Shown here one piece after another: positions 1-64,000 of a DNA stretch of 64,000 nucleotides. The notes below the pieces were generated by a model. That model searched no databases. It saw nothing but the letters and a program-made list of their open reading frames with translations, and had not been told where the DNA came from. Location of the stretch: positions 1 to 64,000 of the forward strand of contig NZ_KB907802.1 of assembly GCF_000382225.1 (NCBI RefSeq). Direction: 5' to 3'. This stretch comes from Hymenobacter aerophilus DSM 13606. GTDB lineage: Bacteria; Bacteroidota; Bacteroidia; Cytophagales; Hymenobacteraceae. Numbering within the stretch: the first letter of the stretch is position 1; each line of letters begins with the position of its first letter. The position numbers and the translations under genes were made by a program.

Positions 1-252
1 TAGCTGCGCCATCACGGTTTGCGCGCTGATGCCCAGTACGCGGGCCGTGTCGCGAATGCCGCTGCCGTTCAGGGCCAACTGCTCAATTTTGTCGGCCGTG
101 CCAGGCGCCGCGCCTTTGTGCTGATAGTGTAGCTGAAAGCGGCGGCGACACCTCGTGCAGCGGTAGCCCTGTCGTCCATCGGCTGTACGCCCATGCCGGT
201 ACACGTGTTCAGGCTGGTGGCAATGCGGACAAACAACAGCTTCGTAGATCAT
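1..252 (-). CDS. IS1-family InsA-like transposase, N-terminal 84 codons (cut by window edge)
   Basis: The reverse strand from ATG at 250-252 reads without a stop to base 1. It encodes a zinc-ribbon-like pair of cysteine motifs (CPHC near residue 8 and CTRC near residue 34) followed by an Arg-rich stretch and a helix-turn-helix-like segment (IRDTARVLGIS near residue 70). This is the layout of InsA, the DNA-binding subunit of IS1-type transposases. InsA is about 90 residues long, so nearly all of it is here; the catalytic InsB part would lie beyond the window. I could not recognise the terminal inverted repeat, which should lie shortly upstream of the start, around 255-310. The neighbouring sequence is unusually AT-rich, which suits a mobile-element junction. 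Confidence 0.75.
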   Translation of the reverse strand, partial: MIYEAVVCPHCHQPEHVYRHGRTADGRQGYRCTRCRRRFQLHYQHKGAAPGTADKIEQLALNGSGIRDTARVLGISAQTVMAQL

Positions 253-274
253 ACCCCAAGATAGTACTTTCTAC

Positions 275-559
275 TTATCTAACACACGACCATGATTTGA
301 AATAAAATATAATAATAGTAACACCGATAAACAAAAGAAATAAACCTAGCATAGTTCCGCTCTTCTTCTCGAATGCCAACCCACTTAATAGACAAATCCC
401 TAAACCAAAGAAAAACCTTATGGCGCTTGCACTCTCCGGCTCTTCAGGGACTTGTAATATTGGTGCTACAGGTTCTTTAGGAGCTTGTGGTGTTTGTGGA
501 ATTGCGTTTAGAGCCGCCTGAATTTCAGGCGGAATCTTTACGATGGGGTACGTCGGCAT
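275..559 (-). CDS. hypothetical proline-rich small membrane protein
   Basis: A 94-residue protein of unknown function. The first half is hydrophilic and rich in Pro, Ala and Glu with PxAP/PKEPVAP-like words. The second half has two closely spaced hydrophobic stretches (about residues 48-62 and 70-86) that look like a membrane hairpin. The DNA is clearly more AT-rich than the rest of the window, and it lies between an IS1 transposase fragment and icmF, so acquisition by transfer is likely. The last codons lie within about 50 bases of the transposase start, so the 3' end may have been replaced by insertion-element sequence. No homolog family is recognised. Confidence 0.5.
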   Translation of the reverse strand: MPTYPIVKIPPEIQAALNAIPQTPQAPKEPVAPILQVPEEPESASAIRFFFGLGICLLSGLAFEKKSGTMLGLFLLFIGVTIIIFYFKSWSCVR

Positions 560-605
560 GATAAATATTTGTCAAGAAGAAATTAGTCTATTATCGTCCT
601 TCTGT

Positions 606-3600
606 CTACATATTCCGCCGATACTGCCCGCCGACCTCGAACAGGGCGTTCGTAATCTGGCCGAGCGAGCAGAACTTGACGGTGTCCATTAGCTCCTCGA
701 AGAGGTTGCCGTTGGCCACGGCTACTTGCTGAAGCTGCTTGAGGCGGGCGGGGGCCTGGTCGGCGTTGCGGGCCTGCAGGGCCTCCAGCATCGTAATCTG
801 GTACTGCTTTTCCTCCTCGGTGGCGCGGATTACCTCGGCGGGTACCACCGTGGGCGAGCCCTTGGAGGAGAGGAAGGTGTTGACGCCGATGATGGGGTAC
901 TCGCCCGTGTGCTTGAGCATCTCGTAGTGCATGCTCTCCTCCTGAATCTTGCCGCGCTGGTACATGGTTTCCATGGCGCCCAGCACGCCGCCGCGCTCCG
1001 TGATGCGGTCGAATTCGAGCAGCACCGCTTCCTCCACCAGGTCGGTGAGCTCCTCGATGATGAAGGAGCCCTGCAGCGGGTTTTCGTTCTTGGCCAGGCC
1101 TAGCTCGCGGTTGATGATGAGCTGGATGGCCATGGCCCGGCGCACCGACTCCTCGGTGGGCGTGGTAATGGCCTCGTCGTAGGCGTTGGTGTGCAGCGAG
1201 TTACAGTTGTCGTAGATGGCGTACAGGGCCTGCAGGGTGGTGCGGATGTCGTTGAAGTCGATTTCCTGGGCGTGCAGGCTCCGGCCGCTGGTCTGGATGT
1301 GGTACTTGAGCATCTGCGAGCGGGCGTTGGCGCCGTACTTGAGCTTCATGGCCTTGGCCCAGATGCGGCGCGCCACCCGGCCAATCACGGCGTACTCGGG
1401 GTCGATGCCGTTGGAGAAGAAGAACGAGAGGTTGGGGGCAAAGTCGTTCACGTCCATGCCCCGGCTCACGTAATATTCCACGAACGTGAAGCCGTTGGAG
1501 AGCGTGAGGGCCAGCTGGGTGATGGGGTTGGCGCCGGCCTCGGCAATGTGGTAGCCCGAAATCGACACCGAGTAAAAGTTGCGGACCTTCTCGTTGATGA
1601 AGTACTGCTGCACGTCGCCCATGAGGCGCAGGGCGAATTCGGTCGAGAAGATGCAGGTGTTCTGGGCCTGGTCTTCCTTGAGAATATCGGCCTGCACGGT
1701 GCCGCGCACCTGCGTGAGGGTGCGGGCCTTGATGCGGGAGTACACGTCGGCGGGCAGCACCTGGTCGCCGGTTACGCCGAGCAGCAGCAAGCCCAGGCCG
1801 TCGTTGCCTTCGGGCAGCGGGCCCTGGTAGTGGGGGCGGGGCTGGCCATACTCTTTATAGATGGCGTCGATTTTCTGGCTGACTTCCTCTTCCAGCCCCT
1901 GCTCCTTGATATACAGCTCGCACTGCTGGTCGATAGCGGCGTTCATAAAGAAGGCGGCCAGCGTGGCGGCGGGGCCGTTAATGGTCATGGAAACCGACGT
2001 GCTGGGGTTGGCCAGGTTAAAGCCCGAGTAGAGCTTCTTGGCGTCGTCGAGGCAGGCGATGCTCACGCCGGCGTTGCCGATTTTGCCATAAATATCGGGC
2101 CGGAGGTCCGGGTCCTCTCCGTAGAGCGTCACCGAATCAAACGCCGTGCTCAGGCGCTTGGCGGGCAGGCCCATGCTCACGTAGTGGAAGCGGCGGTTGG
2201 TGCGCTCGGGGCCGCCTTCGCCGGCAAACATGCGGGTAGGGTCTTCGCCCTCGCGCTTGAAGGGGAACACGCCGGCCGTGTAGGGGAACTCGCCGGGCAC
2301 GTTTTCCTGCAGCTGCCAGCGGAGCAAATCACCCCAGGCGGTGTAGCGGGGCAGGGAAACCTTGGGCACCTGGGTGCCCGACAGGCTTTTAGTATGCGTC
2401 TGGATGCGGATTTCTTTGTCGCGCACCTTGAACACGAACTCGGGGGCCTGGTAGGCGGTTACCGTTTGCGGCCAGGTCTCCAGGAGTTTCCAGTTCTGCC
2501 CGTCCAGCCGAAGCTTGACCTCCTCGAAGGTGCTCTCCAGGCCGGCCACGAGTGCTCCGGGCTCGACTCCGGCACCTGCTGGGCCGCCGCCGTTACCAGC
2601 TCCTCCGGCACTGTTTCCAATTCGGTCGTTGCCGAGGCTTTCAACGGCTCCGACGGCTTGTCGGATTCCATAGAGCTGCTGCGCTGTGGCAGACTGTTTT
2701 TGAACCCACTGGTCATACTGGCGGTTGGTTTCGGCTATTTCGGAAAGATACCGCGTGCGGTGCGGCGGAATGATGTAGATTTTCTCGGAGTCTTCGCCCG
2801 AGGTTTCGAGCTGCGAGGCAAAGGCGTGGCCGGTGCGCTCCTCGATAACGCTCAGCACGGCGCGGTAGAGGCGGTTCATGCCGGGGTCGTTGAACTGCGA
2901 GGCGATGGTGCCGAACACGGGCATCGTGTCGAGCGGTTTCTCCCAGAGGCCGTGGTTGCGCTGGTACTGCTTGCGCACGTCGCGCAACGCATCGAGCGCG
3001 CCGCGCTTGTCGAACTTATTGAGGGCAATGACGTCGGCGAAATCGAGCATGTCGATTTTCTCCAGCTGCGTGGCCGCGCCGTACTCGGGCGTCATCACGT
3101 AGAGGCTGGCGTCGGAGTGCTCGATGATTTCGGTGTCGGACTGGCCGATGCCGGAGGTTTCGAGGATGATGAGGTCGAAGTCGGCGGCCCGCACCACGTC
3201 CACGGCATCCTGCACGTACTTGCTCAGGGCGAGGTTGCTCTGGCGCGTGGCCAGGCTGCGCATGTACACCCGCGGCGAGTTGATGGCATTCATCCGGATT
3301 CGGTCGCCTAGCAGCGCCCCGCCCGTCTTGCGCTTGCTGGGGTCGACGGAGATGATAGCAATGGTTTTCTCCGGAAAGTCCAGCAGAAAGCGCCGCACCA
3401 GCTCATCCACGAGGCTCGACTTGCCCGCCCCGCCCGTGCCGGTGATGCCCAGGATTGGAGAGGTCTTTTTAGCTGTTAGCTGAGAGCTGTTAGCCGTTGG
3501 CTTGTCGTTGTTTTGGCCAGATTCGTCGGCCGAAGAGCTATCAGCTAACGGCTCTGAGCTAAAAGCTTTTTTAAACTCCTCGGGGAAGTTTTCGGCGGCG

Positions 3601-4115
3601 GAGATAAGGCGGCCGATGTCGCGGGCGTTCTTGTCTTTGAGGTGGGCGGCCTCGCCGTTGAGGTTCTGGCCGGTGGGGAAGTCGGACTGTTCGAGCAGGT
3701 CATTAATCATGCCCTGCAGGCCCATGGCGCGGCCATCGTCGGGCGAGTAGATGCGGGTGACGCCGTGGTTCATCAGGTCCTCAATCTCGGAGGGCAGAAT
3801 CACGCCGCCGCCGCCGCCGAAGAGCTTGATGTGGCCCGCGCCGCGCTCTGCCAGTAAATCGTGCATGTACTTGAAGTACTCGTTGTGGCCGCCCTGGTAG
3901 GAGGTAATGGCAATGGCCTGGGCGTCCTCCTGAATGGCGCAATCCACGATTTCCTGCACCGAGCGGTTGTGGCCCAGGTGAATAACCTCGGCGCCGCTGC
4001 TCTGAATAATGCGGCGCATGATGTTGATGGCGGCGTCGTGCCCATCAAACAGGGCGGCGGCCGTTACGATGCGGACGTGGTTTTTGGGTTTATAAGGCGC
4101 TACGGGAGCTTGCAT
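606..4115 (-). CDS. icmF: fused isobutyryl-CoA mutase (IcmF), adenosylcobalamin-dependent
   Basis: The 1169-residue protein has the IcmF architecture in one chain: a B12-binding domain at the N terminus (DGHDAAI at 24-30, with the cobalt-ligand His26), a MeaB-like G-protein chaperone (P-loop GTGGAGKSS at 226-234, later NKFDKRG as the base-specificity loop), and a C-terminal acyl-CoA mutase barrel from about 560 onward. The family interconverts isobutyryl-CoA and n-butyryl-CoA by a radical mechanism, with the G domain loading and protecting the cofactor. It is transcribed alone. The linker between the B12 and G domains (183-215, Ser/Asp/Asn-rich) is encoded by a degenerate inverted repeat at 3471-3567 that resembles intergenic repeats elsewhere in the window. 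A second Gly-rich linker lies near residue 500. Methylmalonyl-CoA mutase activity is less likely because the separate-subunit form differs in layout. Confidence 0.92.
3471..3567. repeat. inverted repeat inside icmF, AGCTGTTAGC-word type
   Basis: Two 37-base arms (3471-3507 and 3531-3567) match each other in inverted orientation at 29 of 37 positions. Both are built from AGCTNNTAGC words. The same word class occurs between genes at 46660-46692 and 46871-46887. The repeat is read in frame and encodes residues about 183-215 of IcmF, a low-complexity linker between two folded domains. Confidence 0.7.
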
Positions 4116-4264
4116 ATCGAAGGGCGGTTTGGGTGGGTTTCAGGAGGGCTAAGGTACGAAACAGGCAGCGAGGGCGCGTTTGCTACCCCAGATACCATGC
4201 AGGTATCTGCTAAGTGGCAGCACCGCTAACGGGTTTCACTAACTTTACGCAAAGCTGAATCAGG

Positions 4265-4570
4265 ATGCTGAAAAACCTGCCGCATGTATTGATAAGCCTG
4301 TTGCTGCTGGGCGCGGCGGCGTGGCTGTACGGGTTCTTCATGCCCGCCTTCATCGAGGGGAAAAACATCGACGACCTGTACAGTATTATGTACACAGCTG
4401 GCCCGGCCGATGAAGTCAGGAATACCCAGTCAGACGGCACTACCGACTACCGTAAGACCTATTACGCCGCGGAGAAAGCCTGGCGCACCAGCCGTAACGA
4501 CTGGCTAGATACCGGCTCCGGCGTGGCCATCAGCAGCCTCACGGTTTTACTGTTTCTGCGCGCCAACTGA
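4265..4570 (+). CDS. hypothetical membrane protein with two TM segments
   Basis: A 101-residue protein without a recognised family. It has one hydrophobic segment at about residues 7-28 and another at the C terminus (about 82-98). The polar middle contains several Tyr and Asp residues. The gene starts with ATG about 150 bases from the divergent icmF start, and is followed after 36 bases by another small membrane protein on the same strand, so the two may form a small operon. Nothing in the sequence points to a function. Confidence 0.55.
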   Translation: MLKNLPHVLISLLLLGAAAWLYGFFMPAFIEGKNIDDLYSIMYTAGPADEVRNTQSDGTTDYRKTYYAAEKAWRTSRNDWLDTGSGVAISSLTVLLFLRAN

Positions 4571-4606
4571 GTACAGACATGGAAGCAGTTTCGGCGAGTA
4601 AAAACC

Positions 4607-5035
4607 GTGAGTAAAACTCGCTTTTTCGTTTGGCTGAATGTCGGGTGGGCTTTGCTGTGGGCTTCGCTGTACTGGTATTATCACTACCGTTCTATTCGCG
4701 GCGACTTTCCTCCCTTCGCCGATTCTATCGGCATTCCATTAATGTATGGGCAGGCGGCGTTGCTTATGGGCTGGCTCGCCAGCAACGCCTTGTCTCTGCT
4801 GGCCCTGTGGCCCGCGCAATTACCGGCCTTATTGTTTGAGCAGCCCAGGCACCGTACCCGGCTGGCAGCGCTGGTGCAGGCAGCGGTCTTCCTGCCGCTG
4901 ATGTTTGCCAGCCTGTATGCTATTCTTTCTGTACTGGACGGCGACCACCTAACGATTCCCGTTGCACTGCTGTTCGTATATCTGCTGCTTGTGCTACAGG
5001 CGGGCTATATGCGGGCAATCAACAGGCGGCAGTAA
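4607..5035 (+). CDS. hypothetical four-TM membrane protein
   Basis: A 142-residue protein with four predicted membrane spans (about residues 8-24, 46-70, 88-108 and 114-134). The start is GTG at 4607. The ATG at 4579 just upstream is out of frame with it and runs into a stop after eleven codons. It follows another small membrane gene at 36 bases and ends nine bases before a 21-bp tandem repeat array. The family is not recognised. Confidence 0.55.
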   Translation: MSKTRFFVWLNVGWALLWASLYWYYHYRSIRGDFPPFADSIGIPLMYGQAALLMGWLASNALSLLALWPAQLPALLFEQPRHRTRLAALVQAAVFLPLMFASLYAILSVLDGDHLTIPVALLFVYLLLVLQAGYMRAINRRQ

Positions 5036-5043
5036 TTTTATAC

Positions 5044-5379
5044 GTGTCAAGGGGAGTTGCTAAAGTGCCAAGGCCTCCTATCGTAGTGGCAAGAGCCGCT
5101 GTCGGGGTGGCAAGCCGTACTATCGGGCCGACAACGCCTGCTGCCGTAGTGACAATGACCACTGATAAGGTGACAAGAGGTTTTGCCGGGGTGACAAAGC
5201 CCAGTGTCGGCGTGACAAGGCCTGCTGCTGGGGTGGCAAGCCTTCGTGTCGAAGTGTCAAGCCGTAATGTGGAGGTGGCAAGGCCTGCTGCCGAGGTGAC
5301 AAGACTTGCGGCCGAGCCGACAAGTCACTTTGCCAGGGTGGCAACCCTTAGGAGTGGGGTGGCGATTCCGGCAGAGGGA
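5044..5379. repeat. minisatellite: 16 tandem copies of a degenerate 21-bp unit
   Basis: Units begin at 5044 and every 21 bases after it, with consensus roughly GTGRCAAGSC then a variable half ending in GYCGRG. Sixteen units fill the space between two convergent genes. Because 21 is a multiple of three, the array stays open in more than one frame. On the plus strand it reads as heptads of the type V-(A/T)-R-x-x-x-x, and on the minus strand as L-S-x-R-Q-x-x heptads. Neither reading frame has a convincing start context, so I treat it as a DNA repeat rather than a gene. There are no unique spacers, so it is not a CRISPR array. Confidence 0.85.
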
Positions 5380-5404
5380 GCCTGGGGCCGCCGGGCCCAA
5401 CTTG

Positions 5405-6271
5405 TCACTTCCAACTCTGCACGTTCAGATATAGGCTGGGTCGGCCACGGTAAAATTTCCACTCGTCCTGACTTTTATTTCGGGTGTAGACCAGATGCAG
5501 GGGAGTCGGAAAGGCCGCCGGAACGTCGAAGGATTGGTAATTGGGCGTTACTCCCACCGCGTCGAGCCACTGCAATGCTACCACTACCTTTTGCCCCTTA
5601 CTGAACTGCAGATTATACGGCCGCAAATCGACCTTTACCCAGCCTTGCTGCTGGTCAGTCAACACCAGTTGGATGTCTTGGGGCAGCAACAGTTCCGCGG
5701 GGCGTTTATCGCGCACTGCGTAGAATACCAGCCGCAAGCGCACTTGCCGAAACGGATTGTGCTGCACATACACGTTGAAATCGTCAACGTAGCAATTGCG
5801 GGGCGAAGTAATGAATGTGCCGAACTCTGAGCCCAGCATTTCGCGGCGGCGGACACTGTCCTTCACGATGCTATTTACGCCCCAGTGGGCTATGCCGCCA
5901 GTGCCGGTGCGGCCCAGCACCTGCGGCTGTAGCTGCCGGTGGCGCACGGTTACCCCGCGCAAAACCTGGGGTTGCGCTTGCAGGCGAATAGTAACTGCCG
6001 GCTGCCGCAACTGCCCCAGCAGCAGTCGGGCCGGCCGGAAGCCCACGGCCGTGACGATAACCGAATCGGTAGCCGATAATTCCGGTGAGTAGGGGAAGCG
6101 GAAGCGGCCCTGCGCGTCGGCTACCGTGCCGGCGGCCTTATCCTTCACACCCACGGAAGCAAAAGGCACTGGTGCAGCGGCAGAGTCGGTGCGAAGAATG
6201 CGGCCGTGAAGGTTTTGGGCCGAAAGTAGGAGTGGGGAGCCGCATAGTAGCAGGGAGAGCAATAGGCGCAT
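5405..6271 (-). CDS. secreted protein with carboxypeptidase-regulatory-like domain
   Basis: A 288-residue exported protein. A hydrophobic signal peptide (about 1-18, ending LLSAQ) precedes a CarboxypepD_reg-like beta-sandwich (about 20-100: LHGRILRTDS, VPFASVGVKDKAAGTVADAQGRF, VTAVGF). The remaining 190 residues are beta-rich with a conserved-looking GSEFGTFI patch and no named domain. In Bacteroidota this regulatory-like domain is common at the N terminus of outer-membrane transporters and stand-alone envelope proteins. Here no TonB plug or barrel follows. It ends 26 bases from the minisatellite array. Function beyond envelope localisation is not known. Confidence 0.7.
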   Translation of the reverse strand: MRLLLSLLLCGSPLLLSAQNLHGRILRTDSAAAPVPFASVGVKDKAAGTVADAQGRFRFPYSPELSATDSVIVTAVGFRPARLLLGQLRQPAVTIRLQAQPQVLRGVTVRHRQLQPQVLGRTGTGGIAHWGVNSIVKDSVRRREMLGSEFGTFITSPRNCYVDDFNVYVQHNPFRQVRLRLVFYAVRDKRPAELLLPQDIQLVLTDQQQGWVKVDLRPYNLQFSKGQKVVVALQWLDAVGVTPNYQSFDVPAAFPTPLHLVYTRNKSQDEWKFYRGRPSLYLNVQSWK

Positions 6272-6366
6272 TCTGGACGGGTTGGTACGGGCGGAAGAGT
6301 GCGCCAGACTGCTGAGCGTTGCATGTTCTATCGCAATCCTGCTCCTTTGACGAAGGTCTTTAAACC

Positions 6367-6400
6367 CAAAAACGCCGGACCCAACCCAGGCCCGGCGTTC
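6367..6400 (-). terminator. intrinsic terminator of the GlcG/HbpS-like gene
   Basis: On the reverse strand an 11-bp stem (6389-6399 pairing with 6371-6381, one mismatch) is followed by a run of U. It lies about 20 bases after the stop of the gene at 6422-6826. Confidence 0.7.
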
Positions 6401-6421
6401 AGTATGATTTAGGCAGAAGGG

Positions 6422-6826
6422 CTATTTCACCGCCTGCATCCCGGCCTCGGCAACGGTGTGGTCGTTTTCCACGGTGCTGCCCGACACGCCGATGGCGCCG
6501 ATGATGTCGCCCTGCGCATTTTTGATGGGCAGGCCACCGGGGAAGGTGATGAGGCCGCCGTTCGACACTTCAATGTTGAACAGCGAGCCGCCGGGCTGGG
6601 AGGCTTGGCCCAGGTCGCCGGTGGGCATATCGAAGTAGCGGGCCGTTTTGGCCTTCTTGATGGCAATATCCACCGAGCCCAGCCAGGCGCCGTCCATGCG
6701 GGCGAAGGCCGTGAGGTTGGCCCCGGCGTCGACCACGGCAATGTTCATTTTCAGGTTCAGGTCGCGGGCTTTCTGCTGGGCGGCGGCTACGGCCTGTTCG
6801 GCTTGCTTAAGGGTGATACCGTTCAT
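6422..6826 (-). CDS. GlcG/HbpS-family (DUF336) protein, heme-binding-like
   Basis: A 134-residue protein matching the GlcG/HbpS (DUF336) fold along its whole length. Marks include an N-terminal helix ([16 protein letters not shown]), [19 protein letters not shown], the KKAKTAR helix, and the C-terminal GGLPIKN and IGAIGVSG strands. Family members bind heme or related cofactors or serve as small-molecule sensors. The start is the ATG at 6824-6826; the frame stays open upstream, but that stretch overlaps the neighbouring gene and is not conserved-looking. No signal peptide is seen, so the protein is probably cytoplasmic, unlike secreted HbpS. Confidence 0.85.
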
Positions 6827-6900
6827 GGTTGTGGTATTGGTGAACTTATGCGTACGGCGCCGGGGCCGGAAGGGTGGGCCGGCCCCGCCCGGTGCGGCGG

Positions 6901-7251
6901 CTACTTGGCGTGTTTCTCCAGCTCTTTGTCCAGCTCGTCGGCGGCCTTTTCGATGTCGTGGTAGCCTTGCTGGGCGGCGCGCTCCTTGGCGGCCAGCAGC
7001 CCGTCGCGGTGCACGGTTTTGAAGTCGCCGAACGGGAATTTGTAGCGGCCCTTGGTGTCTTCGCCCATGCTGGTGTCCTCGCCCAGGTGCCACTTGGCGT
7101 ACTCCTGGTAGTCGTGCTTATCGAGGAACTGGTTCTCGGCGTCGGTGTCGGGGTTGTGCTGGCTCCAGTGGCCCGAATCGTTCTTGATTTTGCCGTCCTT
7201 GATGAGCTGCTTGGCGTACTTGACGGCGGCGGAATTGAGTTTGACTGACAT
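6901..7251 (-). CDS. hypothetical conserved soluble protein
   Basis: A 116-residue hydrophilic protein of unknown function. The N terminus ([13 protein letters not shown]) resembles a short helix. The middle contains an acidic/aromatic stretch ([14 protein letters not shown]) and a [10 protein letters not shown] motif, and the C terminus is helical and charged. It lies 74 bases upstream of the GlcG/HbpS-like gene on the same strand and may share its transcript. No signal peptide or membrane span is present. It looks like a small conserved protein, but I do not know a family name for it. Confidence 0.65.
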
Positions 7252-7290
7252 AGCGGATTGGTAATAGGTGTGAAATGGAAAGAAGGCAAA

Positions 7291-7326
7291 CCGAAGCCGG
7301 TCACGCGGGTTAGAGCCCGGCTTCGG
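7291..7326. promoter_or_regulatory. hairpin in the divergent region upstream of lepA
   Basis: Perfect 10-bp arms (CCGAAGCCGG at 7291-7300 and its complement at 7317-7326) lie between the divergent starts at 7251 and 7448. No U-run follows. It could be a leader hairpin or a binding site; its role is unknown. Confidence 0.35.
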
Positions 7327-7417
7327 CAGCTTCCTTATACGCGCGGGGCGCGGGCGGGGGTTAGGGGCGCCTGCGAAGCCCGACGGGGCGGCCGTAGCAT
7401 ATCCGGGCGTCGTTGCG

Positions 7418-7425
7418 TACCTTTG
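7418..7425 (+). promoter_or_regulatory. Bacteroidota -7 element upstream of lepA
   Basis: TACCTTTG matches the TAnnTTTG consensus and lies 22 bases before the lepA start codon. No clear TTG -33 box is seen at the usual spacing. Confidence 0.5.
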
Positions 7426-7447
7426 AAGCTAGAAAAAACTGCCCTCT

Positions 7448-9235
<1,788 letters not shown>

Positions 9236-9242
9236 TGAGTGA

Positions 9243-9274
9243 AGCGCGCCTCCCGTGGAGGCGCGCTTTTTTTT
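9243..9274 (+). terminator. intrinsic terminator of lepA
   Basis: A perfect 11-bp stem (9243-9253 and 9257-9267) with a 3-base loop is followed by seven T, starting about 8 bases after the lepA stop. Confidence 0.92.
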
Positions 9275-9338
9275 GCGCGTACCGATTGTTCCACCTGATG
9301 CACTTCTTAACCGGGCGTGTGTTGCTTTCCCCCAAACC

Positions 9339-9542
9339 ATGCCGACTGAGCACCACTTAGTAAAAAACTGCCGCAGCCAGGACCAGCTCGAAAAAATCCG
9401 CAAAGGCCAGGAGCGCAAGTTCCGCTGGCGCGACGATTGGCCCGTGATGGAGAAGGCCCTGCTCGAAGCCGGCGCCGAAGCCATTGCCGCCCACGAAGCC
9501 GCCGCCGCTGCCGGCGACGAGCCCCAAACAACCGCCGAATAA
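9339..9542 (+). CDS. hypothetical small charged protein upstream of folD
   Basis: A 67-residue protein of unknown function. The basic core ([20 protein letters not shown]) and the [18 protein letters not shown] segment look helical and conserved; the C terminus is Ala-rich. ATG at 9339 is chosen because the frame upstream of it runs into the lepA terminator. It ends 22 bases before folD on the same strand, so the two are probably cotranscribed. Confidence 0.6.
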
Positions 9543-9564
9543 CCAACCCCCAGCCGCCCGCGCC

Positions 9565-10473
9565 ATGACCGCCGCCCCCGACGCCACGACCTACCGCCTC
9601 ATCGACGGCAAGCAAACCGCCGAGGACATCAAAGTTGAAATTGCCGCCGAAGTAGCCGCGCGTAAAGCCGCCGGCCACAAAACGCCCCACCTGGCCGCCA
9701 TCCTGGTGGGCCACGACGGCGGTTCGGAAACCTACGTGCGCAACAAGGTGCTGGCCTGCGAGCGGGTCGGTTTCGAAAGCACCCTGCTGCGCTACGAAGA
9801 CAGCATCACCGAAGCCGAGCTGCTGGCCAAGGTGGCCGAGCTGAACGAGGACCCGCAAATCGACGGTTTCATTGTGCAGTTGCCGCTGCCCCGCCACATC
9901 GACACCAACAAGGTGATTGAGGCCGTGCGCCCCGACAAGGACGTGGACGGTTTCCACCCGATGAACATCGGGCGGATGGTGGCTGGGCTGCCGGCGCTGC
10001 TGCCTGCTACGCCCTCGGGCATTGTGGAGCTGCTGCGCCGCTACGAGTTGCCCACCGACGGCAAGCACTGCGTGGTTATCGGCCGCTCCAACATTGTGGG
10101 TACCCCGGTTAGCATCCTGCTGGCCAAGAACCTGGAGCCCGGCAACTGCACCGTTACTTTATGCCACTCGCGCACCCAGAACCTGCCCGATATTACCCGC
10201 ACCGCCGACATTCTGGTAGCGGCCCTGGGCCGGCCCGGCTTCGTAACGGCTGATATGGTGAAGCCCGGCGCGGTGGTGATTGACGTGGGCACGACCCGGG
10301 TGGACGACGCCAGCAAGAAGTCCGGCTGGGCGCTGAAGGGCGATGTGAACTTCGGGGAAGTGGCCCCGCTGGCTTCCTACATCACGCCCGTGCCCGGCGG
10401 CGTGGGCCCGATGACCATTGCCATGCTGCTGCTGAATACGCTGCGCGCCGCCAAAGCAGAGGTGTACCGGTAG
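9565..10473 (+). CDS. folD: bifunctional methylenetetrahydrofolate dehydrogenase/cyclohydrolase
   Basis: A 302-residue FolD. The N-terminal catalytic domain has [17 protein letters not shown] with the conserved Tyr and Lys, and [20 protein letters not shown] leading to DVDGFHPMN. The Rossmann NADP-binding domain has [14 protein letters not shown]. The C-terminal signature [14 protein letters not shown] is complete. FolD interconverts 5,10-methylene-THF and 10-formyl-THF in one-carbon metabolism in the cytoplasm. ATG at 9565 gives the usual family length; the frame upstream is Pro/Ala-rich and overlaps the preceding small gene. A long-loop terminator follows. Confidence 0.96.
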
Positions 10474-10573
10474 GGGCCTGAGTGCCTGAGCGACAAGGCG
10501 CCACCCCAAACGCTAAAGTCCAATTAAAAGCCGCCGGAGCTTTCAGAACTCAGGGCGTTGTACTACTTTTAAA

Positions 10574-10643
10574 GTCGGTCCGCCGGGAAGAGCGCCAGTT
10601 GCACCAGCAGTTGGACTTCCCGGCGGCCCGACTTGTTTTTTTT
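10574..10643 (+). terminator. terminator-like hairpin between folD and queE
   Basis: Seventeen-base arms (10574-10590 and 10616-10632, one mismatch) enclose a 25-base loop and are followed by TTG and eight T. It would end folD transcription and argues that queE begins downstream of the T-run. Confidence 0.75.
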
Positions 10644-10659
10644 CAGAAGATTACCCGTT

Positions 10660-11298
10660 TTGCTGCACCAACTTGCCGTAACTCCCACTGCGCCGGCCGC
10701 CGATTCGCTGCCCGTGATGGAGCAATTTTATACCATTCAGGGCGAAGGCTACAACACTGGCCGCGCCGCCTATTTCATCCGCCTCGGCGGCTGCGACGTG
10801 GGCTGCGTGTGGTGCGACGTGAAGGAGTCGTGGCCCCTGGATGCCCACCCGCGCCACTCGCTGCCCGAGCTGGTGGCGGCCGTAACGGCGCACCCCGGCC
10901 GCAACGTGGTCATCACCGGGGGCGAGCCGCTGATGCACGAGCTGGGCCCCCTGACGGCCGCATTGCAGGCCGCCGGCTGCCGCACCTGGATAGAAACCAG
11001 CGGCGCCTACCCGCTCAGCGGAAACTGGAACTGGATTTGCGTATCGCCCAAGAAGTTCAAAGCGCCGCTACCCAGCGTGCTGGCCGCGGCGCACGAGCTG
11101 AAAATCGTGGTCTTCAACAAAAGCGACTTTGCCTGGGCCGAGGAGCACGCCGCCCAGGTGGGGCCGGAGTGCCGCCTCTACCTGCAGCCCGAGTGGAGCA
11201 AGGCCGCCGCCATGACGCCGCTGATTGTGGACTACGTGAAGGCCCACCCGCATTGGCAGGTGTCGCTCCAGACCCATAAATACCTCGATATTCCTTAG
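10660..11298 (+). CDS. queE: 7-carboxy-7-deazaguanine synthase (radical SAM)
   Basis: This radical-SAM protein catalyses ring contraction to 7-carboxy-7-deazaguanine in the preQ0/queuosine pathway. The opening block MEQFYTIQGEG is typical of QueE. The cluster motif is CDVGCVWC (CxxxCxxC), with WCDVKESW following. ITGGEPLMHE and a C-terminal SLQTHKYLDIP are also present. The start is uncertain. ATG 10717 gives 193 residues, but the upstream residues (APAADSLPVM) look like genuine family sequence, so I place the start at TTG 10660 (212 residues). TTG 10633 lies in the folD terminator T-run and is unlikely. No other preQ0 genes are in the window. Confidence 0.9.
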   Translation: MLHQLAVTPTAPAADSLPVMEQFYTIQGEGYNTGRAAYFIRLGGCDVGCVWCDVKESWPLDAHPRHSLPELVAAVTAHPGRNVVITGGEPLMHELGPLTAALQAAGCRTWIETSGAYPLSGNWNWICVSPKKFKAPLPSVLAAAHELKIVVFNKSDFAWAEEHAAQVGPECRLYLQPEWSKAAAMTPLIVDYVKAHPHWQVSLQTHKYLDIP

Positions 11299-11339
11299 CG
11301 CCGAGTTGCCTGGCGCCCACTTGATTTAGCCCGTATCCT

Positions 11340-13289
11340 ATGCGTCGTTCGCTCCTTGTGCCGCTGGTGCTACTGCTTGCTGCCGGTGGCCTTACGCCGC
11401 AGCTGGCGGCTGCCCAGGCCCGGCTCAGCTCCACCAACACCAAGGCCCGCAGCCTCTGGGACAAAGCCCAGGCCCACGCCAAGGGCCGCGACTTTACCAA
11501 AGCCCTCGAAACGCTCGACCAGCTCACGCAGAAGTTTCCGTCGCTGGGCGAGCCGTATCTGTTGCGCGGCTCGCTGCTCAAGGCGATGGGCGAAAACCAG
11601 GCGGCCTTCGAGGCCTACCGTACCGGCCTGCCCAAGCTGCCCGTCGATGCAGCTCGCACCAACGACTACTACATGCTCGGCGAGCTGGCCATCAGCTTCG
11701 GCGACTATGCCACGGCCGCCGACGCTTTTCAGAAGTACCTCAAACTGGCTCCTAAGGGCCAGCGCAACATTGCGCAGGCCCGGCGCCAGCTGCTAAACTG
11801 CGAGTTTGCTGCCAAGGCGATGGCCACGCCTACCGGCCCCGAGCCCACCCGGCTGCCCGAGCCGCTCAACACCTTCCGGTTTCAGTATTTCCCGGTGCTC
11901 ACCGCCGACAGCCGCTTTCTGCTCTTTACCGGCCGGCCCACCGCGGGCTCCGACGAAAACCTGTACGTGAGCCGCCAGAATCCCGATGGCACCATGGGGG
12001 CGCCGTCGTCCATTTCGCCGGCCATCAACACCTCATTCAACGAAGGGGCGGGCGCGATTTCGGGGGATGGCAAAACGCTGGTTTTCGCTTCCTGCGACCG
12101 GGCCAACTCGGTGGGCAACTGCGACCTGTATATTTCGCGGCGCACCGGCAACACCTGGAGCAAACCCGAAAACCTGGGCCGCAACGTCAACTCGCCCGAG
12201 TGGGACTCGCAGCCCACGCTTTCGGCCGACGGGCGCACGCTGTACTTTACCAGCATGCGACGCGGCGGGCAGGGGCAGGAAGACATCTACGTGACCACCC
12301 TCGACGAGCAGGGTAACTGGACGCCCGCCCGCAACGTGGGCGCGCCCATCAACACGCCCGGCAAGGATATGGCGCCCTTCATCCACGCCAGCGGCACCAC
12401 GCTCTACTACGTTACCGATGGGCTGGTGGGCATGGGCGGCCTCGACATCTACCGCTGCGAGCTGGCCCCCGATGGAAAGTGGGAAGCGCCCCGCAACCTG
12501 GGCTACCCGCTCAACACGTTCGAGAATGAGGCTTCGCTGTTTATCAGTTCCGACAACCGTCGGGGTTTCTGCTCGCGCTGGCGCACCGCCGAGCCGGGCG
12601 TAAAGCGGCAGCGCGACCAGCCCGTGGAGCTGTATTCGTTTGAGGCGCCGGCCAGCGTGCGGGCCCGCGAAACCAGCACTTACGCCCAGGGCCGGGTGTA
12701 CGACGCCGTGACCAAAAAGCCAATTGCCGCCGACGTGCAGCTCTACGACCTCAACACCAACGAGCTGGTGCAATATGTGAACTCCGACGCCGAAACCGGC
12801 GAGTACACCGTGGTGCTCAACGAGGGCCGCCAGTACGCCATGTACGCCGCCGCCGACAAATACCTGATGCGCAGCCTGAGCTTCGACTACAGCAGCCGCC
12901 GCAGCTTCGACCCGCTCACCCTCGACCTGTACCTCGACCCGGTAGGCACCGGCCGCAGCGTGGTGCTCAACAACCTGTTCTTCGATGTGGGCCAGTACGA
13001 GCTCAAGCCCAAGTCGCGCACCGAGCTCAACCGGCTGGTGAGCTTTATGAAGCAGTACCCGGCCATTCAGGTGGAGGTATCGGGCCACACCGACGATATC
13101 GGCTCCGACGACGACAACCTGGTTTTGTCGCAGAACCGGGCCAAATCGGTGTACCGCTACCTGCTGAGCCAGGGCGTAGAGGCCGCCCGCCTGCGCTTTA
13201 AGGGCTACGGCGAGGCCCGCCCGCTGGCCCCCAACGACTCCGAGGAAAACCGCCAGCAGAACCGTCGCATCGAGCTTCGAATTCTGTAG
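11340..13289 (+). CDS. PorE-like OmpA-family outer-membrane protein (TPR, PD40 propeller, CRD, OmpA)
   Basis: A 649-residue exported protein with four parts in order: signal peptide (1-24), TPR repeats (about 30-160), a beta-propeller of PD40/WD40-like blades (about 175-425; repeated ADGRTLYFTS-type strands and LDIYR motifs), a carboxypeptidase-regulatory-like domain (about 440-525), and an OmpA peptidoglycan-binding domain (about 540-649; VSGHTDDIGSDDDN, LSQNRAKSV, ENRQQNRRIEL). This order is that of PorE, which links the type IX secretion machinery to peptidoglycan in Porphyromonas. Several Bacteroidota carry paralogs with the same layout, so the T9SS assignment is inference. It is flanked by terminator hairpins and appears monocistronic. 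Confidence 0.82.
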   Translation: MRRSLLVPLVLLLAAGGLTPQLAAAQARLSSTNTKARSLWDKAQAHAKGRDFTKALETLDQLTQKFPSLGEPYLLRGSLLKAMGENQAAFEAYRTGLPKLPVDAARTNDYYMLGELAISFGDYATAADAFQKYLKLAPKGQRNIAQARRQLLNCEFAAKAMATPTGPEPTRLPEPLNTFRFQYFPVLTADSRFLLFTGRPTAGSDENLYVSRQNPDGTMGAPSSISPAINTSFNEGAGAISGDGKTLVFASCDRANSVGNCDLYISRRTGNTWSKPENLGRNVNSPEWDSQPTLSADGRTLYFTSMRRGGQGQEDIYVTTLDEQGNWTPARNVGAPINTPGKDMAPFIHASGTTLYYVTDGLVGMGGLDIYRCELAPDGKWEAPRNLGYPLNTFENEASLFISSDNRRGFCSRWRTAEPGVKRQRDQPVELYSFEAPASVRARETSTYAQGRVYDAVTKKPIAADVQLYDLNTNELVQYVNSDAETGEYTVVLNEGRQYAMYAAADKYLMRSLSFDYSSRRSFDPLTLDLYLDPVGTGRSVVLNNLFFDVGQYELKPKSRTELNRLVSFMKQYPAIQVEVSGHTDDIGSDDDNLVLSQNRAKSVYRYLLSQGVEAARLRFKGYGEARPLAPNDSEENRQQNRRIELRIL

Positions 13290-13331
13290 GTTCCTGCCAA
13301 ACCGGCCAATCTGGGCCCGGTTTGCCTTCAG

Positions 13332-13396
13332 CTCCAATCGAAAAAGGACAATTACCCTAGTAATTGCACTTTTTTCGATTGGAGTTTTTCTTTTTC
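13332..13396 (+). terminator. terminator of the PorE-like gene
   Basis: Arms CTCCAATCGAAAAA (13332-13345) and the matching 13370-13384 form a long stem, with a smaller inner AATTAC/GTAATT pairing, followed by two runs of T. A shorter GC hairpin (13298-13324) precedes it. Confidence 0.75.
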
Positions 13397-13625
13397 GTAG
13401 CATATCCAGAAGGTTGATAATGAGGCTTCTATTAAATCGTTGTAAAAGTTATTGATTAGAATAGTGATAAAAAAACATTTTATAGTTTAATATTTTGGTG
13501 TACATTTGATTATTCCCACACAGCAGCCGGCGCTGGTGGGAACCACAGCAAATGCACTATTTATATAGTACTGCGCTGCTAAATCGTCTCAAGCAATCAT
13601 TCTCAACCTTTTCTCCTTTTTCACC
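13385..13625. other. AT-rich upstream region of a secreted-protein gene
   Basis: This spacer is strikingly AT-rich compared with its surroundings. It contains a TAnnTTTG element (TACATTTG, 13501-13508) about 115 bases before the next start, without a clear -33 box. No gene is seen. Confidence 0.4.
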
Positions 13626-13994
13626 ATGAAGAAAGTTGCACTATTCGTTTGCCTGCTTATTGCTGCCCCCGGGGTAATGCTGGCCGCTAAGCGCGCCGAC
13701 AACCCGACCAGCATCACGGCCCGCGCTACGGCCCTTACCCGCGCCATTGCCGACCGCATCCGGCTCGATGAAGGCCAGTACCTGCGCCTCAAGCAGCTCA
13801 ACATCCGCATGCTCAGCGAGCAGGAAGACCTGAAGTCACGCTTCGCCGCCGAGCAGCCCATCCTCGACCAGCGCCTGGCCGATGCCCAACTCTACTACGA
13901 AATGGCTCTGCTCGATATGCTGCGGCCCGCCCAACGCTCCTTGTTCGACCAGCACCGCGCCAGCATGACGGCCCTGGGTACGCTGTCGAAGTAA
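13626..13994 (+). CDS. small secreted helical protein (paralog 1 of 3)
   Basis: A 122-residue exported protein of unknown function. A signal peptide (about 1-20, ending VMLA) precedes a largely helical domain with the pattern ATALTRAIADRIRLDEGQYLR, then LKQLNIRMLSEQ, then LYYEMALLDMLRPAQRSLFDQHR. Two further proteins in the window (14170-14535 and 28893-29291) share the pattern Ala-rich helix, LxEGQY/LNEAQ, xRLNxxxL, and a C-terminal LxPxQ block. The layout recalls periplasmic Spy/CpxP-type or LTXXQ-like helical proteins, but I see no exact motif. It is probably periplasmic. Confidence 0.65.
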   Translation: MKKVALFVCLLIAAPGVMLAAKRADNPTSITARATALTRAIADRIRLDEGQYLRLKQLNIRMLSEQEDLKSRFAAEQPILDQRLADAQLYYEMALLDMLRPAQRSLFDQHRASMTALGTLSK

Positions 13995-14169
13995 CAGCGC
14001 CCGTGCAGCCACGGTCCGGCCCAGTGGGCGCCGGACCGTGGGCTGGAGGGGTACAAACGCTTAGTAAAATTTATATTGCTTATATCATATTTCTGTAGTA
14101 TCTTGACAATACAGTTTTGGATAGTGCAGTTGGACAGGTCCTCATTTTTCCACCAAACCTCCTACAACT

Positions 14170-14535
14170 ATGAAAAACGTTCTTACTCTACTGGCCCTGG
14201 CTTCTTTCCTGGCCGCCGCAAACCCAACCGCAGCTCAGGCCGATGGCGGGGGCGTTACACTGGGTGAGCGGGCCACTGCCATGACCTGGCGCATTGCCGA
14301 GCGCACTCAGCTCAGCGAAGGCCAGTACATCAAATTGCGCCGCCTGAATGTGGGCCTGCTCTCCGAAATGGCCACGCTGCGCAAGGAACTTAAAGCCGAC
14401 CCCGCAAACCTCGATAAGGCCCTGGCCGATGTGCTCCAGCGTTACGAATGGGATGTAGCCGCGCTGCTCCAGCCCAAGCAGCTCGCCGTCTACGACGGCC
14501 TCAAATCCGAATTCACTGCTGTTAATATTCGTTGA
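14170..14535 (+). CDS. small secreted helical protein (paralog 2 of 3)
   Basis: A 121-residue exported protein. A signal peptide (about 1-22, ending AAQA) is followed by ERATAMTWRIAERTQLSEGQY, RRLNVGLLSEM and LLQPKQLAVYDGLK, matching its upstream neighbour block for block. The two genes are about 175 bases apart with an AT-rich spacer, so they probably have separate promoters after a local duplication. The function is unknown; a periplasmic location is inferred from the signal peptide. It shares a bidirectional terminator with the convergent gltA. Confidence 0.65.
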   Translation: MKNVLTLLALASFLAAANPTAAQADGGGVTLGERATAMTWRIAERTQLSEGQYIKLRRLNVGLLSEMATLRKELKADPANLDKALADVLQRYEWDVAALLQPKQLAVYDGLKSEFTAVNIR

Positions 14536-14589
14536 TTGGCAGTTGAGTAGCGAGTGGTGCCTCTGGTAAAACTCGAATAGCCTAAGCAT

Positions 14590-14620
14590 AAAAAAAGCCC
14601 GCCGAAGCGGGCTTTTTTTA
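14590..14620. terminator. bidirectional terminator between secreted-protein gene and gltA
   Basis: A GCCCGC/GCGGGC stem with a CGAA tetraloop is flanked by seven A on the left and seven T on the right, so it can end transcription from both sides. Confidence 0.93.
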
Positions 14621-14662
14621 TGCGCTGATGTGAACTGCCGGCTCAGCCGGCAGCTCCATAGC

Positions 14663-15958
<1,296 letters not shown>

Positions 15959-16191
15959 AAAGCGTAGGTTGAAAAGTGGTGGTTCAGGATGAAATTAACC
16001 AATAAACCGGCAAGCGGTCATTTGGCTGTTGGTTACTAGCTATAGTACAAGCCGGCCGGCAAACTTGTTTGCGGAGCGGCTAGCTACAAAGTAACACCGC
16101 CAAGCCGATAAAACCGGCATTCGGGCCGCCTTTTTATCAACCAGCCCAACCTTGCGGCGTCATCACTGCCCACTGGCCACTTATCTGCCGC

Positions 16192-17586
16192 CTACTTGCC
16201 GATGCAGAACTGGGTGAAGATGCTGGTGAGCAGGTCGTCGGAGCTTATTTCACCGGTTATCTGGCCCAGCGCGCCCAGGGCGTGGCGCAGGTCGGCGGCC
16301 AGCAGCTCGGTGCCGTCGCCGGTGCTCAGGCCCACCAGCACGGCGTCGAGGTGGCGGTCGGCCTGCTCCAGGCTGCGGGCGTGGCGCAGGTTGGTGACGA
16401 TGGTGCTGGCCCCGGTATGGTCGAGGCCCTGCAGGCGCACGCGGGCCAGCAGCGCCCCCCGCAGCTCGTCGAGCCCCGCGCCGCCGCGGGCCGCTGCTAG
16501 CAGCAGGGTATCGGGCCGGCTTTGGAAAGCAGCCGCCTGGGCCTCGGAAGCCAGGTCGAGCTTGTTGCCCACGGCCAGCACGGCCACGCTGGCGGGCAGG
16601 TTCAGGGCTTCAATTTCTGCTTGAAGCGTAGCCGGCGAAGTTGTCGTAATATCAAACAGATACACAACCAGCGCCGCCTGCTGTACCCGCTGCCGGGTGC
16701 GCTCCACGCCCATAGCTTCCACCACGTCGGAGGTTTCGCGCAGGCCGGCCGTATCTACGAATCGGAAGCGGATGCCCTCGATGCTCACCTCGTCCTCGAT
16801 CAGGTCGCGGGTGGTGCCTGCCACCTCCGACACGATGGCGCGCTCCTCGTTGAGCAGGGCATTGAGCAGCGTGCTTTTGCCGGCGTTGGGCCGGCCGGCA
16901 ATAACGGTGGTCACGCCGTTTTTGATGACGTTGCCCAGCTCGAAGGAGCGCAGCAGCCGGCGCACCAGGGCCTGCACCTGCTGCAACAGCACCACCAGCC
17001 CGGTGCGGTCGGCAAACTCCACGTCCTCCTCACCGAAGTCCAGCTCCAACTCCAGCAGGGCCGCAAAGTGCACCAGCTGGCCGCGCAGTTCCCGCAGCTC
17101 GCGCGAGAAGCCGCCCCGCATCTGGCGCAGGGCCACCTGGTGGCTCAGGGCCGAGTCGGCGGCAATCAGGTCGGCTACGGCTTCGGCCTGAGCCAGATCG
17201 AGGGCGCCGTGCAGAAAGGCGCGCTTGGTAAACTCGCCGGCTTCGGCCAGGCGGGCGCCGTGGCGCAGCAGCAGCGCCAAGACCTGCCGCACAATGTAGT
17301 CGGAGCCGTGGGTGCTGATTTCCACCACATCTTCGCGCGTGTAAGAGTGCGGGCTGCGGAAAAGCGACACGACCACCTCATCGAGCACCTGAGTTCCGTC
17401 GCGCAGCGTGCCGTAGTGCAGGGTGTGGCCGGGCTGCTCGGCCAGGCGCTTACCGGCAAACACCTCGTCGGTAATGGCAATGGCCCGGGGGCCCGAGAGG
17501 CGCACCAGCGCAATGGCCCCGGCGCCGGGCGGGGTCGAGAGGGCGACGATGGTATCGGAAAGGGCGAGGGGCAGGTCGGCGGCCAC
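16192..17586 (-). CDS. mnmE: tRNA modification GTPase MnmE
   Basis: MnmE acts with MnmG to install the 5-carboxymethylaminomethyl group on U34 of certain tRNAs. The 464-residue protein has the N-terminal formyl-THF-binding domain (DTIVALSTPPGAGAIALVRLSG), a helical domain, an inserted G domain (GRPNAGKSTLLN, DTAGLRE, GNKLDL), and the C-terminal CIGK motif with the catalytic Cys. I chose GTG at 17584-17586. The frame is open to a TTG at 17613, but that TTG is the last part of a TACCTTTG promoter element, so translation should begin downstream of it. Confidence 0.95.
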   Translation of the reverse strand: MAADLPLALSDTIVALSTPPGAGAIALVRLSGPRAIAITDEVFAGKRLAEQPGHTLHYGTLRDGTQVLDEVVVSLFRSPHSYTREDVVEISTHGSDYIVRQVLALLLRHGARLAEAGEFTKRAFLHGALDLAQAEAVADLIAADSALSHQVALRQMRGGFSRELRELRGQLVHFAALLELELDFGEEDVEFADRTGLVVLLQQVQALVRRLLRSFELGNVIKNGVTTVIAGRPNAGKSTLLNALLNEERAIVSEVAGTTRDLIEDEVSIEGIRFRFVDTAGLRETSDVVEAMGVERTRQRVQQAALVVYLFDITTTSPATLQAEIEALNLPASVAVLAVGNKLDLASEAQAAAFQSRPDTLLLAAARGGAGLDELRGALLARVRLQGLDHTGASTIVTNLRHARSLEQADRHLDAVLVGLSTGDGTELLAADLRHALGALGQITGEISSDDLLTSIFTQFCIGK

Positions 17587-17610
17587 GGCAGTCTGGAATA
17601 AATGAGCCCG

Positions 17611-17644
17611 CAAAGGTACGGCGGCTTGAAAGTGAAAGCGCCAA
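17611..17644 (-). promoter_or_regulatory. mnmE promoter (TTG-N23-TACCTTTG)
   Basis: On the reverse strand a TTG (17642-17644) is followed after 23 bases by TACCTTTG (17611-17618), the Bacteroidota -33/-7 pattern, about 25 bases before the chosen GTG start. It overlaps the terminator of the upstream regulator gene. Confidence 0.65.
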
Positions 17645-17651
17645 AACCAAA

Positions 17652-17704
17652 AGGCAAAGCCGTTGAACGGCCCTGGTTTAGGTGTTCAACGGCTTCGCCT
17701 TTTC
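17652..17704 (-). terminator. terminator of the DtxR/MntR-type regulator
   Basis: On the reverse strand GGCGAAGCCGTTGAAC pairs with its complement near 17653-17668 around a 15-base loop. A short U-rich tract follows. It lies just after the regulator stop. Confidence 0.7.
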
Positions 17705-17727
17705 CCTTTTATCCTTGGCTTTAAAGC

Positions 17728-18387
17728 TCAACCCGCCAGCATCAGGTTGCGGCTTACTTCGACTGATATTAATTGTTTGCGTTCCTGGTTGATATTGATT
17801 TCAAGCGAATTGTCGAACAGAATCTTATCCAGCACTTCAATGTGCGTACCCAGACCGACGCCTACTTTGTCGAGGTACTGCAGGAAGGGCGCGGAGGTGT
17901 TCTTGACGGCCACCACGCGGCCCTGGTCGCCGGGGCGCAGGTCGGCCAGCAGGCGGTGCTCAGGCCGGTGCAGCACACCCTCGGCCGTCGGGATGGGGTC
18001 GCCGTGGGGGTCGAGCTGCGGGAAGCCCAGGAACTCGTCGAGGCGGCGCACCAGCAGTTCGGAGTCGACGTGCTCCATCTGCTCGGCCACGTCGTGCACT
18101 TCATCCCAGTGAAAACCGAAATGCTCGACCAGAAAGACCTCCCAGAGCCGGTGCTTGCGGATGGTGTTGAGCGCCACTAGCCGTCCGGCCTCACTCAGCG
18201 TGACGCCCCGGTAGCGGGTATAGTTGACGAGGCCCTTCTCGCCCAAGCGGCGTAGCATATCGGTAACTGAAGCGGGCCGGGTCTGCAGCTCTTCGGCTAC
18301 GCTGTTGGTGCTTACTTCCGTGCCGGGTTGGGCCTCCGAGAGCTTATAAACGGCTTTCAGGTAGTTTTCCTCGGTGAAGCTGGGCAT
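17728..18387 (-). CDS. DtxR/MntR-family metal-dependent transcriptional regulator
   Basis: A 219-residue regulator with the three DtxR-family parts. The winged helix (about 1-70) contains TEENYLKAVYKL and RPASVTDMLRRLGEKGLV. The metal-binding dimerisation domain has His79, Glu83, His98, Glu102 and His106 in the usual spacing. A C-terminal FeoA/SH3-like domain spans about 145-219. Such proteins repress manganese or iron uptake genes when the metal is bound. No transporter gene is adjacent, so the regulon is elsewhere. Which metal it senses cannot be decided from sequence alone. An AT-rich palindrome lies just upstream of its start. Confidence 0.9.
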   Translation of the reverse strand: MPSFTEENYLKAVYKLSEAQPGTEVSTNSVAEELQTRPASVTDMLRRLGEKGLVNYTRYRGVTLSEAGRLVALNTIRKHRLWEVFLVEHFGFHWDEVHDVAEQMEHVDSELLVRRLDEFLGFPQLDPHGDPIPTAEGVLHRPEHRLLADLRPGDQGRVVAVKNTSAPFLQYLDKVGVGLGTHIEVLDKILFDNSLEININQERKQLISVEVSRNLMLAG

Positions 18388-18390
18388 TGG

Positions 18391-18497
18391 AACAATTAGT
18401 AATTAATAATTAATAATTAGAAATCAACTGTTTATCAGCCCCAAAAGACCCATAAAGCAGTCAATTTTTAATTCCTAATTATTAATTGTTAATTAAA
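18391..18497. repeat. AT-rich word palindrome between regulator and fabH
   Basis: Arms made of ATTAGTAATTAATAATTA-type words (about 18392-18420) and their complement (about 18465-18495) surround a loop. The element fills the gap between the two same-strand genes and ends just before the fabH stop at 18502. A close relative lies at 60498-60588. Confidence 0.8.
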
Positions 18498-18501
18498 AAA
18501 T

Positions 18502-19521
18502 CTACCACTTGATAAGCGCCGAGGCCCAGGTGAAGCCCGAGCCGAAGGCGGCCAGGCACACCAGGTCGCCGCGCTTGATGCGGCCTTCCTGCACGGCTTC
18601 GCTCAGGGCGATGGGCACGGAGGCGGCGGTAGTGTTGCCGTAGCGCTGGATGTTGCTGAAAATCTTGTCGTCGGAGAGCCCCATTTTCTGCTGCACGTAC
18701 TGCGTGATGCGCAAGTTGGCCTGGTGCGGAATGAGCATGTCGAGGTCCTGGGGCTGGTAGCCGTTGGCGTCGAGCGCCTCCTTGATCACCTGCGGGAAGC
18801 GCACCACGGCGTGCTTGAACACGTTCTGGCCATTCATGACGGGGTAGAGCTCGACCTCGTTCTCCAGGTTCTGTATGAAGGCGGTGCGGTTCTGGCGGTT
18901 CGAGCTGGGCTCCTTTACAATCAATTCCTCGGCGTGCTCGCCCTGCGCGTGCAGGTGCGTGCTCAGTACGCCGTGTCCCTCGCGGGTGCTAGGGCGCATG
19001 ACCACCGCGCCGGCGCCATCGCCAAAAATAACCGACACGGCCCGGCCGCGGGTGCTGATGTCGAGGCCCGAAGAATGGATTTCGGAGCCTACCACCAGCA
19101 CGTTGTCGTACATGCCGGTTTTGATGAACTGGTCGGCCATGCTCAGCGCGTACACGAAGCCCGAGCACTGGTTGCGCACATCGAAGGCCGGTACGGGAGC
19201 CTTGATGCCCAGCTCGCGCTGCAACAGCACGCCCGAGCCGGGGAAGAAATAGTCGGGCGAGAGCGTGGCAAACACAATCATCTGCACATCGTCGGGCTCC
19301 AGGCCGGCCATTTCGAGGGCGCGGCGGGCCGCTTTGGCGCCCATGTTGGCGGTGGTGTCGGTGCCTTCGGTAAACCAGCGCCGCTCCTTGATGCCGGTGC
19401 GCTCCTGAATCCACTCGTCGGTGGTGTCCATGAGGGTGGTGAGGTCGGCATTGGTAACCACGCGCTCGGGCACATAGTGGCCGACGCCGGCAATTTCGGA
19501 GTTGCGTAAGGAGTTAGTCAT
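18502..19521 (-). CDS. fabH: 3-oxoacyl-ACP synthase III (KAS III)
   Basis: KAS III starts fatty acid synthesis by condensing an acyl-CoA primer with malonyl-ACP. The 339-residue protein has the thiolase fold with catalytic Cys119 (RNQCSGFVYALS), the His in IPHQANLRI, and the Asn in RYGNTTAASVPIAL. The C-terminal FGSGFTWASALIKW is typical. In branched-chain-fatty-acid Bacteroidota the primer is often isobutyryl-CoA or isovaleryl-CoA, which would be a metabolic neighbour of IcmF; that link is inference. The gene sits alone with a palindrome downstream. More than one FabH paralog is common in these genomes, so the essential copy cannot be fixed here. Confidence 0.93.
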   Translation of the reverse strand: MTNSLRNSEIAGVGHYVPERVVTNADLTTLMDTTDEWIQERTGIKERRWFTEGTDTTANMGAKAARRALEMAGLEPDDVQMIVFATLSPDYFFPGSGVLLQRELGIKAPVPAFDVRNQCSGFVYALSMADQFIKTGMYDNVLVVGSEIHSSGLDISTRGRAVSVIFGDGAGAVVMRPSTREGHGVLSTHLHAQGEHAEELIVKEPSSNRQNRTAFIQNLENEVELYPVMNGQNVFKHAVVRFPQVIKEALDANGYQPQDLDMLIPHQANLRITQYVQQKMGLSDDKIFSNIQRYGNTTAASVPIALSEAVQEGRIKRGDLVCLAAFGSGFTWASALIKW

Positions 19522-19604
19522 CGGGGGAGGGATTTGCGGAGCAGTACAGAAGAAAGCAAGCGCCGAAGGTAAAGAAAATCGGTGCCCGTTCCATAAACGG
19601 GTTG

Positions 19605-20840
19605 CTAAGGTCGGCAGTTACCCAATATATTCAGCAGCGCCGATAATTTTTTAGCTTCCGATTCCCAGAAAGCCAGCGGCGGCGGCCCCTGCGGGTAGTA
19701 AGGGCGGGCCTGCAGGGCCGCAGCCAGCTCCAGGGCCGGCGGGTATTCGGCCTGCTGAAAATCGAAGGCCAGCCCGGCGTTGGCGGCATCGGCCAGCGGC
19801 TGCCAGAGCGGGTTAGGCGGCAGCACCAGCGGCAGAGCCAGCCCCAGGTACTCGAACAGCTTGGTTGGCACGCATCGGGCCGTGCTGGGGTGGGGCCGGT
19901 AGGGCAGCAGCCCCAGGTGCGCGCGGCGCAACTCGGCCACCAGCGTCGCGTGGGGCACCAGCGCCGCACCGCCTACCAGCGTAACCGCCCCTTTCGCGGC
20001 CGCCACGGCTGCCTCCAGCCGCGCCAGCAGCGCCGGTTGCTGGCAGGCCCCGATAATGGTGAGGTGCGCCAGCGGCCACACCGTGCGCAGGTGGGCCGCA
20101 AAACGCAGCGCCTCCCACACCCCGTTCAGCTCCGAAATAGTGCCCGAGTAGACCAGCCGCAGCGGCTCCGGAAACCCGGGCAGCCGGCGCGGCCAGGCGG
20201 CCGGCTGGGCATCGTAGGGCTGGTACTTGTTTTCGATGATAAGAACGGGTGGTTGGTTTCTGGTTTTTGGTTTTTGGCTTTTGGGAAGAAGTGCCGAGGC
20301 TGCTGGGGCAGCGGCAGTAGTCAGGGCTCCGGCCGCGAAGGGCAGTTCGGCGGCATAGCTGCGCTCGGCCAGCAGCACGGCCGCGGCGCGGGCGGCGGCC
20401 AGCGTTTCGAGGCGGCGCACCAGCCCCGCCAGCAGGCTCCGCGCCCAGGTCGGATACACGGCCTGGGTCTGGATGTTGAGGGCGTAATTTTCGCGCACAT
20501 CGTACACGAAGTGCCGCCGGCCCCGCCCGAGCCACTGCCAGAGCACGGTGGCCGGCAGCAACTCGGGCGCGTGCACAAACACCACATTGGGCCGCACCTG
20601 CCGCAGCAGTTGCCAGTAGCGCCACTGAGCCCGCAGCCGCGCCAGGCTCAGGCGGGAGCCCTGCAGCAGCGCGTGCACGTGCAGGTTGGCCAGCAGGTTG
20701 GGTGGGGGCGGGGCCGCCCGGCCCGCCACGTGCACCTGGGTGCCCGGCCGCCCGGCCAGTGTGCGCCCGAACTTGCCCAGCATCCGGGTATCGTCGAGGG
20801 GCTTGAGCACGGAGGCCAGCAGAATGGTGAGGGCGGGCAT
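19605..20840 (-). CDS. glycosyltransferase, GT-B fold (family 4-like)
   Basis: A 411-residue putative glycosyltransferase. The N-terminal half carries helix-rich Arg segments and VVFVHAPELLPATV followed by YDVRENYA, as in GT4-like enzymes acting on envelope or exopolysaccharide. The C-terminal Rossmann half has LVYSGTISELNGVWEAL (donor-side GT-B strand) and HLGLLPYRPHPSTARCVPTKLFEYLGLALP (the E-containing donor-binding region). Residues about 186-200 (PKSQKPKTRNQPP) are a low-complexity insert encoded by repeated GGTTTTTGG words; a related word occurs just upstream of the start. The substrate is unknown. No other glycan genes are next to it. Confidence 0.8.
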   Translation of the reverse strand: MPALTILLASVLKPLDDTRMLGKFGRTLAGRPGTQVHVAGRAAPPPPNLLANLHVHALLQGSRLSLARLRAQWRYWQLLRQVRPNVVFVHAPELLPATVLWQWLGRGRRHFVYDVRENYALNIQTQAVYPTWARSLLAGLVRRLETLAAARAAAVLLAERSYAAELPFAAGALTTAAAPAASALLPKSQKPKTRNQPPVLIIENKYQPYDAQPAAWPRRLPGFPEPLRLVYSGTISELNGVWEALRFAAHLRTVWPLAHLTIIGACQQPALLARLEAAVAAAKGAVTLVGGAALVPHATLVAELRRAHLGLLPYRPHPSTARCVPTKLFEYLGLALPLVLPPNPLWQPLADAANAGLAFDFQQAEYPPALELAAALQARPYYPQGPPPLAFWESEAKKLSALLNILGNCRP

Positions 20841-20912
20841 TGGGTTTGTGGTTGGTTTCTCGTGGTTCGGGGAGTGGCTGCGGAAGGGGGAAGTGACTGC
20901 CGGAGCCCGGCG

Positions 20913-20944
20913 TTGCTACCAGCGCCCATCGTCTGCTACCTTTG
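20913..20944 (+). promoter_or_regulatory. dapD promoter (TTG-N21-TACCTTTG)
   Basis: TTG at 20913-20915 and TACCTTTG at 20937-20944 are separated by 21 bases, a full match to the Bacteroidota -33/-7 promoter. The start codon of dapD is about 66 bases downstream. Confidence 0.8.
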
Positions 20945-21010
20945 GGCTGGCCGGCCGCGAAGCCGGCAACCCAACTGCGAATTACGAACAACGCTCAACG
21001 AAAATCGAAA

Positions 21011-21835
<825 letters not shown>

Positions 21836-22085
21836 AATCACAGATGTTGCAGATGTTGCAGATGAAAATTGATTCGTTCTGGATTACTGATAAGAATTGA
21901 TTCGGTTGAAAGAACTGCTTGGGTAAGTTGATAACCGGCATATTGGCTGGCCTTCTATCTTTGGGGAGTTTTGATGAGCTGCTTTCGACCTACGCCTGTG
22001 CTGGCAGCCGCGTCATCCAATCTTTTTTTCATCTGCAGCCCAGAACGAATCTGCGCTATCTGCAACATCTGCAACATCTGTGATT
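21836..22085. repeat. long palindrome with GATGTTGCA-word arms after dapD
   Basis: Arms at 21836-21882 and 22040-22085 match each other in inverted orientation. They are built of CAGATGTTG words plus CCAGAACGAAT near the loop side. About 157 bases lie between. The left arm begins directly after the dapD stop, and the right arm contains the GTG proposed as the start of the next gene. Confidence 0.85.
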
Positions 22086-22877
22086 AAGAATGTAGTATCG
22101 GCCGCGCAGGCCCGCGAGGAAGTGCGCGACTATGTGGCCCAGGAGCTGAGCCTCGACCCGGAAACCATCCAAACCCGCGTAGTTTTCAACCGCGAGCTGC
22201 CCTGGGTGGATGGCCGCACCCGGCCCTGCTTTCTGGTAGAATGGGCCGAGCCCAACGGCCGCGACGGCGTGGCCCTGGCGGGGCCCTACACCCACAATTT
22301 CTTCGAGTTCACCCGCGCCGACGCCTACCAGCTGGGGGCCCAGAATTCGTGGCGTCAGCAGCTGCTCAACCTGTATGCCGGCTGCGAGCTGGTGGTGCAC
22401 GCCCGCCTCACCCAGCAGCTTACCGACGTGCCCGACCCCACGCGGCTGGCCGTTATCAAGCAGAGCCTGCAGGAGCGCAGCAACTGGCGCGTGGCCGTAA
22501 ACGTGTCGTTGCGTGAGTTTCTGCGCTTGGGCACCGACGAGTACTACATCTTCAACGGCAGCTGGGTCTGGAACCCGCACTACCACTACTCGCCCATCAA
22601 GGGCTTCGTGCCCTTCGGCGACAAAACCCTGATGAGCCTGCCCAAACAGGAGTTTATTCCGGTGAAGTCGCACTCGCCCTTCGAGGCCCTGCCCGAAGTA
22701 GGCGAAGACGGTGCTTACCCCGGCGAGCTGGTCAGCTTCATCATCGTGCGCAACGACCAGATTATCGAAACCCGCGACCTGGACCTCTACACCCGCACCC
22801 TGATGAACCAGGTGGCTACCTTCTATGCCCTCGGCCGCGACCAGGGTCCTTTCCAGATTGAAATGGCCGGAGCTTAG
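22080..22877 (+). CDS. hypothetical conserved protein
   Basis: A 265-residue soluble protein without recognised domains. It is Trp/Tyr-rich in the middle (YYIFNGSWVWNPHYHYSPIKGFVPFGDK) and has an alpha/beta look, with no signal peptide. The GTG at 22080 is the start I use; it lies inside the right arm of the palindrome that follows dapD, so the first codons are repeat-derived. No upstream alternative fits. Its stop lies at the edge of another palindrome (22882-22976). It is flanked on both sides by repeats, so it may have its own transcript. I do not recognise a function. Confidence 0.65.
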   Translation: MIKNVVSAAQAREEVRDYVAQELSLDPETIQTRVVFNRELPWVDGRTRPCFLVEWAEPNGRDGVALAGPYTHNFFEFTRADAYQLGAQNSWRQQLLNLYAGCELVVHARLTQQLTDVPDPTRLAVIKQSLQERSNWRVAVNVSLREFLRLGTDEYYIFNGSWVWNPHYHYSPIKGFVPFGDKTLMSLPKQEFIPVKSHSPFEALPEVGEDGAYPGELVSFIIVRNDQIIETRDLDLYTRTLMNQVATFYALGRDQGPFQIEMAGA

Positions 22878-22881
22878 ACGT

Positions 22882-22976
22882 GAGATATAAGAAGTGAGAG
22901 GTGAGACTTTCGTGCTGACAGCCCAATCAATTAGGGTCGTCGGCACGAAAGTCTCACCTCTCACTTCTTATATCTC
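22882..22976. repeat. perfect 34-bp palindrome between convergent genes
   Basis: Arms 22882-22915 and 22943-22976 are exact complements over 34 bases with a 27-base loop. The outer part is made of GAAGTGAGAG-type words; the inner part is GTGAGACTTTCGTGC. The same outer words recur around 42138-42165. Confidence 0.95.
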
Positions 22977-22986
22977 CCTTCTAAAT

Positions 22987-23526
22987 TTACGCCGCCTCAC
23001 TTTTCAGCTTGTCGCCGAACACCGATTTCACTTTGTCTACTTTGCTCTTCACCACGAACTGGCAGTAGGGCTGCGTGCGGTTCTGGTTGTAGTAGTTCTG
23101 GTGGTAGGCCTCGGCGGGGTAGAACTCCGGCAGGGGCAGAATTTCGGTGGTGATGGGGCCGTCGAAGGCGTTGGCGTCAGTCAGCTTCTGCTTGTAGGCT
23201 TCGGCCAGGCGCTGCTGCTCCTCCGAGTTGGTGTAAATGCCCGAGCGGTACTGCGTGCCCGCGTCGTTGCCTTGGCGGTTGAGGGTGGTGGGGTCGTGGG
23301 TTTTCCAGAACACCTCCAGCAGGTCCTCGTAGCTGATAACGGCCGGGTCGAAGGTGACCTGAATCACCTCGTTGTGGCCCGTCAGGCCGCTGCAGACTTC
23401 CTTATAGGTGGGGTTGGCAATGCGCCCGCCGGTGTAGCCCGACACGACTTTCTCCACGCCCTTCAGGTTCTGAAAAACGGCCTCGGTGCACCAGAAGCAG
23501 CCGCCGCCAAATGTAGCTTGTTCCAT
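22987..23526 (-). CDS. msrA: peptide-methionine (S)-S-oxide reductase A
   Basis: MsrA repairs methionine-S-sulfoxide in proteins using thioredoxin. The 179-residue protein carries the catalytic GGCFWCTEAVF motif (Cys10), then SGYTGGRIANPTYKEVCSG, EVIQVTFDP, and FYPAEAYHQNYY, all typical. There is no signal peptide, so it is cytoplasmic. A fused MsrB is absent. A palindrome lies between the msrA start and the dehydrogenase gene upstream, and another beyond its stop. Confidence 0.95.
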   Translation of the reverse strand: MEQATFGGGCFWCTEAVFQNLKGVEKVVSGYTGGRIANPTYKEVCSGLTGHNEVIQVTFDPAVISYEDLLEVFWKTHDPTTLNRQGNDAGTQYRSGIYTNSEEQQRLAEAYKQKLTDANAFDGPITTEILPLPEFYPAEAYHQNYYNQNRTQPYCQFVVKSKVDKVKSVFGDKLKSEAA

Positions 23527-23721
23527 AAATCGTTGATTTTCGCTGATTAATCGTGATGACGCTGATTTTGTTCAGCGCTGCAACTATAACGCACAAGGGC
23601 TGGCGGCTGTTCATAAACCTGAACGAATGCTGGCCAGGCAGCCTTATACGGCAACCTGCCACGCGCCATCCGAAACAGCGTCATCACGGTTAATCAGTGA
23701 AAATTAACGAGTAAATCAGCG
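23527..23721. repeat. palindrome with CGCTGATTAATC-word arms upstream of msrA
   Basis: Left arm 23531-23564 and right arm 23676-23710 pair with about three mismatches; the words are TGATTTTCGCTGATTAA and GTGATGACGCTG. The outer right arm runs over the stop codon of the neighbouring dehydrogenase gene (TGA, reverse complement of 23716-23718). Confidence 0.8.
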
Positions 23722-24603
23722 CTTGAAACGGTCGGCCAGTACCAGCTCTTTGGTGCCGTGGGTCCAGGAGTAGAAGCCTTCGCCCGATTTCACGCCCAGG
23801 CGGCCGGCCGTTACCATGTTCACCAGCAGCGGGCAGGGGGCGTATTTGGGGTTGCCCAGGCCCTCGTGCAGTACCCGCATAATGGCCAGGCACACATCGA
23901 GGCCGATAAAGTCGGCCAGCTGCAGCGGGCCCATGAGGTGGGCCATGCCCAGCTTCATCACCGTGTCGATTTCCTCGACGCCGGCCACGCCCTCGTGCAG
24001 CGTGATGATGGCCTCGTTAATCATGGGCATCAGAATGCGGTTGGCCACGAAGCCGGGGTAGTCGTTGACCTCGGTGGGCGTTTTGCCCAGTTGCCGTGAC
24101 ATATCCATCACTTTGGCCGTCACCTCATCGGAAGTCGCGTAGCCGCGAATCACCTCCACCAGCTTCATCACCGGCACCGGGTTCATGAAGTGCATGCCAA
24201 TAACCTGCGTTTGGCGCTTGGTAACGGCGGCAATGCGGGTGATGGAAATCGAGGAGGTGTTGGTAGCCAGAATAGCCTGCTCGGGCGCGTACTGGTCGAT
24301 TTCGCGGAAGATGTTGAGCTTGAGCTCGACGTTTTCGGTGGCGGCCTCCACCACCAAATCGGCCTGCAGCACGCCCTCGGAAAGGCTGGTGTAGGTTTTG
24401 ATGCGGCCCAGCGTGGCCGTTTTGTCCTCGTCCGAGAGGCTGCCTTTGCTTACCTGCCGGTCGAGGTTTTTGCCGATGGTGGCCAGCCCTTTGTCGAGGG
24501 CCGGCTGGTTGATATCAATGAGGGCCACGGCGAATCCGTGCTGGGCAAAAACGTGGGCAATGCCATTGCCCATCGTGCCCGAGCCAATAACGGCAACGTT
24601 CAT
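23716..24603 (-). CDS. 3-hydroxyacyl-CoA (3-hydroxybutyryl-CoA) dehydrogenase
   Basis: A 295-residue NAD(P)-dependent 3-hydroxyacyl-CoA dehydrogenase of the short Hbd/PaaH type. The Rossmann motif is at the extreme N terminus (VIGSGTMGNGIAHVFA). The catalytic His lies in HFMNPVPVMKLVEVI, and the C-terminal dimer domain shows YPGFVANRILMPMINEA and GMAHLMGPLQLADFIGLD. It oxidises 3-hydroxybutyryl-CoA or related compounds in fatty acid or butyrate metabolism. The ATG at 24601-24603 is chosen because the Rossmann motif follows it immediately. No other beta-oxidation gene is adjacent, so the in vivo substrate is open. Confidence 0.93.
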   Translation of the reverse strand: MNVAVIGSGTMGNGIAHVFAQHGFAVALIDINQPALDKGLATIGKNLDRQVSKGSLSDEDKTATLGRIKTYTSLSEGVLQADLVVEAATENVELKLNIFREIDQYAPEQAILATNTSSISITRIAAVTKRQTQVIGMHFMNPVPVMKLVEVIRGYATSDEVTAKVMDMSRQLGKTPTEVNDYPGFVANRILMPMINEAIITLHEGVAGVEEIDTVMKLGMAHLMGPLQLADFIGLDVCLAIMRVLHEGLGNPKYAPCPLLVNMVTAGRLGVKSGEGFYSWTHGTKELVLADRFKR

Positions 24604-24669
24604 AAAGGTGGAAAAAAGGGGGTGGGAAGAAACGAAGGCCCGCCAAAAAAGGGGAGAAGCGGGCCTAAG

Positions 24670-24701
24670 CAAAGCTACGCCGAAAACCGGCGGCTGCCCA
24701 A
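24670..24701 (-). promoter_or_regulatory. promoter of the hydroxyacyl-CoA dehydrogenase (TTG-N21-TAGCTTTG)
   Basis: On the reverse strand TTG (24699-24701) and TAGCTTTG (24670-24677) are separated by 21 bases. The 5' leader then begins with a GGCCCGC/GCGGGCC hairpin (24637-24665). Confidence 0.75.
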
Positions 24702-24945
24702 TTGGTTCGTCCGGCAGCCCGCCAGGGGCCGGCTTTTTTTGGCAAGCCAAAAAGGGCCTTTGCAGTCAATCAGGACAGGTTTGGACTGTGCTAATGAAAA
24801 ATAGGTGAAGCTGAATAAAACCTTTTGGGCGAAGGTGCGCGTACAAACCCGCAGAATGGCTTCCGGCCCTGCAAATCATCTACTGCTCCTCGGAAACGCT
24901 GTTTTTTCTCTCTCCCCTTTTTTCCCACTCTCTTCCTTTTCAATC
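24702..24945. other. leader region before the small membrane protein gene
   Basis: No gene is seen here. It contains a GCC/GGC and T-run hairpin near 24720-24760 and a pyrimidine-rich leader just before the next start. Confidence 0.3.
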
Positions 24946-25104
24946 ATGGGTAATCTGTTGTACATCATCGCCGTCATTCTGGTCATCATCTGGGCTATCA
25001 GCTTCTTCGGCGGCTTCTTCACCGGCAGCATCATTCACGTACTGCTCGTAATTGCCATCATCGTAATCCTGCTCCGCGTCATTCGGGGCGGCAGCGCGGT
25101 CTAA
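24946..25104 (+). CDS. lmo0937-family tiny membrane protein
   Basis: A 52-residue protein made of two membrane spans (about 4-27 and 30-46) around a GGFFTGSIIH turn, ending VIRGGSAV. This matches the lmo0937 family of tiny membrane proteins, which are widespread in Bacteroidota and Firmicutes and often stress-linked. The start is ATG at 24946. A symmetric terminator follows the stop. The function is not known. Confidence 0.8.
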   Translation: MGNLLYIIAVILVIIWAISFFGGFFTGSIIHVLLVIAIIVILLRVIRGGSAV

Positions 25105-25150
25105 CTACCGCAGCCTGCCGGCCGGTTGGAAATACCGGCATCTGAAAAAC

Positions 25151-25190
25151 CAAAAAATCCCCGTCCGAGCAATCGGACGGGGATTTTTTG
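25151..25190. terminator. bidirectional terminator
   Basis: Perfect 17-base arms (25151-25167 and 25174-25190) with A- and T-runs at both ends serve the convergent genes on either side. Confidence 0.93.
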
Positions 25191-25227
25191 TGTGCGCCGA
25201 TGGGGCGTTTCAGCGCCTAAGCCGCGC

Positions 25228-26031
25228 TTATTTCAAATCGTACATAAAGCTGAAACGAATCACCGGCTGGCCATAGATGTCGTCGAAGCCATCGTTGAAG
25301 TTGTAGAGCACCACAATATCGGCGGCAAACCGCTCGCCGAAACGGTTGCGGTAGCCCACGCCGGCCAGCGGGGTGCGCACATCATGCTTGTAGGTGTACA
25401 CGATGCCGTTATTGTAGTCAATACCCAGCGTTTCGGCCTTAGTGTATTCGTACTCGGCGTGCAGAAAGAACTCCTTGTACACAATAAACTGCGCGAAGCC
25501 CTTAAAGCCCAGGCTGTTGGTCTTGATGGTTGGTCCGCCCCGGCCAAAGGAGTAGCTGTTGTAGGCGTACGAAATGCCCGGACCGGCCGCAAACCGCTCG
25601 GTGAAGCGGTAGCCGATGGCGGGCGCTACGCTGGCGCTGAACTGGTTGTAGCCGTCGTAGCCGCTAAAGCCCAGCCCGAAATTGGTGTACAGGAAATACT
25701 TGCGCAGCGGCGGCGGGGGCGGAGCCACGCCCGGGCGGTTAGGCAAATCCATGCCCGAGGGACGGTTGGGGTCGTAGGCCGGGGCGCGCGAAGCCGGCAC
25801 GTTGGGGTCGGGCTGGTACACGGGCGGGGCGGTAGCGGGGGCAGGCTGCTGCGGCTCAGTGCGGGGCGTAGGCGGCGGCCGGCGGGCGGGGGCCGAGCCG
25901 GGCGGGGCCGTATTCAGCTGCGGCTTTACGGTGCGGGTCGTATCGGCGGGCGTGGTTTGGGCTTGGGCAGCGGCCGGGGCCAGCGCGAGGCCGGTTCCGC
26001 CCAGCAGCAGCGAAAACAGGAGTCGTTTCAT
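25228..26031 (-). CDS. outer-membrane beta-barrel-like protein with Pro-rich N terminus
   Basis: A 267-residue exported protein. A signal peptide (about 1-24) precedes a Pro/Ala-rich, probably disordered stretch (about 25-110). About 155 residues of alternating aromatic/polar beta strands follow (YTNFGLGFSGYDGYNQF, IGYRFTERFAAGPGISYAYN, and the final strand VIRFSFMYDLK). An aromatic residue near the C terminus and paired Gly/Tyr strands fit a small 8-stranded outer-membrane barrel of the OmpW/PorT-like kind. No specific family is recognised. The Pro-rich segment could span toward peptidoglycan. ATG 26029-26031 starts just before a clear signal peptide. Confidence 0.7.
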   Translation of the reverse strand: MKRLLFSLLLGGTGLALAPAAAQAQTTPADTTRTVKPQLNTAPPGSAPARRPPPTPRTEPQQPAPATAPPVYQPDPNVPASRAPAYDPNRPSGMDLPNRPGVAPPPPPLRKYFLYTNFGLGFSGYDGYNQFSASVAPAIGYRFTERFAAGPGISYAYNSYSFGRGGPTIKTNSLGFKGFAQFIVYKEFFLHAEYEYTKAETLGIDYNNGIVYTYKHDVRTPLAGVGYRNRFGERFAADIVVLYNFNDGFDDIYGQPVIRFSFMYDLK

Positions 26032-26054
26032 TGGTAGATATAGATAGGGGAGTG

Positions 26055-26139
26055 GGTATTCTGCAACGGGCAAAAAGGGGAAATGGTGCGTCACTGCTCT
26101 GCAATAACGCACCATTTCCCCTTTCCCGTATTCAATACC
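26055..26139. repeat. palindrome between barrel gene and ABC-F gene
   Basis: Inner arms are exact over 18 bases (AAAGGGGAAATGGTGCGT at 26074-26091 and its complement at 26106-26123). Outer flanks GGTATT and AATACC also pair. It could stop ABC-F transcription on the reverse strand. Confidence 0.8.
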
Positions 26140-26156
26140 GAGAGTTGCCGCTAAAG

Positions 26157-27779
26157 CTACGAAACCAGCTGGTACATGCGGCGGCGCTGCTCGCGGATAT
26201 TCTCGTCGGCCAGGTACTCCTCGTAGGTCATGCGGCGGTCGATAATGCCGTCGGGCGTGAGCTCGATGATGCGGTTGGCTACCGTTTCAATCACCTGCAA
26301 GTCGTGCGAAGCAAACAGCAGCGTGCCGTTGAACTCCTGCAGCGAGTTGTTGAGGGCCGTGATGCTTTCCAGGTCGAGGTGATTGGTGGGGTCGTCGAGC
26401 GTGAGCACGTTGCCGCCTTCCATCATCATCTTGCTCAGCATGCAGCGCACCTTCTCGCCGCCGCTCAGCACGTTGCTTTTCTTGAGCGACTCCTCGCCCG
26501 AAAACAGCATCCGGCCCAGGAAACCCCGGATAAACGACTCGTCCTTCTCGGTGCTGTACTGGCGCAGCCAGTCCACCAGGTTCAAATCTGTATCAAAGAA
26601 CTCGGTGTTTTCCTTGGGGAAGTAGCTGGGCGTGATGGTGGTGCCCCACTTAAAGGTGCCGGTAGCGGGCTTCACCTGCTCGAACAGAATGTCGAACAGC
26701 AGGGAAGGGGCCCGGTCGTCGCGGCTAACGAGGGCCACCTTGTCGCCCTTGTCGAGCATGAACGACACGTTGCGGAAGATGGTCTGGCCATCCACCTTGG
26801 CGCTCAGGTTTTCCACCGTCAGCAGCTGGTTGCCGGCCTCGCGCTCGGGCTTGAAGGCAATGTAGGGGTACTTGCGCGAGCTGGGCTTGATTTCTTCGAG
26901 CGTGAGCTTCTGCAGCAGCTTCTGGCGCGAGGTGGCCTGCTTGCTTTTGGAAGCGTTGGCCGAGAAGCGCCGCACGAACTCCTCCAGCTCCTTGCGCTTG
27001 TCCTCGGTTTTCTTGTTCACATCCTGGCGCTGGCGCAAAGCCAGCTGGCTGCTTTCGTACCAGAACGAGTAGTTGCCGGGGTACATGGTAATCTTCGAGA
27101 AGTCGAGGTCGGCCATATAGTTGCACACCGCGTCGAGGAAGTGGCGGTCGTGGCTGACCACAATCACGGTGTTCTGGAACGAGTCGAGGAAGTTTTCGAG
27201 CCAGAGCACGGTTTCGGCGTCGAGGCCGTTGGTGGGTTCGTCGAGCAGCAGCACGTCGGGGTTGCCAAACAGCGCCTGGGCCAGCAACACCCGCACTTTG
27301 TCGGACGTGCCCAAATCGCCCATCAGCGTCTGGTGCTTGTCTTCCGAGATGCCGAGGCCCGAAAGCAGCTCGGCCGCCTCGTACTCGGCATTCCAGCCTT
27401 CGAGGTCGGCAAACTCGCCTTCCAACTCGGCGGCCCGCTCGCCGTCGGCGTCCGAGAAATCGGCCTTGGCGTAGAGCGCATCCTTCTCTTCCATCACCTT
27501 CCACAGGCGCGTATGGCCCATAATCACGGTCTGGAGCACCGGAAAGGCGTCGGCCGCGAACTGGTCCTGCTTAAGCACCGACAGGCGCGAGCCCTTGGGC
27601 ATATCTACCGAGCCGGTGTTGGCCTCGATTTCGCCGGCCAGAATCTTCAGAAACGTGGATTTACCGGCGCCGTTGGCCCCGATGAGGCCATACACGTTGC
27701 CGGGCATAAACTTGATGGTAACGTCTTCAAACAAAACGCGCTTGCCATAGCGCAGGCTTACGTTGGAGGTGCTGATCAT
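26157..27779 (-). CDS. ABC-F family ATPase with degenerate second nucleotide-binding domain
   Basis: A 540-residue duplicated ABC ATPase without membrane spans, so an ABC-F ribosome-acting factor of the YbiT-like group. NBD1 has a normal Walker A (GANGAGKST, residues 34-42) and Walker B (LLLDEPTNGLD), but its signature is DLGTSDKVRVLL in place of LSGGxK. The charged linker (QRQDVNKKTEDKRKELEEF) is present. In NBD2 the P-loop is replaced by SRDDRAPSLLF, without the Lys-Ser/Thr pair, and Walker B reads LTLDDPTNHLD with Asp where the catalytic Glu should be, while the signature LSGGEK is intact. Similar loss in NBD2 occurs in related Bacteroidota proteins as far as I recall. It would leave one composite active site. 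Confidence 0.9.
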   Translation of the reverse strand: MISTSNVSLRYGKRVLFEDVTIKFMPGNVYGLIGANGAGKSTFLKILAGEIEANTGSVDMPKGSRLSVLKQDQFAADAFPVLQTVIMGHTRLWKVMEEKDALYAKADFSDADGERAAELEGEFADLEGWNAEYEAAELLSGLGISEDKHQTLMGDLGTSDKVRVLLAQALFGNPDVLLLDEPTNGLDAETVLWLENFLDSFQNTVIVVSHDRHFLDAVCNYMADLDFSKITMYPGNYSFWYESSQLALRQRQDVNKKTEDKRKELEEFVRRFSANASKSKQATSRQKLLQKLTLEEIKPSSRKYPYIAFKPEREAGNQLLTVENLSAKVDGQTIFRNVSFMLDKGDKVALVSRDDRAPSLLFDILFEQVKPATGTFKWGTTITPSYFPKENTEFFDTDLNLVDWLRQYSTEKDESFIRGFLGRMLFSGEESLKKSNVLSGGEKVRCMLSKMMMEGGNVLTLDDPTNHLDLESITALNNSLQEFNGTLLFASHDLQVIETVANRIIELTPDGIIDRRMTYEEYLADENIREQRRRMYQLVS

Positions 27780-27845
27780 AGAAAGGGGTAAGCAAGAAAG
27801 AATGCAACGGGCCATCCGCCGCGCCAGGCGCCGCGTAGCCGGCCG

Positions 27846-27853
27846 CAAAAGTA
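27846..27853 (-). promoter_or_regulatory. -7 element upstream of the ABC-F gene
   Basis: TACTTTTG on the reverse strand fits TAnnTTTG and lies about 67 bases before the start codon. No -33 TTG is found at standard spacing. Confidence 0.45.
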
Positions 27854-28061
27854 CGGAAATTGCCTTCGTCGGTGAATTATCGGAACCCGTAATGGGGCTA
27901 AGGGGCAGAAAAGGGCGGCAAACCACAACCACTAGACCATCAGGATGGTATAATATGGAGCGCCGCCCGGCCGCCATAAGCCAACATCCCGTCTGGTGTT
28001 ACTGGTTCCGGCTGCGGGCCACCGTTCTGCTCCCTCACCCACAACCCCACCCGTTACTCTT

Positions 28062-28535
28062 ATGGCTGAATCTAAAGTTACTCCCGAAAACAACGGCGTC
28101 CGCTACGGCCTCTATACCTCGGTTGGCATGATGATTTACTTCGTTATAGCCTCGTTTTTCAACCTGTCTGACCGGATTGAGTTCAGCTTTTTGAACGGCG
28201 CCATTCTGGCCGTTGGCGTGTGCGTGGCCATTGTGCACTATAAGCGTAGCTGCCAAGGCCGCATGCCCTACTTAGGAGGCTTCGGCACGGGTATCGTCAC
28301 AGCTCTGGTGGCCTCCATCGCGTTTGGGCTGTTCTTCATTCTCTACGCCGGCGTCCTCAACCCCGGTATCATGAGCGGTCTGCAGGCCCGCGACCTGTTC
28401 GGCTACGACCTGTCGGTAACCATTGCTTTCCTGGCCATTATTCTGCAGGGGGCTATGTGGGGCATGATTATCTCGCTCGTGGCTATGCAGTACTACAAAA
28501 GCCCCGACCATAAGCCCATGGGACAGGAAGATTAA
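28062..28535 (+). CDS. DUF4199 membrane protein
   Basis: A 157-residue protein with four membrane spans (about 20-37, 43-60, 76-98 and 122-145). The N-terminal NNGVRYGLYTSVGMMIYF segment and the RSCQGRMPYLGGFGTG loop are typical of DUF4199, a Bacteroidota-restricted inner-membrane family of unknown function that often lies near glycosyltransferases. The ATG at 28062 follows a short leader. Nothing nearby indicates a pathway. Confidence 0.85.
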   Translation: MAESKVTPENNGVRYGLYTSVGMMIYFVIASFFNLSDRIEFSFLNGAILAVGVCVAIVHYKRSCQGRMPYLGGFGTGIVTALVASIAFGLFFILYAGVLNPGIMSGLQARDLFGYDLSVTIAFLAIILQGAMWGMIISLVAMQYYKSPDHKPMGQED

Positions 28536-28892
28536 TCGGCTGGTTAAACAGCCTGTCAATCATTCCGCAGTATGATTATATATGGCCTTCCGGAAGTGCA
28601 ATACGGCTGTAGCTTTCGCATCATTCAAGTGAAATGACTTTATGTCAGTTGTTTATGAAAGACAAAAGGATGATGGCAGAATTCCACCTGTTAACTTAAT
28701 ATAATTATTTAATGTTTCATGTAAATGTATTATTTTTATATATAATTATGTAGATTTTATATCAGAGCTTTTCAATGTGGCTTTTTATGTATATTATTGC
28801 ATGATATAAATGCTTGGTGGAATTATTTGAAGAGCCGGGTGGTTTACCGCCAACCTACTCCCAATAGTCCGCCAACCCAGCACCTACTTATC
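28536..28892. other. AT-rich intergenic region
   Basis: About 350 bases without a gene, markedly AT-rich from 28620 to 28800 (ATATAATTATGTAG-type sequence). It presumably holds the promoter of the next gene, but no full TTG/TAnnTTTG pair is seen. It could be acquired DNA or a bent promoter region. Confidence 0.4.
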
Positions 28893-29291
28893 ATGAAAGT
28901 CTTTCTTCTCACCCTCATTTTCCTGGGTAGCCTCAGTTCGATGGCACTAGCCCAGAAGAAGGAACACTTCGCCGAACGGCCCGAGGGCCGCGACCTGACG
29001 GCTGTGCAGGCGGAGGCGCTGACCCGGCAGATGACTGCCCAGCTTCAGCTCAACGAAGCGCAGGTGGCCCGCGTGCACCGCATCAACTACATCAAAACCT
29101 CGCAGGCCGACGAAATTCAGTGGCAGTACCACGAGAACCCGTCGCTTATGCAGCAGGCGCTTTCCGAGCTCCAGTCGCACTACGACGCCGAATGCGGCCG
29201 GATCCTCACGCCCTCGCAGCTCAGCCTGATGCGCGAGCAGCAACCCGCCACCCCGGCCCCGCAACCCGACACGCAGGGCGGACTGGGCTAA
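28893..29291 (+). CDS. small secreted helical protein (paralog 3 of 3)
   Basis: A 132-residue exported protein. The signal peptide (about 1-20, MKVFLLTLIFLGSLSSMALA) is followed by VQAEALTRQMTAQLQLNEAQ, VHRINYIKTSQAD and LTPSQLSLMREQQ. These blocks line up with the two tandem paralogs at 13626 and 14170. The Pro/Gln-rich tail is unique to this copy. ATG 28893 is chosen because it opens the signal peptide; the frame is open upstream but AT-rich and non-coding in look. The function is unknown. Confidence 0.65.
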   Translation: MKVFLLTLIFLGSLSSMALAQKKEHFAERPEGRDLTAVQAEALTRQMTAQLQLNEAQVARVHRINYIKTSQADEIQWQYHENPSLMQQALSELQSHYDAECGRILTPSQLSLMREQQPATPAPQPDTQGGLG

Positions 29292-29314
29292 CAACTCTTT
29301 CATTCCACATCCAA

Positions 29315-29372
29315 CCCAAAACGACTCCGGCCCCTCCCGAATTTATTCAGGAGGGGCCGGAGTCGTTTTGGG
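29315..29372. terminator. perfect 23-bp palindromic terminator
   Basis: Arms 29315-29337 and 29350-29372 are exact complements (CCCAAAACGACTCCGGCCCC and on), with T- and A-rich outer parts, between convergent genes. Confidence 0.88.
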
Positions 29373-29480
29373 CGCAGCCGGCAGTTCGCAGCATTACCGC
29401 ACCTAGCGGCTGACAAGCATTTTCCGGTTGGCCAGCGCCGCATGCGGAGGCACAACAGACGGCTACCTAAGTTAATAATC

Positions 29481-29891
29481 CTACTTACCTGTTTGGGGCA
29501 GCACGGGCAGAATGACTTCCGTAACGGTGCCGGTAGCGCCGCTGCGGAGCATGACGCGGTAGGCGGCCGAACGCGGGTGGTTGGGGGCGCACTGGATGCC
29601 GGGCACCACGTAGTAGATGTACACCTTGTCGCTCTGCTCGCCCAGTTCCTCCTCGTCGGGGTGGCCCATCAGCTTGGTTATATCGTTGATTCGGGCACCG
29701 AATAGGTCGGCGCGCTGCTTTTCGAGCACCGGCACGAGCTGGGCGCGCTGGCCCAGGCAGCCGTAGCGGTCGGCGCGCCAGGCGGCGGCGTCGAAGCCGG
29801 GCAGGCTGGGCAGCGCGTGGCCGCAGCTGGTAAGAGCCAGCAGCGCCGCGGGTAGCAACAGCCGGGAAAGAGGCAAAGAAGGAAGTTTCAT
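29481..29891 (-). CDS. hypothetical lipoprotein
   Basis: A 136-residue lipoprotein. The lipobox LTSC ends the signal segment at about residue 23. The mature part has GFDAAAWRADRYGCLGQRAQL, a KLMGHPDEEELGE helix and YIYYVVPGIQC, a pattern seen in small Bacteroidota lipoproteins of unknown role. The LxxLLGxPDxxxxx-like segment resembles BamE/SmpA-type repeats, but only loosely. It is divergent from the L,D-transpeptidase gene next to it, which also works at the envelope. Confidence 0.65.
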   Translation of the reverse strand: MKLPSLPLSRLLLPAALLALTSCGHALPSLPGFDAAAWRADRYGCLGQRAQLVPVLEKQRADLFGARINDITKLMGHPDEEELGEQSDKVYIYYVVPGIQCAPNHPRSAAYRVMLRSGATGTVTEVILPVLPQTGK

Positions 29892-30020
29892 GAGGGGAAA
29901 TGAGACCCGCAGCGGGCAGCAGATTTGCAGAAAAAATGCTAGTTTTGGTCTGGCCCTAACCGAGGGCCGTTGCAAGTTACCCCCAAATTCGCTGCTTCCC
30001 GCACCGCTCACCGCAGGCCC

Positions 30021-30872
30021 ATGCTGAAGTTCCCGACGCTGACCGCCGGATTCCTCCTGACTCTTTTTAGCGGCTTCACGCCCGCTGCCCACGTTGCCGC
30101 CGACGCGCCCAAAGCCGCGGCTTCCAAGGCGCCCGTTACCTCCGACAGCCACCGGCTGCCGGCTCTTGCCACTGCGCTGAGCCCGGCCGAGCGCAGCAGC
30201 TACCTGGCTGCCTTCGAGCAGCACGTGGCCCGCACCTACATCCGGGCCGGGCTGACGGCGGCCGCGCTGCCGCTGCCCGTATACCGGCAGGCGCTGCTGG
30301 GGTTCTACAACCTGCAGCAGCAGGGCCGTATAAAGGCCGGCTGCCACACGCTGAGCATCGCCGATTTCAGCCAGTCGAGCAACCGCGAGCGGCTGTGGGT
30401 GGTGGATGTGGCCGCGGGCCGGCTGCTGCACCACACGCTGGTGGCCCACGGCAAAAACACGGGCGAGGAGTATGCCCGCAACTTTTCCAACGTGGAGGGC
30501 TCCGAGAAAAGCAGCCTGGGTTTCTACGTCACCGGCCCCACGTACCAGGGCAAGCACGGCCTGTCGCTGCGGCTGCAGGGCGTTGATGCGGGCTACAACA
30601 CCAACGCCGCCAGCCGCGCCATCGTGGTGCACGGCGCCGACTACGTGAGCCAGGCATTTGTGAGCCGGCACGGGCGGCTGGGGCGTAGCCAGGGCTGCCC
30701 GGCGCTGCCGGCGGCCGAGTCGGCGGCCATCATCCGCACCATCAAAGGCGGCACCGTGCTCTACATTCATGGGCCGGCGGAGGTCGGCTACCGCTCGGCG
30801 CTGCTGGAGCTGGATGCCGCGCTGCTGGCTTTTGCCCGGGAACTGCAGAGCCAAGGCGCGCAGGCGGGCTAG
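30021..30872 (+). CDS. murein L,D-transpeptidase catalytic-domain protein
   Basis: A 283-residue exported protein. The signal peptide (about 1-27) is followed by an Ala-rich linker and a YkuD_2-type catalytic domain. The motif is split as IVVHGADYV (His204) and HGRLGRSQGCPALP (Cys226 as nucleophile), with SEKSSLGFYVTG before it. Enzymes of this kind form or exchange 3-3 crosslinks in peptidoglycan or attach proteins to it. ATG 30021 directly precedes the signal peptide. A -7-like element (TAGTTTTG, 29940-29947) lies 70 bases upstream. A long perfect palindrome ends the transcript. Confidence 0.87.
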   Translation: MLKFPTLTAGFLLTLFSGFTPAAHVAADAPKAAASKAPVTSDSHRLPALATALSPAERSSYLAAFEQHVARTYIRAGLTAAALPLPVYRQALLGFYNLQQQGRIKAGCHTLSIADFSQSSNRERLWVVDVAAGRLLHHTLVAHGKNTGEEYARNFSNVEGSEKSSLGFYVTGPTYQGKHGLSLRLQGVDAGYNTNAASRAIVVHGADYVSQAFVSRHGRLGRSQGCPALPAAESAAIIRTIKGGTVLYIHGPAEVGYRSALLELDAALLAFARELQSQGAQAG

Positions 30873-30894
30873 CTGCTGAACTACGCTCAAGGCT

Positions 30895-30958
30895 CCTGAA
30901 CTCACCAAAAAGCCCGCTGCCGGTATGTACCGGCAGCGGGCTTTTTGGTGAGTTCAGG
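30895..30958. terminator. perfect 31-bp palindrome, bidirectional terminator
   Basis: Arms 30895-30925 and 30928-30958 are exact complements with a 2-base loop. The core AAAAAGCCCGCTGCCGG gives A- and T-runs on both sides, and the outer part (CCTGAACTCACC) extends well past what a terminator needs. Confidence 0.92.
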
Positions 30959-30967
30959 GGGGAGGGC

Positions 30968-31162
30968 TTAAGCCCGGTCGCTGGTTGTGCGCACCAGGTT
31001 GATGCCGGCCATGAAGAAGATCAGGCCCACAATGAAGGGCACGAGTGAGTTCATCTTGCTCAGGCCCAGGCCCCCGATCTGCAGGAAGGCCAGCGCGGCC
31101 CAGATAATGCCGATGATGCCCAGAATGGTGAGGATGCTGCCGAAAGTGCGTTTCTGATTCAT
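30968..31162 (-). CDS. small two-TM membrane protein
   Basis: A 64-residue protein with two membrane spans (about 8-28 and 38-56) separated by a short GGLGLSKMN loop. The N terminus has KRTFGSILTILGIIG, typical of small Bacteroidota membrane proteins of unknown function. ATG 31160-31162 is preferred; an in-frame TTG lies two codons upstream. It is convergent with the L,D-transpeptidase gene and shares its terminator. Confidence 0.7.
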   Translation of the reverse strand: MNQKRTFGSILTILGIIGIIWAALAFLQIGGLGLSKMNSLVPFIVGLIFFMAGINLVRTTSDRA

Positions 31163-31339
31163 AATCAAGGGGAAAAGAGGTGGGGAGGAGAAAACCGCAA
31201 CGGGAGAGAGGTTGGTGTTTGGGCCTGATACGTGACAGATGGATTATTGGGTTTCGGGGCCGGGCGCAACCCTTACCGCGGGGCCGCGTTACGCAACGCT
31301 AAAGACCTCCCTTTCTTCCATTCCTTTTCCTTCCCTGCT

Positions 31340-32149
31340 ATGCGTGGCAACTTCCGATACCTGCTGGCCCTGCTGATGGCCGCTTTTGCGTTCATTCCTT
31401 ATTACTGTAACACCCAGAAAAACGAGGTGACCGGCGAGGTGCAGCACGTCAATATGTCGGCCGAGCAGGAAATTGCACTCGGCCTGCAGGCGGCCCCCGA
31501 AATGGCGGCCCAGTACGGCGGCCTGCACCCCGATCAGCAGGCCCAGGCAGCCGTGCAGCGCATCGGCCAGCAGATTGTGCAGAGCACCAAGGCCCGCCAG
31601 ACGCCCTACCAGTTTCAGTTTCATCTGCTGGCCGATGAGAACACCATCAACGCCTTCGCCCTGCCCGGCGGCCAGATTTTCATTACGGCCGGCCTGCTGA
31701 AAAACCTGACCACTGAGGGCCAGGTGGCCGGCGTGCTGGCCCACGAAATCGGCCACGTGGTAGCCCGGCACTCGGCCGAGCAGGTGGCCAAATCCAACCT
31801 CACCAACGGCCTGACCGGCGCCGCCGCCATCGGCCTCTACGACCCCGAACGGCCCGGCACGGCCGCCAGCGCCGCCGCCGCCGCCATGGTAGGCAAGCTG
31901 CTGACCATGCGCTACGGCCGCCAGGACGAGCTGGAAGCCGACAAGCTGGCCGTGGATTTCGTGCCTTCGGCCGGCTACGACCCGCGCTCCATGATTCAGG
32001 TGATGGAGATTCTGGACCGCGAAAACCACGGCAGCAACCCGCCCGAGTTCCTGAGCACTCACCCCAACCCCGGCAACCGCATCCAGGAAATCGAGCGTGA
32101 TATTGCCGCTGATTTCCCGCAGGGCCTGCCGGCCGGCCTTAAGCCCTAA
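31340..32149 (+). CDS. M48-family metalloprotease (secreted)
   Basis: A 269-residue zinc protease. The N-terminal hydrophobic segment with a Cys (IPYYCNTQ) could be a lipoprotein signal. The catalytic helix is HEIGH (135-139), with the third ligand in DELEADKLAVDF and the STHPNPGNRI tail typical of the BepA/YfgC-like subgroup. These enzymes degrade or help assemble outer-membrane proteins in the periplasm. The start ATG 31340 precedes the hydrophobic segment. A hairpin at 32188-32210 separates it from the lipid kinase. A second M48 lipoprotein lies at 38135-38944. Confidence 0.9.
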   Translation: MRGNFRYLLALLMAAFAFIPYYCNTQKNEVTGEVQHVNMSAEQEIALGLQAAPEMAAQYGGLHPDQQAQAAVQRIGQQIVQSTKARQTPYQFQFHLLADENTINAFALPGGQIFITAGLLKNLTTEGQVAGVLAHEIGHVVARHSAEQVAKSNLTNGLTGAAAIGLYDPERPGTAASAAAAAMVGKLLTMRYGRQDELEADKLAVDFVPSAGYDPRSMIQVMEILDRENHGSNPPEFLSTHPNPGNRIQEIERDIAADFPQGLPAGLKP

Positions 32150-32187
32150 CGGCCGCAGCGCCTCAAATTCTTTCGCGTTTGACGCGC

Positions 32188-32210
32188 ATAGCCGGCCATT
32201 GGTCGGCTAT
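32188..32210 (+). terminator. hairpin after the M48 protease gene
   Basis: ATAGCCG and CGGCTAT pair around a loop that contains GCCATTGGT. Seventeen bases (32191-32207) are identical to the hairpin after thrS (59325-59341). The following T-run is weak. Confidence 0.5.
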
Positions 32211-32267
32211 GTTCGTTTAACGCCTGACTGGCCCGGCACCCCGCGGGCGGGTTTGAGCGGCTACGCT

Positions 32268-33200
32268 ATGAAAGAGAATTCTTCTGCCCAGTTGCAGCGG
32301 CTGTTGTTCGTGCTCAACCCCATCTCGGGCGACATCGATAAAACCCAGCTCCGGGCGACCATCGAGGCCTATTGCGCCGAGCGGGGCCGGCAGGCCGACT
32401 TCTACCAGACCACCGGCGAGGACGACCTGGCCCGGTTACGTAAGTTGCTGGCCGTGGATCCGCCGCCCGATGCCGCGTTTGCCGCCGGCGGCGACGGCAC
32501 GGTGAGTCTGGTGGCCGAGGCGCTGGCCGGCAGCTTGGTTCCGCTGGGCGTGCTGCCCCTGGGCTCGGGCAACGGCCTGGCCAAAGACCTGGGCATTCCG
32601 TTGCAGCTCGAAGCGGCCCTGGCCCTGACCTGGCAGCACGCCGTCCGCCAGCTCGACACGTTGCGGGTGGGCGGGCGCTTCGTGGTGCATCTGGCTGATC
32701 TGGGCTTCAATGCCTGCGTAGTGAAGCGCTTCAACGAAGGCAACGTGCGCGGGCCGGGCGCCTACGTGCGCATTGCTACCCAGGAGTACGCCGGCTACAA
32801 GCCCGCCACCTACCGCATCGAAACCGAGCACGGCAGTTGGGAGGGGCCGGCTTTCATGCTGACCATTGCCAACGCCAACACCTTCGGCAGCAACGTCGTC
32901 ATCAACCCCAACCGCGAGCTGGACGACGGCCAGTTCGAAATCTGCCTGATTGAGCCCTTCCCGGGCCTGGCCGCGCCCGGTCTGCTCTACCGCCTATATT
33001 CCAGCACCTTCGACGATTCGGACTACACCCGTCGCCTCAGCTGCCGCCGCGCCCGCATTGCGGTAGCCGGGGCCACCGAGGTGCTGGTGCAGCTGGATGG
33101 CGAGCCGTACACGCTGCCCTGCCCGGTCGAAATCAGTCTGGAGCCGCGCAGCCTGCGGGTGCTGGTGCCGCCCGCTACGGCCGCACAGGAGCAGCCGTAG
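32268..33200 (+). CDS. diacylglycerol-kinase-family lipid kinase
   Basis: A 310-residue protein of the DAGK/sphingosine-kinase fold. The nucleotide-binding motif is AAGGDGTVSLVAEAL, followed by PLGSGNGLAKDLGI, and a beta-rich C-terminal domain with QLDGEP (the conserved DGE). Bacterial members (YegS, DgkB-like) phosphorylate lipids such as diacylglycerol. ATG 32268 gives the normal N terminus (LLFVLNPISGDIDK). Its last 26 bases overlap the 3' end of the convergent metallophosphoesterase gene. Confidence 0.92.
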   Translation: MKENSSAQLQRLLFVLNPISGDIDKTQLRATIEAYCAERGRQADFYQTTGEDDLARLRKLLAVDPPPDAAFAAGGDGTVSLVAEALAGSLVPLGVLPLGSGNGLAKDLGIPLQLEAALALTWQHAVRQLDTLRVGGRFVVHLADLGFNACVVKRFNEGNVRGPGAYVRIATQEYAGYKPATYRIETEHGSWEGPAFMLTIANANTFGSNVVINPNRELDDGQFEICLIEPFPGLAAPGLLYRLYSSTFDDSDYTRRLSCRRARIAVAGATEVLVQLDGEPYTLPCPVEISLEPRSLRVLVPPATAAQEQP

Positions 33201-34401
33201 CCGCTGCCGATGCTTCGGCTGCCGGGGCCCCGGCGGCCGGTGCGCCATTGAGCCGGAGCCGGAACACCTCGGGCGCGCCGCTGGGCGGTTCGTAGGTGCG
33301 CAGCCACGTTTCGTGGGGGCCGTAGAAATCGAGGCCGAAAAAGCCCTGGTGCTCGTGCACGAAGGTGGCCCGGCCGCCGGCCTGCACGAAGGCCGTTTTG
33401 CTGCCCGCGCCGCTTACAAGGTAGTGGCCGCCGTCGCGCTGGAAATACTGCAGGTTGTGGTCGTGGCCGGCGGCGTAGATGACGCCGGGAAAATCGCGCA
33501 GCACCCGCAGCAGGCGGCGGCGCATTTTGCGGTAGCGGGGGTGGGCCATGTCTTCGGCCGCGCCCACGGTTTTGCGGTACAGCGGCAGCAACGAGCCGAT
33601 AAAAGGCAGCGGCAGGTAAGCGCGCTTGCTCACCGTGGTCAGCGGAAATACGTGCTGCTTGGCCGTGAATTTGCCCCCATGCAGGGCGTTGGAGTACAGC
33701 GGGTGATGGCCGGCCACGAGCACCTGCTGGTGGCGGTTGGCCTCCAGCAGCGCCCGCAGCTCGCGGAAAGGCTGGCGCGAGTCGGCGGCCGGGCGGGCGC
33801 CCTGCTGCACCCACCACTGGGTGTTGAGCACCAGCAGCAGCAGGCCCTCGGCCAGCTGCAGGGTTACCGGGCCGGGGGCGCCGTCGGTTGGCAGGTAGTG
33901 GGCCGTGGGCAGGTGTTCGTGCGCATAGGCTTCCTGGCGGCGCAGGTATTCCCAGCCGTCGGGGCGGCCTTTGTTCCAGTCGTGGTTGCCGCTGAGCAGC
34001 ACCACGCGGCCCGCAAATCGGCCCAGCGCGGCCAGCAGCGCATTAAAGCGGGCCTCGGCGGCGGCCCGGCCGGGATGCTCGGGGGCGGGCAGGCCCACGG
34101 GGTAAATGTTGTCGCCGAGCAGGATGATGGTGCCGGCCGCGCCCGTTTCCTGCTCCCACTGTTCCAGCAGCTGCAGTACCGGGTCGGAGCCGTCGGTGGC
34201 CACGGCGCCGGGGTCGCCGAGCAGGGCCACGCGGTGGCGCGGCGGGTGGCCGGGCTGGGGGCGCGTGGCCCAGTTGGCCGCGGCGGGCGCCACGTAGGTC
34301 CGGCGGCGGTAGGCCCGCTCGCGCAGGTAGCGCCGCCCCAGCCACAGCGCCAGCAGCCCGGCCAGCAGCAGTACGGCGTAAAAAAGGTAGGCGCTGGTCA
34401 T
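33175..34401 (-). CDS. membrane-anchored metallophosphoesterase
   Basis: A 408-residue calcineurin-like phosphoesterase. An N-terminal membrane anchor (about 3-22) precedes the metallophosphoesterase core: LLGDPGA near 62, ILLGDNIYP, LLSGNHDWNKG, VAGHHPLYS and AAGHDHNLQ, which supply the metal ligands. The first motif reads GDPG, as in a subset of the family. The domain would face the periplasm. The substrate is unknown. The gene is convergent with the lipid kinase and the two coding regions overlap at 33175-33200. Confidence 0.88.
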   Translation of the reverse strand: MTSAYLFYAVLLLAGLLALWLGRRYLRERAYRRRTYVAPAAANWATRPQPGHPPRHRVALLGDPGAVATDGSDPVLQLLEQWEQETGAAGTIILLGDNIYPVGLPAPEHPGRAAAEARFNALLAALGRFAGRVVLLSGNHDWNKGRPDGWEYLRRQEAYAHEHLPTAHYLPTDGAPGPVTLQLAEGLLLLVLNTQWWVQQGARPAADSRQPFRELRALLEANRHQQVLVAGHHPLYSNALHGGKFTAKQHVFPLTTVSKRAYLPLPFIGSLLPLYRKTVGAAEDMAHPRYRKMRRRLLRVLRDFPGVIYAAGHDHNLQYFQRDGGHYLVSGAGSKTAFVQAGGRATFVHEHQGFFGLDFYGPHETWLRTYEPPSGAPEVFRLRLNGAPAAGAPAAEASAAATAAPVRP

Positions 34402-34495
34402 ATCAAAACTACTAATTGGAGCCGGAGCAAACCTGGCAGGCCGTAAACGGGCACTAGGTCATTTACGCATCCTGCTTTCAACTACGCATCAGCAG

Positions 34496-35128
34496 TTAAA
34501 ACGAAGGCGGGGTGAGGTTTTTAAAGTGGCCGTTGAGGCGCACGCGCTCCTTGAGGCGTTCGGTTTCCTGCAGCACGGGCAGAATCCGTTCGAGGTGGCG
34601 CAGGGCCAGCACCTGGCGCTCGGCCTCGGTGTCAGCCTCCAGCAGCTCGTACTCCTGCTCGGTGCTCATGCCCAGCTGGTGGGCCACGTCGTAGATGCGG
34701 AAGCTGCTTGGCAAATCCAGAAACAGGCGCCGCAGGCCCAGAATGCCGTAAAGCTGCTCAATCAGTTCGGCGGTTCGGCCGTGCAGGGCGGGGTCGGCCT
34801 CGGCGTCGTCGGGCAGGTCGCGGACGGTGGCACCGGCGTAGAGCTTGCCGGGCAGCTCGCGCTGGAACTCGTCGATTTCAAACACGCCAACGGCTTTGGT
34901 GCGGATGTCGAGCTCGCCCGAGGGGTAGTTTTTCTCTACATCCACGAGCCGCACTTCGGTGCCGCGCCGGCTAACGCCTCCGTTTATATAAGGCGGAATG
35001 CCAAACGTGATGCCCTCCAGCAGGCAGTCGCGCACCAGTTGGCGGTAGCGGGGCTCGAAGATGTGCAGGTTGAGCTTTTCGCCGGGAAAAACCACCAGAT
35101 TGAGCGGAAACAGAGCAAGTTGGCGCAT
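34496..35128 (-). CDS. LON-substrate-binding-domain protein (no protease domain)
   Basis: A 210-residue protein equal to the N-terminal substrate-binding domain of Lon (LALFPLNLVVFPGEKLNLHIFEPRYRQLVRDCL at the start), with a helical C-terminal part. The AAA+ and serine-protease domains of Lon are absent. Such stand-alone LON domains are widespread in Bacteroidota; their role is not known. ATG 35126-35128 directly precedes the conserved block. It is divergent from mtgA. Confidence 0.88.
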   Translation of the reverse strand: MRQLALFPLNLVVFPGEKLNLHIFEPRYRQLVRDCLLEGITFGIPPYINGGVSRRGTEVRLVDVEKNYPSGELDIRTKAVGVFEIDEFQRELPGKLYAGATVRDLPDDAEADPALHGRTAELIEQLYGILGLRRLFLDLPSSFRIYDVAHQLGMSTEQEYELLEADTEAERQVLALRHLERILPVLQETERLKERVRLNGHFKNLTPPSF

Positions 35129-35322
35129 AAGCAAAAGGGAAAGCAGGGCGAGGAAGCTACGGGGCCTGGGCCGTAATAACAACGGCCGAGCCCAAATCTT
35201 CCCGGAGCGGAGGCTGCTTTTTTGGCGGCCGGGTGGGGGCGCAGCGTGGGCTTCCCCGCCGCAGCCGCTATTTTTGCCCGCACTTCCAGCCGGAAGTCGG
35301 GCCTTTTCAAGCTGCTGCGCGC

Positions 35323-36069
35323 GTGACAGATTTCAAACACATTGCCCGTCAGGCGGGCCGGATTTTTCTGCAGGTGCTGGCCGTGGCCTTCCTGACTTCG
35401 GTGGCCTGGGTGCTGCTCTACCGCTGGGTGAGCCCGCCCGCCACCTGGCTTATGCTCGACCGCCGGGCCCACGCCCCGGTGGGCAAGGGCTACCACGGTA
35501 TCCGCGAAGAAAACCGCCGCATTCAGTACCGCTTCAAAAGCCTCGAAGACGTGTCGGAGCAGTTGCCGCTGGCGCTGGTGGCGGCCGAGGACCAGCGGTT
35601 TCTGCTGCACCACGGCTTCGACGGCGACGCGCTGCTGAAGGCGGCCAAATCGAACATGAGCGGCGGCAAGCAGCTGCGCGGCGGCAGCACCATCACGCAG
35701 CAGGTGGCCAAAAACGTGTTTCTGTGGCAGGGCCGCAGCTACGTGCGCAAGGCCGCCGAGGCCTACTTCACGCTGCTCATCGAACTGCTCTGGGACAAGC
35801 GCCGCATTATGGAAATGTATCTGAACGTGGCCGAAATGGGCGACTGTATTTTTGGGGCCGAAGCCGCCTCGCAGGCCTATTTTGGCAAGGCCGCCGCCAA
35901 GCTCAGCCCCGCCGAGGCGGCCCTGCTGGCCGGCGTGCTGCCCAACCCACTGCGCTTTCGGGCCAGCAACCCGGGCCCCGTGGCCCGCTCCAAGCAGCGC
36001 CGGGTGCTGCGCCGGATGCGGCAGTTGCGCGGCACCGAGTACGTGCGGGAGCTGATGGCGAAGGAGTAA
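35323..36069 (+). CDS. mtgA: monofunctional biosynthetic peptidoglycan transglycosylase
   Basis: A 248-residue GT51 enzyme that polymerises lipid II into glycan strands. An N-terminal membrane anchor (about 13-35) precedes the catalytic domain with AAEDQRFLLHHGFD (catalytic Glu89) and GGSTITQQVAKNVFL, then the KRRIMEMYLNVAEMG and FGAEAASQAYFGK blocks. There is no transpeptidase domain. The start is GTG at 35323, just after a TATTTTTG -7-like element (35269-35276). REP-like repeats follow the stop. Confidence 0.94.
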   Translation: MTDFKHIARQAGRIFLQVLAVAFLTSVAWVLLYRWVSPPATWLMLDRRAHAPVGKGYHGIREENRRIQYRFKSLEDVSEQLPLALVAAEDQRFLLHHGFDGDALLKAAKSNMSGGKQLRGGSTITQQVAKNVFLWQGRSYVRKAAEAYFTLLIELLWDKRRIMEMYLNVAEMGDCIFGAEAASQAYFGKAAAKLSPAEAALLAGVLPNPLRFRASNPGPVARSKQRRVLRRMRQLRGTEYVRELMAKE

Positions 36070-36074
36070 GCTGC

Positions 36075-36241
36075 TTGTCATCCTGAGCCCAGCGAAGGAC
36101 CTGTATAGAAGGCACTGAAGCTTTTTAGAAAGTCAGGTTTGATAACGAGTTTGTCATCCTGAGCGGAGCGAAGGCCCTTATCAAGTTGAAACGATGACTG
36201 TTGAAGCGTAGTAAGGTCCTTCGCTGGGCTCAGGATGACAA
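36075..36241. repeat. cluster of three REP-like units after mtgA
   Basis: Unit A (36075-36101) and unit C (36215-36241) are perfect inverted copies over 27 bases, with core CATCCTGAGCCCAGCGAAGG. Unit B (from 36151) is a third copy in the same orientation as A with GCGGAGCG in the middle. The cluster fills the gap to the next gene. Related cores occur at 36750, 42174 and 57169. Confidence 0.9.
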
Positions 36242-36273
36242 TATTGCCTCACCAATCAACTAAACTGCGCCCC

Positions 36274-36735
36274 ATGAAACACCTGCTTTTCCCGCTGCTG
36301 CTGGCCGCCGCGGCCACGCTGCCCGCCTGCTCGCCGCGCCTGGCTGCCCTCACGCCCGCCACCGAGGCCGCGGCCCGCCACGATATTGCGGCGGTGCTCA
36401 ACACCCAAACGGCGGCCTGGAACCGCGGCGACGTGGCCGGCTTCATGCAGGGCTACTGGCAGAACGACTCGCTGGTGTTCATCGGCAAAAGCGGCCTCAC
36501 CTACGGCTGGCAGCACACGCTCGACAACTACCGCCGCAGCTACCCGAGCCCCGCCGCCATGGGCCAGCTCGATTTCAGCCGCCTGCAAATCTGCCCCCTC
36601 AGCCCCGATGCGGCCCAGGTTATCGGCCGCTGGCACCTGGCCCGCCCGGCCGCCGGCGACCTGCAGGGCCACTTCCTGCTGGTGATGCGCCGCATTGCCG
36701 GCAAGTGGGTGGTCGTGGCCGACCATTCGAGTTAG
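36274..36735 (+). CDS. NTF2-like (DUF4440-type) lipoprotein
   Basis: A 153-residue lipoprotein. The signal segment ends with a lipobox LPACS (Cys19). The mature part is a single NTF2-like domain: IAAVLNTQTAAWNRGDVAGFMQGYW, DSLVFIGKSGLTYGW, then the beta strands LDFSRLQICPL and AQVIGRWHL, and GHFLLVMRRIAGKWVVVADHSS. This matches the DUF4440/SnoaL-like group. Members range from enzymes to ligand-binding proteins; the substrate is unknown. Its stop codon lies at the left end of a composite palindrome. Confidence 0.85.
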   Translation: MKHLLFPLLLAAAATLPACSPRLAALTPATEAAARHDIAAVLNTQTAAWNRGDVAGFMQGYWQNDSLVFIGKSGLTYGWQHTLDNYRRSYPSPAAMGQLDFSRLQICPLSPDAAQVIGRWHLARPAAGDLQGHFLLVMRRIAGKWVVVADHSS

Positions 36736-36876
36736 GATTAGGAATGAATGTCATTCAGAGCGCAGCGAAGAATCTCGCGTGCAGTCGTTGGAATATCCTG
36801 CCGATTAGCACGCGAGATTCTTCGCTGCGCTCTGAATGACGTTCTTTCCTAATCCCTAATCCCTAATCCCTAATCC
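36732..36876. repeat. nested composite palindrome supplying both flanking stop codons
   Basis: Outer arms (TAGGATTAGGAAT on the left, CCTAATCCCTAATCCC words on the right at about 36847-36876) surround an inner REP-like pair: CATTCAGAGCGCAGCGAAG from 36751 and its complement ending at 36840. The inner pair extends through AATCTCGCGTGC. The TAG stop of the left gene (36733-36735) and the TAG stop of the convergent right gene (complement of 36870-36872) both lie in the outer arms. Confidence 0.9.
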
Positions 36877-38006
36877 TCCACTTCATCCTTGGCCTTTTCC
36901 TCTTTCACGGCCGGAATGGCCTGGTGGAAGATGAGGCCGGTGGCGGCGGCGTGCTCGGCGGCCTGCACCGTGTCCTGCACCAGCAGCATTTCCACCTTAT
37001 CATTACGCAAATCCTCGCGCACCTGCTCGACCAGGGCGGCCCGGTCGGCGCGGTTAACGTCGCGGATGTAGATGGCCAGGATGCGGCCGGGGTGGCGGCG
37101 CACCACCTCGCGGTAGATGTTGGCGTCTTCCTGGCCCGAGTCGCCGATGAGGATGAAGGGTAGCAGCGCGTAGGTGAGCAGCAGGTTATCGATTTCCTGC
37201 AGCTTGTGGGCGTGGTGGCTGCTGGCGGCGGCCGTCTGGCGGCGCTGCAGACCGGCATCGCGCAGCAGCAGCGGGCCGGGCGGAATGTCGTTGAGGGCCA
37301 GGAAATCGTCGAGCAGGTCGTAGAGGTTCCAGGGCGACGAGCTGACGTAGAAAAACGGGTTGTTGCGCCGGCCGTTACGGCCCAGCTGCAGCTGCCGGTA
37401 GAATTCGGCCACGCCCGCAAACGGCAGCCGCGAGCGGGCGTTGCGCAGCAGCACCGTGCGGGCCATGCGCAGCAAATCGGTGGCCGACGTCTGGATAACC
37501 GTGTCGTCGAGGTCGGAAATGATGCCGTACTCGGCATCTGCGGGCGGAATGAGCACCATGGCGCGGGTGCGCAAATCGGGCGGGGTGGGGAAGGGGGCGG
37601 GCGCCTTCAGCAGCTGCACCGCCACCGGATACCACAAAAAATCGACCGGCGTGGGCAGCGTCTGCGGGGCCAGGTTGAGGGTAAAGTAGCCTTCCTCGTC
37701 GGTGAGGATGGGGTGCTCGGAGCCGTCGGCGGGCCGCACGCTGAGCTGGGCGCCGGCAATTTCGTTGCTGTCGAAGCGCCGGTACATGTTCAGCAGGTTG
37801 TGCCAGCGCGAGTCGGCCGGGTCGGGCTCACCAATGCCCTTGTCGGTGAGCAGGCGGCCCTTCACGTAGAGGCGCTCGGGTGTGCCGTAGCTGCGGTAGG
37901 GCACCAGCTGCAGCGGGTGCAGCAGCCCGAGGCGGGCCCGCAGCCGGGTCAGCGAGTCGTCGGCGCTTTCGGCCCAGTCGTGGAATTTTTGGCGGATAGG
38001 AGGCAT
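36870..38006 (-). CDS. App1/DUF2183-family phosphatidate phosphatase-like protein
   Basis: A 378-residue protein of the App1-like (DUF2183) HAD superfamily. The catalytic motif is SDLDDTVIQT (Asp165, Asp167), followed by FFYVSSSPWNLYDLLDDFL and LIGDSGQEDANIYREVV, which supply the remaining HAD residues. An N-terminal beta domain (VKGRLL to GYFTLNL) precedes it, as in the family. Yeast App1 is a phosphatidate phosphatase, and bacterial members are presumed lipid phosphatases. No signal peptide is seen. It is convergent with the NTF2-like lipoprotein across a composite palindrome. Confidence 0.88.
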   Translation of the reverse strand: MPPIRQKFHDWAESADDSLTRLRARLGLLHPLQLVPYRSYGTPERLYVKGRLLTDKGIGEPDPADSRWHNLLNMYRRFDSNEIAGAQLSVRPADGSEHPILTDEEGYFTLNLAPQTLPTPVDFLWYPVAVQLLKAPAPFPTPPDLRTRAMVLIPPADAEYGIISDLDDTVIQTSATDLLRMARTVLLRNARSRLPFAGVAEFYRQLQLGRNGRRNNPFFYVSSSPWNLYDLLDDFLALNDIPPGPLLLRDAGLQRRQTAAASSHHAHKLQEIDNLLLTYALLPFILIGDSGQEDANIYREVVRRHPGRILAIYIRDVNRADRAALVEQVREDLRNDKVEMLLVQDTVQAAEHAAATGLIFHQAIPAVKEEKAKDEVED

Positions 38007-38079
38007 ACAGGGGCAAAGAAAGCAGTTTACCGGCGAGCGGCCGAGTCCGGCGCCGGACCGCCGGCGCCGCGTCAGTCAT

Positions 38080-38110
38080 AAAAAAGGCTCCCGGCAATTT
38101 GCCGGGAGCC
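38080..38110 (-). terminator. terminator of the second M48 lipoprotein gene
   Basis: On the reverse strand a GGCTCCCGGCAA stem with a short loop is followed by six or more U, about 25 bases after the stop. Confidence 0.88.
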
Positions 38111-38134
38111 TGCTAAACATCAGCTTCAGCGTGC

Positions 38135-38944
38135 CTAGAGGGCGCTTTTCAACTGGTTGAAGTCGTCGGAGCCGGCCGTGCGGTTGCGGCAGTTCAGCTC
38201 GTCGGCCTTGGCCTGAATGTTCTGCACGCGGTTGCCGGGGTTGGGGTGGGTGCTCAGGAACTCGGGCGGGCTGGCCTGGCCGTCGTTCTGGGTTTTGATG
38301 AAGAAGCCGGCCGCCCCGTCGCAGGCGTAGTAGTTGGTGCCGTTGAGGTATTCCACCGAGTACGCATCGGCCTCGGTTTCGTAGTCGCGGCTGAATTTGA
38401 GCTGGCCCAGGCTGCTGGCCACATCGACCAGCGTGTTCTGGTTGTCGCCCAGCACCAAGCTCAGCAGCACGCTGATGCCGTACTGCTGCTGCAGCTGGCG
38501 GGAGGTGTGGCGGCGGTCGGCGTGGGCAATTTCGTGGCCCAGCACCCCGGCCAGCTGCGTTTCGTTGTCGAGGTACTTAATCAGCCCCGAGTACACGTAA
38601 ATGTGGCCGCCGGGCGTGGCAAAGGCGTTCTGGGTCTTATCATCCTTGATGATTTTTACGTCCCAGGGAAACTCGTTGCGGTACTGCAGCTTGCCCGAGT
38701 TGAGCACCCGCAGCACGATTTTGTTGAGGGCCGCGTAGGCCTGCGGATTCTGGCTGGCTTCGAGCAGCTGGCCTTTGGCCCGGAAAGTGGAATCGGTCTG
38801 GGCGGCTACTTTTTCGCCCAGGGCCTTGTCGTCTTCGAGGGAGAAAAGGAGCACGCCGTCGCCATCTTTGGAGCAGGAGGCCGCGCCGCCGAGGGTTAGG
38901 GCCAGACCCGCCAGCAGGCCGGTTTTTTGCAGAACATTCCGCAT
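38135..38944 (-). CDS. M48-family metalloprotease lipoprotein
   Basis: A 269-residue periplasmic lipoprotein protease. The lipobox is ASC at residue 24. The catalytic helix is GHEIAHADRRH (HEIAH 137-141), the third ligand sits in DYETEADAYSVEYL, and the SPPEFLSTHPNPGNRVQNI tail matches the other M48 protein in this window (31340-32149). It likely acts on misfolded outer-membrane proteins or lipoproteins. A TACTTTTG element (39064-39071, reverse) lies 120 bases upstream. The two M48 genes are not adjacent, so this is an older duplication. Confidence 0.9.
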   Translation of the reverse strand: MRNVLQKTGLLAGLALTLGGAASCSKDGDGVLLFSLEDDKALGEKVAAQTDSTFRAKGQLLEASQNPQAYAALNKIVLRVLNSGKLQYRNEFPWDVKIIKDDKTQNAFATPGGHIYVYSGLIKYLDNETQLAGVLGHEIAHADRRHTSRQLQQQYGISVLLSLVLGDNQNTLVDVASSLGQLKFSRDYETEADAYSVEYLNGTNYYACDGAAGFFIKTQNDGQASPPEFLSTHPNPGNRVQNIQAKADELNCRNRTAGSDDFNQLKSAL

Positions 38945-39236
38945 AGAAAGCAGTAAATTGAGGGGTTGAAAAAAGGGAGATGTACGGGCCGCCTAGAAAA
39001 AACGGTGCCAGGGTTGGCCGCACTTTGAGGCGCGCATTGCTTTGGGCGCTGCTTACCGGGGGGCAAAAGTAGGCCTCAAAGGCCCGGAAAACCACTAAGC
39101 AGGCATAAAGGGCCCGTTTGCCGGTTGCGTGGGTGCCGCTGGCTGCGGCGTCGGGTGGCAGCCACCTTCGGGCGGGTTTCTGCGTAGAGCAGAACCCGCC
39201 CGTCAGCTCTGGCGCGCCTTTCCCGTTCCGCCTCCT

Positions 39237-40349
39237 ATGGTTACCACTGCCACCGCCCGCCCCAAAACCAAGAAAAAACGCCTCGCCCCGCTGCCCGAAG
39301 CCCACGAGCTTTACAAGGACCCCGCCCGCCAGGCCGAGCTGGCCGGCCTGCGCTACCTCACCGACAGCAAGCCGGGCCTGACCCGCGAAACCACCCGCGC
39401 CGGCAAGGTGCGCTACCGCACGGCCAAGGGCGAGCTGCTCACCGACGAAAAGACGCTGGCCCGCATCGAGGGCTTCGTGATTCCGCCGGCCTGGACCGAC
39501 GTCTGGATTTCGCCCTCGCCCAACACCCACCTGCAGGTAACGGGCCGCGACGCCAAGGGCCGCAAGCAGTACCTCTACCACCCCGCCTGGGACCAGGCCC
39601 GGGCCCTGACCAAGTTCAGCCGCCTGCGGGCCTTTGGCGAGCAGCTGGCCGGTTTGCGGGCCCGTATGCACAAGGACCTGGCCCGGCCCAAGCTCGATAA
39701 AACTAAAGTGGTGGCCCTGGTGCTCACGCTCATGGATCAGTCGTTTATCCGCGTCGGCAACAAGGAGTACGCCAAGAAAAACAAGACCTACGGCCTGACT
39801 ACGTTGCGCGACAAGCACGTGCAGGTGAGCGGGGCCGATGTGCGCTTCAGCTTCGTGGGCAAGAAGGGCGTGGCCCACGACCTGACCATCCACGACCGGA
39901 AACTGGCCCGCATGGTGCAGAAGTGCAAGGAAATTCCGGGCCAGCACCTGTTCCAGTTCTACACGCCCGACGGCCAGCGCCACGAGCTCGAATCGGGCGA
40001 CGTGAACGACTACCTGCACGAGGCCACCGGCCTGAGCCTCTCGGCCAAGGACTTTAGAACCTGGGGCGGCACCGTGAAAATGGTGGAGTGCCTGGAGCGG
40101 ATTCTGGACGAGGAACCCGAATTTCCGCGCCCCAAAACGCTGAAGCGGGCCATCAAGGACGTAGCCGAAAACCTGGGCAACACGCCCACCGTGTGCTCCA
40201 AATACTATATCCACCCCCAGGTAATCGAGCTGTTCAACTCCAACCAGCTCCTCGACTATCTGCGCCGCCACGATGCCGACCCCAGCCAGAACGACCTGCT
40301 CACGCCCACCGAGCACATGGTACTGGAGATGCTCAAGGAGGTGAAATAG
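39237..40349 (+). CDS. DNA topoisomerase IB (eukaryotic/poxvirus type)
   Basis: A 370-residue type IB topoisomerase, which relaxes supercoils through a 3'-phosphotyrosyl intermediate. The N-terminal domain shows GFVIPPAWTDVWISPSPNTHLQ and DAKGRKQYLYHP, and the catalytic domain has VLTLMDQSFIRVGNKEYAKKN, GLTTLRDKHV and the C-terminal SKYYIHPQVIELF with the active-site Tyr. ATG 39237 gives a Lys-rich N terminus typical of the group. Bacterial TopIB enzymes are scattered among Bacteroidota and Proteobacteria. It is convergent with the kinase-like gene, with a palindrome filling the gap. Confidence 0.94.
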   Translation: MVTTATARPKTKKKRLAPLPEAHELYKDPARQAELAGLRYLTDSKPGLTRETTRAGKVRYRTAKGELLTDEKTLARIEGFVIPPAWTDVWISPSPNTHLQVTGRDAKGRKQYLYHPAWDQARALTKFSRLRAFGEQLAGLRARMHKDLARPKLDKTKVVALVLTLMDQSFIRVGNKEYAKKNKTYGLTTLRDKHVQVSGADVRFSFVGKKGVAHDLTIHDRKLARMVQKCKEIPGQHLFQFYTPDGQRHELESGDVNDYLHEATGLSLSAKDFRTWGGTVKMVECLERILDEEPEFPRPKTLKRAIKDVAENLGNTPTVCSKYYIHPQVIELFNSNQLLDYLRRHDADPSQNDLLTPTEHMVLEMLKEVK

Positions 40350-40483
40350 TGAGATGGTGAAATGGTGAGTTGGTGAAATGGTGAGTTTATTGTTCAAAAG
40401 TCCTGATTACGCCATGTGTGCCGTCAGGATTTTTGAACAGTAAATTCACCATTTCACCAACTCACCATTTCACCAACTCACCG
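40350..40483. repeat. palindrome of GGTGAAATGGTGAGTT words filling a convergent gap
   Basis: Left arm words (GTGAGATGGTGAAATGG and on, 40350-40406) pair with the right arm (from 40423), including the inner TTCAAAAGTCCTGA against TCAGGATTTTTGAA with one mismatch. The element runs exactly from the topoisomerase IB stop to the stop of the convergent gene. Confidence 0.9.
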
Positions 40484-42082
40484 CTACCTTCCTGAACCGT
40501 CACGGTCGAAGGCGTGGGAGAGGACGTTGTGGGCCCGTTTGTCTTTGGTTTCGGAGCCGGGAAAGAACTCGTTGTTGCGGGCCGTGTCGAAGAAGCGGGT
40601 GCGCTTGCGCAGGCCGGCCACACGGGAGGAGTCGCGCACAAGGTCTTCGTGGGGGCCGCCGTAGATGTCGATGAAGGGCGAGCGGCGCACGTTGCCCGAT
40701 ACCAGAAACTCGTCTTTTCCCTCCAGGCCGTGCAGGCGCACCCGCTTGGTTTCGCGCGGGTCGAAGCGGCGCTGGTACAATAACTCGCCCTGGGCCTGGC
40801 CGCGGGGTACTTTTTCCAACGAATACACCGATACCACGGTGGCCGTGTCGTTGAGGCGTTCCACTACGAACCGCTCCTTGTCATCGGTGCCGGCTACCAG
40901 CACTTCTTCGGCCTGCAGCCGGTAGTAGGTTTCGGCCACCTGGGGCAGCTGGGCGCGGCGGGCCTGCAGGGCGCGTATCATGCGCGGGCCTTCGTAGGCG
41001 TACACCGCGGGCGGCAGGCCCTGGCGCACGGCGCGCGTTATTACTTCGTCGGTGAGGCGCTGCTGCAGCGCGTGGGCCGCTGCCAGGTAGGTGGTGCGGG
41101 GCACCGTGGGCAGGGCGCGGCTGTCGATGAAGCGGCCGTTGCGGGTGTAGCCGGCAATGCTTTCGTAGCGGGGCCCGAAGGTGCGGAATTTGCCCACCAG
41201 CTTGCTTATCAGCCACGAAGCCCAGCCATCATCAAACCGGAAAAAAACCTGGTCGCGGTCCTGCGGAACGGGTTTCCAGAGCCGCCGGCCGCCCGGCTGG
41301 GCGTAGGCCGCCCAGCTCCACTGGCCCTCATGCCGGTCCCAGTCGCCGAGCCAGATATCGAGCAGGCGGGCGCGCACGAAGGCCGCGCCGTCGAGCTGGT
41401 CGCGCTGGCTGTCGTAGCGCTCGGGCAGCACGTCGTCCGACTCGTCGAGGTCCACGGCCCCGGCCACCGGCCCGTCGATGTTTTCCTTGCCCTCATACTT
41501 GCGCTCAACCAGCACCACCCGGCCCTGAAACCGCTCGGAGGCGGGCCCCAGACTGGTTTCGTTGGGGCGCACGTAGTAGGGGCGGGGGCTGGCGTGGGGC
41601 ACGCCGGCGGCCTCGGCCAGCGGCGGCACCACGAAGGCTCCGTAGGGCATGGCCGCCGAGGTGGCGTCGCGCACGGCCCCGTACACGAAGGTGGGCCGCA
41701 GGAACTTGGGCAGCGTTTTTTCGGGGTTTTTATCGATGGTGCGCACCGCGTAGCTGCGGCCCGCCGAGTCGGCCATCGTCAGGCTGGTGGTCTGGAAGCC
41801 GCCACCCATCTTCACGAATTCCAGCCCACCCGGCACCAGTGTTTCGGGTTTTAGGATGGGCAGCGTTACGGGCTCGGCCCAGGCCCGGCGGTAGTGCGCA
41901 CCCAGCACCCAGCGGCCCAGCGGCCCGCGCTGGTAATGGCGGCCGGCCGTTACCAGCGCGCTGTCGGCGCCGGCGGTCAGGGGCGTGGTGTACTTCAGGC
42001 GGGCATCGGGCTGGAAAAAGGGCTTGCGGCTGCAGGCCAGGGAGCTGAAAAGCAGAAAGGGCAGAGCGTAACGGTAGTTCAT
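40484..42082 (-). CDS. secreted kinase-like protein (intact catalytic motif), unknown family
   Basis: A 532-residue exported protein; the hydrophobic N terminus ends with LFSSLACS and may be a lipoprotein signal. I see a kinase-like order of motifs: a Gly-rich strand and a possible ATP-binding Lys (GGGFQTTSLTMAD to VRTIDKN, Lys118); a helix (PYGAFVVPPLAEAAG); a catalytic-loop-like LGDWDRHEGQW (246-255); and metal-binding-like VPQDRDQ (272-278) and FDDG (283-286). This resembles HipA/FAM20-type protein-kinase-like folds. No exact family is recognised. A paralog lies divergently at 42367-44001. In Bacteroidota I recall similar GDWDRHEDQW segments in longer outer-membrane proteins. Confidence 0.75.
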   Translation of the reverse strand: MNYRYALPFLLFSSLACSRKPFFQPDARLKYTTPLTAGADSALVTAGRHYQRGPLGRWVLGAHYRRAWAEPVTLPILKPETLVPGGLEFVKMGGGFQTTSLTMADSAGRSYAVRTIDKNPEKTLPKFLRPTFVYGAVRDATSAAMPYGAFVVPPLAEAAGVPHASPRPYYVRPNETSLGPASERFQGRVVLVERKYEGKENIDGPVAGAVDLDESDDVLPERYDSQRDQLDGAAFVRARLLDIWLGDWDRHEGQWSWAAYAQPGGRRLWKPVPQDRDQVFFRFDDGWASWLISKLVGKFRTFGPRYESIAGYTRNGRFIDSRALPTVPRTTYLAAAHALQQRLTDEVITRAVRQGLPPAVYAYEGPRMIRALQARRAQLPQVAETYYRLQAEEVLVAGTDDKERFVVERLNDTATVVSVYSLEKVPRGQAQGELLYQRRFDPRETKRVRLHGLEGKDEFLVSGNVRRSPFIDIYGGPHEDLVRDSSRVAGLRKRTRFFDTARNNEFFPGSETKDKRAHNVLSHAFDRDGSGR

Positions 42083-42137
42083 GCAGGGCGGAAAATTCGC
42101 GGCTAGGTTCCTTCAACGCAACGCGGGCTTCGCAGTT

Positions 42138-42312
42138 GAGAAGTGAGATATGAGAAGTGAGATATGAGCCCGGTGTCATTCAGAGCGCAGCGAAGAATCT
42201 CGCGTGCTGATGTTGCCATGACGCCTGAATGAAACCTAGCGAGATTCTTCGCTGCGCTCTGAATGACACCGGGCTCATGCCTCCCCTTTTCCCCTCTCAC
42301 TTCTCATGTCTC
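42138..42312. repeat. nested composite palindrome between the divergent kinase-like genes
   Basis: The inner arms (42166-42203 and 42239-42276) are exact complements over 38 bases, containing CCCGGTGTCATTCAGAGCGC and on. Outer arms are GAGAAGTGAGATATGAG words (42138-42165) against CCCTCTCACTTCTCATGTCT on the right (42292-42312). The outer words match those of the palindrome at 22882. Confidence 0.9.
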
Positions 42313-42366
42313 CCATACACAACCGCCGGGGTAGGGTTTGCGGTATAAGGGCTGCCGGCCCGCCTG

Positions 42367-44001
42367 GTGGCGACAGTTCTCCGGCTCTGCTTCTGCTATA
42401 TCGTGTCTTTCTCCTTTTCTTCGGCCGCGCTGCTGGCTGGCCTGGGCAGCGGGCTGCTGCTCTCCTGCTCGGCCCGCGCCCAGCCGCCCACTACGGCGGC
42501 CCGTCCCGTCATCGGCCCCGACTCGACGGTAGTGGTGGCCGCCGGCGCCCAGTACGACCGGGGCGCAGTGCACCGCTTCTTCTGGGGAACCCACTACCGC
42601 GACCTGTGGAAGCTGCCGGTGCGCGTGCCGGTGTTCAACCTGCGCACGGCCGTGCCGGGCGGCCTTACGCCCGTGAAGGAGGGCGGCTCGTTCCAGACCA
42701 AGAACCTGCGCCTCGTTGACCAGGAGGGCCGCGAGTACGTGCTGCGCTCGGTGGATAAGGATGCCACCAAAGCCCTGCCCGCGGGCCTGCGCGAGGGCGC
42801 CATCGGCCGCATCATGAAGGACCAGACCAGCGTCATTCACCCCTACGGCGCCTACATTGCCGCCCCGCTGGCCCGCGCCGCCGGCCTCTACCACACCAAC
42901 CCGCGCCTCGTGTACGTGGCCGACGACCCGGCCCTGGGCGAGTTCCGCGAGGGGTTCGGCTACGCGCTGTATTTGTTCGAGGAGCGGCCCGACGGCGACC
43001 AGACGTCGGTGGAAAGTTTTGGCCGCTCGGCCCGGGTGGAAAGCTCGCGCAAAGCTTTTACCAATCTGCTGGCCAGCTCCCGCTTTCAGGTAGATGCCCG
43101 CCAGTACCTGCGCAACCGCCTGTTCGATATGTGGCTCGGCGACTGGAGCCGGCGCGAGGACCAGTGGCGCTGGGCCAGCTTCCCGAAGCCCGGCGGCGGC
43201 ACCACCTACCAGGCCATTCCGCGCGACCGGGACCACGCTTTTTTCAAGTTTGATGACGGCCTGCTCACCCACATTATCGGCTGGGTGAAAACCAACTACC
43301 AGAGCTTCCACGAGCGAATCCGGCTGGCTGATGTGGAGGGCCTCAACCGCGCCGCCCGGCCCATGGACAAGTCGCTGCTGGCCTACCTGACCCGCGACGA
43401 CTTCCGGCAGGTGGCCGACTCGCTGCGCGGCACGCTCTCGGATGGCGTAATTGCCCGCGCCCTGGCCGTGTGGCCGCCCGAAGTGCGCGAGCTGAGCCAG
43501 GCCGAGTTCACGCGCAAGCTGCGCGCCCGCCGCGAGCAGCTGCCCCAGGTGGCCGACAAGTTCTACCAGCTGCTGGCCCGCGACGTGGAGCTGCCCGGCA
43601 CCGACGAAAAGGAGCGGTTTGTAGTGGAAGCCGCGGGGCCCGACGCAGTGCGGGTGCAGCTGCTGCGCCACTCGCCCAAAGGCGATACGCTGCTGCACCA
43701 GCGTACGTTTGTGGCCGCCGAAACCCGCTCCATCAAGCTGTTTGGGCTGGGCGGCAACGATGCCTTCGAGCTGCGCGGCCAGCCCACCGGCCGCATCCGC
43801 CTCGACATCTACGACGGCGCGGGCCAGGATTTGATTGAGGCCACGCCCGCCCCCACCAGGCGTTCCGGCAGCCGCCTCACCATCTTCGACAGCGGCGACG
43901 GCAATACCATCCGCGTGGGCAAATTCAAAACCAAAGCCTACCAGCCCCAGGCCCGGGAGTTCGACGGCCCGGGCTGGCTGCTGCGCCACCGGCTGTATTA
44001 G
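42367..44001 (+). CDS. secreted kinase-like protein with altered catalytic loop (paralog)
   Basis: A 544-residue exported paralog of the divergent neighbour (GTG start; hydrophobic N terminus ending LLSCSARAQ). The same blocks appear in order: GSFQTKNLRLVD, VLRSVDKD (Lys131), HPYGAYIAAPLARAAG, then IPRDRDHAFF and FDDG. The catalytic-loop segment reads LGDWSRREDQW (257-267), so the DRH of the neighbour is SRR here. If the kinase-like reading is right, this copy would be a pseudoenzyme or use different chemistry. Both proteins lack a barrel domain. The pair is probably exported to the periplasm or outer membrane. Confidence 0.75.
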   Translation: MATVLRLCFCYIVSFSFSSAALLAGLGSGLLLSCSARAQPPTTAARPVIGPDSTVVVAAGAQYDRGAVHRFFWGTHYRDLWKLPVRVPVFNLRTAVPGGLTPVKEGGSFQTKNLRLVDQEGREYVLRSVDKDATKALPAGLREGAIGRIMKDQTSVIHPYGAYIAAPLARAAGLYHTNPRLVYVADDPALGEFREGFGYALYLFEERPDGDQTSVESFGRSARVESSRKAFTNLLASSRFQVDARQYLRNRLFDMWLGDWSRREDQWRWASFPKPGGGTTYQAIPRDRDHAFFKFDDGLLTHIIGWVKTNYQSFHERIRLADVEGLNRAARPMDKSLLAYLTRDDFRQVADSLRGTLSDGVIARALAVWPPEVRELSQAEFTRKLRARREQLPQVADKFYQLLARDVELPGTDEKERFVVEAAGPDAVRVQLLRHSPKGDTLLHQRTFVAAETRSIKLFGLGGNDAFELRGQPTGRIRLDIYDGAGQDLIEATPAPTRRSGSRLTIFDSGDGNTIRVGKFKTKAYQPQAREFDGPGWLLRHRLY

Positions 44002-44021
44002 CCGGCCGGCCCGCAACCAGT

Positions 44022-44070
44022 TAAGCGCCAAGCCCCTGAGTCCGTGCTGACTTCAGGGGCTTTGCGCTTA
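44022..44070. terminator. palindromic terminator between convergent genes
   Basis: Arms 44022-44041 and 44050-44070 (AAGCGCCAAGCCCCTGA and complement) pair with few mismatches around a short loop. Confidence 0.7.
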
Positions 44071-44124
44071 TCTAAAGGCCATCATCCGAAAAAGCATATT
44101 GCCCTTTACCAGGCCTTTGGCGGC

Positions 44125-44547
44125 CTACTTACCTTCCTGCAGCCAGTTGGTAGCGGCACCCTCGTCGCTGAACAGCTGTACTTTGTAGCCTTTTTGGGCA
44201 GCCAGGGCCGAAGACTGGGCCAGCACGGCCAGCGGCGTAGCGGGGGCCGTGCCGGGCTGCCAGGTGGCGGCAACGAGGCAGGCCAGATACACGGGACGGT
44301 CGTTGAGGGCCGGGCTGAGCTCGGGCAGGTACTCCTGGGCCAGCCATTCCACCATCTCGGCGCTCGACTGCGAGCGGCGCCGCGAATCAACCAGCCAGCC
44401 GCTTACCTGGTGCTCAATGGCGACTTGCAGTACCTGAGTGTAGCCTTGCTGCAGCTCGCTTTGCGATACATCGCGCAGCCAGCGGGCAATTAGTAGGTTG
44501 AGGTCGGAACGGTAGGTGATGGAAATGGTGGGGGTATCGGCAGGCAT
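44125..44547 (-). CDS. SpoIIAA-like (STAS-like) small protein, paralog A
   Basis: A 140-residue cytoplasmic protein. It matches paralog B (44705-45136) block by block: YRSDLNLLIARWLRDVS, EL..GY, SGWLVDSRRR, and the C-terminal VQLFSDEGAATNWL. The alternating strand/helix pattern with a buried D-S-R-R is like the SpoIIAA/STAS-like fold, but no specific family is certain. It is divergent from paralog B with 157 bases between. A TATCTTTG -7 element (44579-44586, reverse) serves it. The role is unknown. Confidence 0.65.
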   Translation of the reverse strand: MPADTPTISITYRSDLNLLIARWLRDVSQSELQQGYTQVLQVAIEHQVSGWLVDSRRRSQSSAEMVEWLAQEYLPELSPALNDRPVYLACLVAATWQPGTAPATPLAVLAQSSALAAQKGYKVQLFSDEGAATNWLQEGK

Positions 44548-44578
44548 GCGGAAGCTAAACAGTAGGGCAACTCAAGAA

Positions 44579-44586
44579 CAAAGATA
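44579..44586 (-). promoter_or_regulatory. -7 element of SpoIIAA-like paralog A
   Basis: TATCTTTG on the reverse strand, about 32 bases before the start; no clear -33 box. Confidence 0.45.
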
Positions 44587-44655
44587 GGCGCACTTTGCTG
44601 AGTGGGCGCACGAGGCGCCGCCCACCCGCCTGGGCTCAATATGCTGCCCGGCCTA

Positions 44656-44686
44656 TTGAGTGGCTGCCGGGCAGGTGGTACATTTG
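44656..44686 (+). promoter_or_regulatory. promoter of SpoIIAA-like paralog B (TTG-N20-TACATTTG)
   Basis: TTG at 44656-44658 and TACATTTG at 44679-44686 are 20 bases apart, the Bacteroidota -33/-7 pattern, with a start codon 18 bases downstream. Confidence 0.75.
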
Positions 44687-44704
44687 CCGTTATTCTCCCC
44701 GCCG

Positions 44705-45136
44705 ATGCGCACATTTGCCGCCCCCGATTACCTGAGCCTGCAATTCCGCTCCGACCTCAACTTTCTGGTAACCCGTTGGCTGCGGCCCGTTTCCGATGCT
44801 GAAACCCGCGCCGGCTACCGGCTGATTCTGGCGGCGGCCCGCGAGTGTAACTGCCCGTTCTGGCTGCTGGATGTGCGCCGCCGCCCGCCGGCCGAGCCCG
44901 CTACCACGCGTTGGGGCCTGCAGGAGTTTTTTCCGCAGCTGGGCGCCGCCCTGGGCCAGACGGTGTACATGAGCCAGCTGCTTTCGCCCACCTATCAGGC
45001 CCAGACCGACAACGAGCTGGCCTTTCAGCAGGCCGAGCAGCAGGGCCCCGCCCAGGGCTACCACATGCGCCGCTTCAACGACGAAACCAAGGCCGTAAAC
45101 TGGCTGCGCCAGCAGCAGGGGCCGGCCGCTGGCTGA
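44705..45136 (+). CDS. SpoIIAA-like (STAS-like) small protein, paralog B
   Basis: A 143-residue protein: FRSDLNFLVTRWLRPVSDAET, GYRLILAAARE, FWLLDVRRRPP, and MRRFNDETKAVNWLRQ at the end. The family is shared with paralog A and, more distantly, the gene at 61118-61543. ATG 44705 sits a short distance after a complete promoter; an upstream in-frame start would overlap that promoter. Its 3' end is six bases from the convergent exonuclease gene stop. The function is unknown. Confidence 0.65.
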   Translation: MRTFAAPDYLSLQFRSDLNFLVTRWLRPVSDAETRAGYRLILAAARECNCPFWLLDVRRRPPAEPATTRWGLQEFFPQLGAALGQTVYMSQLLSPTYQAQTDNELAFQQAEQQGPAQGYHMRRFNDETKAVNWLRQQQGPAAG

Positions 45137-45142
45137 AAACAG

Positions 45143-46648
45143 CTAGCCGAATACCTTCACCTGGTCCTTGTGCTTGGTGCGCAGGTACTGGCGGATAATC
45201 TGCTGCACGTCCTTGTTGTCGTTGTAGCGCGTGATGGCGTCGCGGAAGTCCTCGAAGCGGCAGGCCGCAAATGTTTCATCGACGTAGCCGAAACCCAGGT
45301 AGCGGCCGTTTTCCACCACTACCAGGCTCTTCTCGTCGGCGCGGCGGCCGGCCCCAATCACCACAAACGAGCCGTGCTCGTAGGTAAACGACTCGATGGC
45401 GGCCTCCACGCGCTTGTTGTACTCCTCGGCCGGCTCCAGGCCCAGGCAGGCGCCCTGGCAGCGGTGCACTTGGTAATCGAAGCAGGCGCCCGGCGTTTTG
45501 TACAGGTCGCACAGCTTCTGGCACAGGTTGAACTTGGATACCTTGTGAAACAGAAAACCCTTGGCCTTGAACTGGTTGCCCAGCGCAATGAGCGGGTGCG
45601 ACTCGGCGTGGTCGTCGGCGCGGCCGTAGTAGAGGTGCTTGTAGCCCTTGTCGTCGGTGCGCAGAAAGATGCCCGCCGGAAAAACTGAGCGCCGCTGCTG
45701 GCGGTTGTAAAGCGGCTTCAGCCGCTTGATTTCGTGCGATTCGTAGAGCAGCGCCACCAGCTCCGAGCCGGTCAGCTCCCAGGTGATTTCCGAAATCGAG
45801 TTCTTGAACTCGATGCTCTTGCGCGACTTGTAATCGACGGCAAAGTGCTGCTGAATGCGCTTGTATATGTTGATGCTCTTGCCCACGTAAATCACCTCGC
45901 CCGCCTCGTTGTGAAAGTAGTACACGCCCGCCTCCTGGGGCAAAGCGGCCACGTGCGCGGGCGTAATGTTGGGCGGCAGCAGCGCCGTTTTAATGGCTTC
46001 CTGCACCGCCTTCATCTTGCGGGGCGAGGGCGCTTTGATGGCTGCCGAAGCAGCCGTAGCGCCCGGCTTGCGGCCCGCCGGCGCCTGGGCATCCACCACG
46101 GCCAGCGCGTCGGCCGGGCTCAGGCCCCGGGCCGCGGCCGGCGCTTCCTGCTCCTGGCTGATGTTGAGCAGCCGCCCGAACAAAATGGCCGTAGCAGCCG
46201 CGTCGCCGGCGGCGCGGTGGCGGCCGTTCAGCGGAATGCCGATGTTCTGGCACAGCTTACCCAAGCTGTAGCTGGGCTGGCCGGGCATCAGCGAGCGGCT
46301 CAGGCGCACCGTACACAGCGTTTTGCGCGAGTAGGTGTAGCCTAAATCACCGAACTCCTTCTTCAGAAACGAGTAGTCGAAGCGCACGTTGTGGGCCACA
46401 AACACGCAGCCCTCGGTCATCTCCACCACCTTGCGGGCCACCTCGTGGAACTTGGGCGCGTCGCGCACCATATCGTCGGTAATGCCGGTGAGCTGGGTGA
46501 TAAAGAACGGAATGGCCCGGCCGGGGTTGATGAGTGAGCTGAACTCATCCACCACTTTCTCGCCATCATGAATGTAGATGGCAATTTCGGTGATGCGGTC
46601 CTGGGCCGGCTGGCCCCCGGTGGTTTCAAGGTCGATGATGGCGTACAA
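45143..46648 (-). CDS. DEDDh exonuclease fused to a GIY-YIG (UvrC-like) domain
   Basis: A 501-residue fusion. The N-terminal part is a DnaQ-like DEDDh exonuclease (about 1-170): DLETTG, VAHNVRFDYSFL and GRHRAAGDAAATA with the His-Asp pair. The middle part is a GIY-YIG endonuclease domain (about 235-320): AGVYYFHNEAGEVIYVGKS and RIQQHF, as in UvrC and Cho. The C-terminal part shows Cys-rich LCQKLCDLYKTPGACFDYQ. Such DnaQ-UvrC-like fusions occur in Actinobacteria and Bacteroidota and are thought to act in nucleotide excision-like repair. Upstream lies an AGCTGTTAGC-word palindrome. Confidence 0.9.
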   Translation of the reverse strand: MYAIIDLETTGGQPAQDRITEIAIYIHDGEKVVDEFSSLINPGRAIPFFITQLTGITDDMVRDAPKFHEVARKVVEMTEGCVFVAHNVRFDYSFLKKEFGDLGYTYSRKTLCTVRLSRSLMPGQPSYSLGKLCQNIGIPLNGRHRAAGDAAATAILFGRLLNISQEQEAPAAARGLSPADALAVVDAQAPAGRKPGATAASAAIKAPSPRKMKAVQEAIKTALLPPNITPAHVAALPQEAGVYYFHNEAGEVIYVGKSINIYKRIQQHFAVDYKSRKSIEFKNSISEITWELTGSELVALLYESHEIKRLKPLYNRQQRRSVFPAGIFLRTDDKGYKHLYYGRADDHAESHPLIALGNQFKAKGFLFHKVSKFNLCQKLCDLYKTPGACFDYQVHRCQGACLGLEPAEEYNKRVEAAIESFTYEHGSFVVIGAGRRADEKSLVVVENGRYLGFGYVDETFAACRFEDFRDAITRYNDNKDVQQIIRQYLRTKHKDQVKVFG

Positions 46649-46659
46649 CGGCTTCTTTT

Positions 46660-46887
46660 AGCTGTTAGCTATTAGCTGGTAGCTGATAGCTCTCGTTCTG
46701 ATAAATACCCGGCAGGGCTAAATTGGCTAAGCAGATTGGTAACAAAGATACCCGCCCGGAAGGTTGCAGCCAGTACAAAGGCTGTCGGCCGGCACCGGAT
46801 TTCGGTTCTGTAAGCCAGGATGCCACAAAAAAAGGAGCCCACCAGATGGCGGGCTCCTGTTCAAAACTGAAAGCTGGCAGCTAACAG
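46660..46887. repeat. AGCTGTTAGC-word inverted arms around a promoter region
   Basis: AGCTGTTAGCTATTAGCTGG-type words (46660-46692) face an inverted CTGGCAGCTAACAG arm (46871-46887), which begins right after the stop codon of the DUF2383 gene. Between them are a TATCTTTG -7 element for the exonuclease gene (46743-46750, reverse) and a terminator. Confidence 0.7.
46826..46860 (-). terminator. terminator of the DUF2383 gene
   Basis: On the reverse strand GGAGCCCGCC pairs around a short loop and is followed by seven U. Confidence 0.85.
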
Positions 46888-46888
46888 A

Positions 46889-47353
46889 TTACATTTTGTG
46901 CTCGGTAATCCAGTTTTTGGTCGACAGAATTTCGCTGTGCTGCTTCTGAATCACGTTGCGGGCTTCGGCCGGCAACTCGTTCGACTGCAGGGCCGTTTCG
47001 TAGCCTTTCAAAGCCGTGGCGTCGCCGGTTTCGCACTCGCCCAGAATGGCCGAGTCGTTCTGGCCCGTAATAGCCGACTTAAGGTTGATCCAGCCGCGGT
47101 GCACGGCAGCGGCGGCGTCCGTCAGGGCGCCTTCCACGGTGCCTTCCTGCTCGGGGCTGATGCCGAACTGCTGGGCGTGCTGGCTCAGCTCGGAAGCGAA
47201 CTGGGCGCGCTGCTGGCTGAACTGGCTCAGCTTGGCTTTCAAATCGGCACTGCTGACGCCTTCGGCCGCTTCCTGGTAGCCTTTGGCGGCCGTTTTGTTG
47301 AGTTCTACGAGGTCGTTGTATGCGCGGGCGGTTTCGCCGGTGATAGTAGCCAT
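46889..47353 (-). CDS. PA2169-family four-helix-bundle protein (DUF2383)
   Basis: A 154-residue all-helical protein of the DUF2383 (PA2169) family, a ferritin-like four-helix bundle seen in stress responses. Marks are LVELNKTAAKGYQEAAEGV, the QFSQQRAQFASELSQHAQQ helix, HRGWINLKSAITG, and CETGDATALKGYETAL. No signal peptide is seen. Members often respond to general stress; whether this one binds metal cannot be told. It follows its own -strand terminator and has no operon partner. Confidence 0.88.
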   Translation of the reverse strand: MATITGETARAYNDLVELNKTAAKGYQEAAEGVSSADLKAKLSQFSQQRAQFASELSQHAQQFGISPEQEGTVEGALTDAAAAVHRGWINLKSAITGQNDSAILGECETGDATALKGYETALQSNELPAEARNVIQKQHSEILSTKNWITEHKM

Positions 47354-47483
47354 GAGTTGGGAAGTTAAGAGTAGAAGATAGGCGCCGCACCTAGCGGCGG
47401 CAACTGCGTCCTTATACTGCCGGGGGCCGATGCCGGGTTACGTGCAAAATTGTGGTTACGCCGGCCACGGGCCTAGTGCGGCC

Positions 47484-48671
47484 CTACGCCGTGCCGCGGC
47501 CCAGCATCTGGTTCCAGAGCCGCTTTAAGCCGCCCGGCTCGGCCGATTCGGGTTTAAGCGAGTCGTCGCCGTCGGCCGTGTCGCCCAGCAGAAAGCCCCA
47601 GGGCTCGGTTACCTTGTTGGCGTCGAGCACCACCTTGATAACGGCCATCAGCGGGATGCTCAGAATCATGCCCGGCGTGCCCCAGAGCTCGTTGCCCAGT
47701 ATCAGGGCCAGAATGGCGGCCAGCGGATTGATGCTCACCTGCGAGCCGGTAATCATGGGCGTGATAAAGTTGCCCTCCAGAAACTGCACGAACACAAATA
47801 CGCCGATAACCAGCGCGGCCTGCAGCGGCGAGCCGGTTTCGACCAGCGTGACAATGGCCGGAATGGTGGCGCCAATCAGGATGCCGATGTAGGGAATCAC
47901 GGCCAGCACCGAGGCGAAAATGGCGAAGAAGATGGCAAATTTCACCCCCAGCACCAGCAGCCCGATGCCGTTGAGCACTGCCACAATCACAATCACCTTC
48001 AGAAGACCCGAAATGTAGGCCTGCACCACCGTCTGGATGTTATCGACGGTGTGCAGCACCTCGGTGCGCTTGTCGGGCGCTACAAACCGGAACATGAACT
48101 GGCGCAGGTGGTCGCGGTAGAGCAGCAGGCAGAAGATGTAAATCAGCACCTGGGCCAGGTTGCTGAGCACGGCCGTGGTGGTGTTCAGCGTGGTGCCCAG
48201 GTAGGTGCCGCCCGACTTCTTGAGGGCCTTCATCGTGGATTCTTTCAAATCGTCGAGGCTCATGGGCTGGTAGCCGAACTTGCGTTGCGCCCACTGCTGG
48301 CCGTCGCGGAAAAACTCCAGCAGCTTGTCCTGCAGCTTGGGTAGCTCGTCCTGGAACTGGGCCAGCTGGGTGCCGAAGGCCACAATCAGGCCCGCAAAAA
48401 GGGCCAGCACCAGCAGCAAACACAGGATGATGGCCAGAATGCGGGGCACCTTATGGTTTTCGAGCCACTGGCAGATGGGCAGCAGCAGCAGCGAAAACAG
48501 GGCCCCAAACAGCAGCGGCAGCAGAATATCGTCGAGCTTTTGCAGGGTGTAGACCAGCAGCACGGCCGCGAGCAGGAAGAACGCAAACTTCACGCTCGAC
48601 ACCTGCCGGACTATCGGTGGCGGCTGGGGCGTGGTAGTAGGCAAACGGTGCGGGCTTAAAGGAGAATTCAT
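47484..48671 (-). CDS. AI-2E-family transporter (PerM-like permease)
   Basis: A 395-residue inner-membrane protein of the AI-2E exporter/PerM family. Hydrophobic spans cluster at about 26-90 and at 155-330, with the family block VIPYIGILIGATIPAIVTL and FVFVQFLEGNFITPMITGSQVSINPLAAILALILG near the C terminus. Members include the AI-2 exporter TqsA and sodium-proton antiporters, so the substrate here is unknown. ATG 48669-48671 is chosen; the longer frame begins with a Pro/Ser-rich stretch. It is divergent from parE. Confidence 0.9.
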   Translation of the reverse strand: MNSPLSPHRLPTTTPQPPPIVRQVSSVKFAFFLLAAVLLVYTLQKLDDILLPLLFGALFSLLLLPICQWLENHKVPRILAIILCLLLVLALFAGLIVAFGTQLAQFQDELPKLQDKLLEFFRDGQQWAQRKFGYQPMSLDDLKESTMKALKKSGGTYLGTTLNTTTAVLSNLAQVLIYIFCLLLYRDHLRQFMFRFVAPDKRTEVLHTVDNIQTVVQAYISGLLKVIVIVAVLNGIGLLVLGVKFAIFFAIFASVLAVIPYIGILIGATIPAIVTLVETGSPLQAALVIGVFVFVQFLEGNFITPMITGSQVSINPLAAILALILGNELWGTPGMILSIPLMAVIKVVLDANKVTEPWGFLLGDTADGDDSLKPESAEPGGLKRLWNQMLGRGTA

Positions 48672-48760
48672 TTTACTAAAATTATTGGGAGAGAGAAAGT
48701 CGGGCGGCAAGGCGTTAGTGTAGATTCGGAAGATGAAAATCGGGCTGGTTACGCCGGCGG

Positions 48761-48792
48761 TTGGGAAATGCGGCGAGCTTTTGCTAACTTTA
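48761..48792 (+). promoter_or_regulatory. parE promoter (TTG-N21-TAACTTTA)
   Basis: TTG at 48761-48763 and TAACTTTA at 48785-48792 (one mismatch to TAnnTTTG) are separated by 21 bases, leaving a leader of about 70 bases. Confidence 0.65.
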
Positions 48793-48867
48793 CTAGCGAA
48801 AGGAAACGCGGAAAAGGTCAGTTTTCTGCGTTATTTTACCTCAACTTTTGACTGGCAACCCTCCGGC

Positions 48868-50778
48868 ATGGCTGAAGAACAGATTTCCGTGGCCACCCAC
48901 GGCTACACCGAAGACAGCATCCGCTCGCTCGACTGGCGCGAGCATATCCGGCTGCGGCCGGGCATGTACATCGGCAAGCTCGGCGACGGCTCAGCTTACG
49001 ATGACGGCATCTACGTGCTGGTGAAGGAAGTGATTGACAACTCTATCGACGAGCACGTGATGGGCCACGGCCGCACCATCGAAATCAAGATTTCGGAGGA
49101 CAAAGTGCAGGTGCGCGACTACGGCCGGGGCATTCCGCTGGGCAAAGTCGTGGACGTGGTGAGCAAGATAAATACGGGCGGCAAGTACGACAGCAAGGTG
49201 TTCCAGAAGTCTGTGGGCTTAAACGGGGTGGGCACCAAAGCGGTTAATGCGCTCAGCAATTACTTTCTGGTGCAGAGTGTGCGCGACGGGCTGATGAAGT
49301 CGGCCGAGTTCTCGCAGGGCATGCTGACGAGCGACCCCAAGCCCCAGAAAACCAGCCAGCGCAACGGTACGCTGATGGTGTTCCAGCCCGACGACTCGAT
49401 TTTCAAGAACTACCGGTTCTACCCCGAGTACCTCGAAAATCAAATCTGGAACTACGTTTATCTCAACGCCGGCCTCACCATCCACTTTAACGGCCAGAAG
49501 TATTACTCCGAGCACGGTTTGCTCGATTTGCTGTCGCGCAAGGCCGACCCCGAAACGCTTCGCTACCCCATCATTCACCTGAAAGGGGAGGATATTGAGC
49601 TGGCCCTGACCCACGGCAACGACTACGGCGAGGAGTATTACAGCTTCGTGAATGGCCAGTACACCACCCAGGGCGGCACCCACCTGGCGGCGTTCCGCGA
49701 GGCCATCGTGAAAACGCTGCGCGAGTTCTATAAGAAGGACTACGACGCGGCCGACATCCGGGCTTCGGTGATTGGCGCCATTTCGGTACGGGTACAGGAG
49801 CCGGTGTTCGAGAGCCAGACCAAAACCAAGCTCGGCTCGCTCAACATGGGCCCCGATGGGCCGACGGTGCGCAACTTCATCGTCGATTTCGTGAAGGAGC
49901 ATCTCGACAACTACCTGCACCGGAATCCGGCCGTGAAGGAGGCCCTGCAAAAGCGCATCGAGCAGAGCGAGCGGGAGCGTAAGGACATGGCCGGGGTGAA
50001 GAAGCTGGCCAACCAGCGCGCCAAAAAGGCCAACCTGCACAACCGCAAGCTCCGCGACTGCCGCTTCCACTTCGGCGAGGGCAAGCACGACGAGGAGGAC
50101 CAGACCACGCTGTTCATCACGGAGGGCGACTCGGCCTCGGGCTCCATCACCAAAAGCCGCAACGTGCAGACCGAGGCCGTATTCAGCCTGCGCGGCAAGC
50201 CGCTGAACTGCTTCGGGCTGAAGAAGAAAATCGTGTACGAAAACGAGGAGCTGAACCTGCTTCAGCACGCGCTCAACATCGAGGAAGGCATCGAGAACCT
50301 GCGCTACAACCGCGTGGTGATTGCCACCGACGCCGACGTGGACGGCATGCACATCCGGCTGCTGCTGCTCACGTTCTTCCTGCAGTTCTTTCCCGATTTG
50401 GTGCGTAACGGCCACGTGTATATTCTCGAAACGCCGCTGTTCCGGGTGCGCAACAAGAAAACGACCATTTACTGCTACAACGAAGCCGAAAAGCAGGCCG
50501 CCATGCGCCAGCTCGGCCGCAACCCCGAAGTCACGCGCTTCAAGGGCCTGGGCGAAATCAGCCCCGACGAGTTCGGCAAGTTCATTGGTGAAAACATCAA
50601 GCTGGAGCCCGTGATTTTGCAGGCTGAGCGCTCGGTGCAGCAGATTCTGACTTACTACATGGGCAAGAACACGCCCGCTCGCCAGGAATTCATCATCGAC
50701 AACCTGCGCCTCGAAAAAGACCTGATTACCTCCGACGTGCTCCCCGTAGCGGAGGTGGCCGAGGAGGATTTGGCGTAA
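48868..50778 (+). CDS. parE: DNA topoisomerase IV subunit B
   Basis: A 636-residue ATPase subunit of a type IIA topoisomerase. The GHKL domain shows [17 protein letters not shown] (Asn58 for Mg), [10 protein letters not shown] and [13 protein letters not shown]. The Toprim domain has [13 protein letters not shown] and [13 protein letters not shown]. The ParE/GyrB call is based on the adjacent A subunit with a Bacteroidota-like extension; the GyrB paralog would lie elsewhere. The start is ATG 48868, after a leader with a promoter. Two small genes separate it from the A-subunit gene, which is unusual. Confidence 0.93.
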
Positions 50779-50808
50779 ATTTCAATACCGTACTTAATTT
50801 CATCTGCC

Positions 50809-51264
50809 ATGACAGGCCTGTTTCCCCAACCCGATATCATCGTATATTCTGCCAGTCAGGAGCCCCGGCTGCTAGTTGAGGTGAAGGTGCGGCAGCCAGT
50901 CACCAATAGTACCGACTCAGAACACTGGCCTAGTGAAATCCGGCAGCAGTTTGGGCGGTTCGATTGCTACTTCCTGCTGGTTACACCGGAGCGGATGGCG
51001 CTTTTCCTGCCCGGCGACCCATCCGGCGGAAGTACTATGGTGTGGGCCGATTCTTCTTCTGTGCTACGAGAGCAACTGGATACGGAGAAATTCCCCTTGC
51101 AGCAACTAGATGGGCAACAACTGGTGTCGGTGGTGTATTCTTGGCTGATGTTCAGCCAATTTACTCCGGCCGAGGAGTTGCTGGCCGATCCGGCTCAGCA
51201 GTGGTTGGTAAACTCTGGACTGCACGAGGTTATTTTTCATGGCGATATTCAGCAGGCTGCTTGA
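50809..51264 (+). CDS. PD-(D/E)XK-like nuclease-fold protein, first gene of a two-gene cassette
   Basis: A 151-residue protein of unrecognised family. The core PDIIVYSASQEPRLLVEVKV fits the PD-(D/E)XK nuclease motif (Asp9 in PD, then Glu24-Val-Lys26 as ExK). WPSEIRQQFGRFDCYFLLVTPERMALF follows, a block I have seen beside PIN-domain genes in other phyla. The rest is helical with a hydrophobic C-terminal part. Its stop TGA is directly followed by the ATG of the PIN gene, indicating translational coupling. By eye the base composition is less GC-rich than in parE and parC. A toxin-antitoxin or defence role is inference. Confidence 0.6.
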   Translation: MTGLFPQPDIIVYSASQEPRLLVEVKVRQPVTNSTDSEHWPSEIRQQFGRFDCYFLLVTPERMALFLPGDPSGGSTMVWADSSSVLREQLDTEKFPLQQLDGQQLVSVVYSWLMFSQFTPAEELLADPAQQWLVNSGLHEVIFHGDIQQAA

Positions 51265-51870
51265 ATGAGGTACGTATTCGTAGAATCTAACTTCATCCTG
51301 GAGCTGGCTTTTCGACAGGAGGAGGCTACTGCCTGCGAGAAAATTATCGGTGCCGCTGAAGCTCGGGAAATTATGCTGGCAGTTCCCACGTATTGCCTGA
51401 CTGAGGTATTCCAAACGCTGGGTTACCGTCGGCAGGAACGCCAGCGGGCCGAAGATTTTCTGCAGAAGGAAATAAAGCAGCATCTTCGGGAGCAAGGGGC
51501 TGTCGACGCCGAAATCAAGCAGCTTAGCACTGCCCTGCGGGAGTTGTTGATTTCCCGAACTGCCACGCAAACCTCCGCCTTGTTTGGCCTCGCTTCCCGG
51601 CTTACGCAACTAGCGCATATCATCCCATTAACGGCCGAAGTGTTGCAGGCCGCGCCGCGGGCTCAACAGCAACATTCGCTGACCGCTCAGGACGCCTTGG
51701 TTTACGCAACAGTTCGCCAAGGCTTGGCTGGGTTGGGTCCGGCTGAACACCTGTTTGTTTCCCGTAACAAAAACGACTTTCAAAAGGAGGCCTTACTTGC
51801 TGAGCTACGGGAGTTGAACTGTAGTTATATGAGCAGCTTTCAGGCCGTTGCCGGTAAACTAGGTTTGTAA
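51265..51870 (+). CDS. PIN-domain putative ribonuclease, second gene of the cassette
   Basis: A 201-residue protein with PIN-like acidic residues in order: Glu7 (VFVESNF, where most PINs have Asp), Glu47 (LTEVFQ), Asp143 (TAQDALVYATV) and Asp171 (VSRNKNDF). These positions match the metal-binding acidic quartet of VapC-like RNases, with a longer central helical insert (about 55-125) than in VapC. It starts at the base after the stop of the preceding gene. No antitoxin of the usual small DNA-binding type is next to it; the PD-(D/E)XK-like partner may play that part. The pair lies between parE and parC on the same strand. Confidence 0.65.
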   Translation: MRYVFVESNFILELAFRQEEATACEKIIGAAEAREIMLAVPTYCLTEVFQTLGYRRQERQRAEDFLQKEIKQHLREQGAVDAEIKQLSTALRELLISRTATQTSALFGLASRLTQLAHIIPLTAEVLQAAPRAQQQHSLTAQDALVYATVRQGLAGLGPAEHLFVSRNKNDFQKEALLAELRELNCSYMSSFQAVAGKLGL

Positions 51871-51957
51871 GAGAGTAAGCGTAGAATCCTCCCGCTGCCA
51901 CGTTGGCCGGGAGAGTGGTACAAGAACAAATAAGCGCGGCCCCGGGCCGCACCCCGT

Positions 51958-54900
51958 ATGTCCGAAGAACTGAACCCCCAGGCTGCCCCGATGAACTCCG
52001 AAACCAACGCCGACGAGCCGCGCTACGCCGCCGGCGACTCGGTGGAGCTGGGCGGCGCCGACGCCACCGCAGTGGCCGATACCGAGGAAGTTTTAGCCGA
52101 GTCCGGCGCCGATGTGGAGGCTATTATTGAGGCCGAAGCTATTCCCGACGAGGAGCTGTCGGGGCAGGAAGAGGAGGAAGCCAAGTTTGCGCCCGGCGAA
52201 ACCATTCACGACGTGGCCACGGTGCGCGGCATGTACCAGAACTGGTTTCTGGACTACGCCTCCTACGTGATTCTGGAGCGCGCCGTGCCCGCCATCGAAG
52301 ACGGCCTCAAGCCCGTGCAGCGCCGCATTCTGCACGCCATGAAGGAGATGGACGACGGCCGCTTCAACAAGGTAGCCAACGTCATCGGCCAGACCATGCA
52401 GTACCACCCCCACGGCGACGCCAGCATCGGCGACGCCATGGTGAACCTGGGCCAGAAGGATTTGCTGATTGAAACTCAGGGCAATTGGGGCGACATCCGC
52501 ACCGGCGACTCGGCCGCCGCGCCCCGCTACATCGAGGCCCGCCTGAGCAAGTTCGCCCTCGACGTGGTGTTCAACCCCGACATTACGGAGTGGCAGATGA
52601 GCTACGACGGCCGCAAGCGCGAGCCCACCACGCTACCCGTGAAGTTCCCGCTGCTACTGGCCCAGGGCGTGGAAGGCATTGCCGTGGGCTTGAGCACCAA
52701 AATTATGCCCCACAACTTCCGCGAGCTGTGCCAGGCCAGCGTGGCGGTGCTCAAGGGCAAGAGTTTCGAGCTGTTCCCGGATTTCTCGACTGGCGGGCTG
52801 GCCGACATCAGCAACTACCAGAGCGGGCAGCGGGGCGGCAAAATCCGGCTGCGGGCCACCATCGAGAAGGCCGACAAAACCATGCTCGTCATCCGCGACA
52901 TTCCGTACGGCACCACCACCACGGCGCTCATGGAAAGCATCGTGAAGGCCTCGGAAGCCAACAAAATCAAGATTAAGAAGGTGGTCGACAACACGGCCGC
53001 CGAGGTGGAGGTGCAGGTGCACCTGCCGACCGGCGTGAGCCCCGACCTGACCATGGACGCGCTCTACGCCTTCACCGACTGCGAAATCAGCATCTCGCCC
53101 AACACCTGCGTTATTATTGAGGATAAGCCGCGCTTCGTGGCCGTGGAGGATATGCTGCGGCTGAGCACCCAGAAAACGGTGCGGCTGCTGGAGCGCGAGC
53201 TGGAAATCCGGCAGGACGAGCTGGGCGAAAAGTGGCACTCGGCTTCGCTGGAGAAGATTTTCATCGAAAACCGCATCTACCGCAAAATCGAGGAGTGCGA
53301 AACCTGGGACGAAATCCTGCTCACGATTGAAGGCGGCCTGAAGAAATTCACGCGGGTAGCCGGCGAGAAGGAAAAGGCCAACGACACGCGCATTCTGCTT
53401 TCCCGCGCCATCAGCGAGGACGACCTGACGCGGCTGACTGAAATCCGCATCAAGCGCATCAGCAAGTTCGACGGCTTCAAGGCCGATGAGCTGATTGCCC
53501 GCTTGGAAGCCGAACTGGCCGAAGTGGCCGACCACCTGGCCAACCTCACGCGCTACGCCATCGGCTACTTCGAGGGCCTGCTGAAAAAGTATGGCGCCGG
53601 CCGCGAGCGGCGCACCCAGCTGCGCACTTTCTCGGTGGTAACGGCCCAGAAAGTAGCCGTGGCCAACCAGAAGCTCTACGTGAACTACGCCGACGGTTTC
53701 GTGGGCTACGGCCTCAAAAAGGACGAGAAAGCCGTGGCCGTCACCGACTGCTCCGACCTCGACGACATCATCGCCATCCGTCGCGACGGCACGTTCATGG
53801 TCACGCGCATCGCCGAGAAAACCTTCGTCGGCAAAGACATTCTGCACGCCGGCGTGTACAACAAGAACGACGACCGGCTGGTGTACAACATGATTTATCA
53901 GGACGGTGCCTCGGGCATCAGCTTCGCCAAGCGCTTCCTGGTTTCGGGCATCACCCGCGACAAAACCTACGACCTGACCAAGGGCACCAAGGGCACCAAA
54001 ACGCTCTACCTGACCGCCAACCCCAACTCCGAGTCGGAGCTGGTGGCCGTGCAGTTGGCCGATAAGGCGGTGGCGCGCGTTAAGCAGTTCGACTTCGACT
54101 TTGCCGACTTGGCCATCAAGGGCAAGGGCTCGATGGGCAACATCGTCACCAAGCAGCCCATCAAGAAAATAACCCAGAAAGCGCTGGGCGACTCGACGCT
54201 GGGCGGGCGCGAAATGTTCTTTGACAGCGTGGTGGGCCGCCTCAACCACGCCGGCCACGGCCGCTACCTGGGCGCCTTCGACACCGAGCACACGCTGCTG
54301 CGCGTGTTCAAGGATGGCAGCTACGACGTGCAGTCGCCCGACCTGGCGTTGCAGTTTGATATGGCCAACCTGCTGCTGCTGCGCAAGTTCGACGCCGGTA
54401 CCGTGCTGAGCGCGGTGTACCTGGAGGGCGAGTCGAAAACGCACTACGTCAAGCGGTTCCAGATTGAAACCAGCACCCTCGACAAGCGCTTCTCCTTCCT
54501 GCCCGAAACCAAAGGCACTAAGCTGCTCGCCGTTACGGCTCATCCCGAGCCGGAAGTGGAAATCAAGCTGCAGCGCGACAAGAAGGCCGACAAGGAAACC
54601 GAGAAAATCCGCCTCCACGAGTTCATCGACGTGAAAGGCTGGAAGGCGCTGGGCAACAAGCTCAACTACTACAAGCTGCACGCCCTAACGCTGCTCACCG
54701 ACGAAGGCCCCGAGCCCGAGCGCAAATCGGCCAAGAAAAAGCCCGCTCCGGCTGCCACGCCCGCCGCTGCCACCACCGACCCCAACGCGCCCCACGAGCC
54801 GCTGCCCGACCGCACCGACGAGTTCAACATCTCGGCCGATGAGGTGGCCCAGGCCCGGGCGGTGCTCAAAACGCCCAAGTCGCAGCTGAAGTTTTTTTAG
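51958..54900 (+). CDS. parC: DNA topoisomerase IV subunit A, with N- and C-terminal extensions
   Basis: A 980-residue subunit A. The catalytic core carries QRRILHAMKEM, MQYHPHGDASIGDAMVNLGQK and AAAPRYIEARLS with the active-site Tyr. The C-terminal half is a beta-propeller-like domain with repeated strands. The N terminus has about 85 extra residues that are strongly acidic (EEEEAKF and Ala/Glu-rich words), and the tail has a Lys/Pro/Ala-rich stretch ending QLKFF; both are outside the usual family boundaries. It is on the same strand as parE but follows the two-gene nuclease cassette and lies 87 bases beyond it. Confidence 0.93.
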   Translation: MSEELNPQAAPMNSETNADEPRYAAGDSVELGGADATAVADTEEVLAESGADVEAIIEAEAIPDEELSGQEEEEAKFAPGETIHDVATVRGMYQNWFLDYASYVILERAVPAIEDGLKPVQRRILHAMKEMDDGRFNKVANVIGQTMQYHPHGDASIGDAMVNLGQKDLLIETQGNWGDIRTGDSAAAPRYIEARLSKFALDVVFNPDITEWQMSYDGRKREPTTLPVKFPLLLAQGVEGIAVGLSTKIMPHNFRELCQASVAVLKGKSFELFPDFSTGGLADISNYQSGQRGGKIRLRATIEKADKTMLVIRDIPYGTTTTALMESIVKASEANKIKIKKVVDNTAAEVEVQVHLPTGVSPDLTMDALYAFTDCEISISPNTCVIIEDKPRFVAVEDMLRLSTQKTVRLLERELEIRQDELGEKWHSASLEKIFIENRIYRKIEECETWDEILLTIEGGLKKFTRVAGEKEKANDTRILLSRAISEDDLTRLTEIRIKRISKFDGFKADELIARLEAELAEVADHLANLTRYAIGYFEGLLKKYGAGRERRTQLRTFSVVTAQKVAVANQKLYVNYADGFVGYGLKKDEKAVAVTDCSDLDDIIAIRRDGTFMVTRIAEKTFVGKDILHAGVYNKNDDRLVYNMIYQDGASGISFAKRFLVSGITRDKTYDLTKGTKGTKTLYLTANPNSESELVAVQLADKAVARVKQFDFDFADLAIKGKGSMGNIVTKQPIKKITQKALGDSTLGGREMFFDSVVGRLNHAGHGRYLGAFDTEHTLLRVFKDGSYDVQSPDLALQFDMANLLLLRKFDAGTVLSAVYLEGESKTHYVKRFQIETSTLDKRFSFLPETKGTKLLAVTAHPEPEVEIKLQRDKKADKETEKIRLHEFIDVKGWKALGNKLNYYKLHALTLLTDEGPEPERKSAKKKPAPAATPAAATTDPNAPHEPLPDRTDEFNISADEVAQARAVLKTPKSQLKFF

Positions 54901-54918
54901 GCAGCAAGCTCGGCAGAA

Positions 54919-54988
54919 GTCGGCCAGAAGCCGCAGGAGAAGGCCGCCCCAGACCGGGCGCAGCTTCCGCCTGCGGCTTTTGGCCGAC
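54919..54988 (+). terminator. hairpin after parC
   Basis: Arms 54919-54937 and 54970-54988 (GTCGGCCAGAAGCCGCAGG and complement, one mismatch) surround a 32-base loop. No strong T-run is present. Confidence 0.6.
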
Positions 54989-55060
54989 CGCGCGTTTGGG
55001 CCGTATTGCGCAACTTTGCGTTAGTCGGGCAGATGCTGGCCGCCGGGCCGTTACGTACCT

Positions 55061-55981
55061 ATGCTGATTTTTCGACTGCCGCTGATTCGCTGTGCTGTGC
55101 TGGGCCTGCTCCTGAACGGGGCCGGGCTGCTGGCGCCTGCCGCGGCGCAGGCCCAGATCCGAAGCAAGCGGGGCGCTGCCGAAAAAGTGGCGGCTGCGGC
55201 CGTGTTGGCGCCGCCCTGCGGGGCACCGCCGGCCAGCGCCGCCGGGCAGGCCCAACTGGCCGAAGCCGCGGAGCTGCTGAAAAACTACCGCGAATCGGAA
55301 GCGCTGGGCCGCTACGAGCGGGTGCTGGCCCAGGCGCCGGCCACCTACGAAGCCCTGTGGCGGGCGGCCGTGCTGAGTGTGCGCGTCGGCAACCGCTACA
55401 CCGACGAAAGCCGCCGGTTTGCCTACTACGCCGCTGCCCGCCTCTACGCCAACCGCGCCCTGGTGGTGTGCCCCGAGGGCGCCGAGGGTCATTACGCCGC
55501 CGCCCAGGTGCTGGCCGCCGAGGCGCCGCTACGGCCGTTGCGCAGCCGCCTGCTGGCCTACCGCGAAATGCGCCCCCACGTGTACCAGGCCACCGAAATG
55601 CGCCCCGACTGGGCCGAGGCCTGGCAGCAGCTGGGCCGCTGGCACTACCGCGTCGACCACTATAGCCTGCCCGAGCGCCTGTACAGCCGGCTGTTTCTGG
55701 GGGGCGTACCGGCGGGCGGCAGCACGTTGCTGGCCATCGAGGCTCTGCGCCGGGCCTACGAGCTGGAGCCGCAGCGCATCGAAGTAGCCTACGACCTGGC
55801 GCGGGTGTACCTCAACCGCAGCCAGTACACCCGCGCCCGGCAGGTGCTGCAGGCGGCTCTGCAGCTGACGCCCGTAACGGCCGAAGAACTGGTTATCAAC
55901 CGTCGCTGCCAGAAGCTGCTCGAAAAAGTTGTTCGGCGCCAGAACCGCCAGCTGCCGCGCCTGTCGCGGCTGCTGCGCTGA
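55061..55981 (+). CDS. secreted tetratricopeptide-repeat protein
   Basis: A 306-residue exported protein. A signal peptide (about 1-31, ending AAAQA) precedes repeated helical hairpins: LKNYRESEALGRYERVL, YAAARLYANRALVVCPEG, then AYELEPQRIEVAYDLARVYL and SQYTRARQVLQAALQL. These are TPR-like repeats, so a scaffold role in the periplasm is likely. The family is not recognised. The following gene is also a TPR protein and the two are 45 bases apart, so they may be one operon or separate genes; a TATCTTTG element (55993-56000) lies between them. Confidence 0.7.
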   Translation: MLIFRLPLIRCAVLGLLLNGAGLLAPAAAQAQIRSKRGAAEKVAAAAVLAPPCGAPPASAAGQAQLAEAAELLKNYRESEALGRYERVLAQAPATYEALWRAAVLSVRVGNRYTDESRRFAYYAAARLYANRALVVCPEGAEGHYAAAQVLAAEAPLRPLRSRLLAYREMRPHVYQATEMRPDWAEAWQQLGRWHYRVDHYSLPERLYSRLFLGGVPAGGSTLLAIEALRRAYELEPQRIEVAYDLARVYLNRSQYTRARQVLQAALQLTPVTAEELVINRRCQKLLEKVVRRQNRQLPRLSRLLR

Positions 55982-55992
55982 GCGGCAGGCCG

Positions 55993-56000
55993 TATCTTTG
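55993..56000 (+). promoter_or_regulatory. -7 element upstream of the TPR lipoprotein gene
   Basis: TATCTTTG fits TAnnTTTG and lies 26 bases before the GTG start; no TTG -33 box is seen at the usual distance. Confidence 0.45.
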
Positions 56001-56026
56001 CCGTCTCACTCATATAGTCCGTAGCC

Positions 56027-57145
56027 GTGCCGGTTTTTCGTTTTTGGGGGTTTGCCAGCCTGTGGGGCGCTGCCCTGCTGAGCGGCTGCTCCGAGCCCGC
56101 CCCGGCCCGGCCCGATACCATGATCGACCTGCGCACCGTGGCCAGCGGCCCGCGCGTGCAGGCCGACGAACTCGATGGCGCCATTGCCCGCCAGCCGCGC
56201 AATGCCTCACTCTACGCCCGTCGGGCTGCGTTCCGCCTCGATGCCGGCCAGACCGACGCGGCCCTGCGCGACATCAACCAGGCCCTCTCGCTCGATGATG
56301 CGCCGGGCCAGTTCTACTTCACCAAGGCCCGCGCTTTGCGCGCCCAGGGGTTCATCAAAGCCGCCCTCGAAGCCACCGACCAGGCCGCCCGCCGTGGCTT
56401 CGCCTCGCCCGAGCTCAACCTGCTGGTAGGGGAGATGCACCTGGCCTCGCGCCGCTACCAGGACGCCCTCGACCAGCTCGACCGGGCCCTGCAGCAGGAA
56501 CCCGACCTGGCGGCGGCCCTCTTCTACAAGGGTCTGGCCTTCGTGGGGCTGAATGATACGGTGCAGGCCCTCGACTACCTGCGCGCCAGCGTGGCCCGCG
56601 CCCCCCGCGAGCCCGAAATCCTGCATCAGCTGGCCTTTTTGTCGAATGCTTACCGCCGGCCCGACCAGGCGGCCGTGTACGCTGCCCGGGGCCTGAAGCT
56701 GGATTCGACTTACGCCCCGCTCTGGTACGATTACGGCCGCCAGTTCGAGCTGCAGAACCAGCCCGGGCCGGCGCTCAGCAGCTACGCCCGCGTCGTGCAG
56801 CTCGATTCTACCTTCTACCGGGCCGATTACCGGCTGGGGCTGGCCGCCTACAAGGCCCGCCGCTACGCGCAGGCCGTGCCGCACCTGCAGCGGGCTCTGC
56901 GCCGCGCGCCGCGCCTGCCCGATGCCCGCTCCATGCTGGCCGAAAGCTTCGAAAGCCAGGGCCGCTGGGCCGAAGCCGCCGACCAGTACCGCCTGCTGGT
57001 AGCCGAGAACCCGGGCAACCGCCGCTGGACCTATAAAGTCTGGAAAGTAGGCAACCGTGCCCGCGGCATCATTGTCGATGAAACTCCCCGCCCCGCACCC
57101 GTGGAAGCCATCGAACCGCTCGATTTATTCAAGCCGGGGCTGTGA
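56027..57145 (+). CDS. tetratricopeptide-repeat lipoprotein
   Basis: A 372-residue lipoprotein (GTG start). The lipobox is LLSGC at about residue 21. The mature protein is almost entirely TPR repeats (for example NASLYARRAAFRLDAGQTDAALRDINQAL style, and later YRADYRLGLAAYKARRYAQAV). Lipoproteins with tandem TPRs in Bacteroidota serve as partner scaffolds in secretion or envelope assembly; the partner is unknown. Its stop codon lies in the outer arm of the composite palindrome at 57142-57310. Confidence 0.75.
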   Translation: MPVFRFWGFASLWGAALLSGCSEPAPARPDTMIDLRTVASGPRVQADELDGAIARQPRNASLYARRAAFRLDAGQTDAALRDINQALSLDDAPGQFYFTKARALRAQGFIKAALEATDQAARRGFASPELNLLVGEMHLASRRYQDALDQLDRALQQEPDLAAALFYKGLAFVGLNDTVQALDYLRASVARAPREPEILHQLAFLSNAYRRPDQAAVYAARGLKLDSTYAPLWYDYGRQFELQNQPGPALSSYARVVQLDSTFYRADYRLGLAAYKARRYAQAVPHLQRALRRAPRLPDARSMLAESFESQGRWAEAADQYRLLVAENPGNRRWTYKVWKVGNRARGIIVDETPRPAPVEAIEPLDLFKPGL

Positions 57146-57310
57146 TTTGGCGATGTGGTGGGAAGCCTGTCATCCTGAGCGCAGCGAAGGACCTATACGG
57201 AAGGTATTACCGGCTGTTAGCTTCTGTATAGGTCCTTCGCTGCGCTCAGGATGACGACTAAAACCCCATCCACCCACCAAATCACCACGTCACCAAATCG
57301 CCAAATCACC
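57142..57310. repeat. nested composite palindrome between TPR lipoprotein gene and thrS
   Basis: The inner pair (57169-57203 and 57221-57255) is complementary at 34 of 35 bases, with core CATCCTGAGCGCAGCGAAGG. The outer arms are GTGATTTGGCGATGTGGTGG on the left against CCACCAAATCACC / CACCAAATCGCC words on the right. The TGA stop (57143-57145) is inside the left outer arm. Confidence 0.9.
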
Positions 57311-57360
57311 TTAACTTGCGGCTTCACGGCTGTTTGTATAGCCATTACGCTCCCTTTTTT

Positions 57361-59310
57361 ATGTTGAATATCACCCTCCCTGACGGCTCGGTGCGCCAGT
57401 TTGTAGATGGCGCCACGGGCTACGACGTGGCCGCCGCTATCAGCGAAGGCCTGGCCCGCAACGCTGTGGGCGTGCGCGTCGATGGCGAAGTGCGCGACCT
57501 GCACCGCCCCATTGAGCACGACGCCCAGGTGGCCATCCTGACCTGGAACGACGCTGATGGCAAGATGGCCTTCTGGCACTCCTCGGCCCACGTGCTGGCC
57601 GAAGCCCTCGAAGCGCTGTACCCCGGCGTGAAGCTGGGCATCGGGCCGGCCATTGAAAACGGCTTCTACTACGACATCGACCTGGGCGAAGGCCGGACAA
57701 TTTCCAGCGAGGACTTCCCCGAAATCGAGAAGAAAATGCTGGAGCTGGCCCGCCAGAAAAGCAAGTTCGAGCGCCGCGCCGTGAGCAAAGCCGACGCCGT
57801 GGCCTACTTCACCGAGAAGGCCGACCCCTACAAGCTGGATTTGCTGGAGCGCCTCGACGACGGCTCCATCACGTTCTACCAGCAGGGCAACTTCGTGGAC
57901 CTCTGCCGCGGCCCGCACCTGCCCGATACGGCCAACATCAAGGCCGTGAAGCTGCTGAACGTGGCCGGCGCCTACTGGCGCGGCGACGAGAAGAACAAGC
58001 AGCTCACGCGCATCTACGGCATCACCTTCCCCAAAGCCAAGGAGCTGACCGAATACCTCGAAAAGCTGGAGGAAGCCAAGCGCCGCGACCACCGCAAGCT
58101 GGGCAAGGAGCTGGAGTTGTTTGCCTTTTCGGAGAAAGTAGGCGCGGGGCTGCCGCTGTGGCTGCCCAAGGGCACTATGCTGCGCGAAAAGCTCGAGCAG
58201 TTTCTGCGCCGCGCCCAAATTAAGGCCGGCTACCAGCCCGTGGTGACGCCCCACATCGGTGCCAAGGAGCTGTACGTAACCAGCGGCCACTACGAGAAGT
58301 ACGGGGCCGATTCGTTTCAGCCCATCAAGACGCCGAACCCGGGCGAGGAGTTCTTCCTCAAGCCCATGAACTGCCCCCACCACTGCGAAATCTACAAGAC
58401 CAAGCCCCGCAGCTACCGCGACCTGCCGGTGCGCCTGGCCGAGTTCGGCACGGTGTACCGCTACGAGCAGAGCGGCGAGCTGCACGGCCTGACGCGGGTG
58501 CGCGGCTTCACCCAGGACGACGCCCACATCTTCTGCCGGCCCGATCAAGTAAAGGAAGAGTTCACTAAGGTTATCGACTTAGTACTCTACGTGTTCCGGG
58601 TACTGGGATTCGAGGACTTCACGGCTCAGATTTCGCTGCGCGACCCCGAGAACAAAGCCAAGTACATCGGCTCGGATGAGAACTGGGACAAGGCCGAGCA
58701 GGCCATCATCGAGTCGGCCGCCGAGAAGGGCCTGACGACGGTGACGGAGCTGGGCGAGGCCGCCTTCTACGGCCCCAAGCTCGACTTCATGGTGCGCGAC
58801 GCGCTGGGCCGTAAGTGGCAGCTGGGCACGGTGCAGGTCGACTACAATTTGCCCGAGCGCTTCGACCTGGAGTACGTGGCCCCCGACAATTCCCGCCAGC
58901 GCCCCGTCATGATTCACCGCGCCCCGTTTGGCTCGCTGGAACGTTTCGTGGCCGTGCTCATTGAGCATTGCGCCGGCAACTTCCCGCTGTGGCTCTCGCC
59001 CGAGCAGTTTGCCGTGCTGCCCATCTCGGAGAAATACCACGACTACGCCCAGCAGGTATACGACCAGCTAAACGCGGCCGACCTGCGTGGCACCGTTGAC
59101 CACCGCGACGAGAAAATCGGCCGCAAAATCCGCGACGCGGAAGTGTCGAAGGTGCCCTATATGCTGATTGTGGGCGAGAAGGAGCAGGAAAACGGCATCG
59201 TATCGGTGCGCAAGCACGGCGAGGGCGACGTGGGCTCGATGCCCATTGCCGCGTTCATCAAAAGCTTCGAAACGCAGGTAGCCGCCATGATGGACGGCGC
59301 GGCCGTATAG
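57361..59310 (+). CDS. thrS: threonyl-tRNA synthetase
   Basis: A 649-residue class II synthetase. Domains in order are TGS (1-60, [14 protein letters not shown]), the editing domain with [11 protein letters not shown] and DLCRGPHL, the class II core with [11 protein letters not shown] (zinc Cys and His), [28 protein letters not shown] (motif 2), and an anticodon-binding domain ending with [14 protein letters not shown]. It charges tRNA-Thr. ATG 57361 begins the TGS domain exactly. It is the first gene of thrS-infC-rpmI-rplT, the arrangement common in bacteria. A hairpin (59323-59343) lies after its stop. Confidence 0.96.
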
Positions 59311-59322
59311 ACTGTATAACCC

Positions 59323-59343
59323 GGGCCGGCCATTGGTCGGCCC
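59323..59343 (+). terminator. hairpin after thrS
   Basis: GGGCCG and CGGCCC pair around GCCATTGGT, a loop also found at 32195-32203. The T-run is weak, so it may attenuate rather than stop transcription into infC. Confidence 0.45.
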
Positions 59344-59497
59344 CCGGTTGTATGCCCGGATTCCCCGCCTTCTGAGGCCTTTTTTTATATAGGTTTTAGT
59401 GAGGATTTGGAAAAAATGCCGGATATTTGCCCGCTAGCTGAACGCATCGGCCTTGGTTGATGTGGTATAAGCTCTAGTCAAAATCGACTTTCACCTT

Positions 59498-59503
59498 AAG
59501 GAG
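59498..59503 (+). promoter_or_regulatory. Shine-Dalgarno of infC (AAGGAG), 8 bases before an AUA start
   Basis: AAGGAG is a complete SD sequence, rare in a Bacteroidota setting where leaders usually lack one. The 8-base spacing to ATA 59512 is ideal, which supports ATA as the start codon. Confidence 0.75.
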
Positions 59504-59511
59504 AAACCGCC

Positions 59512-60216
59512 ATAGCTACCCCTAACCGCCGCTATATCCCTCGCGCCCAGGTCGAGGAGCCGTTTAAAATCAACCGCAAGATTACGGCCCGTGAAGTGCG
59601 CCTCGTTGGCGACAACGTGGAGCAAGGCATCTATTCCACCGACCAGGCCCTGCGCATGGCGCAGGACCAAAACCTGGACCTGGTAGAGATTTCGCCCACC
59701 GCCACGCCGCCCGTGTGCAGGGTTATCGACTACTCGAAATTCAAGTACGAGCAGAAGAAAAAGACCCGTGAGCTGAAGGCCAAGCAGACCAAGGTTGTCA
59801 TCAAGGAAATCCGTTTCGGACCCAACACCGACGACCACGACTTCGCTTTCAAGCTCAAGCACGCCCAGGAATTCCTGAAGGAAGGCGCCAAAATCAAGGC
59901 ATACGTCCACTTTGTGGGTCGGAGCATCGTTTTCAAAGAGCGGGGTGAAATCCTGCTGCTCAAGTTTGCCCAGGCCCTCGAGGATCTGGCCAAGGTAGAG
60001 CAGCTGCCCAAGCTCGAAGGCAAGCGCATGTTCCTGTACCTGGCTCCGAAAGTGGTAGCGCCGCCCAAAAAGGCCGCTGCTCCCAAGGAAGCCGGCAAAG
60101 AGGGCAAGCCCGCCGCCGACAAGGCCAAAGCTGCTAAACCCGCGGCCGAAGCTGCGGCAGAAACTGCTGAGAAGGCGCCGACCGAAACTCAGATTGCCGA
60201 TCAGGGCGCCGAATAA
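59512..60216 (+). CDS. infC: translation initiation factor IF-3, AUA start, long C-terminal tail
   Basis: IF-3 selects the initiator tRNA and prevents early subunit joining. The conserved start of the protein ([40 protein letters not shown]) demands an initiation point upstream of GTG 59596. A TAA in the same frame lies at 59497-59499, and no ATG, GTG or TTG occurs between it and the family N terminus. The best candidate is ATA at 59512, eight bases after AAGGAG, giving 234 residues. Non-AUG infC starts (AUU in E. coli) are the basis of its autoregulation. About 50 C-terminal residues are a Lys/Ala-rich tail beyond the usual length. Confidence 0.9.
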
Positions 60217-60305
60217 TGCTTTTACTCCGGGCTCGGCCCGTTTTCGCTGGCGCACCGGCCCTAGGCAGCCGACCGCCGCATCTTTCACCTTTTTCTACCA
60301 CCACA

Positions 60306-60500
60306 ATGCCGAAAATGAAGACCAAGTCCGGCGCCAAAAAGCGTTTTACGCTGACCGGCACGGGCAAAATCAAGCGTAAGCACGCCTTCAAAAGCCACAT
60401 CTTGACCAAGAAAACCACCAAGCAGAAGCGTAACCTTACGCACGTAACGCTGGTTTCTTCGGCCGACATGAACCGCGTAAAGGACATGCTGAATATGTAA
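60306..60500 (+). CDS. rpmI: 50S ribosomal protein L35
   Basis: A 64-residue basic protein with the L35 signature: [28 protein letters not shown] and NRVKDMLNM. It sits between infC and rplT as usual. Its TAA stop (60498-60500) is the first codon of an AT-rich palindrome, which separates it from rplT. Confidence 0.96.
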
Positions 60501-60588
60501 TTAGTAATTAAGAATTAGTAATGGTCAGTTCTCAACTCAATTGAGCCCAACGATAATTCTTAATTACTAATTGTTAATTCTTAATTAA
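60498..60588. repeat. AT-rich palindrome inside the rpmI-rplT operon
   Basis: TAATTAGTAATTAAGAATTA words (60498-60520) pair with the complement at about 60556-60588. A smaller inverted repeat CTCAACT/... CAATTGAG is inside. It lies between two cotranscribed ribosomal genes and starts at the rpmI stop codon. Confidence 0.85.
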
Positions 60589-60664
60589 ACCAAAACCAGG
60601 CGTCCGGTAGGAACCTAAGCTGCGGCAGTCAGTCCGCCGCCGGCCGCCAAAAACAACCCAGGTT

Positions 60665-61009
60665 ATGCCAAGAAGTGTCAACCACGCGGCCTCGCGCCAC
60701 CGTCGGAAAAAAGTAATGCGTTTGGCGAAAGGCTACTACGGCCGTCGCAAAAACGTGTGGACCGTTGCCAAAAACGCCGTCGAGAAAGGCCTGCTGTACG
60801 CCTACCGCGACCGGAAAGTGAAGAAGCGCGAGTTCCGCGCCCTCTGGATTCAGCGTATCAACGCCGGTGCCCGCGAGCACGGCCTGTCGTATTCGCAGTT
60901 CATGGGCGGCCTGAAGAAGGCCGGCATCGAGCTCAACCGCAAAGTGCTGGCTGACCTCGCCCTGAACCATCCCGAGGCCTTCAAAGGCATCGTAGAAAAA
61001 ATGAAGTAG
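60665..61009 (+). CDS. rplT: 50S ribosomal protein L20
   Basis: A 114-residue L20 with the N-terminal [27 protein letters not shown] and the [17 protein letters not shown] block. It binds 23S rRNA and starts large-subunit assembly. It is the last gene of the operon; the terminator follows. The spacing from rpmI is long, about 160 bases, because of the palindrome between them. Confidence 0.97.
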
Positions 61010-61029
61010 CCGTTCGCGGTTATTTCTCA

Positions 61030-61068
61030 CAAAAAGCGGCTGCCCCGAAAGGAGCAGCCGCTTTTTTG
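61030..61068 (+). terminator. terminator of the thrS-infC-rpmI-rplT unit
   Basis: AAAAAGCGGCTGC pairs with GCAGCCGCTTTTTT around a short loop, about 20 bases after the rplT stop. Confidence 0.92.
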
Positions 61069-61117
61069 TGGCCTTTGGTGAAAGCCGTTGCGGGCTGGTA
61101 CCGCGCCGAGTCAATCG

Positions 61118-61543
61118 TTAGACTTTAGCGTTCTGGGCCTGCATCTCGCGCAGCCAGGCCACGGCATCGTCCAGCGTATCGAACAGCTGCAGCTGCAGGT
61201 GCGAGCCTACGCGCAGGTGCATATCCTCGACGGAGGCCTGCCCGAACACGCCGGGGGCCAGAATGTGGGCGTAGTAGACCATGCCGGCGGCCAGGGCCTG
61301 CGGAATCCAGACTTGCTCCAGCCAGTCGTTGGCGTGCTTCCAGGAGCCGAGCAGGTGGCGGTTGTCGGTGAGCAGGTAGGGGCAGTGGCTCTGCCTGATG
61401 ATGTCGAGGATGCCGTAGGAACCCTGCTGGATGTAATCCATCGTCAGCAGCCCCTGCCAGTCATTGTAAATCCAGTTGTTTTGCTGGTCGAACTCAGTAG
61501 TCAGGAAGGGGGAACCCGTGGAGTTCAGGAATTGCTGCCGCAT
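61118..61543 (-). CDS. SpoIIAA-like small protein, paralog C (more distant)
   Basis: A 141-residue protein with the same order as the two genes at 44125 and 44705: a Trp-rich beta strand (WIYNDWQGLL), a helix (GILDIIRQS), CPYLLTDNRHLLG in place of the WLxDxRRR block, and the C-terminal LFDTLDDAVAWLREM. Identity is low and concerns pattern more than residues. The function is unknown. It is convergent with rplT, ends after the shared terminator, and lies about 190 bases from the tRNA gene. Confidence 0.55.
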   Translation of the reverse strand: MRQQFLNSTGSPFLTTEFDQQNNWIYNDWQGLLTMDYIQQGSYGILDIIRQSHCPYLLTDNRHLLGSWKHANDWLEQVWIPQALAAGMVYYAHILAPGVFGQASVEDMHLRVGSHLQLQLFDTLDDAVAWLREMQAQNAKV

Positions 61544-61689
61544 GGAGTCAAAAGAGGAAATTTCTCGCTCAAGCTCCTATTTATTTAGACTAACGGATTC
61601 AATCAGTCGACAAGTGGCGCTTTTGGCAAAGCCGGGGCTCGACTGTACCGACGAAGCGGGGTGAGGGCAAAGCGAAGTCAGCGGAAAGC

Positions 61690-61727
61690 AAAAAAACCGC
61701 GCCGGATAGTATCCGACGCGGTTTTTA
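61690..61727 (-). terminator. terminator of tRNA-Met
   Basis: On the reverse strand AAACCGCGTCGGAT pairs with ATCCGGCGCGGTTT followed by U. Confidence 0.85.
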
Positions 61728-61731
61728 GGTG

Positions 61732-61805
61732 TAGCGGGAACGAGAGTTGAACTCGTGACCTCAGGGTTATGAATCCTGTGCTCTAACCAACTGAGCTATC
61801 CCGCC
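61732..61805 (-). tRNA. tRNA-Met (CAU)
   Basis: The reverse strand folds as a cloverleaf: a 7-bp acceptor stem with a G1:U72 pair, T8-A9, a D arm with GCTC/GAGC, the anticodon loop TTCATAA with anticodon CAU, the T-stem/loop ACGAG-TTCAACT-CTCGT, and discriminator A73. One mismatch (A31:C39) is in the anticodon stem. CCA is not encoded. The shape suits elongator tRNA-Met; tRNA-Ile2, which also carries CAU and needs lysidine, cannot be fully excluded. A promoter and a terminator flank it. Confidence 0.93.
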
Positions 61806-61819
61806 CTGTTTTGGTGGTG

Positions 61820-61851
61820 CAAAGGTAGGCACAAGTTTTGAAGCGGCGCAA
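61820..61851 (-). promoter_or_regulatory. tRNA-Met promoter (TTG-N21-TACCTTTG)
   Basis: On the reverse strand TTG (61849-61851) and TACCTTTG (61820-61827) are 21 bases apart, 15 bases before the tRNA 5' end. It is the best complete -33/-7 pair in the window. Confidence 0.85.
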
Positions 61852-61941
61852 GAGGGGAAGGAAAAAAAACCCGCGTATATTGGCTGCCGTCGGCGAAGCC
61901 GCAGGGCGCTCCGGCCCTAATTTCTTTACACTGTTCTGCTT

Positions 61942-62355
61942 ATGTCCCTTTCCGCTACTCGTCAGAAACACCGTTTTTCGGTGGAATTTCCCATTAATGC
62001 CTCGCCCAAGATTCTGTACCCGTATCTGGCCACGGCTTCGGGGCTCGAACAATGGTTTTGCCAGCGGGTGCAGGTCGAAGGCTCCCAGCACTTCAACTTT
62101 GTGTGGGACAACCAGCCCCACTACGCCGAAATGAGCTCGCACCGCACCAACCGCTCGGTGCGCTTCTGCTTCCTCGACGAACGCCGCCAGTCGGTGCCCG
62201 ATGCCAACTACCTCGATTTTCAGGTGGAGGAGTCGCAGCTTACTCAAGAGGTGTACCTGCGGGTGGTGGACTACTCGGAGGAAACCGACGAGGAGGAGCT
62301 GGAGGAAATGTGGGCCGGCCTGATTCAGAAACTGCGCGAGCAGGTGGGCGGCTAA
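61942..62355 (+). CDS. START-like domain (SRPBCC-fold) protein
   Basis: A 137-residue protein of the START-like (SRPBCC) fold used in Bacteroidota: HRFSVEFPINASPKILYPYLAT, GLEQWFCQRVQVEG, NFVWDNQPHYAEM, the FQVEESQLTQEVYLRVVDY strand, and an acidic EETDEEELEEMWAGLIQKL C-terminal helix. AHSA1-type relatives bind Hsp90, and others bind hydrophobic ligands; here the ligand is unknown. There is no signal peptide. It precedes an LptF/LptG-type permease on the same strand, about 115 bases apart. Confidence 0.88.
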   Translation: MSLSATRQKHRFSVEFPINASPKILYPYLATASGLEQWFCQRVQVEGSQHFNFVWDNQPHYAEMSSHRTNRSVRFCFLDERRQSVPDANYLDFQVEESQLTQEVYLRVVDYSEETDEEELEEMWAGLIQKLREQVGG

Positions 62356-62469
62356 GCCCGCTTCCGGGCCCGGCAGGAGGGGAGCAGACGCGAAACGAGC
62401 CGTATCTTCGTTTCCCGTTTGCTCCCTTCGTTTTTGGTCTGCCGGGCCGAGAGCAGCCGGCTGTTTTCT

Positions 62470-63903
62470 ATGAAAAAACTCGATAAGCTGATTTTACAGG
62501 CCTTTGCCGGGCCGTTTCTGCTCACGTTTGCCGTGGTGCAGTTCATCTTCCTGATGCAGTTCATGATGAAATACATGGACGATCTGGTGGGCAAAGACCT
62601 GGGCCTGGGCGTGATTCTGCAGCTGCTGTTCTTCTTCAGCGTGCTGATTGTGCCCATTTCGCTGCCGCTGGCCGTGCTGCTTTCCTCGCTGATGACCTTT
62701 GGCACGCTGGGCGAGCACCACGAGCTGACGGCCATCAAAACGGCCGGTATTTCGCTTACGCGCATTCTGCGGCCGGTGCTGCTGGTGAGCGTGCTGCTGG
62801 CCGGCGGCGCGTTCTGGTTCAACAACACCATTGTGCCCATGGCCAACCTGGAGGCGTTTAGTCTGCTTTGGGATGTGCGCCAGCAGAAACTGGCCCTCGA
62901 CATCCGCGAAGGCGTGTTCTACAACGGCATTCCGGGCTTCACCATCAAGGTGGATGAAAAGCAGGGCGAAAACGGCGACATTCTGCGGGGCGTGATGATT
63001 TACGACCACACCGGCGGGCGCGGCGGCAGCACCGTGATTCTGGCCGACTCGGGCCGCATGTTTACGCGCTTCGGGGGGCAGTACCTGGGCCTGGAGCTGT
63101 TCCGGGGGCGCTCCTACACCGAGCAGCCCAACACCCAGAGCACGGCCGGCGCCAGCTTTATCCGCCAGAACTTCGACCAGAACCTGATTACGTTCTCGCT
63201 GAAGTCGTTCGGCCTCGACCGCACTCAGAAGGAGCTGTTCAACACCAACAAGATGATGCTCAACCTGGGCCAGCTCGGGCACTACACCGACTCGCTCCAG
63301 AACCGCCTTAACAAGGAGCGCCACCAGCTCGTGCGCCAGTTGACGCCCTACTACACTTACCTGCGCCTCGATACGCTGGGCCAGGCCGCCGACCGCCGGG
63401 TAGCGGGCTGGGAAGTGCCGGCCACCCGCCTCGCGCCTGTCACGCTGGCCACCGCCCAGCAGGCCACCAACCGCGCCCGCAACGTGCAGTCGTTTCTGAT
63501 GACCACCGATGAGCGCCTGGCTAACCTGACCAAGGAAACGGCCAACTACCGCATCGAGGTTTTCCGCAAATACACGCAGTCGGCCGCCATTCTGCTCATG
63601 TTTCTGATTGGGGCGCCGCTGGGGGCCATCATCAAAAAGGGCGGGCTGGGAGTGCCGATTCTGGTGTCCATCGTGTTTTTCATCATCTACTACGTCTTCT
63701 CGATTATGGGCGAGAAATACGGCCGCGAGCAGGTGATGCCGGTGGCCGTGGGCATGTGGATGTCGGGCGCCATTTTGCTGCCCATCGGCCTGTTCTTTCT
63801 CTACCAGGCCCGCCACGACTCGGGTTTGCTCGATGTGAACTGGGGCCGGCTGGTGCCCCGCTGGCTGCGCTGGCCGTTGCGGGGCTATAAGAAAGCGGTG
63901 TAG
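62470..63903 (+). CDS. LptF/LptG-family lipopolysaccharide-export permease
   Basis: A 477-residue inner-membrane permease. Three N-terminal spans (about 12-34, 49-75, 96-118) and three C-terminal spans (about 376-396, 403-420, 430-450) flank a large periplasmic domain, as in LptF and LptG. The block PFLLTFAVVQFIFLMQFMMKYMDDLVGKDL at the start is typical. The partners LptB and LptC are not in the window. The periplasmic domain is longer than in E. coli. ATG 62470 precedes the first span. A TAnnTTTG element follows its stop and belongs to the next gene beyond the window. Confidence 0.92.
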   Translation: MKKLDKLILQAFAGPFLLTFAVVQFIFLMQFMMKYMDDLVGKDLGLGVILQLLFFFSVLIVPISLPLAVLLSSLMTFGTLGEHHELTAIKTAGISLTRILRPVLLVSVLLAGGAFWFNNTIVPMANLEAFSLLWDVRQQKLALDIREGVFYNGIPGFTIKVDEKQGENGDILRGVMIYDHTGGRGGSTVILADSGRMFTRFGGQYLGLELFRGRSYTEQPNTQSTAGASFIRQNFDQNLITFSLKSFGLDRTQKELFNTNKMMLNLGQLGHYTDSLQNRLNKERHQLVRQLTPYYTYLRLDTLGQAADRRVAGWEVPATRLAPVTLATAQQATNRARNVQSFLMTTDERLANLTKETANYRIEVFRKYTQSAAILLMFLIGAPLGAIIKKGGLGVPILVSIVFFIIYYVFSIMGEKYGREQVMPVAVGMWMSGAILLPIGLFFLYQARHDSGLLDVNWGRLVPRWLRWPLRGYKKAV

Positions 63904-63922
63904 GTTCCCCGCATTAAATGCT

Positions 63923-63930
63923 TACCTTTG
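63923..63930 (+). promoter_or_regulatory. -7 element for the gene beyond the window end
   Basis: TACCTTTG, 20 bases after the permease stop, fits TAnnTTTG; no -33 TTG at standard distance and no start codon within the remaining bases that I can assign. Confidence 0.4.
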
Positions 63931-64000
63931 CGCTCACTCCGAAGTGCGGGGTGAATTTTTTTCTTTTTTTTAATCCAAGACGGGGCAACCTATCTGCCGA

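What the first reader, a model, noticed from the sequence alone, without database searches (positions are those of the whole stretch)
36732..36876. Compound palindrome whose outer arms contain the stop codons of both convergent genes
The TAG of the NTF2-like gene and the TAG of the App1-like gene both fall inside arms made of TAGGGAT/ATCCCTA words, around an inner REP-like pair. The same placement, with a stop codon inside or beside the repeat arm, is seen at 22877, 23716, 40349/40484, 46889, 57143 and 60498. A repeat that settles exactly at gene ends in so many places is hard to explain as chance. It may be a dedicated 3'-end device, for example transcript ends or protection of RNA 3' ends, that has spread by copying.
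Basis: partly seen in the sequence, partly recalled or inferred. Interest (0 to 1): 0.82.

Follow-up and report, generated by a model that had tools for sequence, protein, structure and literature searches.

The report
Word-armed palindromes filling gene gaps
In this Hymenobacter bacterium a number of gaps between genes are filled, nearly from one gene's edge to the next, by long hairpin-forming repeats whose arms are built of 7- or 8-letter words; the wording changes quickly between species and the two arms change together, which points to a DNA copying process that keeps writing hairpins at gene ends.

Summary
At 36733-36876 a REP pair (REPIN) sits inside TTAGGGA-type heptamer words; one stop codon touches the stem edge, the other lies in the word array outside the stem. 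In 864 kb of this Hymenobacter genome palindromes are common between convergent genes (53 of 110 gaps), rarer between divergent ones (16 of 109), absent at that score from shuffled gaps. Those with word arms hug stop codons: 48 of 52 within 15 nt, against 10% of random intergenic positions. Arrays have almost only period 7 or 8 and read G-rich inward from both edges, lone arrays included. A second species gives the same pattern.

A close relative keeps a palindrome in 31 of 43 such gaps, often with other words; farther ones keep fewer. Arms show about tenfold excess compensatory change, without the G-U preference of terminator-like hairpins in the same genome. At the target site many other species carry ordinary terminators.

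Best reading: copied REPIN/octamer seeds whose arms are extended and matched by DNA slippage and template switching, retained at gene ends as hairpin 3' ends. A dedicated RNA device is not shown. Closest known: REPINs and Xanthomonas/Nostoc heptamer repeats. New variant of a known kind.

The parts
   Evidence: PF14534 E 5.9e-12; gene call
36735..36749 (+). left outer word arm GGATTAGGAATGAAT, about one and a half TTAGGGA-type words
   Evidence: paired with 36841-36855 in the fold
36750..36782 (+). left REP of the inner pair (GTCATTCAGAGCGCAGCGAAGAATCTCGCGTGC)
   Evidence: core motif has 250 forward and 252 reverse matches in the genome with up to 1 mismatch, reversed-pattern control 0
36783..36807 (.). 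loop between the two REPs
36808..36840 (-). right REP, inverted copy
36841..36855 (.). GTTCTTTCCTAATCC, right outer arm pairing with the left word arm
36848..36876 (-). heptamer array (GGATTAG, 4.1 copies, read from the App1-like gene); runs through that gene's stop and four bases into its coding sequence
   Evidence: left edge -7 in the gene-end scan
36870..38006 (-). right convergent gene, App1-like phosphatase; stop CTA at 36870-36872
   Evidence: PF09949 E 2.4e-49
40349..40481 (.). octamer-word palindrome (GGTGAAAT/GGTGAGTT) from stop to stop; member of the octamer family
22874..22984 (.). palindrome from stop to stop with heptamer-like words (GTGAGAN) by eye; below my word threshold
   Evidence: compensatory changes against G001 and G079
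18394..18507 (.). AATTAAT-word palindrome filling a co-directional gap from stop to start
60498..60587 (.). AATTAGT-word palindrome between rpmI (L35) and rplT (L20), beginning at the L35 stop
57169..57255 (.). REPIN (GTCATCCTGAGC...GAAGGACCT) with weak outer words, after the stop at 57143-57145
42137..42283 (.). REPIN with TGAGAAG/TGAGATA words in a divergent gap

Best explanation
The feature is a compound intergenic palindrome: a REPIN nested in heptamer-word arms, one of a class of 7- or 8-nt word-armed palindromes that fill gaps between genes in this Hymenobacter lineage. Seeds (REPINs, the octamer family) arrive by copying. The arms are then lengthened by unit slippage and kept complementary by replication template switching, which copies one arm onto the other at the DNA level. 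Growth stops at, or just inside, coding sequence, so the array runs up to the stop codon and sometimes supplies it. The hairpins are kept mainly at gene ends, where a long RNA hairpin is harmless or serves as a transcript 3' end, and are removed from promoters. Shown: structure, position, periodicity, inward G-rich rule, turnover, compensatory change, no detectable G-U bias. Inferred: slippage and template switching as the process, and the 3'-end role.
For: Word-armed palindromes without REP leave little space: summed gaps to both genes 5 nt in convergent pairs (n 13) against 62 nt for palindrome-free gaps (p 6e-4), 24.5 against 105 nt in co-directional pairs (n 30, p 1.6e-5). Array periods in gaps: 7 (40), 8 (15), 14 (42), at most 3 for any other from 4 to 13; G001: 40, 13, 27, others at most 2. 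Lag matching rises at the stop (43 of 48 arrays profiled). Own genome against relatives at 28 alignable site pairs: 34 compensatory double changes among 842 base pairs, about 3.5 expected if the sides were independent; one-sided changes 21 to G-T and 29 to A-C (sites recur with several relatives, so not all independent). Standing mismatches in co-directional stems G-T 90, A-C 72, against 64 and 21 in the best terminator-like hairpin of 128 co-directional gaps (Fisher p 0.0024). Inward arms C 9%, G 33%, 36 of 43 loci with less C than G, the direction (5' G over C) that PMC8794818 predicts for intrastrand template switching (passages read). Co-directional gaps with a palindrome in own genome hold an unalike one in G001 (9, against 9 with none; 13 alike or intermediate left out) more often than gaps without (5 of 33) (p 0.019).
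Against: No RNA or mutation-rate data. Compensatory change also fits selection on structure; convergent stems are read from both strands, so G-T/A-C counts say little there, and the co-directional numbers are moderate. The terminator control also holds 118 other mismatches, so part of those hairpins are chance. PMC8794818 concerns RNA genes, not bacterial gaps. The T over A excess predicted by the same model is slight (0.301 against 0.280). 27 of 98 arrays have no inverted partner and one REPIN has different words on its two sides, so arm-to-arm copying is not universal. The four farther relatives keep a palindrome in only 14 of 40 co-directional gaps (10 of 15 convergent). Period 7-8 is not explained by this model.
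Confidence: 0.5

Rival explanations
1. A selected 3'-end RNA device: the hairpin ends transcripts from both genes or shields RNA 3' ends, and selection on RNA pairing keeps the arms matched.
For: Convergent 53 of 110 against divergent 16 of 109 gaps, 24 of 60 against 4 of 64 in G001. Separate terminator-like hairpins in 0 of 19 word-armed convergent gaps and 1 of 16 REP-only gaps against 6 of 34 without a palindrome (p 0.08 and, pooled, 0.055). In relatives, terminators in 7 of 52 gaps where both species have palindromes against 27 of 72 where neither has (p 0.004). At the target site, 43 convergent loci of the genus: terminator only 18, word/REP palindrome only 10, both 4, neither 11 (p 0.055). 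In G087, G079 and G114 a GC hairpin followed by TTTTT stands where G000 has a REPIN and G001 and G053 octamer palindromes, downstream of the gene ending at 57145 (read by eye). PMC4692102 reports transcripts starting or stopping more often at G4-capable heptamer repeats (section read).
Against: No G-U over A-C bias in co-directional stems while terminator-like hairpins of the same genome show 3 to 1. Where own genome has a palindrome and the relative has none, the relative has a terminator in only 6 of 41 gaps, so most are not terminator replacements. The target lacks a good U-tract. Arrays also abut starts. One lies between rpmI and rplT.
Confidence: 0.25
2. Ordinary mobile repeats: REPINs and REP-like families moved by RAYT transposases, with insertion or survival favoured next to stop codons; words are passive tails.
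For: 502 REP core hits, three Y1_Tnp genes, octamer family with a conserved core at dispersed sites, covariation in its stem above every shuffle, REP pairs nested inside octamer palindromes.
Against: REP-only palindromes sit a median 17 nt from stops, word-armed ones 5 nt. Word order differs from locus to locus (by eye). At rpmI-rplT 25 of 30 same-genus loci have extra sequence right after the stop with many different words. Cores of the other word classes were not compared and target duplications were not systematically sought.
Confidence: 0.15
3. Translation control: a hairpin within 15 nt of the stop stalls terminating ribosomes, as reported for E. coli REPs; word arrays also place stops in all three frames.
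For: 48 of 52 word-armed palindromes within 15 nt of a stop. Three-frame stops within 45 nt in 30 of 51 word cases against 39 of 303 gaps without palindromes (p 8e-12). The 15-nt rule is cited in PMC12306157 (passages read).
Against: The most enriched triplets in the arms are AGC and GCT, not stops; TAA is under-represented. The inward G-rich rule also holds on the start side of gaps.
Confidence: 0.04
4. C-rich, G-poor 3' arms with regularly spaced YC dimers are Rho loading sites, giving Rho-dependent ends on both strands (the YC-dimer rule is from recall).
For: The 3' arms are the complement of arms with C 9%, G 33% and repeat every 7-8 nt.
Against: The C-rich arm pairs with the G-rich one in the fold; GCT-type words have few YC dimers in the 3' arm (by eye); nothing was tested on Rho, and the literature search was seen as a listing only.
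Confidence: 0.04

Closest known systems
REPINs / REP elements with RAYT (TnpA-REP) transposases
   Same: Inner pair of inverted REPs, 502 core hits, Y1_Tnp genes in the genome.
   Different: Outer arms of 7-8 nt words running to the coding edges are, to my knowledge, not part of the REPIN definition; word-armed palindromes also exist without a REP core.
Heptameric G-rich repeats of Xanthomonas (GGGAATC) and Nostoc (GGGGA(T/C)T), PMC4692102
   Same: [quoted passage not shown] The target's (GGGATTA)n fits the loose form GGGANTN.
   Different: Here several word classes, octamers too, joined to REPIN or family cores, filling gaps edge to edge; no GGGAATC unit at the target.
Template-switch mutations that create and maintain hairpins (PMC8794818); transcription-linked quasi-palindrome mutations in yeast (PMC3820800)
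   Same: Compensatory change in stems, 5' G excess (abstracts and, for the first, passages).
   Different: Those describe RNA genes and a yeast assay; here bacterial gaps, and no event was observed directly.
TAACTGA heptamer direct repeats of Beggiatoaceae, cyanobacteria and five Bacteroidetes, PMC4679880
   Same: Intergenic heptamer arrays, long ones in some Bacteroidetes (abstract and section 12).
   Different: Direct repeats, one word, in the main genome studied mostly just before start codons.

Membership tests
REPIN / REP | high-copy short extragenic palindrome | tested here: met
   250 forward and 252 reverse core matches with up to 1 mismatch, control 0
REPIN / REP | two REPs in inverted orientation at short distance | tested here: met
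   36750-36782 and 36808-36840
REPIN / REP | a RAYT-type Y1 transposase in the genome | tested here: met
   three PF01797 matches over the cut-off; link of this REP to them not tested
REPIN / REP | tetranucleotide tag (GTAG or CGTC) at the REP foot | tested here: inconclusive
   several copies begin CGTCATTC, the target's left copy TGTCATTC and its right copy CGTCATTC; not counted
Xanthomonas/Nostoc heptamer repeats | heptamer period | tested here: met
   periods 7 and 14 dominate, 8 is third
Xanthomonas/Nostoc heptamer repeats | G-rich strand on the coding strand near the stop | tested here: met
   left-side arrays G>C 41, C>G 4; right-side 5 and 43; 5 of 98 equal (test)
Xanthomonas/Nostoc heptamer repeats | contains the GGGAATC (or GGGGA(T/C)T) unit | tested here: not met
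   target unit is GGGATTA
intrinsic terminator | hairpin followed by a U-tract | tested here: not met
   at the target GTTCTTTCC on one strand and GACATTCATTCC on the other (by eye)
intrinsic terminator | G-U tolerated over A-C in the stem | tested here: not met
   for the class, not the single site: 90 to 72 against 64 to 21 in terminator-like hairpins
known RNA family (Rfam 15) | match at gathering score | tested here: not met
   only a tRNA at 61732-61805 in the window
template-switch palindrome | excess compensatory change without wobble intermediates | tested here: met
template-switch palindrome | direct observation of arm-copying events | not testable with these tools
   needs population or mutation-accumulation sequencing

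The most novel reading that the evidence does not exclude
Gaps between bacterial genes carry a writing rule: arrays of 7-8 nt words, G-rich when read inward from either gene, grow as self-copying palindromes until they meet coding sequence. The process would be a general mutational engine, driven by template switching where DNA is exposed beyond the last codon, that keeps supplying fresh hairpins, some of which replace, and are replaced by, ordinary terminators. The same rule would explain the heptamer repeats of Xanthomonas and Nostoc and the noted excess of heptamers in bacteria.
Probability: 0.25. Interest if true: 0.8.

Novelty: new variant of a known kind. Interest (0 to 1): 0.6.

Why it matters
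If right, hairpins at gene ends in this lineage are produced by a DNA copying process and only then used or tolerated, so compensatory change in a stem is not by itself proof of an RNA function. It also gives a simple positional and strand rule that links REPINs with heptamer repeats in unrelated bacteria, and makes the open question of why heptamers are common in bacterial gaps testable with mutation accumulation and 3'-end mapping in harmless laboratory strains.

Tried and rejected
Three-frame stop arrays as the purpose of the words: stops are enriched in word gaps, but AGC/GCT, which hold no stop, are the more enriched triplets and TAA is depleted, so I hold it as a by-product. A fixed target site at stop codons: the target's left stop TAG is present in G001 without a left array, so that stop was not brought in by the array there. 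A purely transcription-oriented rule (G-rich non-template strand): lone arrays nearer the downstream start are C-rich on the sense strand in 10 of 11 co-directional cases, the eleventh equal, so the rule follows the side of the gap, not the direction of transcription. Terminator replacement as the whole story: where own genome has a palindrome and the relative none, the relative has a terminator in 6 of 41 gaps, fewer than the 27 of 72 where neither has a palindrome (p 0.01). Rfam: no match but a tRNA. Literature: no paper held both Hymenobacter and REPIN; the ten searches listed no report of this feature in Hymenobacter that I recognised; they cover open-licence papers only and most hits were seen as listings. 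Breadth by 20-kb samples: palindromes of score 16 or more per 100 kb 28 in own window, 19 in the genus, 7.5-18 in five other genera of the family, 0-1.7 outside; one stretch per genome apart from own and G001, so rough. At the target site other genera are not free of such palindromes: 8 of 21 loci flagged word/REP (5 alone, 3 with a terminator), 2 terminator only, 11 neither. One search prints a wrong Fisher line (a script error summed word periods); the tally lines of that call are right and were retested. Searches failed and were rewritten; one search missed the loci on the other strand, which repaired.

Limits of counts: genes were called by my own script, so some short genes and starts are wrong; gaps over 800 nt were counted but not scanned (657 of 681 scanned); the word class rests on a threshold. 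In one search I aligned 17 of the 24 octamer-type copies listed; the seven left out are longer (84-144 nt, some with REPs or other inserts), and one row was cut at its 3' end. The 43 target-site loci are those of 48 with a convergent frame and a gap of 25 nt or more; they include one Solirubrum and two copies from one genome, and not the window itself. One change of odds after rechecking: rival 1 from 0.27 to 0.25, because farther relatives keep fewer palindromes than I first wrote and because of the 6 of 41.

Full report
What is there. The window is the first 64 kb of contig C3 of a 4.25-Mb genome; the nearest named relatives of the App1-like protein are Hymenobacter. At 36733-36876, between a DUF4440 gene and an App1-like gene that converge, lies a 48-nt arm pair, 96% complementary. 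Its core is a pair of inverted REPs whose core motif has 250 forward and 252 reverse matches in the genome with up to one mismatch, and none for the reversed pattern. Outside it are TTAGGGA-type words: about one and a half on the left, 4.1 copies on the right. It folds at -98 and -93 kcal/mol on the two strands. The left gene's stop touches the stem; the right gene's stop lies in the word array, in the unpaired tail.

How common. I took 800 kb more of the same genome, called genes with my own script (681 gaps) and searched the gaps up to 800 nt for their best palindrome. At score 20 or more: convergent 53 of 110, co-directional 109 of 462, divergent 16 of 109; dinucleotide-shuffled gaps gave none at 16 or more. 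Convergent against divergent p 1e-7; co-directional against divergent only p 0.05. At score 16 or more there are 222, of which 58 have arms with a 7- or 8-nt period.

Position. The nearer edge of word-armed palindromes is a median 5 nt from a stop (27 of 52 within 5 nt, 48 of 52 within 15), REP-only ones 17 nt, other non-word ones 15 nt, terminator-like ones 20 nt, random intergenic positions 90 nt. Non-REP word-armed palindromes fill the gap: 5 nt in all left uncovered in convergent gaps against 62 nt in palindrome-free ones, 24.5 against 105 nt in co-directional gaps, 14 against 224 nt in five divergent ones. They also reach start codons: 13 of 30 co-directional cases end within 15 nt of the next start. 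Scanning gene ends directly, 48 of 710 have an array within 50 nt after the stop and 24 of 711 gene starts have one upstream (p 0.004). The lag match rises from a background of about 0.25 to 0.5-0.6 at the last base of the stop and to 0.8 or more within five bases (43 of the 48 profiled), so the arrays stop at, or a few bases inside, the coding sequence. At the App1-like gene the array runs four bases into it.

Period and strand rule. Arrays in gaps have period 7 (40), 8 (15) or 14 (42); every other period from 4 to 13 has at most 3. Read inward from either gene the arrays are G-rich and C-poor: 41 left-side arrays have more G than C and 4 the reverse, 5 and 43 on the right (p 3e-16). For arrays with a partner this is partly forced by the palindrome, but lone arrays obey it too: 11 to 1 on the left, 0 to 13 on the right. 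G001 shows the same on 480 kb: convergent 24 of 60, co-directional 50 of 239, divergent 4 of 64; period 7 (40) and 8 (13); left arrays 29 to 5, right 2 to 24; median 2 nt from the stop. Four further relatives together have far fewer arrays (period 7 and 8, four each) but the same strand rule, left 7 to 2 and right 0 to 6.

Turnover. I compared orthologous gaps in G001, G087, G079, G114 and G053. G001 keeps a palindrome in 6 of 7 convergent, 22 of 31 co-directional and 3 of 5 divergent gaps where own genome has one; the four farther relatives together in 10 of 15, 14 of 40 and 4 of 7. Gains the other way are rare in co-directional gaps: 5 of 33 in G001, 3 of 42 in the four. Of the 22 shared co-directional gaps with G001, 9 are alike, 4 intermediate and 9 unalike; leaving out the alike and intermediate ones the association remains (p 0.019). 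At 40350-40483 own genome, G001 and G053 have octamer words of different number and order, G087 and G114 have REP-type palindromes, G079 an unrelated one (by eye). At rpmI-rplT, 30 same-genus loci (the 30 best of 61 genomes) show either a short gap (L124, L125, L128, L136, and L130 a little longer) or about 55-90 nt more right after the L35 stop with many different words; only 9 of 30 pass a score of 12, so many are decayed, and none of the 19 resolved loci from the wider phylum passes it (9 of those 28 were not resolved). Part of that series looks like gradual change of one hairpin (shared TTAGNAAT starts), part does not.

DNA or RNA level. Where own and relative palindromes align (28 site pairs, several sites used with more than one relative), 842 base pairs contain 34 Watson-Crick double changes; independence predicts about 10.4 double changes, a third of them paired. 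One-sided changes are 21 to G-T and 29 to A-C, and 19 double changes are broken. Standing mismatches in co-directional stems are 90 G-T and 72 A-C, while terminator-like hairpins from 128 co-directional gaps have 64 and 21: p 0.0024. Those hairpins also hold 118 other mismatches, so some are chance, which should only dilute their bias. So pairing is restored without the wobble surplus that RNA selection leaves elsewhere in the same genome. The octamer family, 17 of 24 listed copies aligned, shows covariation above all 500 shuffles and far above slid partners; the copies are related, and structure was read from them. PMC8794818 proposes that template switching both creates and repairs stems and predicts G over C and U over A on the 5' side (abstract and passages read); the arms here have G 0.33, C 0.09, T 0.30, A 0.28, clear for G, slight for T. 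PMC3820800 (abstract read) links such events to transcription in yeast.

Function. For a 3'-end role: the gene-end bias; separate terminators in 0 of 19 word-armed and 1 of 16 REP-only convergent gaps against 6 of 34 without palindromes (not significant, p 0.08 and 0.055 pooled); terminators in 7 of 52 relative gaps where both species have palindromes against 27 of 72 where neither has; and the target gap itself, where 43 loci of the genus with a convergent gap of 25 nt or more show terminator only 18, word/REP palindrome only 10, both 4, neither 11 (p 0.055). Against: where own genome has a palindrome and the relative none, only 6 of 41 relative gaps have a terminator; no good U-tract at the target; no G-U bias; edges at starts; the rpmI-rplT site. 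A hairpin this close to a stop could also stall ribosomes, as PMC12306157 recounts for E. coli REPs (passages).

Known relatives. The nearest are REPINs and the G-rich heptamer repeats of Xanthomonas and Nostoc (PMC4692102, abstract, sections 10, 13, 15 and passages read), which share period, strand rule, stop proximity and inverted pairing but use one word or word type per genome. TAACTGA repeats (PMC4679880, abstract and section 12) are a looser relative. The several-word, edge-to-edge, REPIN-carrying form in Hymenobacter is a new variant. Octamer words vary from 0 to 386 hits per genome among the 120 family genomes searched, so lineages differ in vocabulary. At the target site other genera also show such palindromes in 8 of 21 loci, so the kind is not confined to this genus.

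Verdict. I favour DNA-level growth and arm copying of seeded palindromes, kept where a hairpin end is harmless or useful.

Noticed in passing
window about 60590-60664: A conserved leader between the word palindrome and the L20 start (ACCAGGCGTCCGG...GCCAAAAAC or close variants) recurs in the same-genus rpmI-rplT loci (by eye); possibly an L20 autoregulatory element. No Rfam match.
   Followed up: no
G000 C1:262640, C5:15013, C2:91141, C3:220266: REP pairs or the GCCCCAGCGGGGC repeat sit inside octamer palindromes, near the loop, as nested insertions.
   Followed up: partly
   Followed up: partly
L042 800-1010: One REPIN has CAGTTGT heptamers on its left and CCCTAAT heptamers on its right, so the two outer arrays can be of different word classes.
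   Followed up: no
G000 C3:159404-159763, C35:29996-30340, C9:71185-71421: Three Y1_Tnp (RAYT-type) genes that may mobilise the REPs.
   Followed up: no
G282 and G298 (another genus of the family): The octamer word pattern has 223 and 220 hits there, 40 and 50 in two more genomes of that genus (G286, G294), and at most a few in the other family genera sampled.
   Followed up: no
L191 (G230, same phylum, another class): Four period-7 arrays in a 20-kb sample.
   Followed up: no
window 36075-36241: Two further REPs of the GTCATCCTGAGC type with one inverted copy in the gap before the DUF4440 gene.
   Followed up: no
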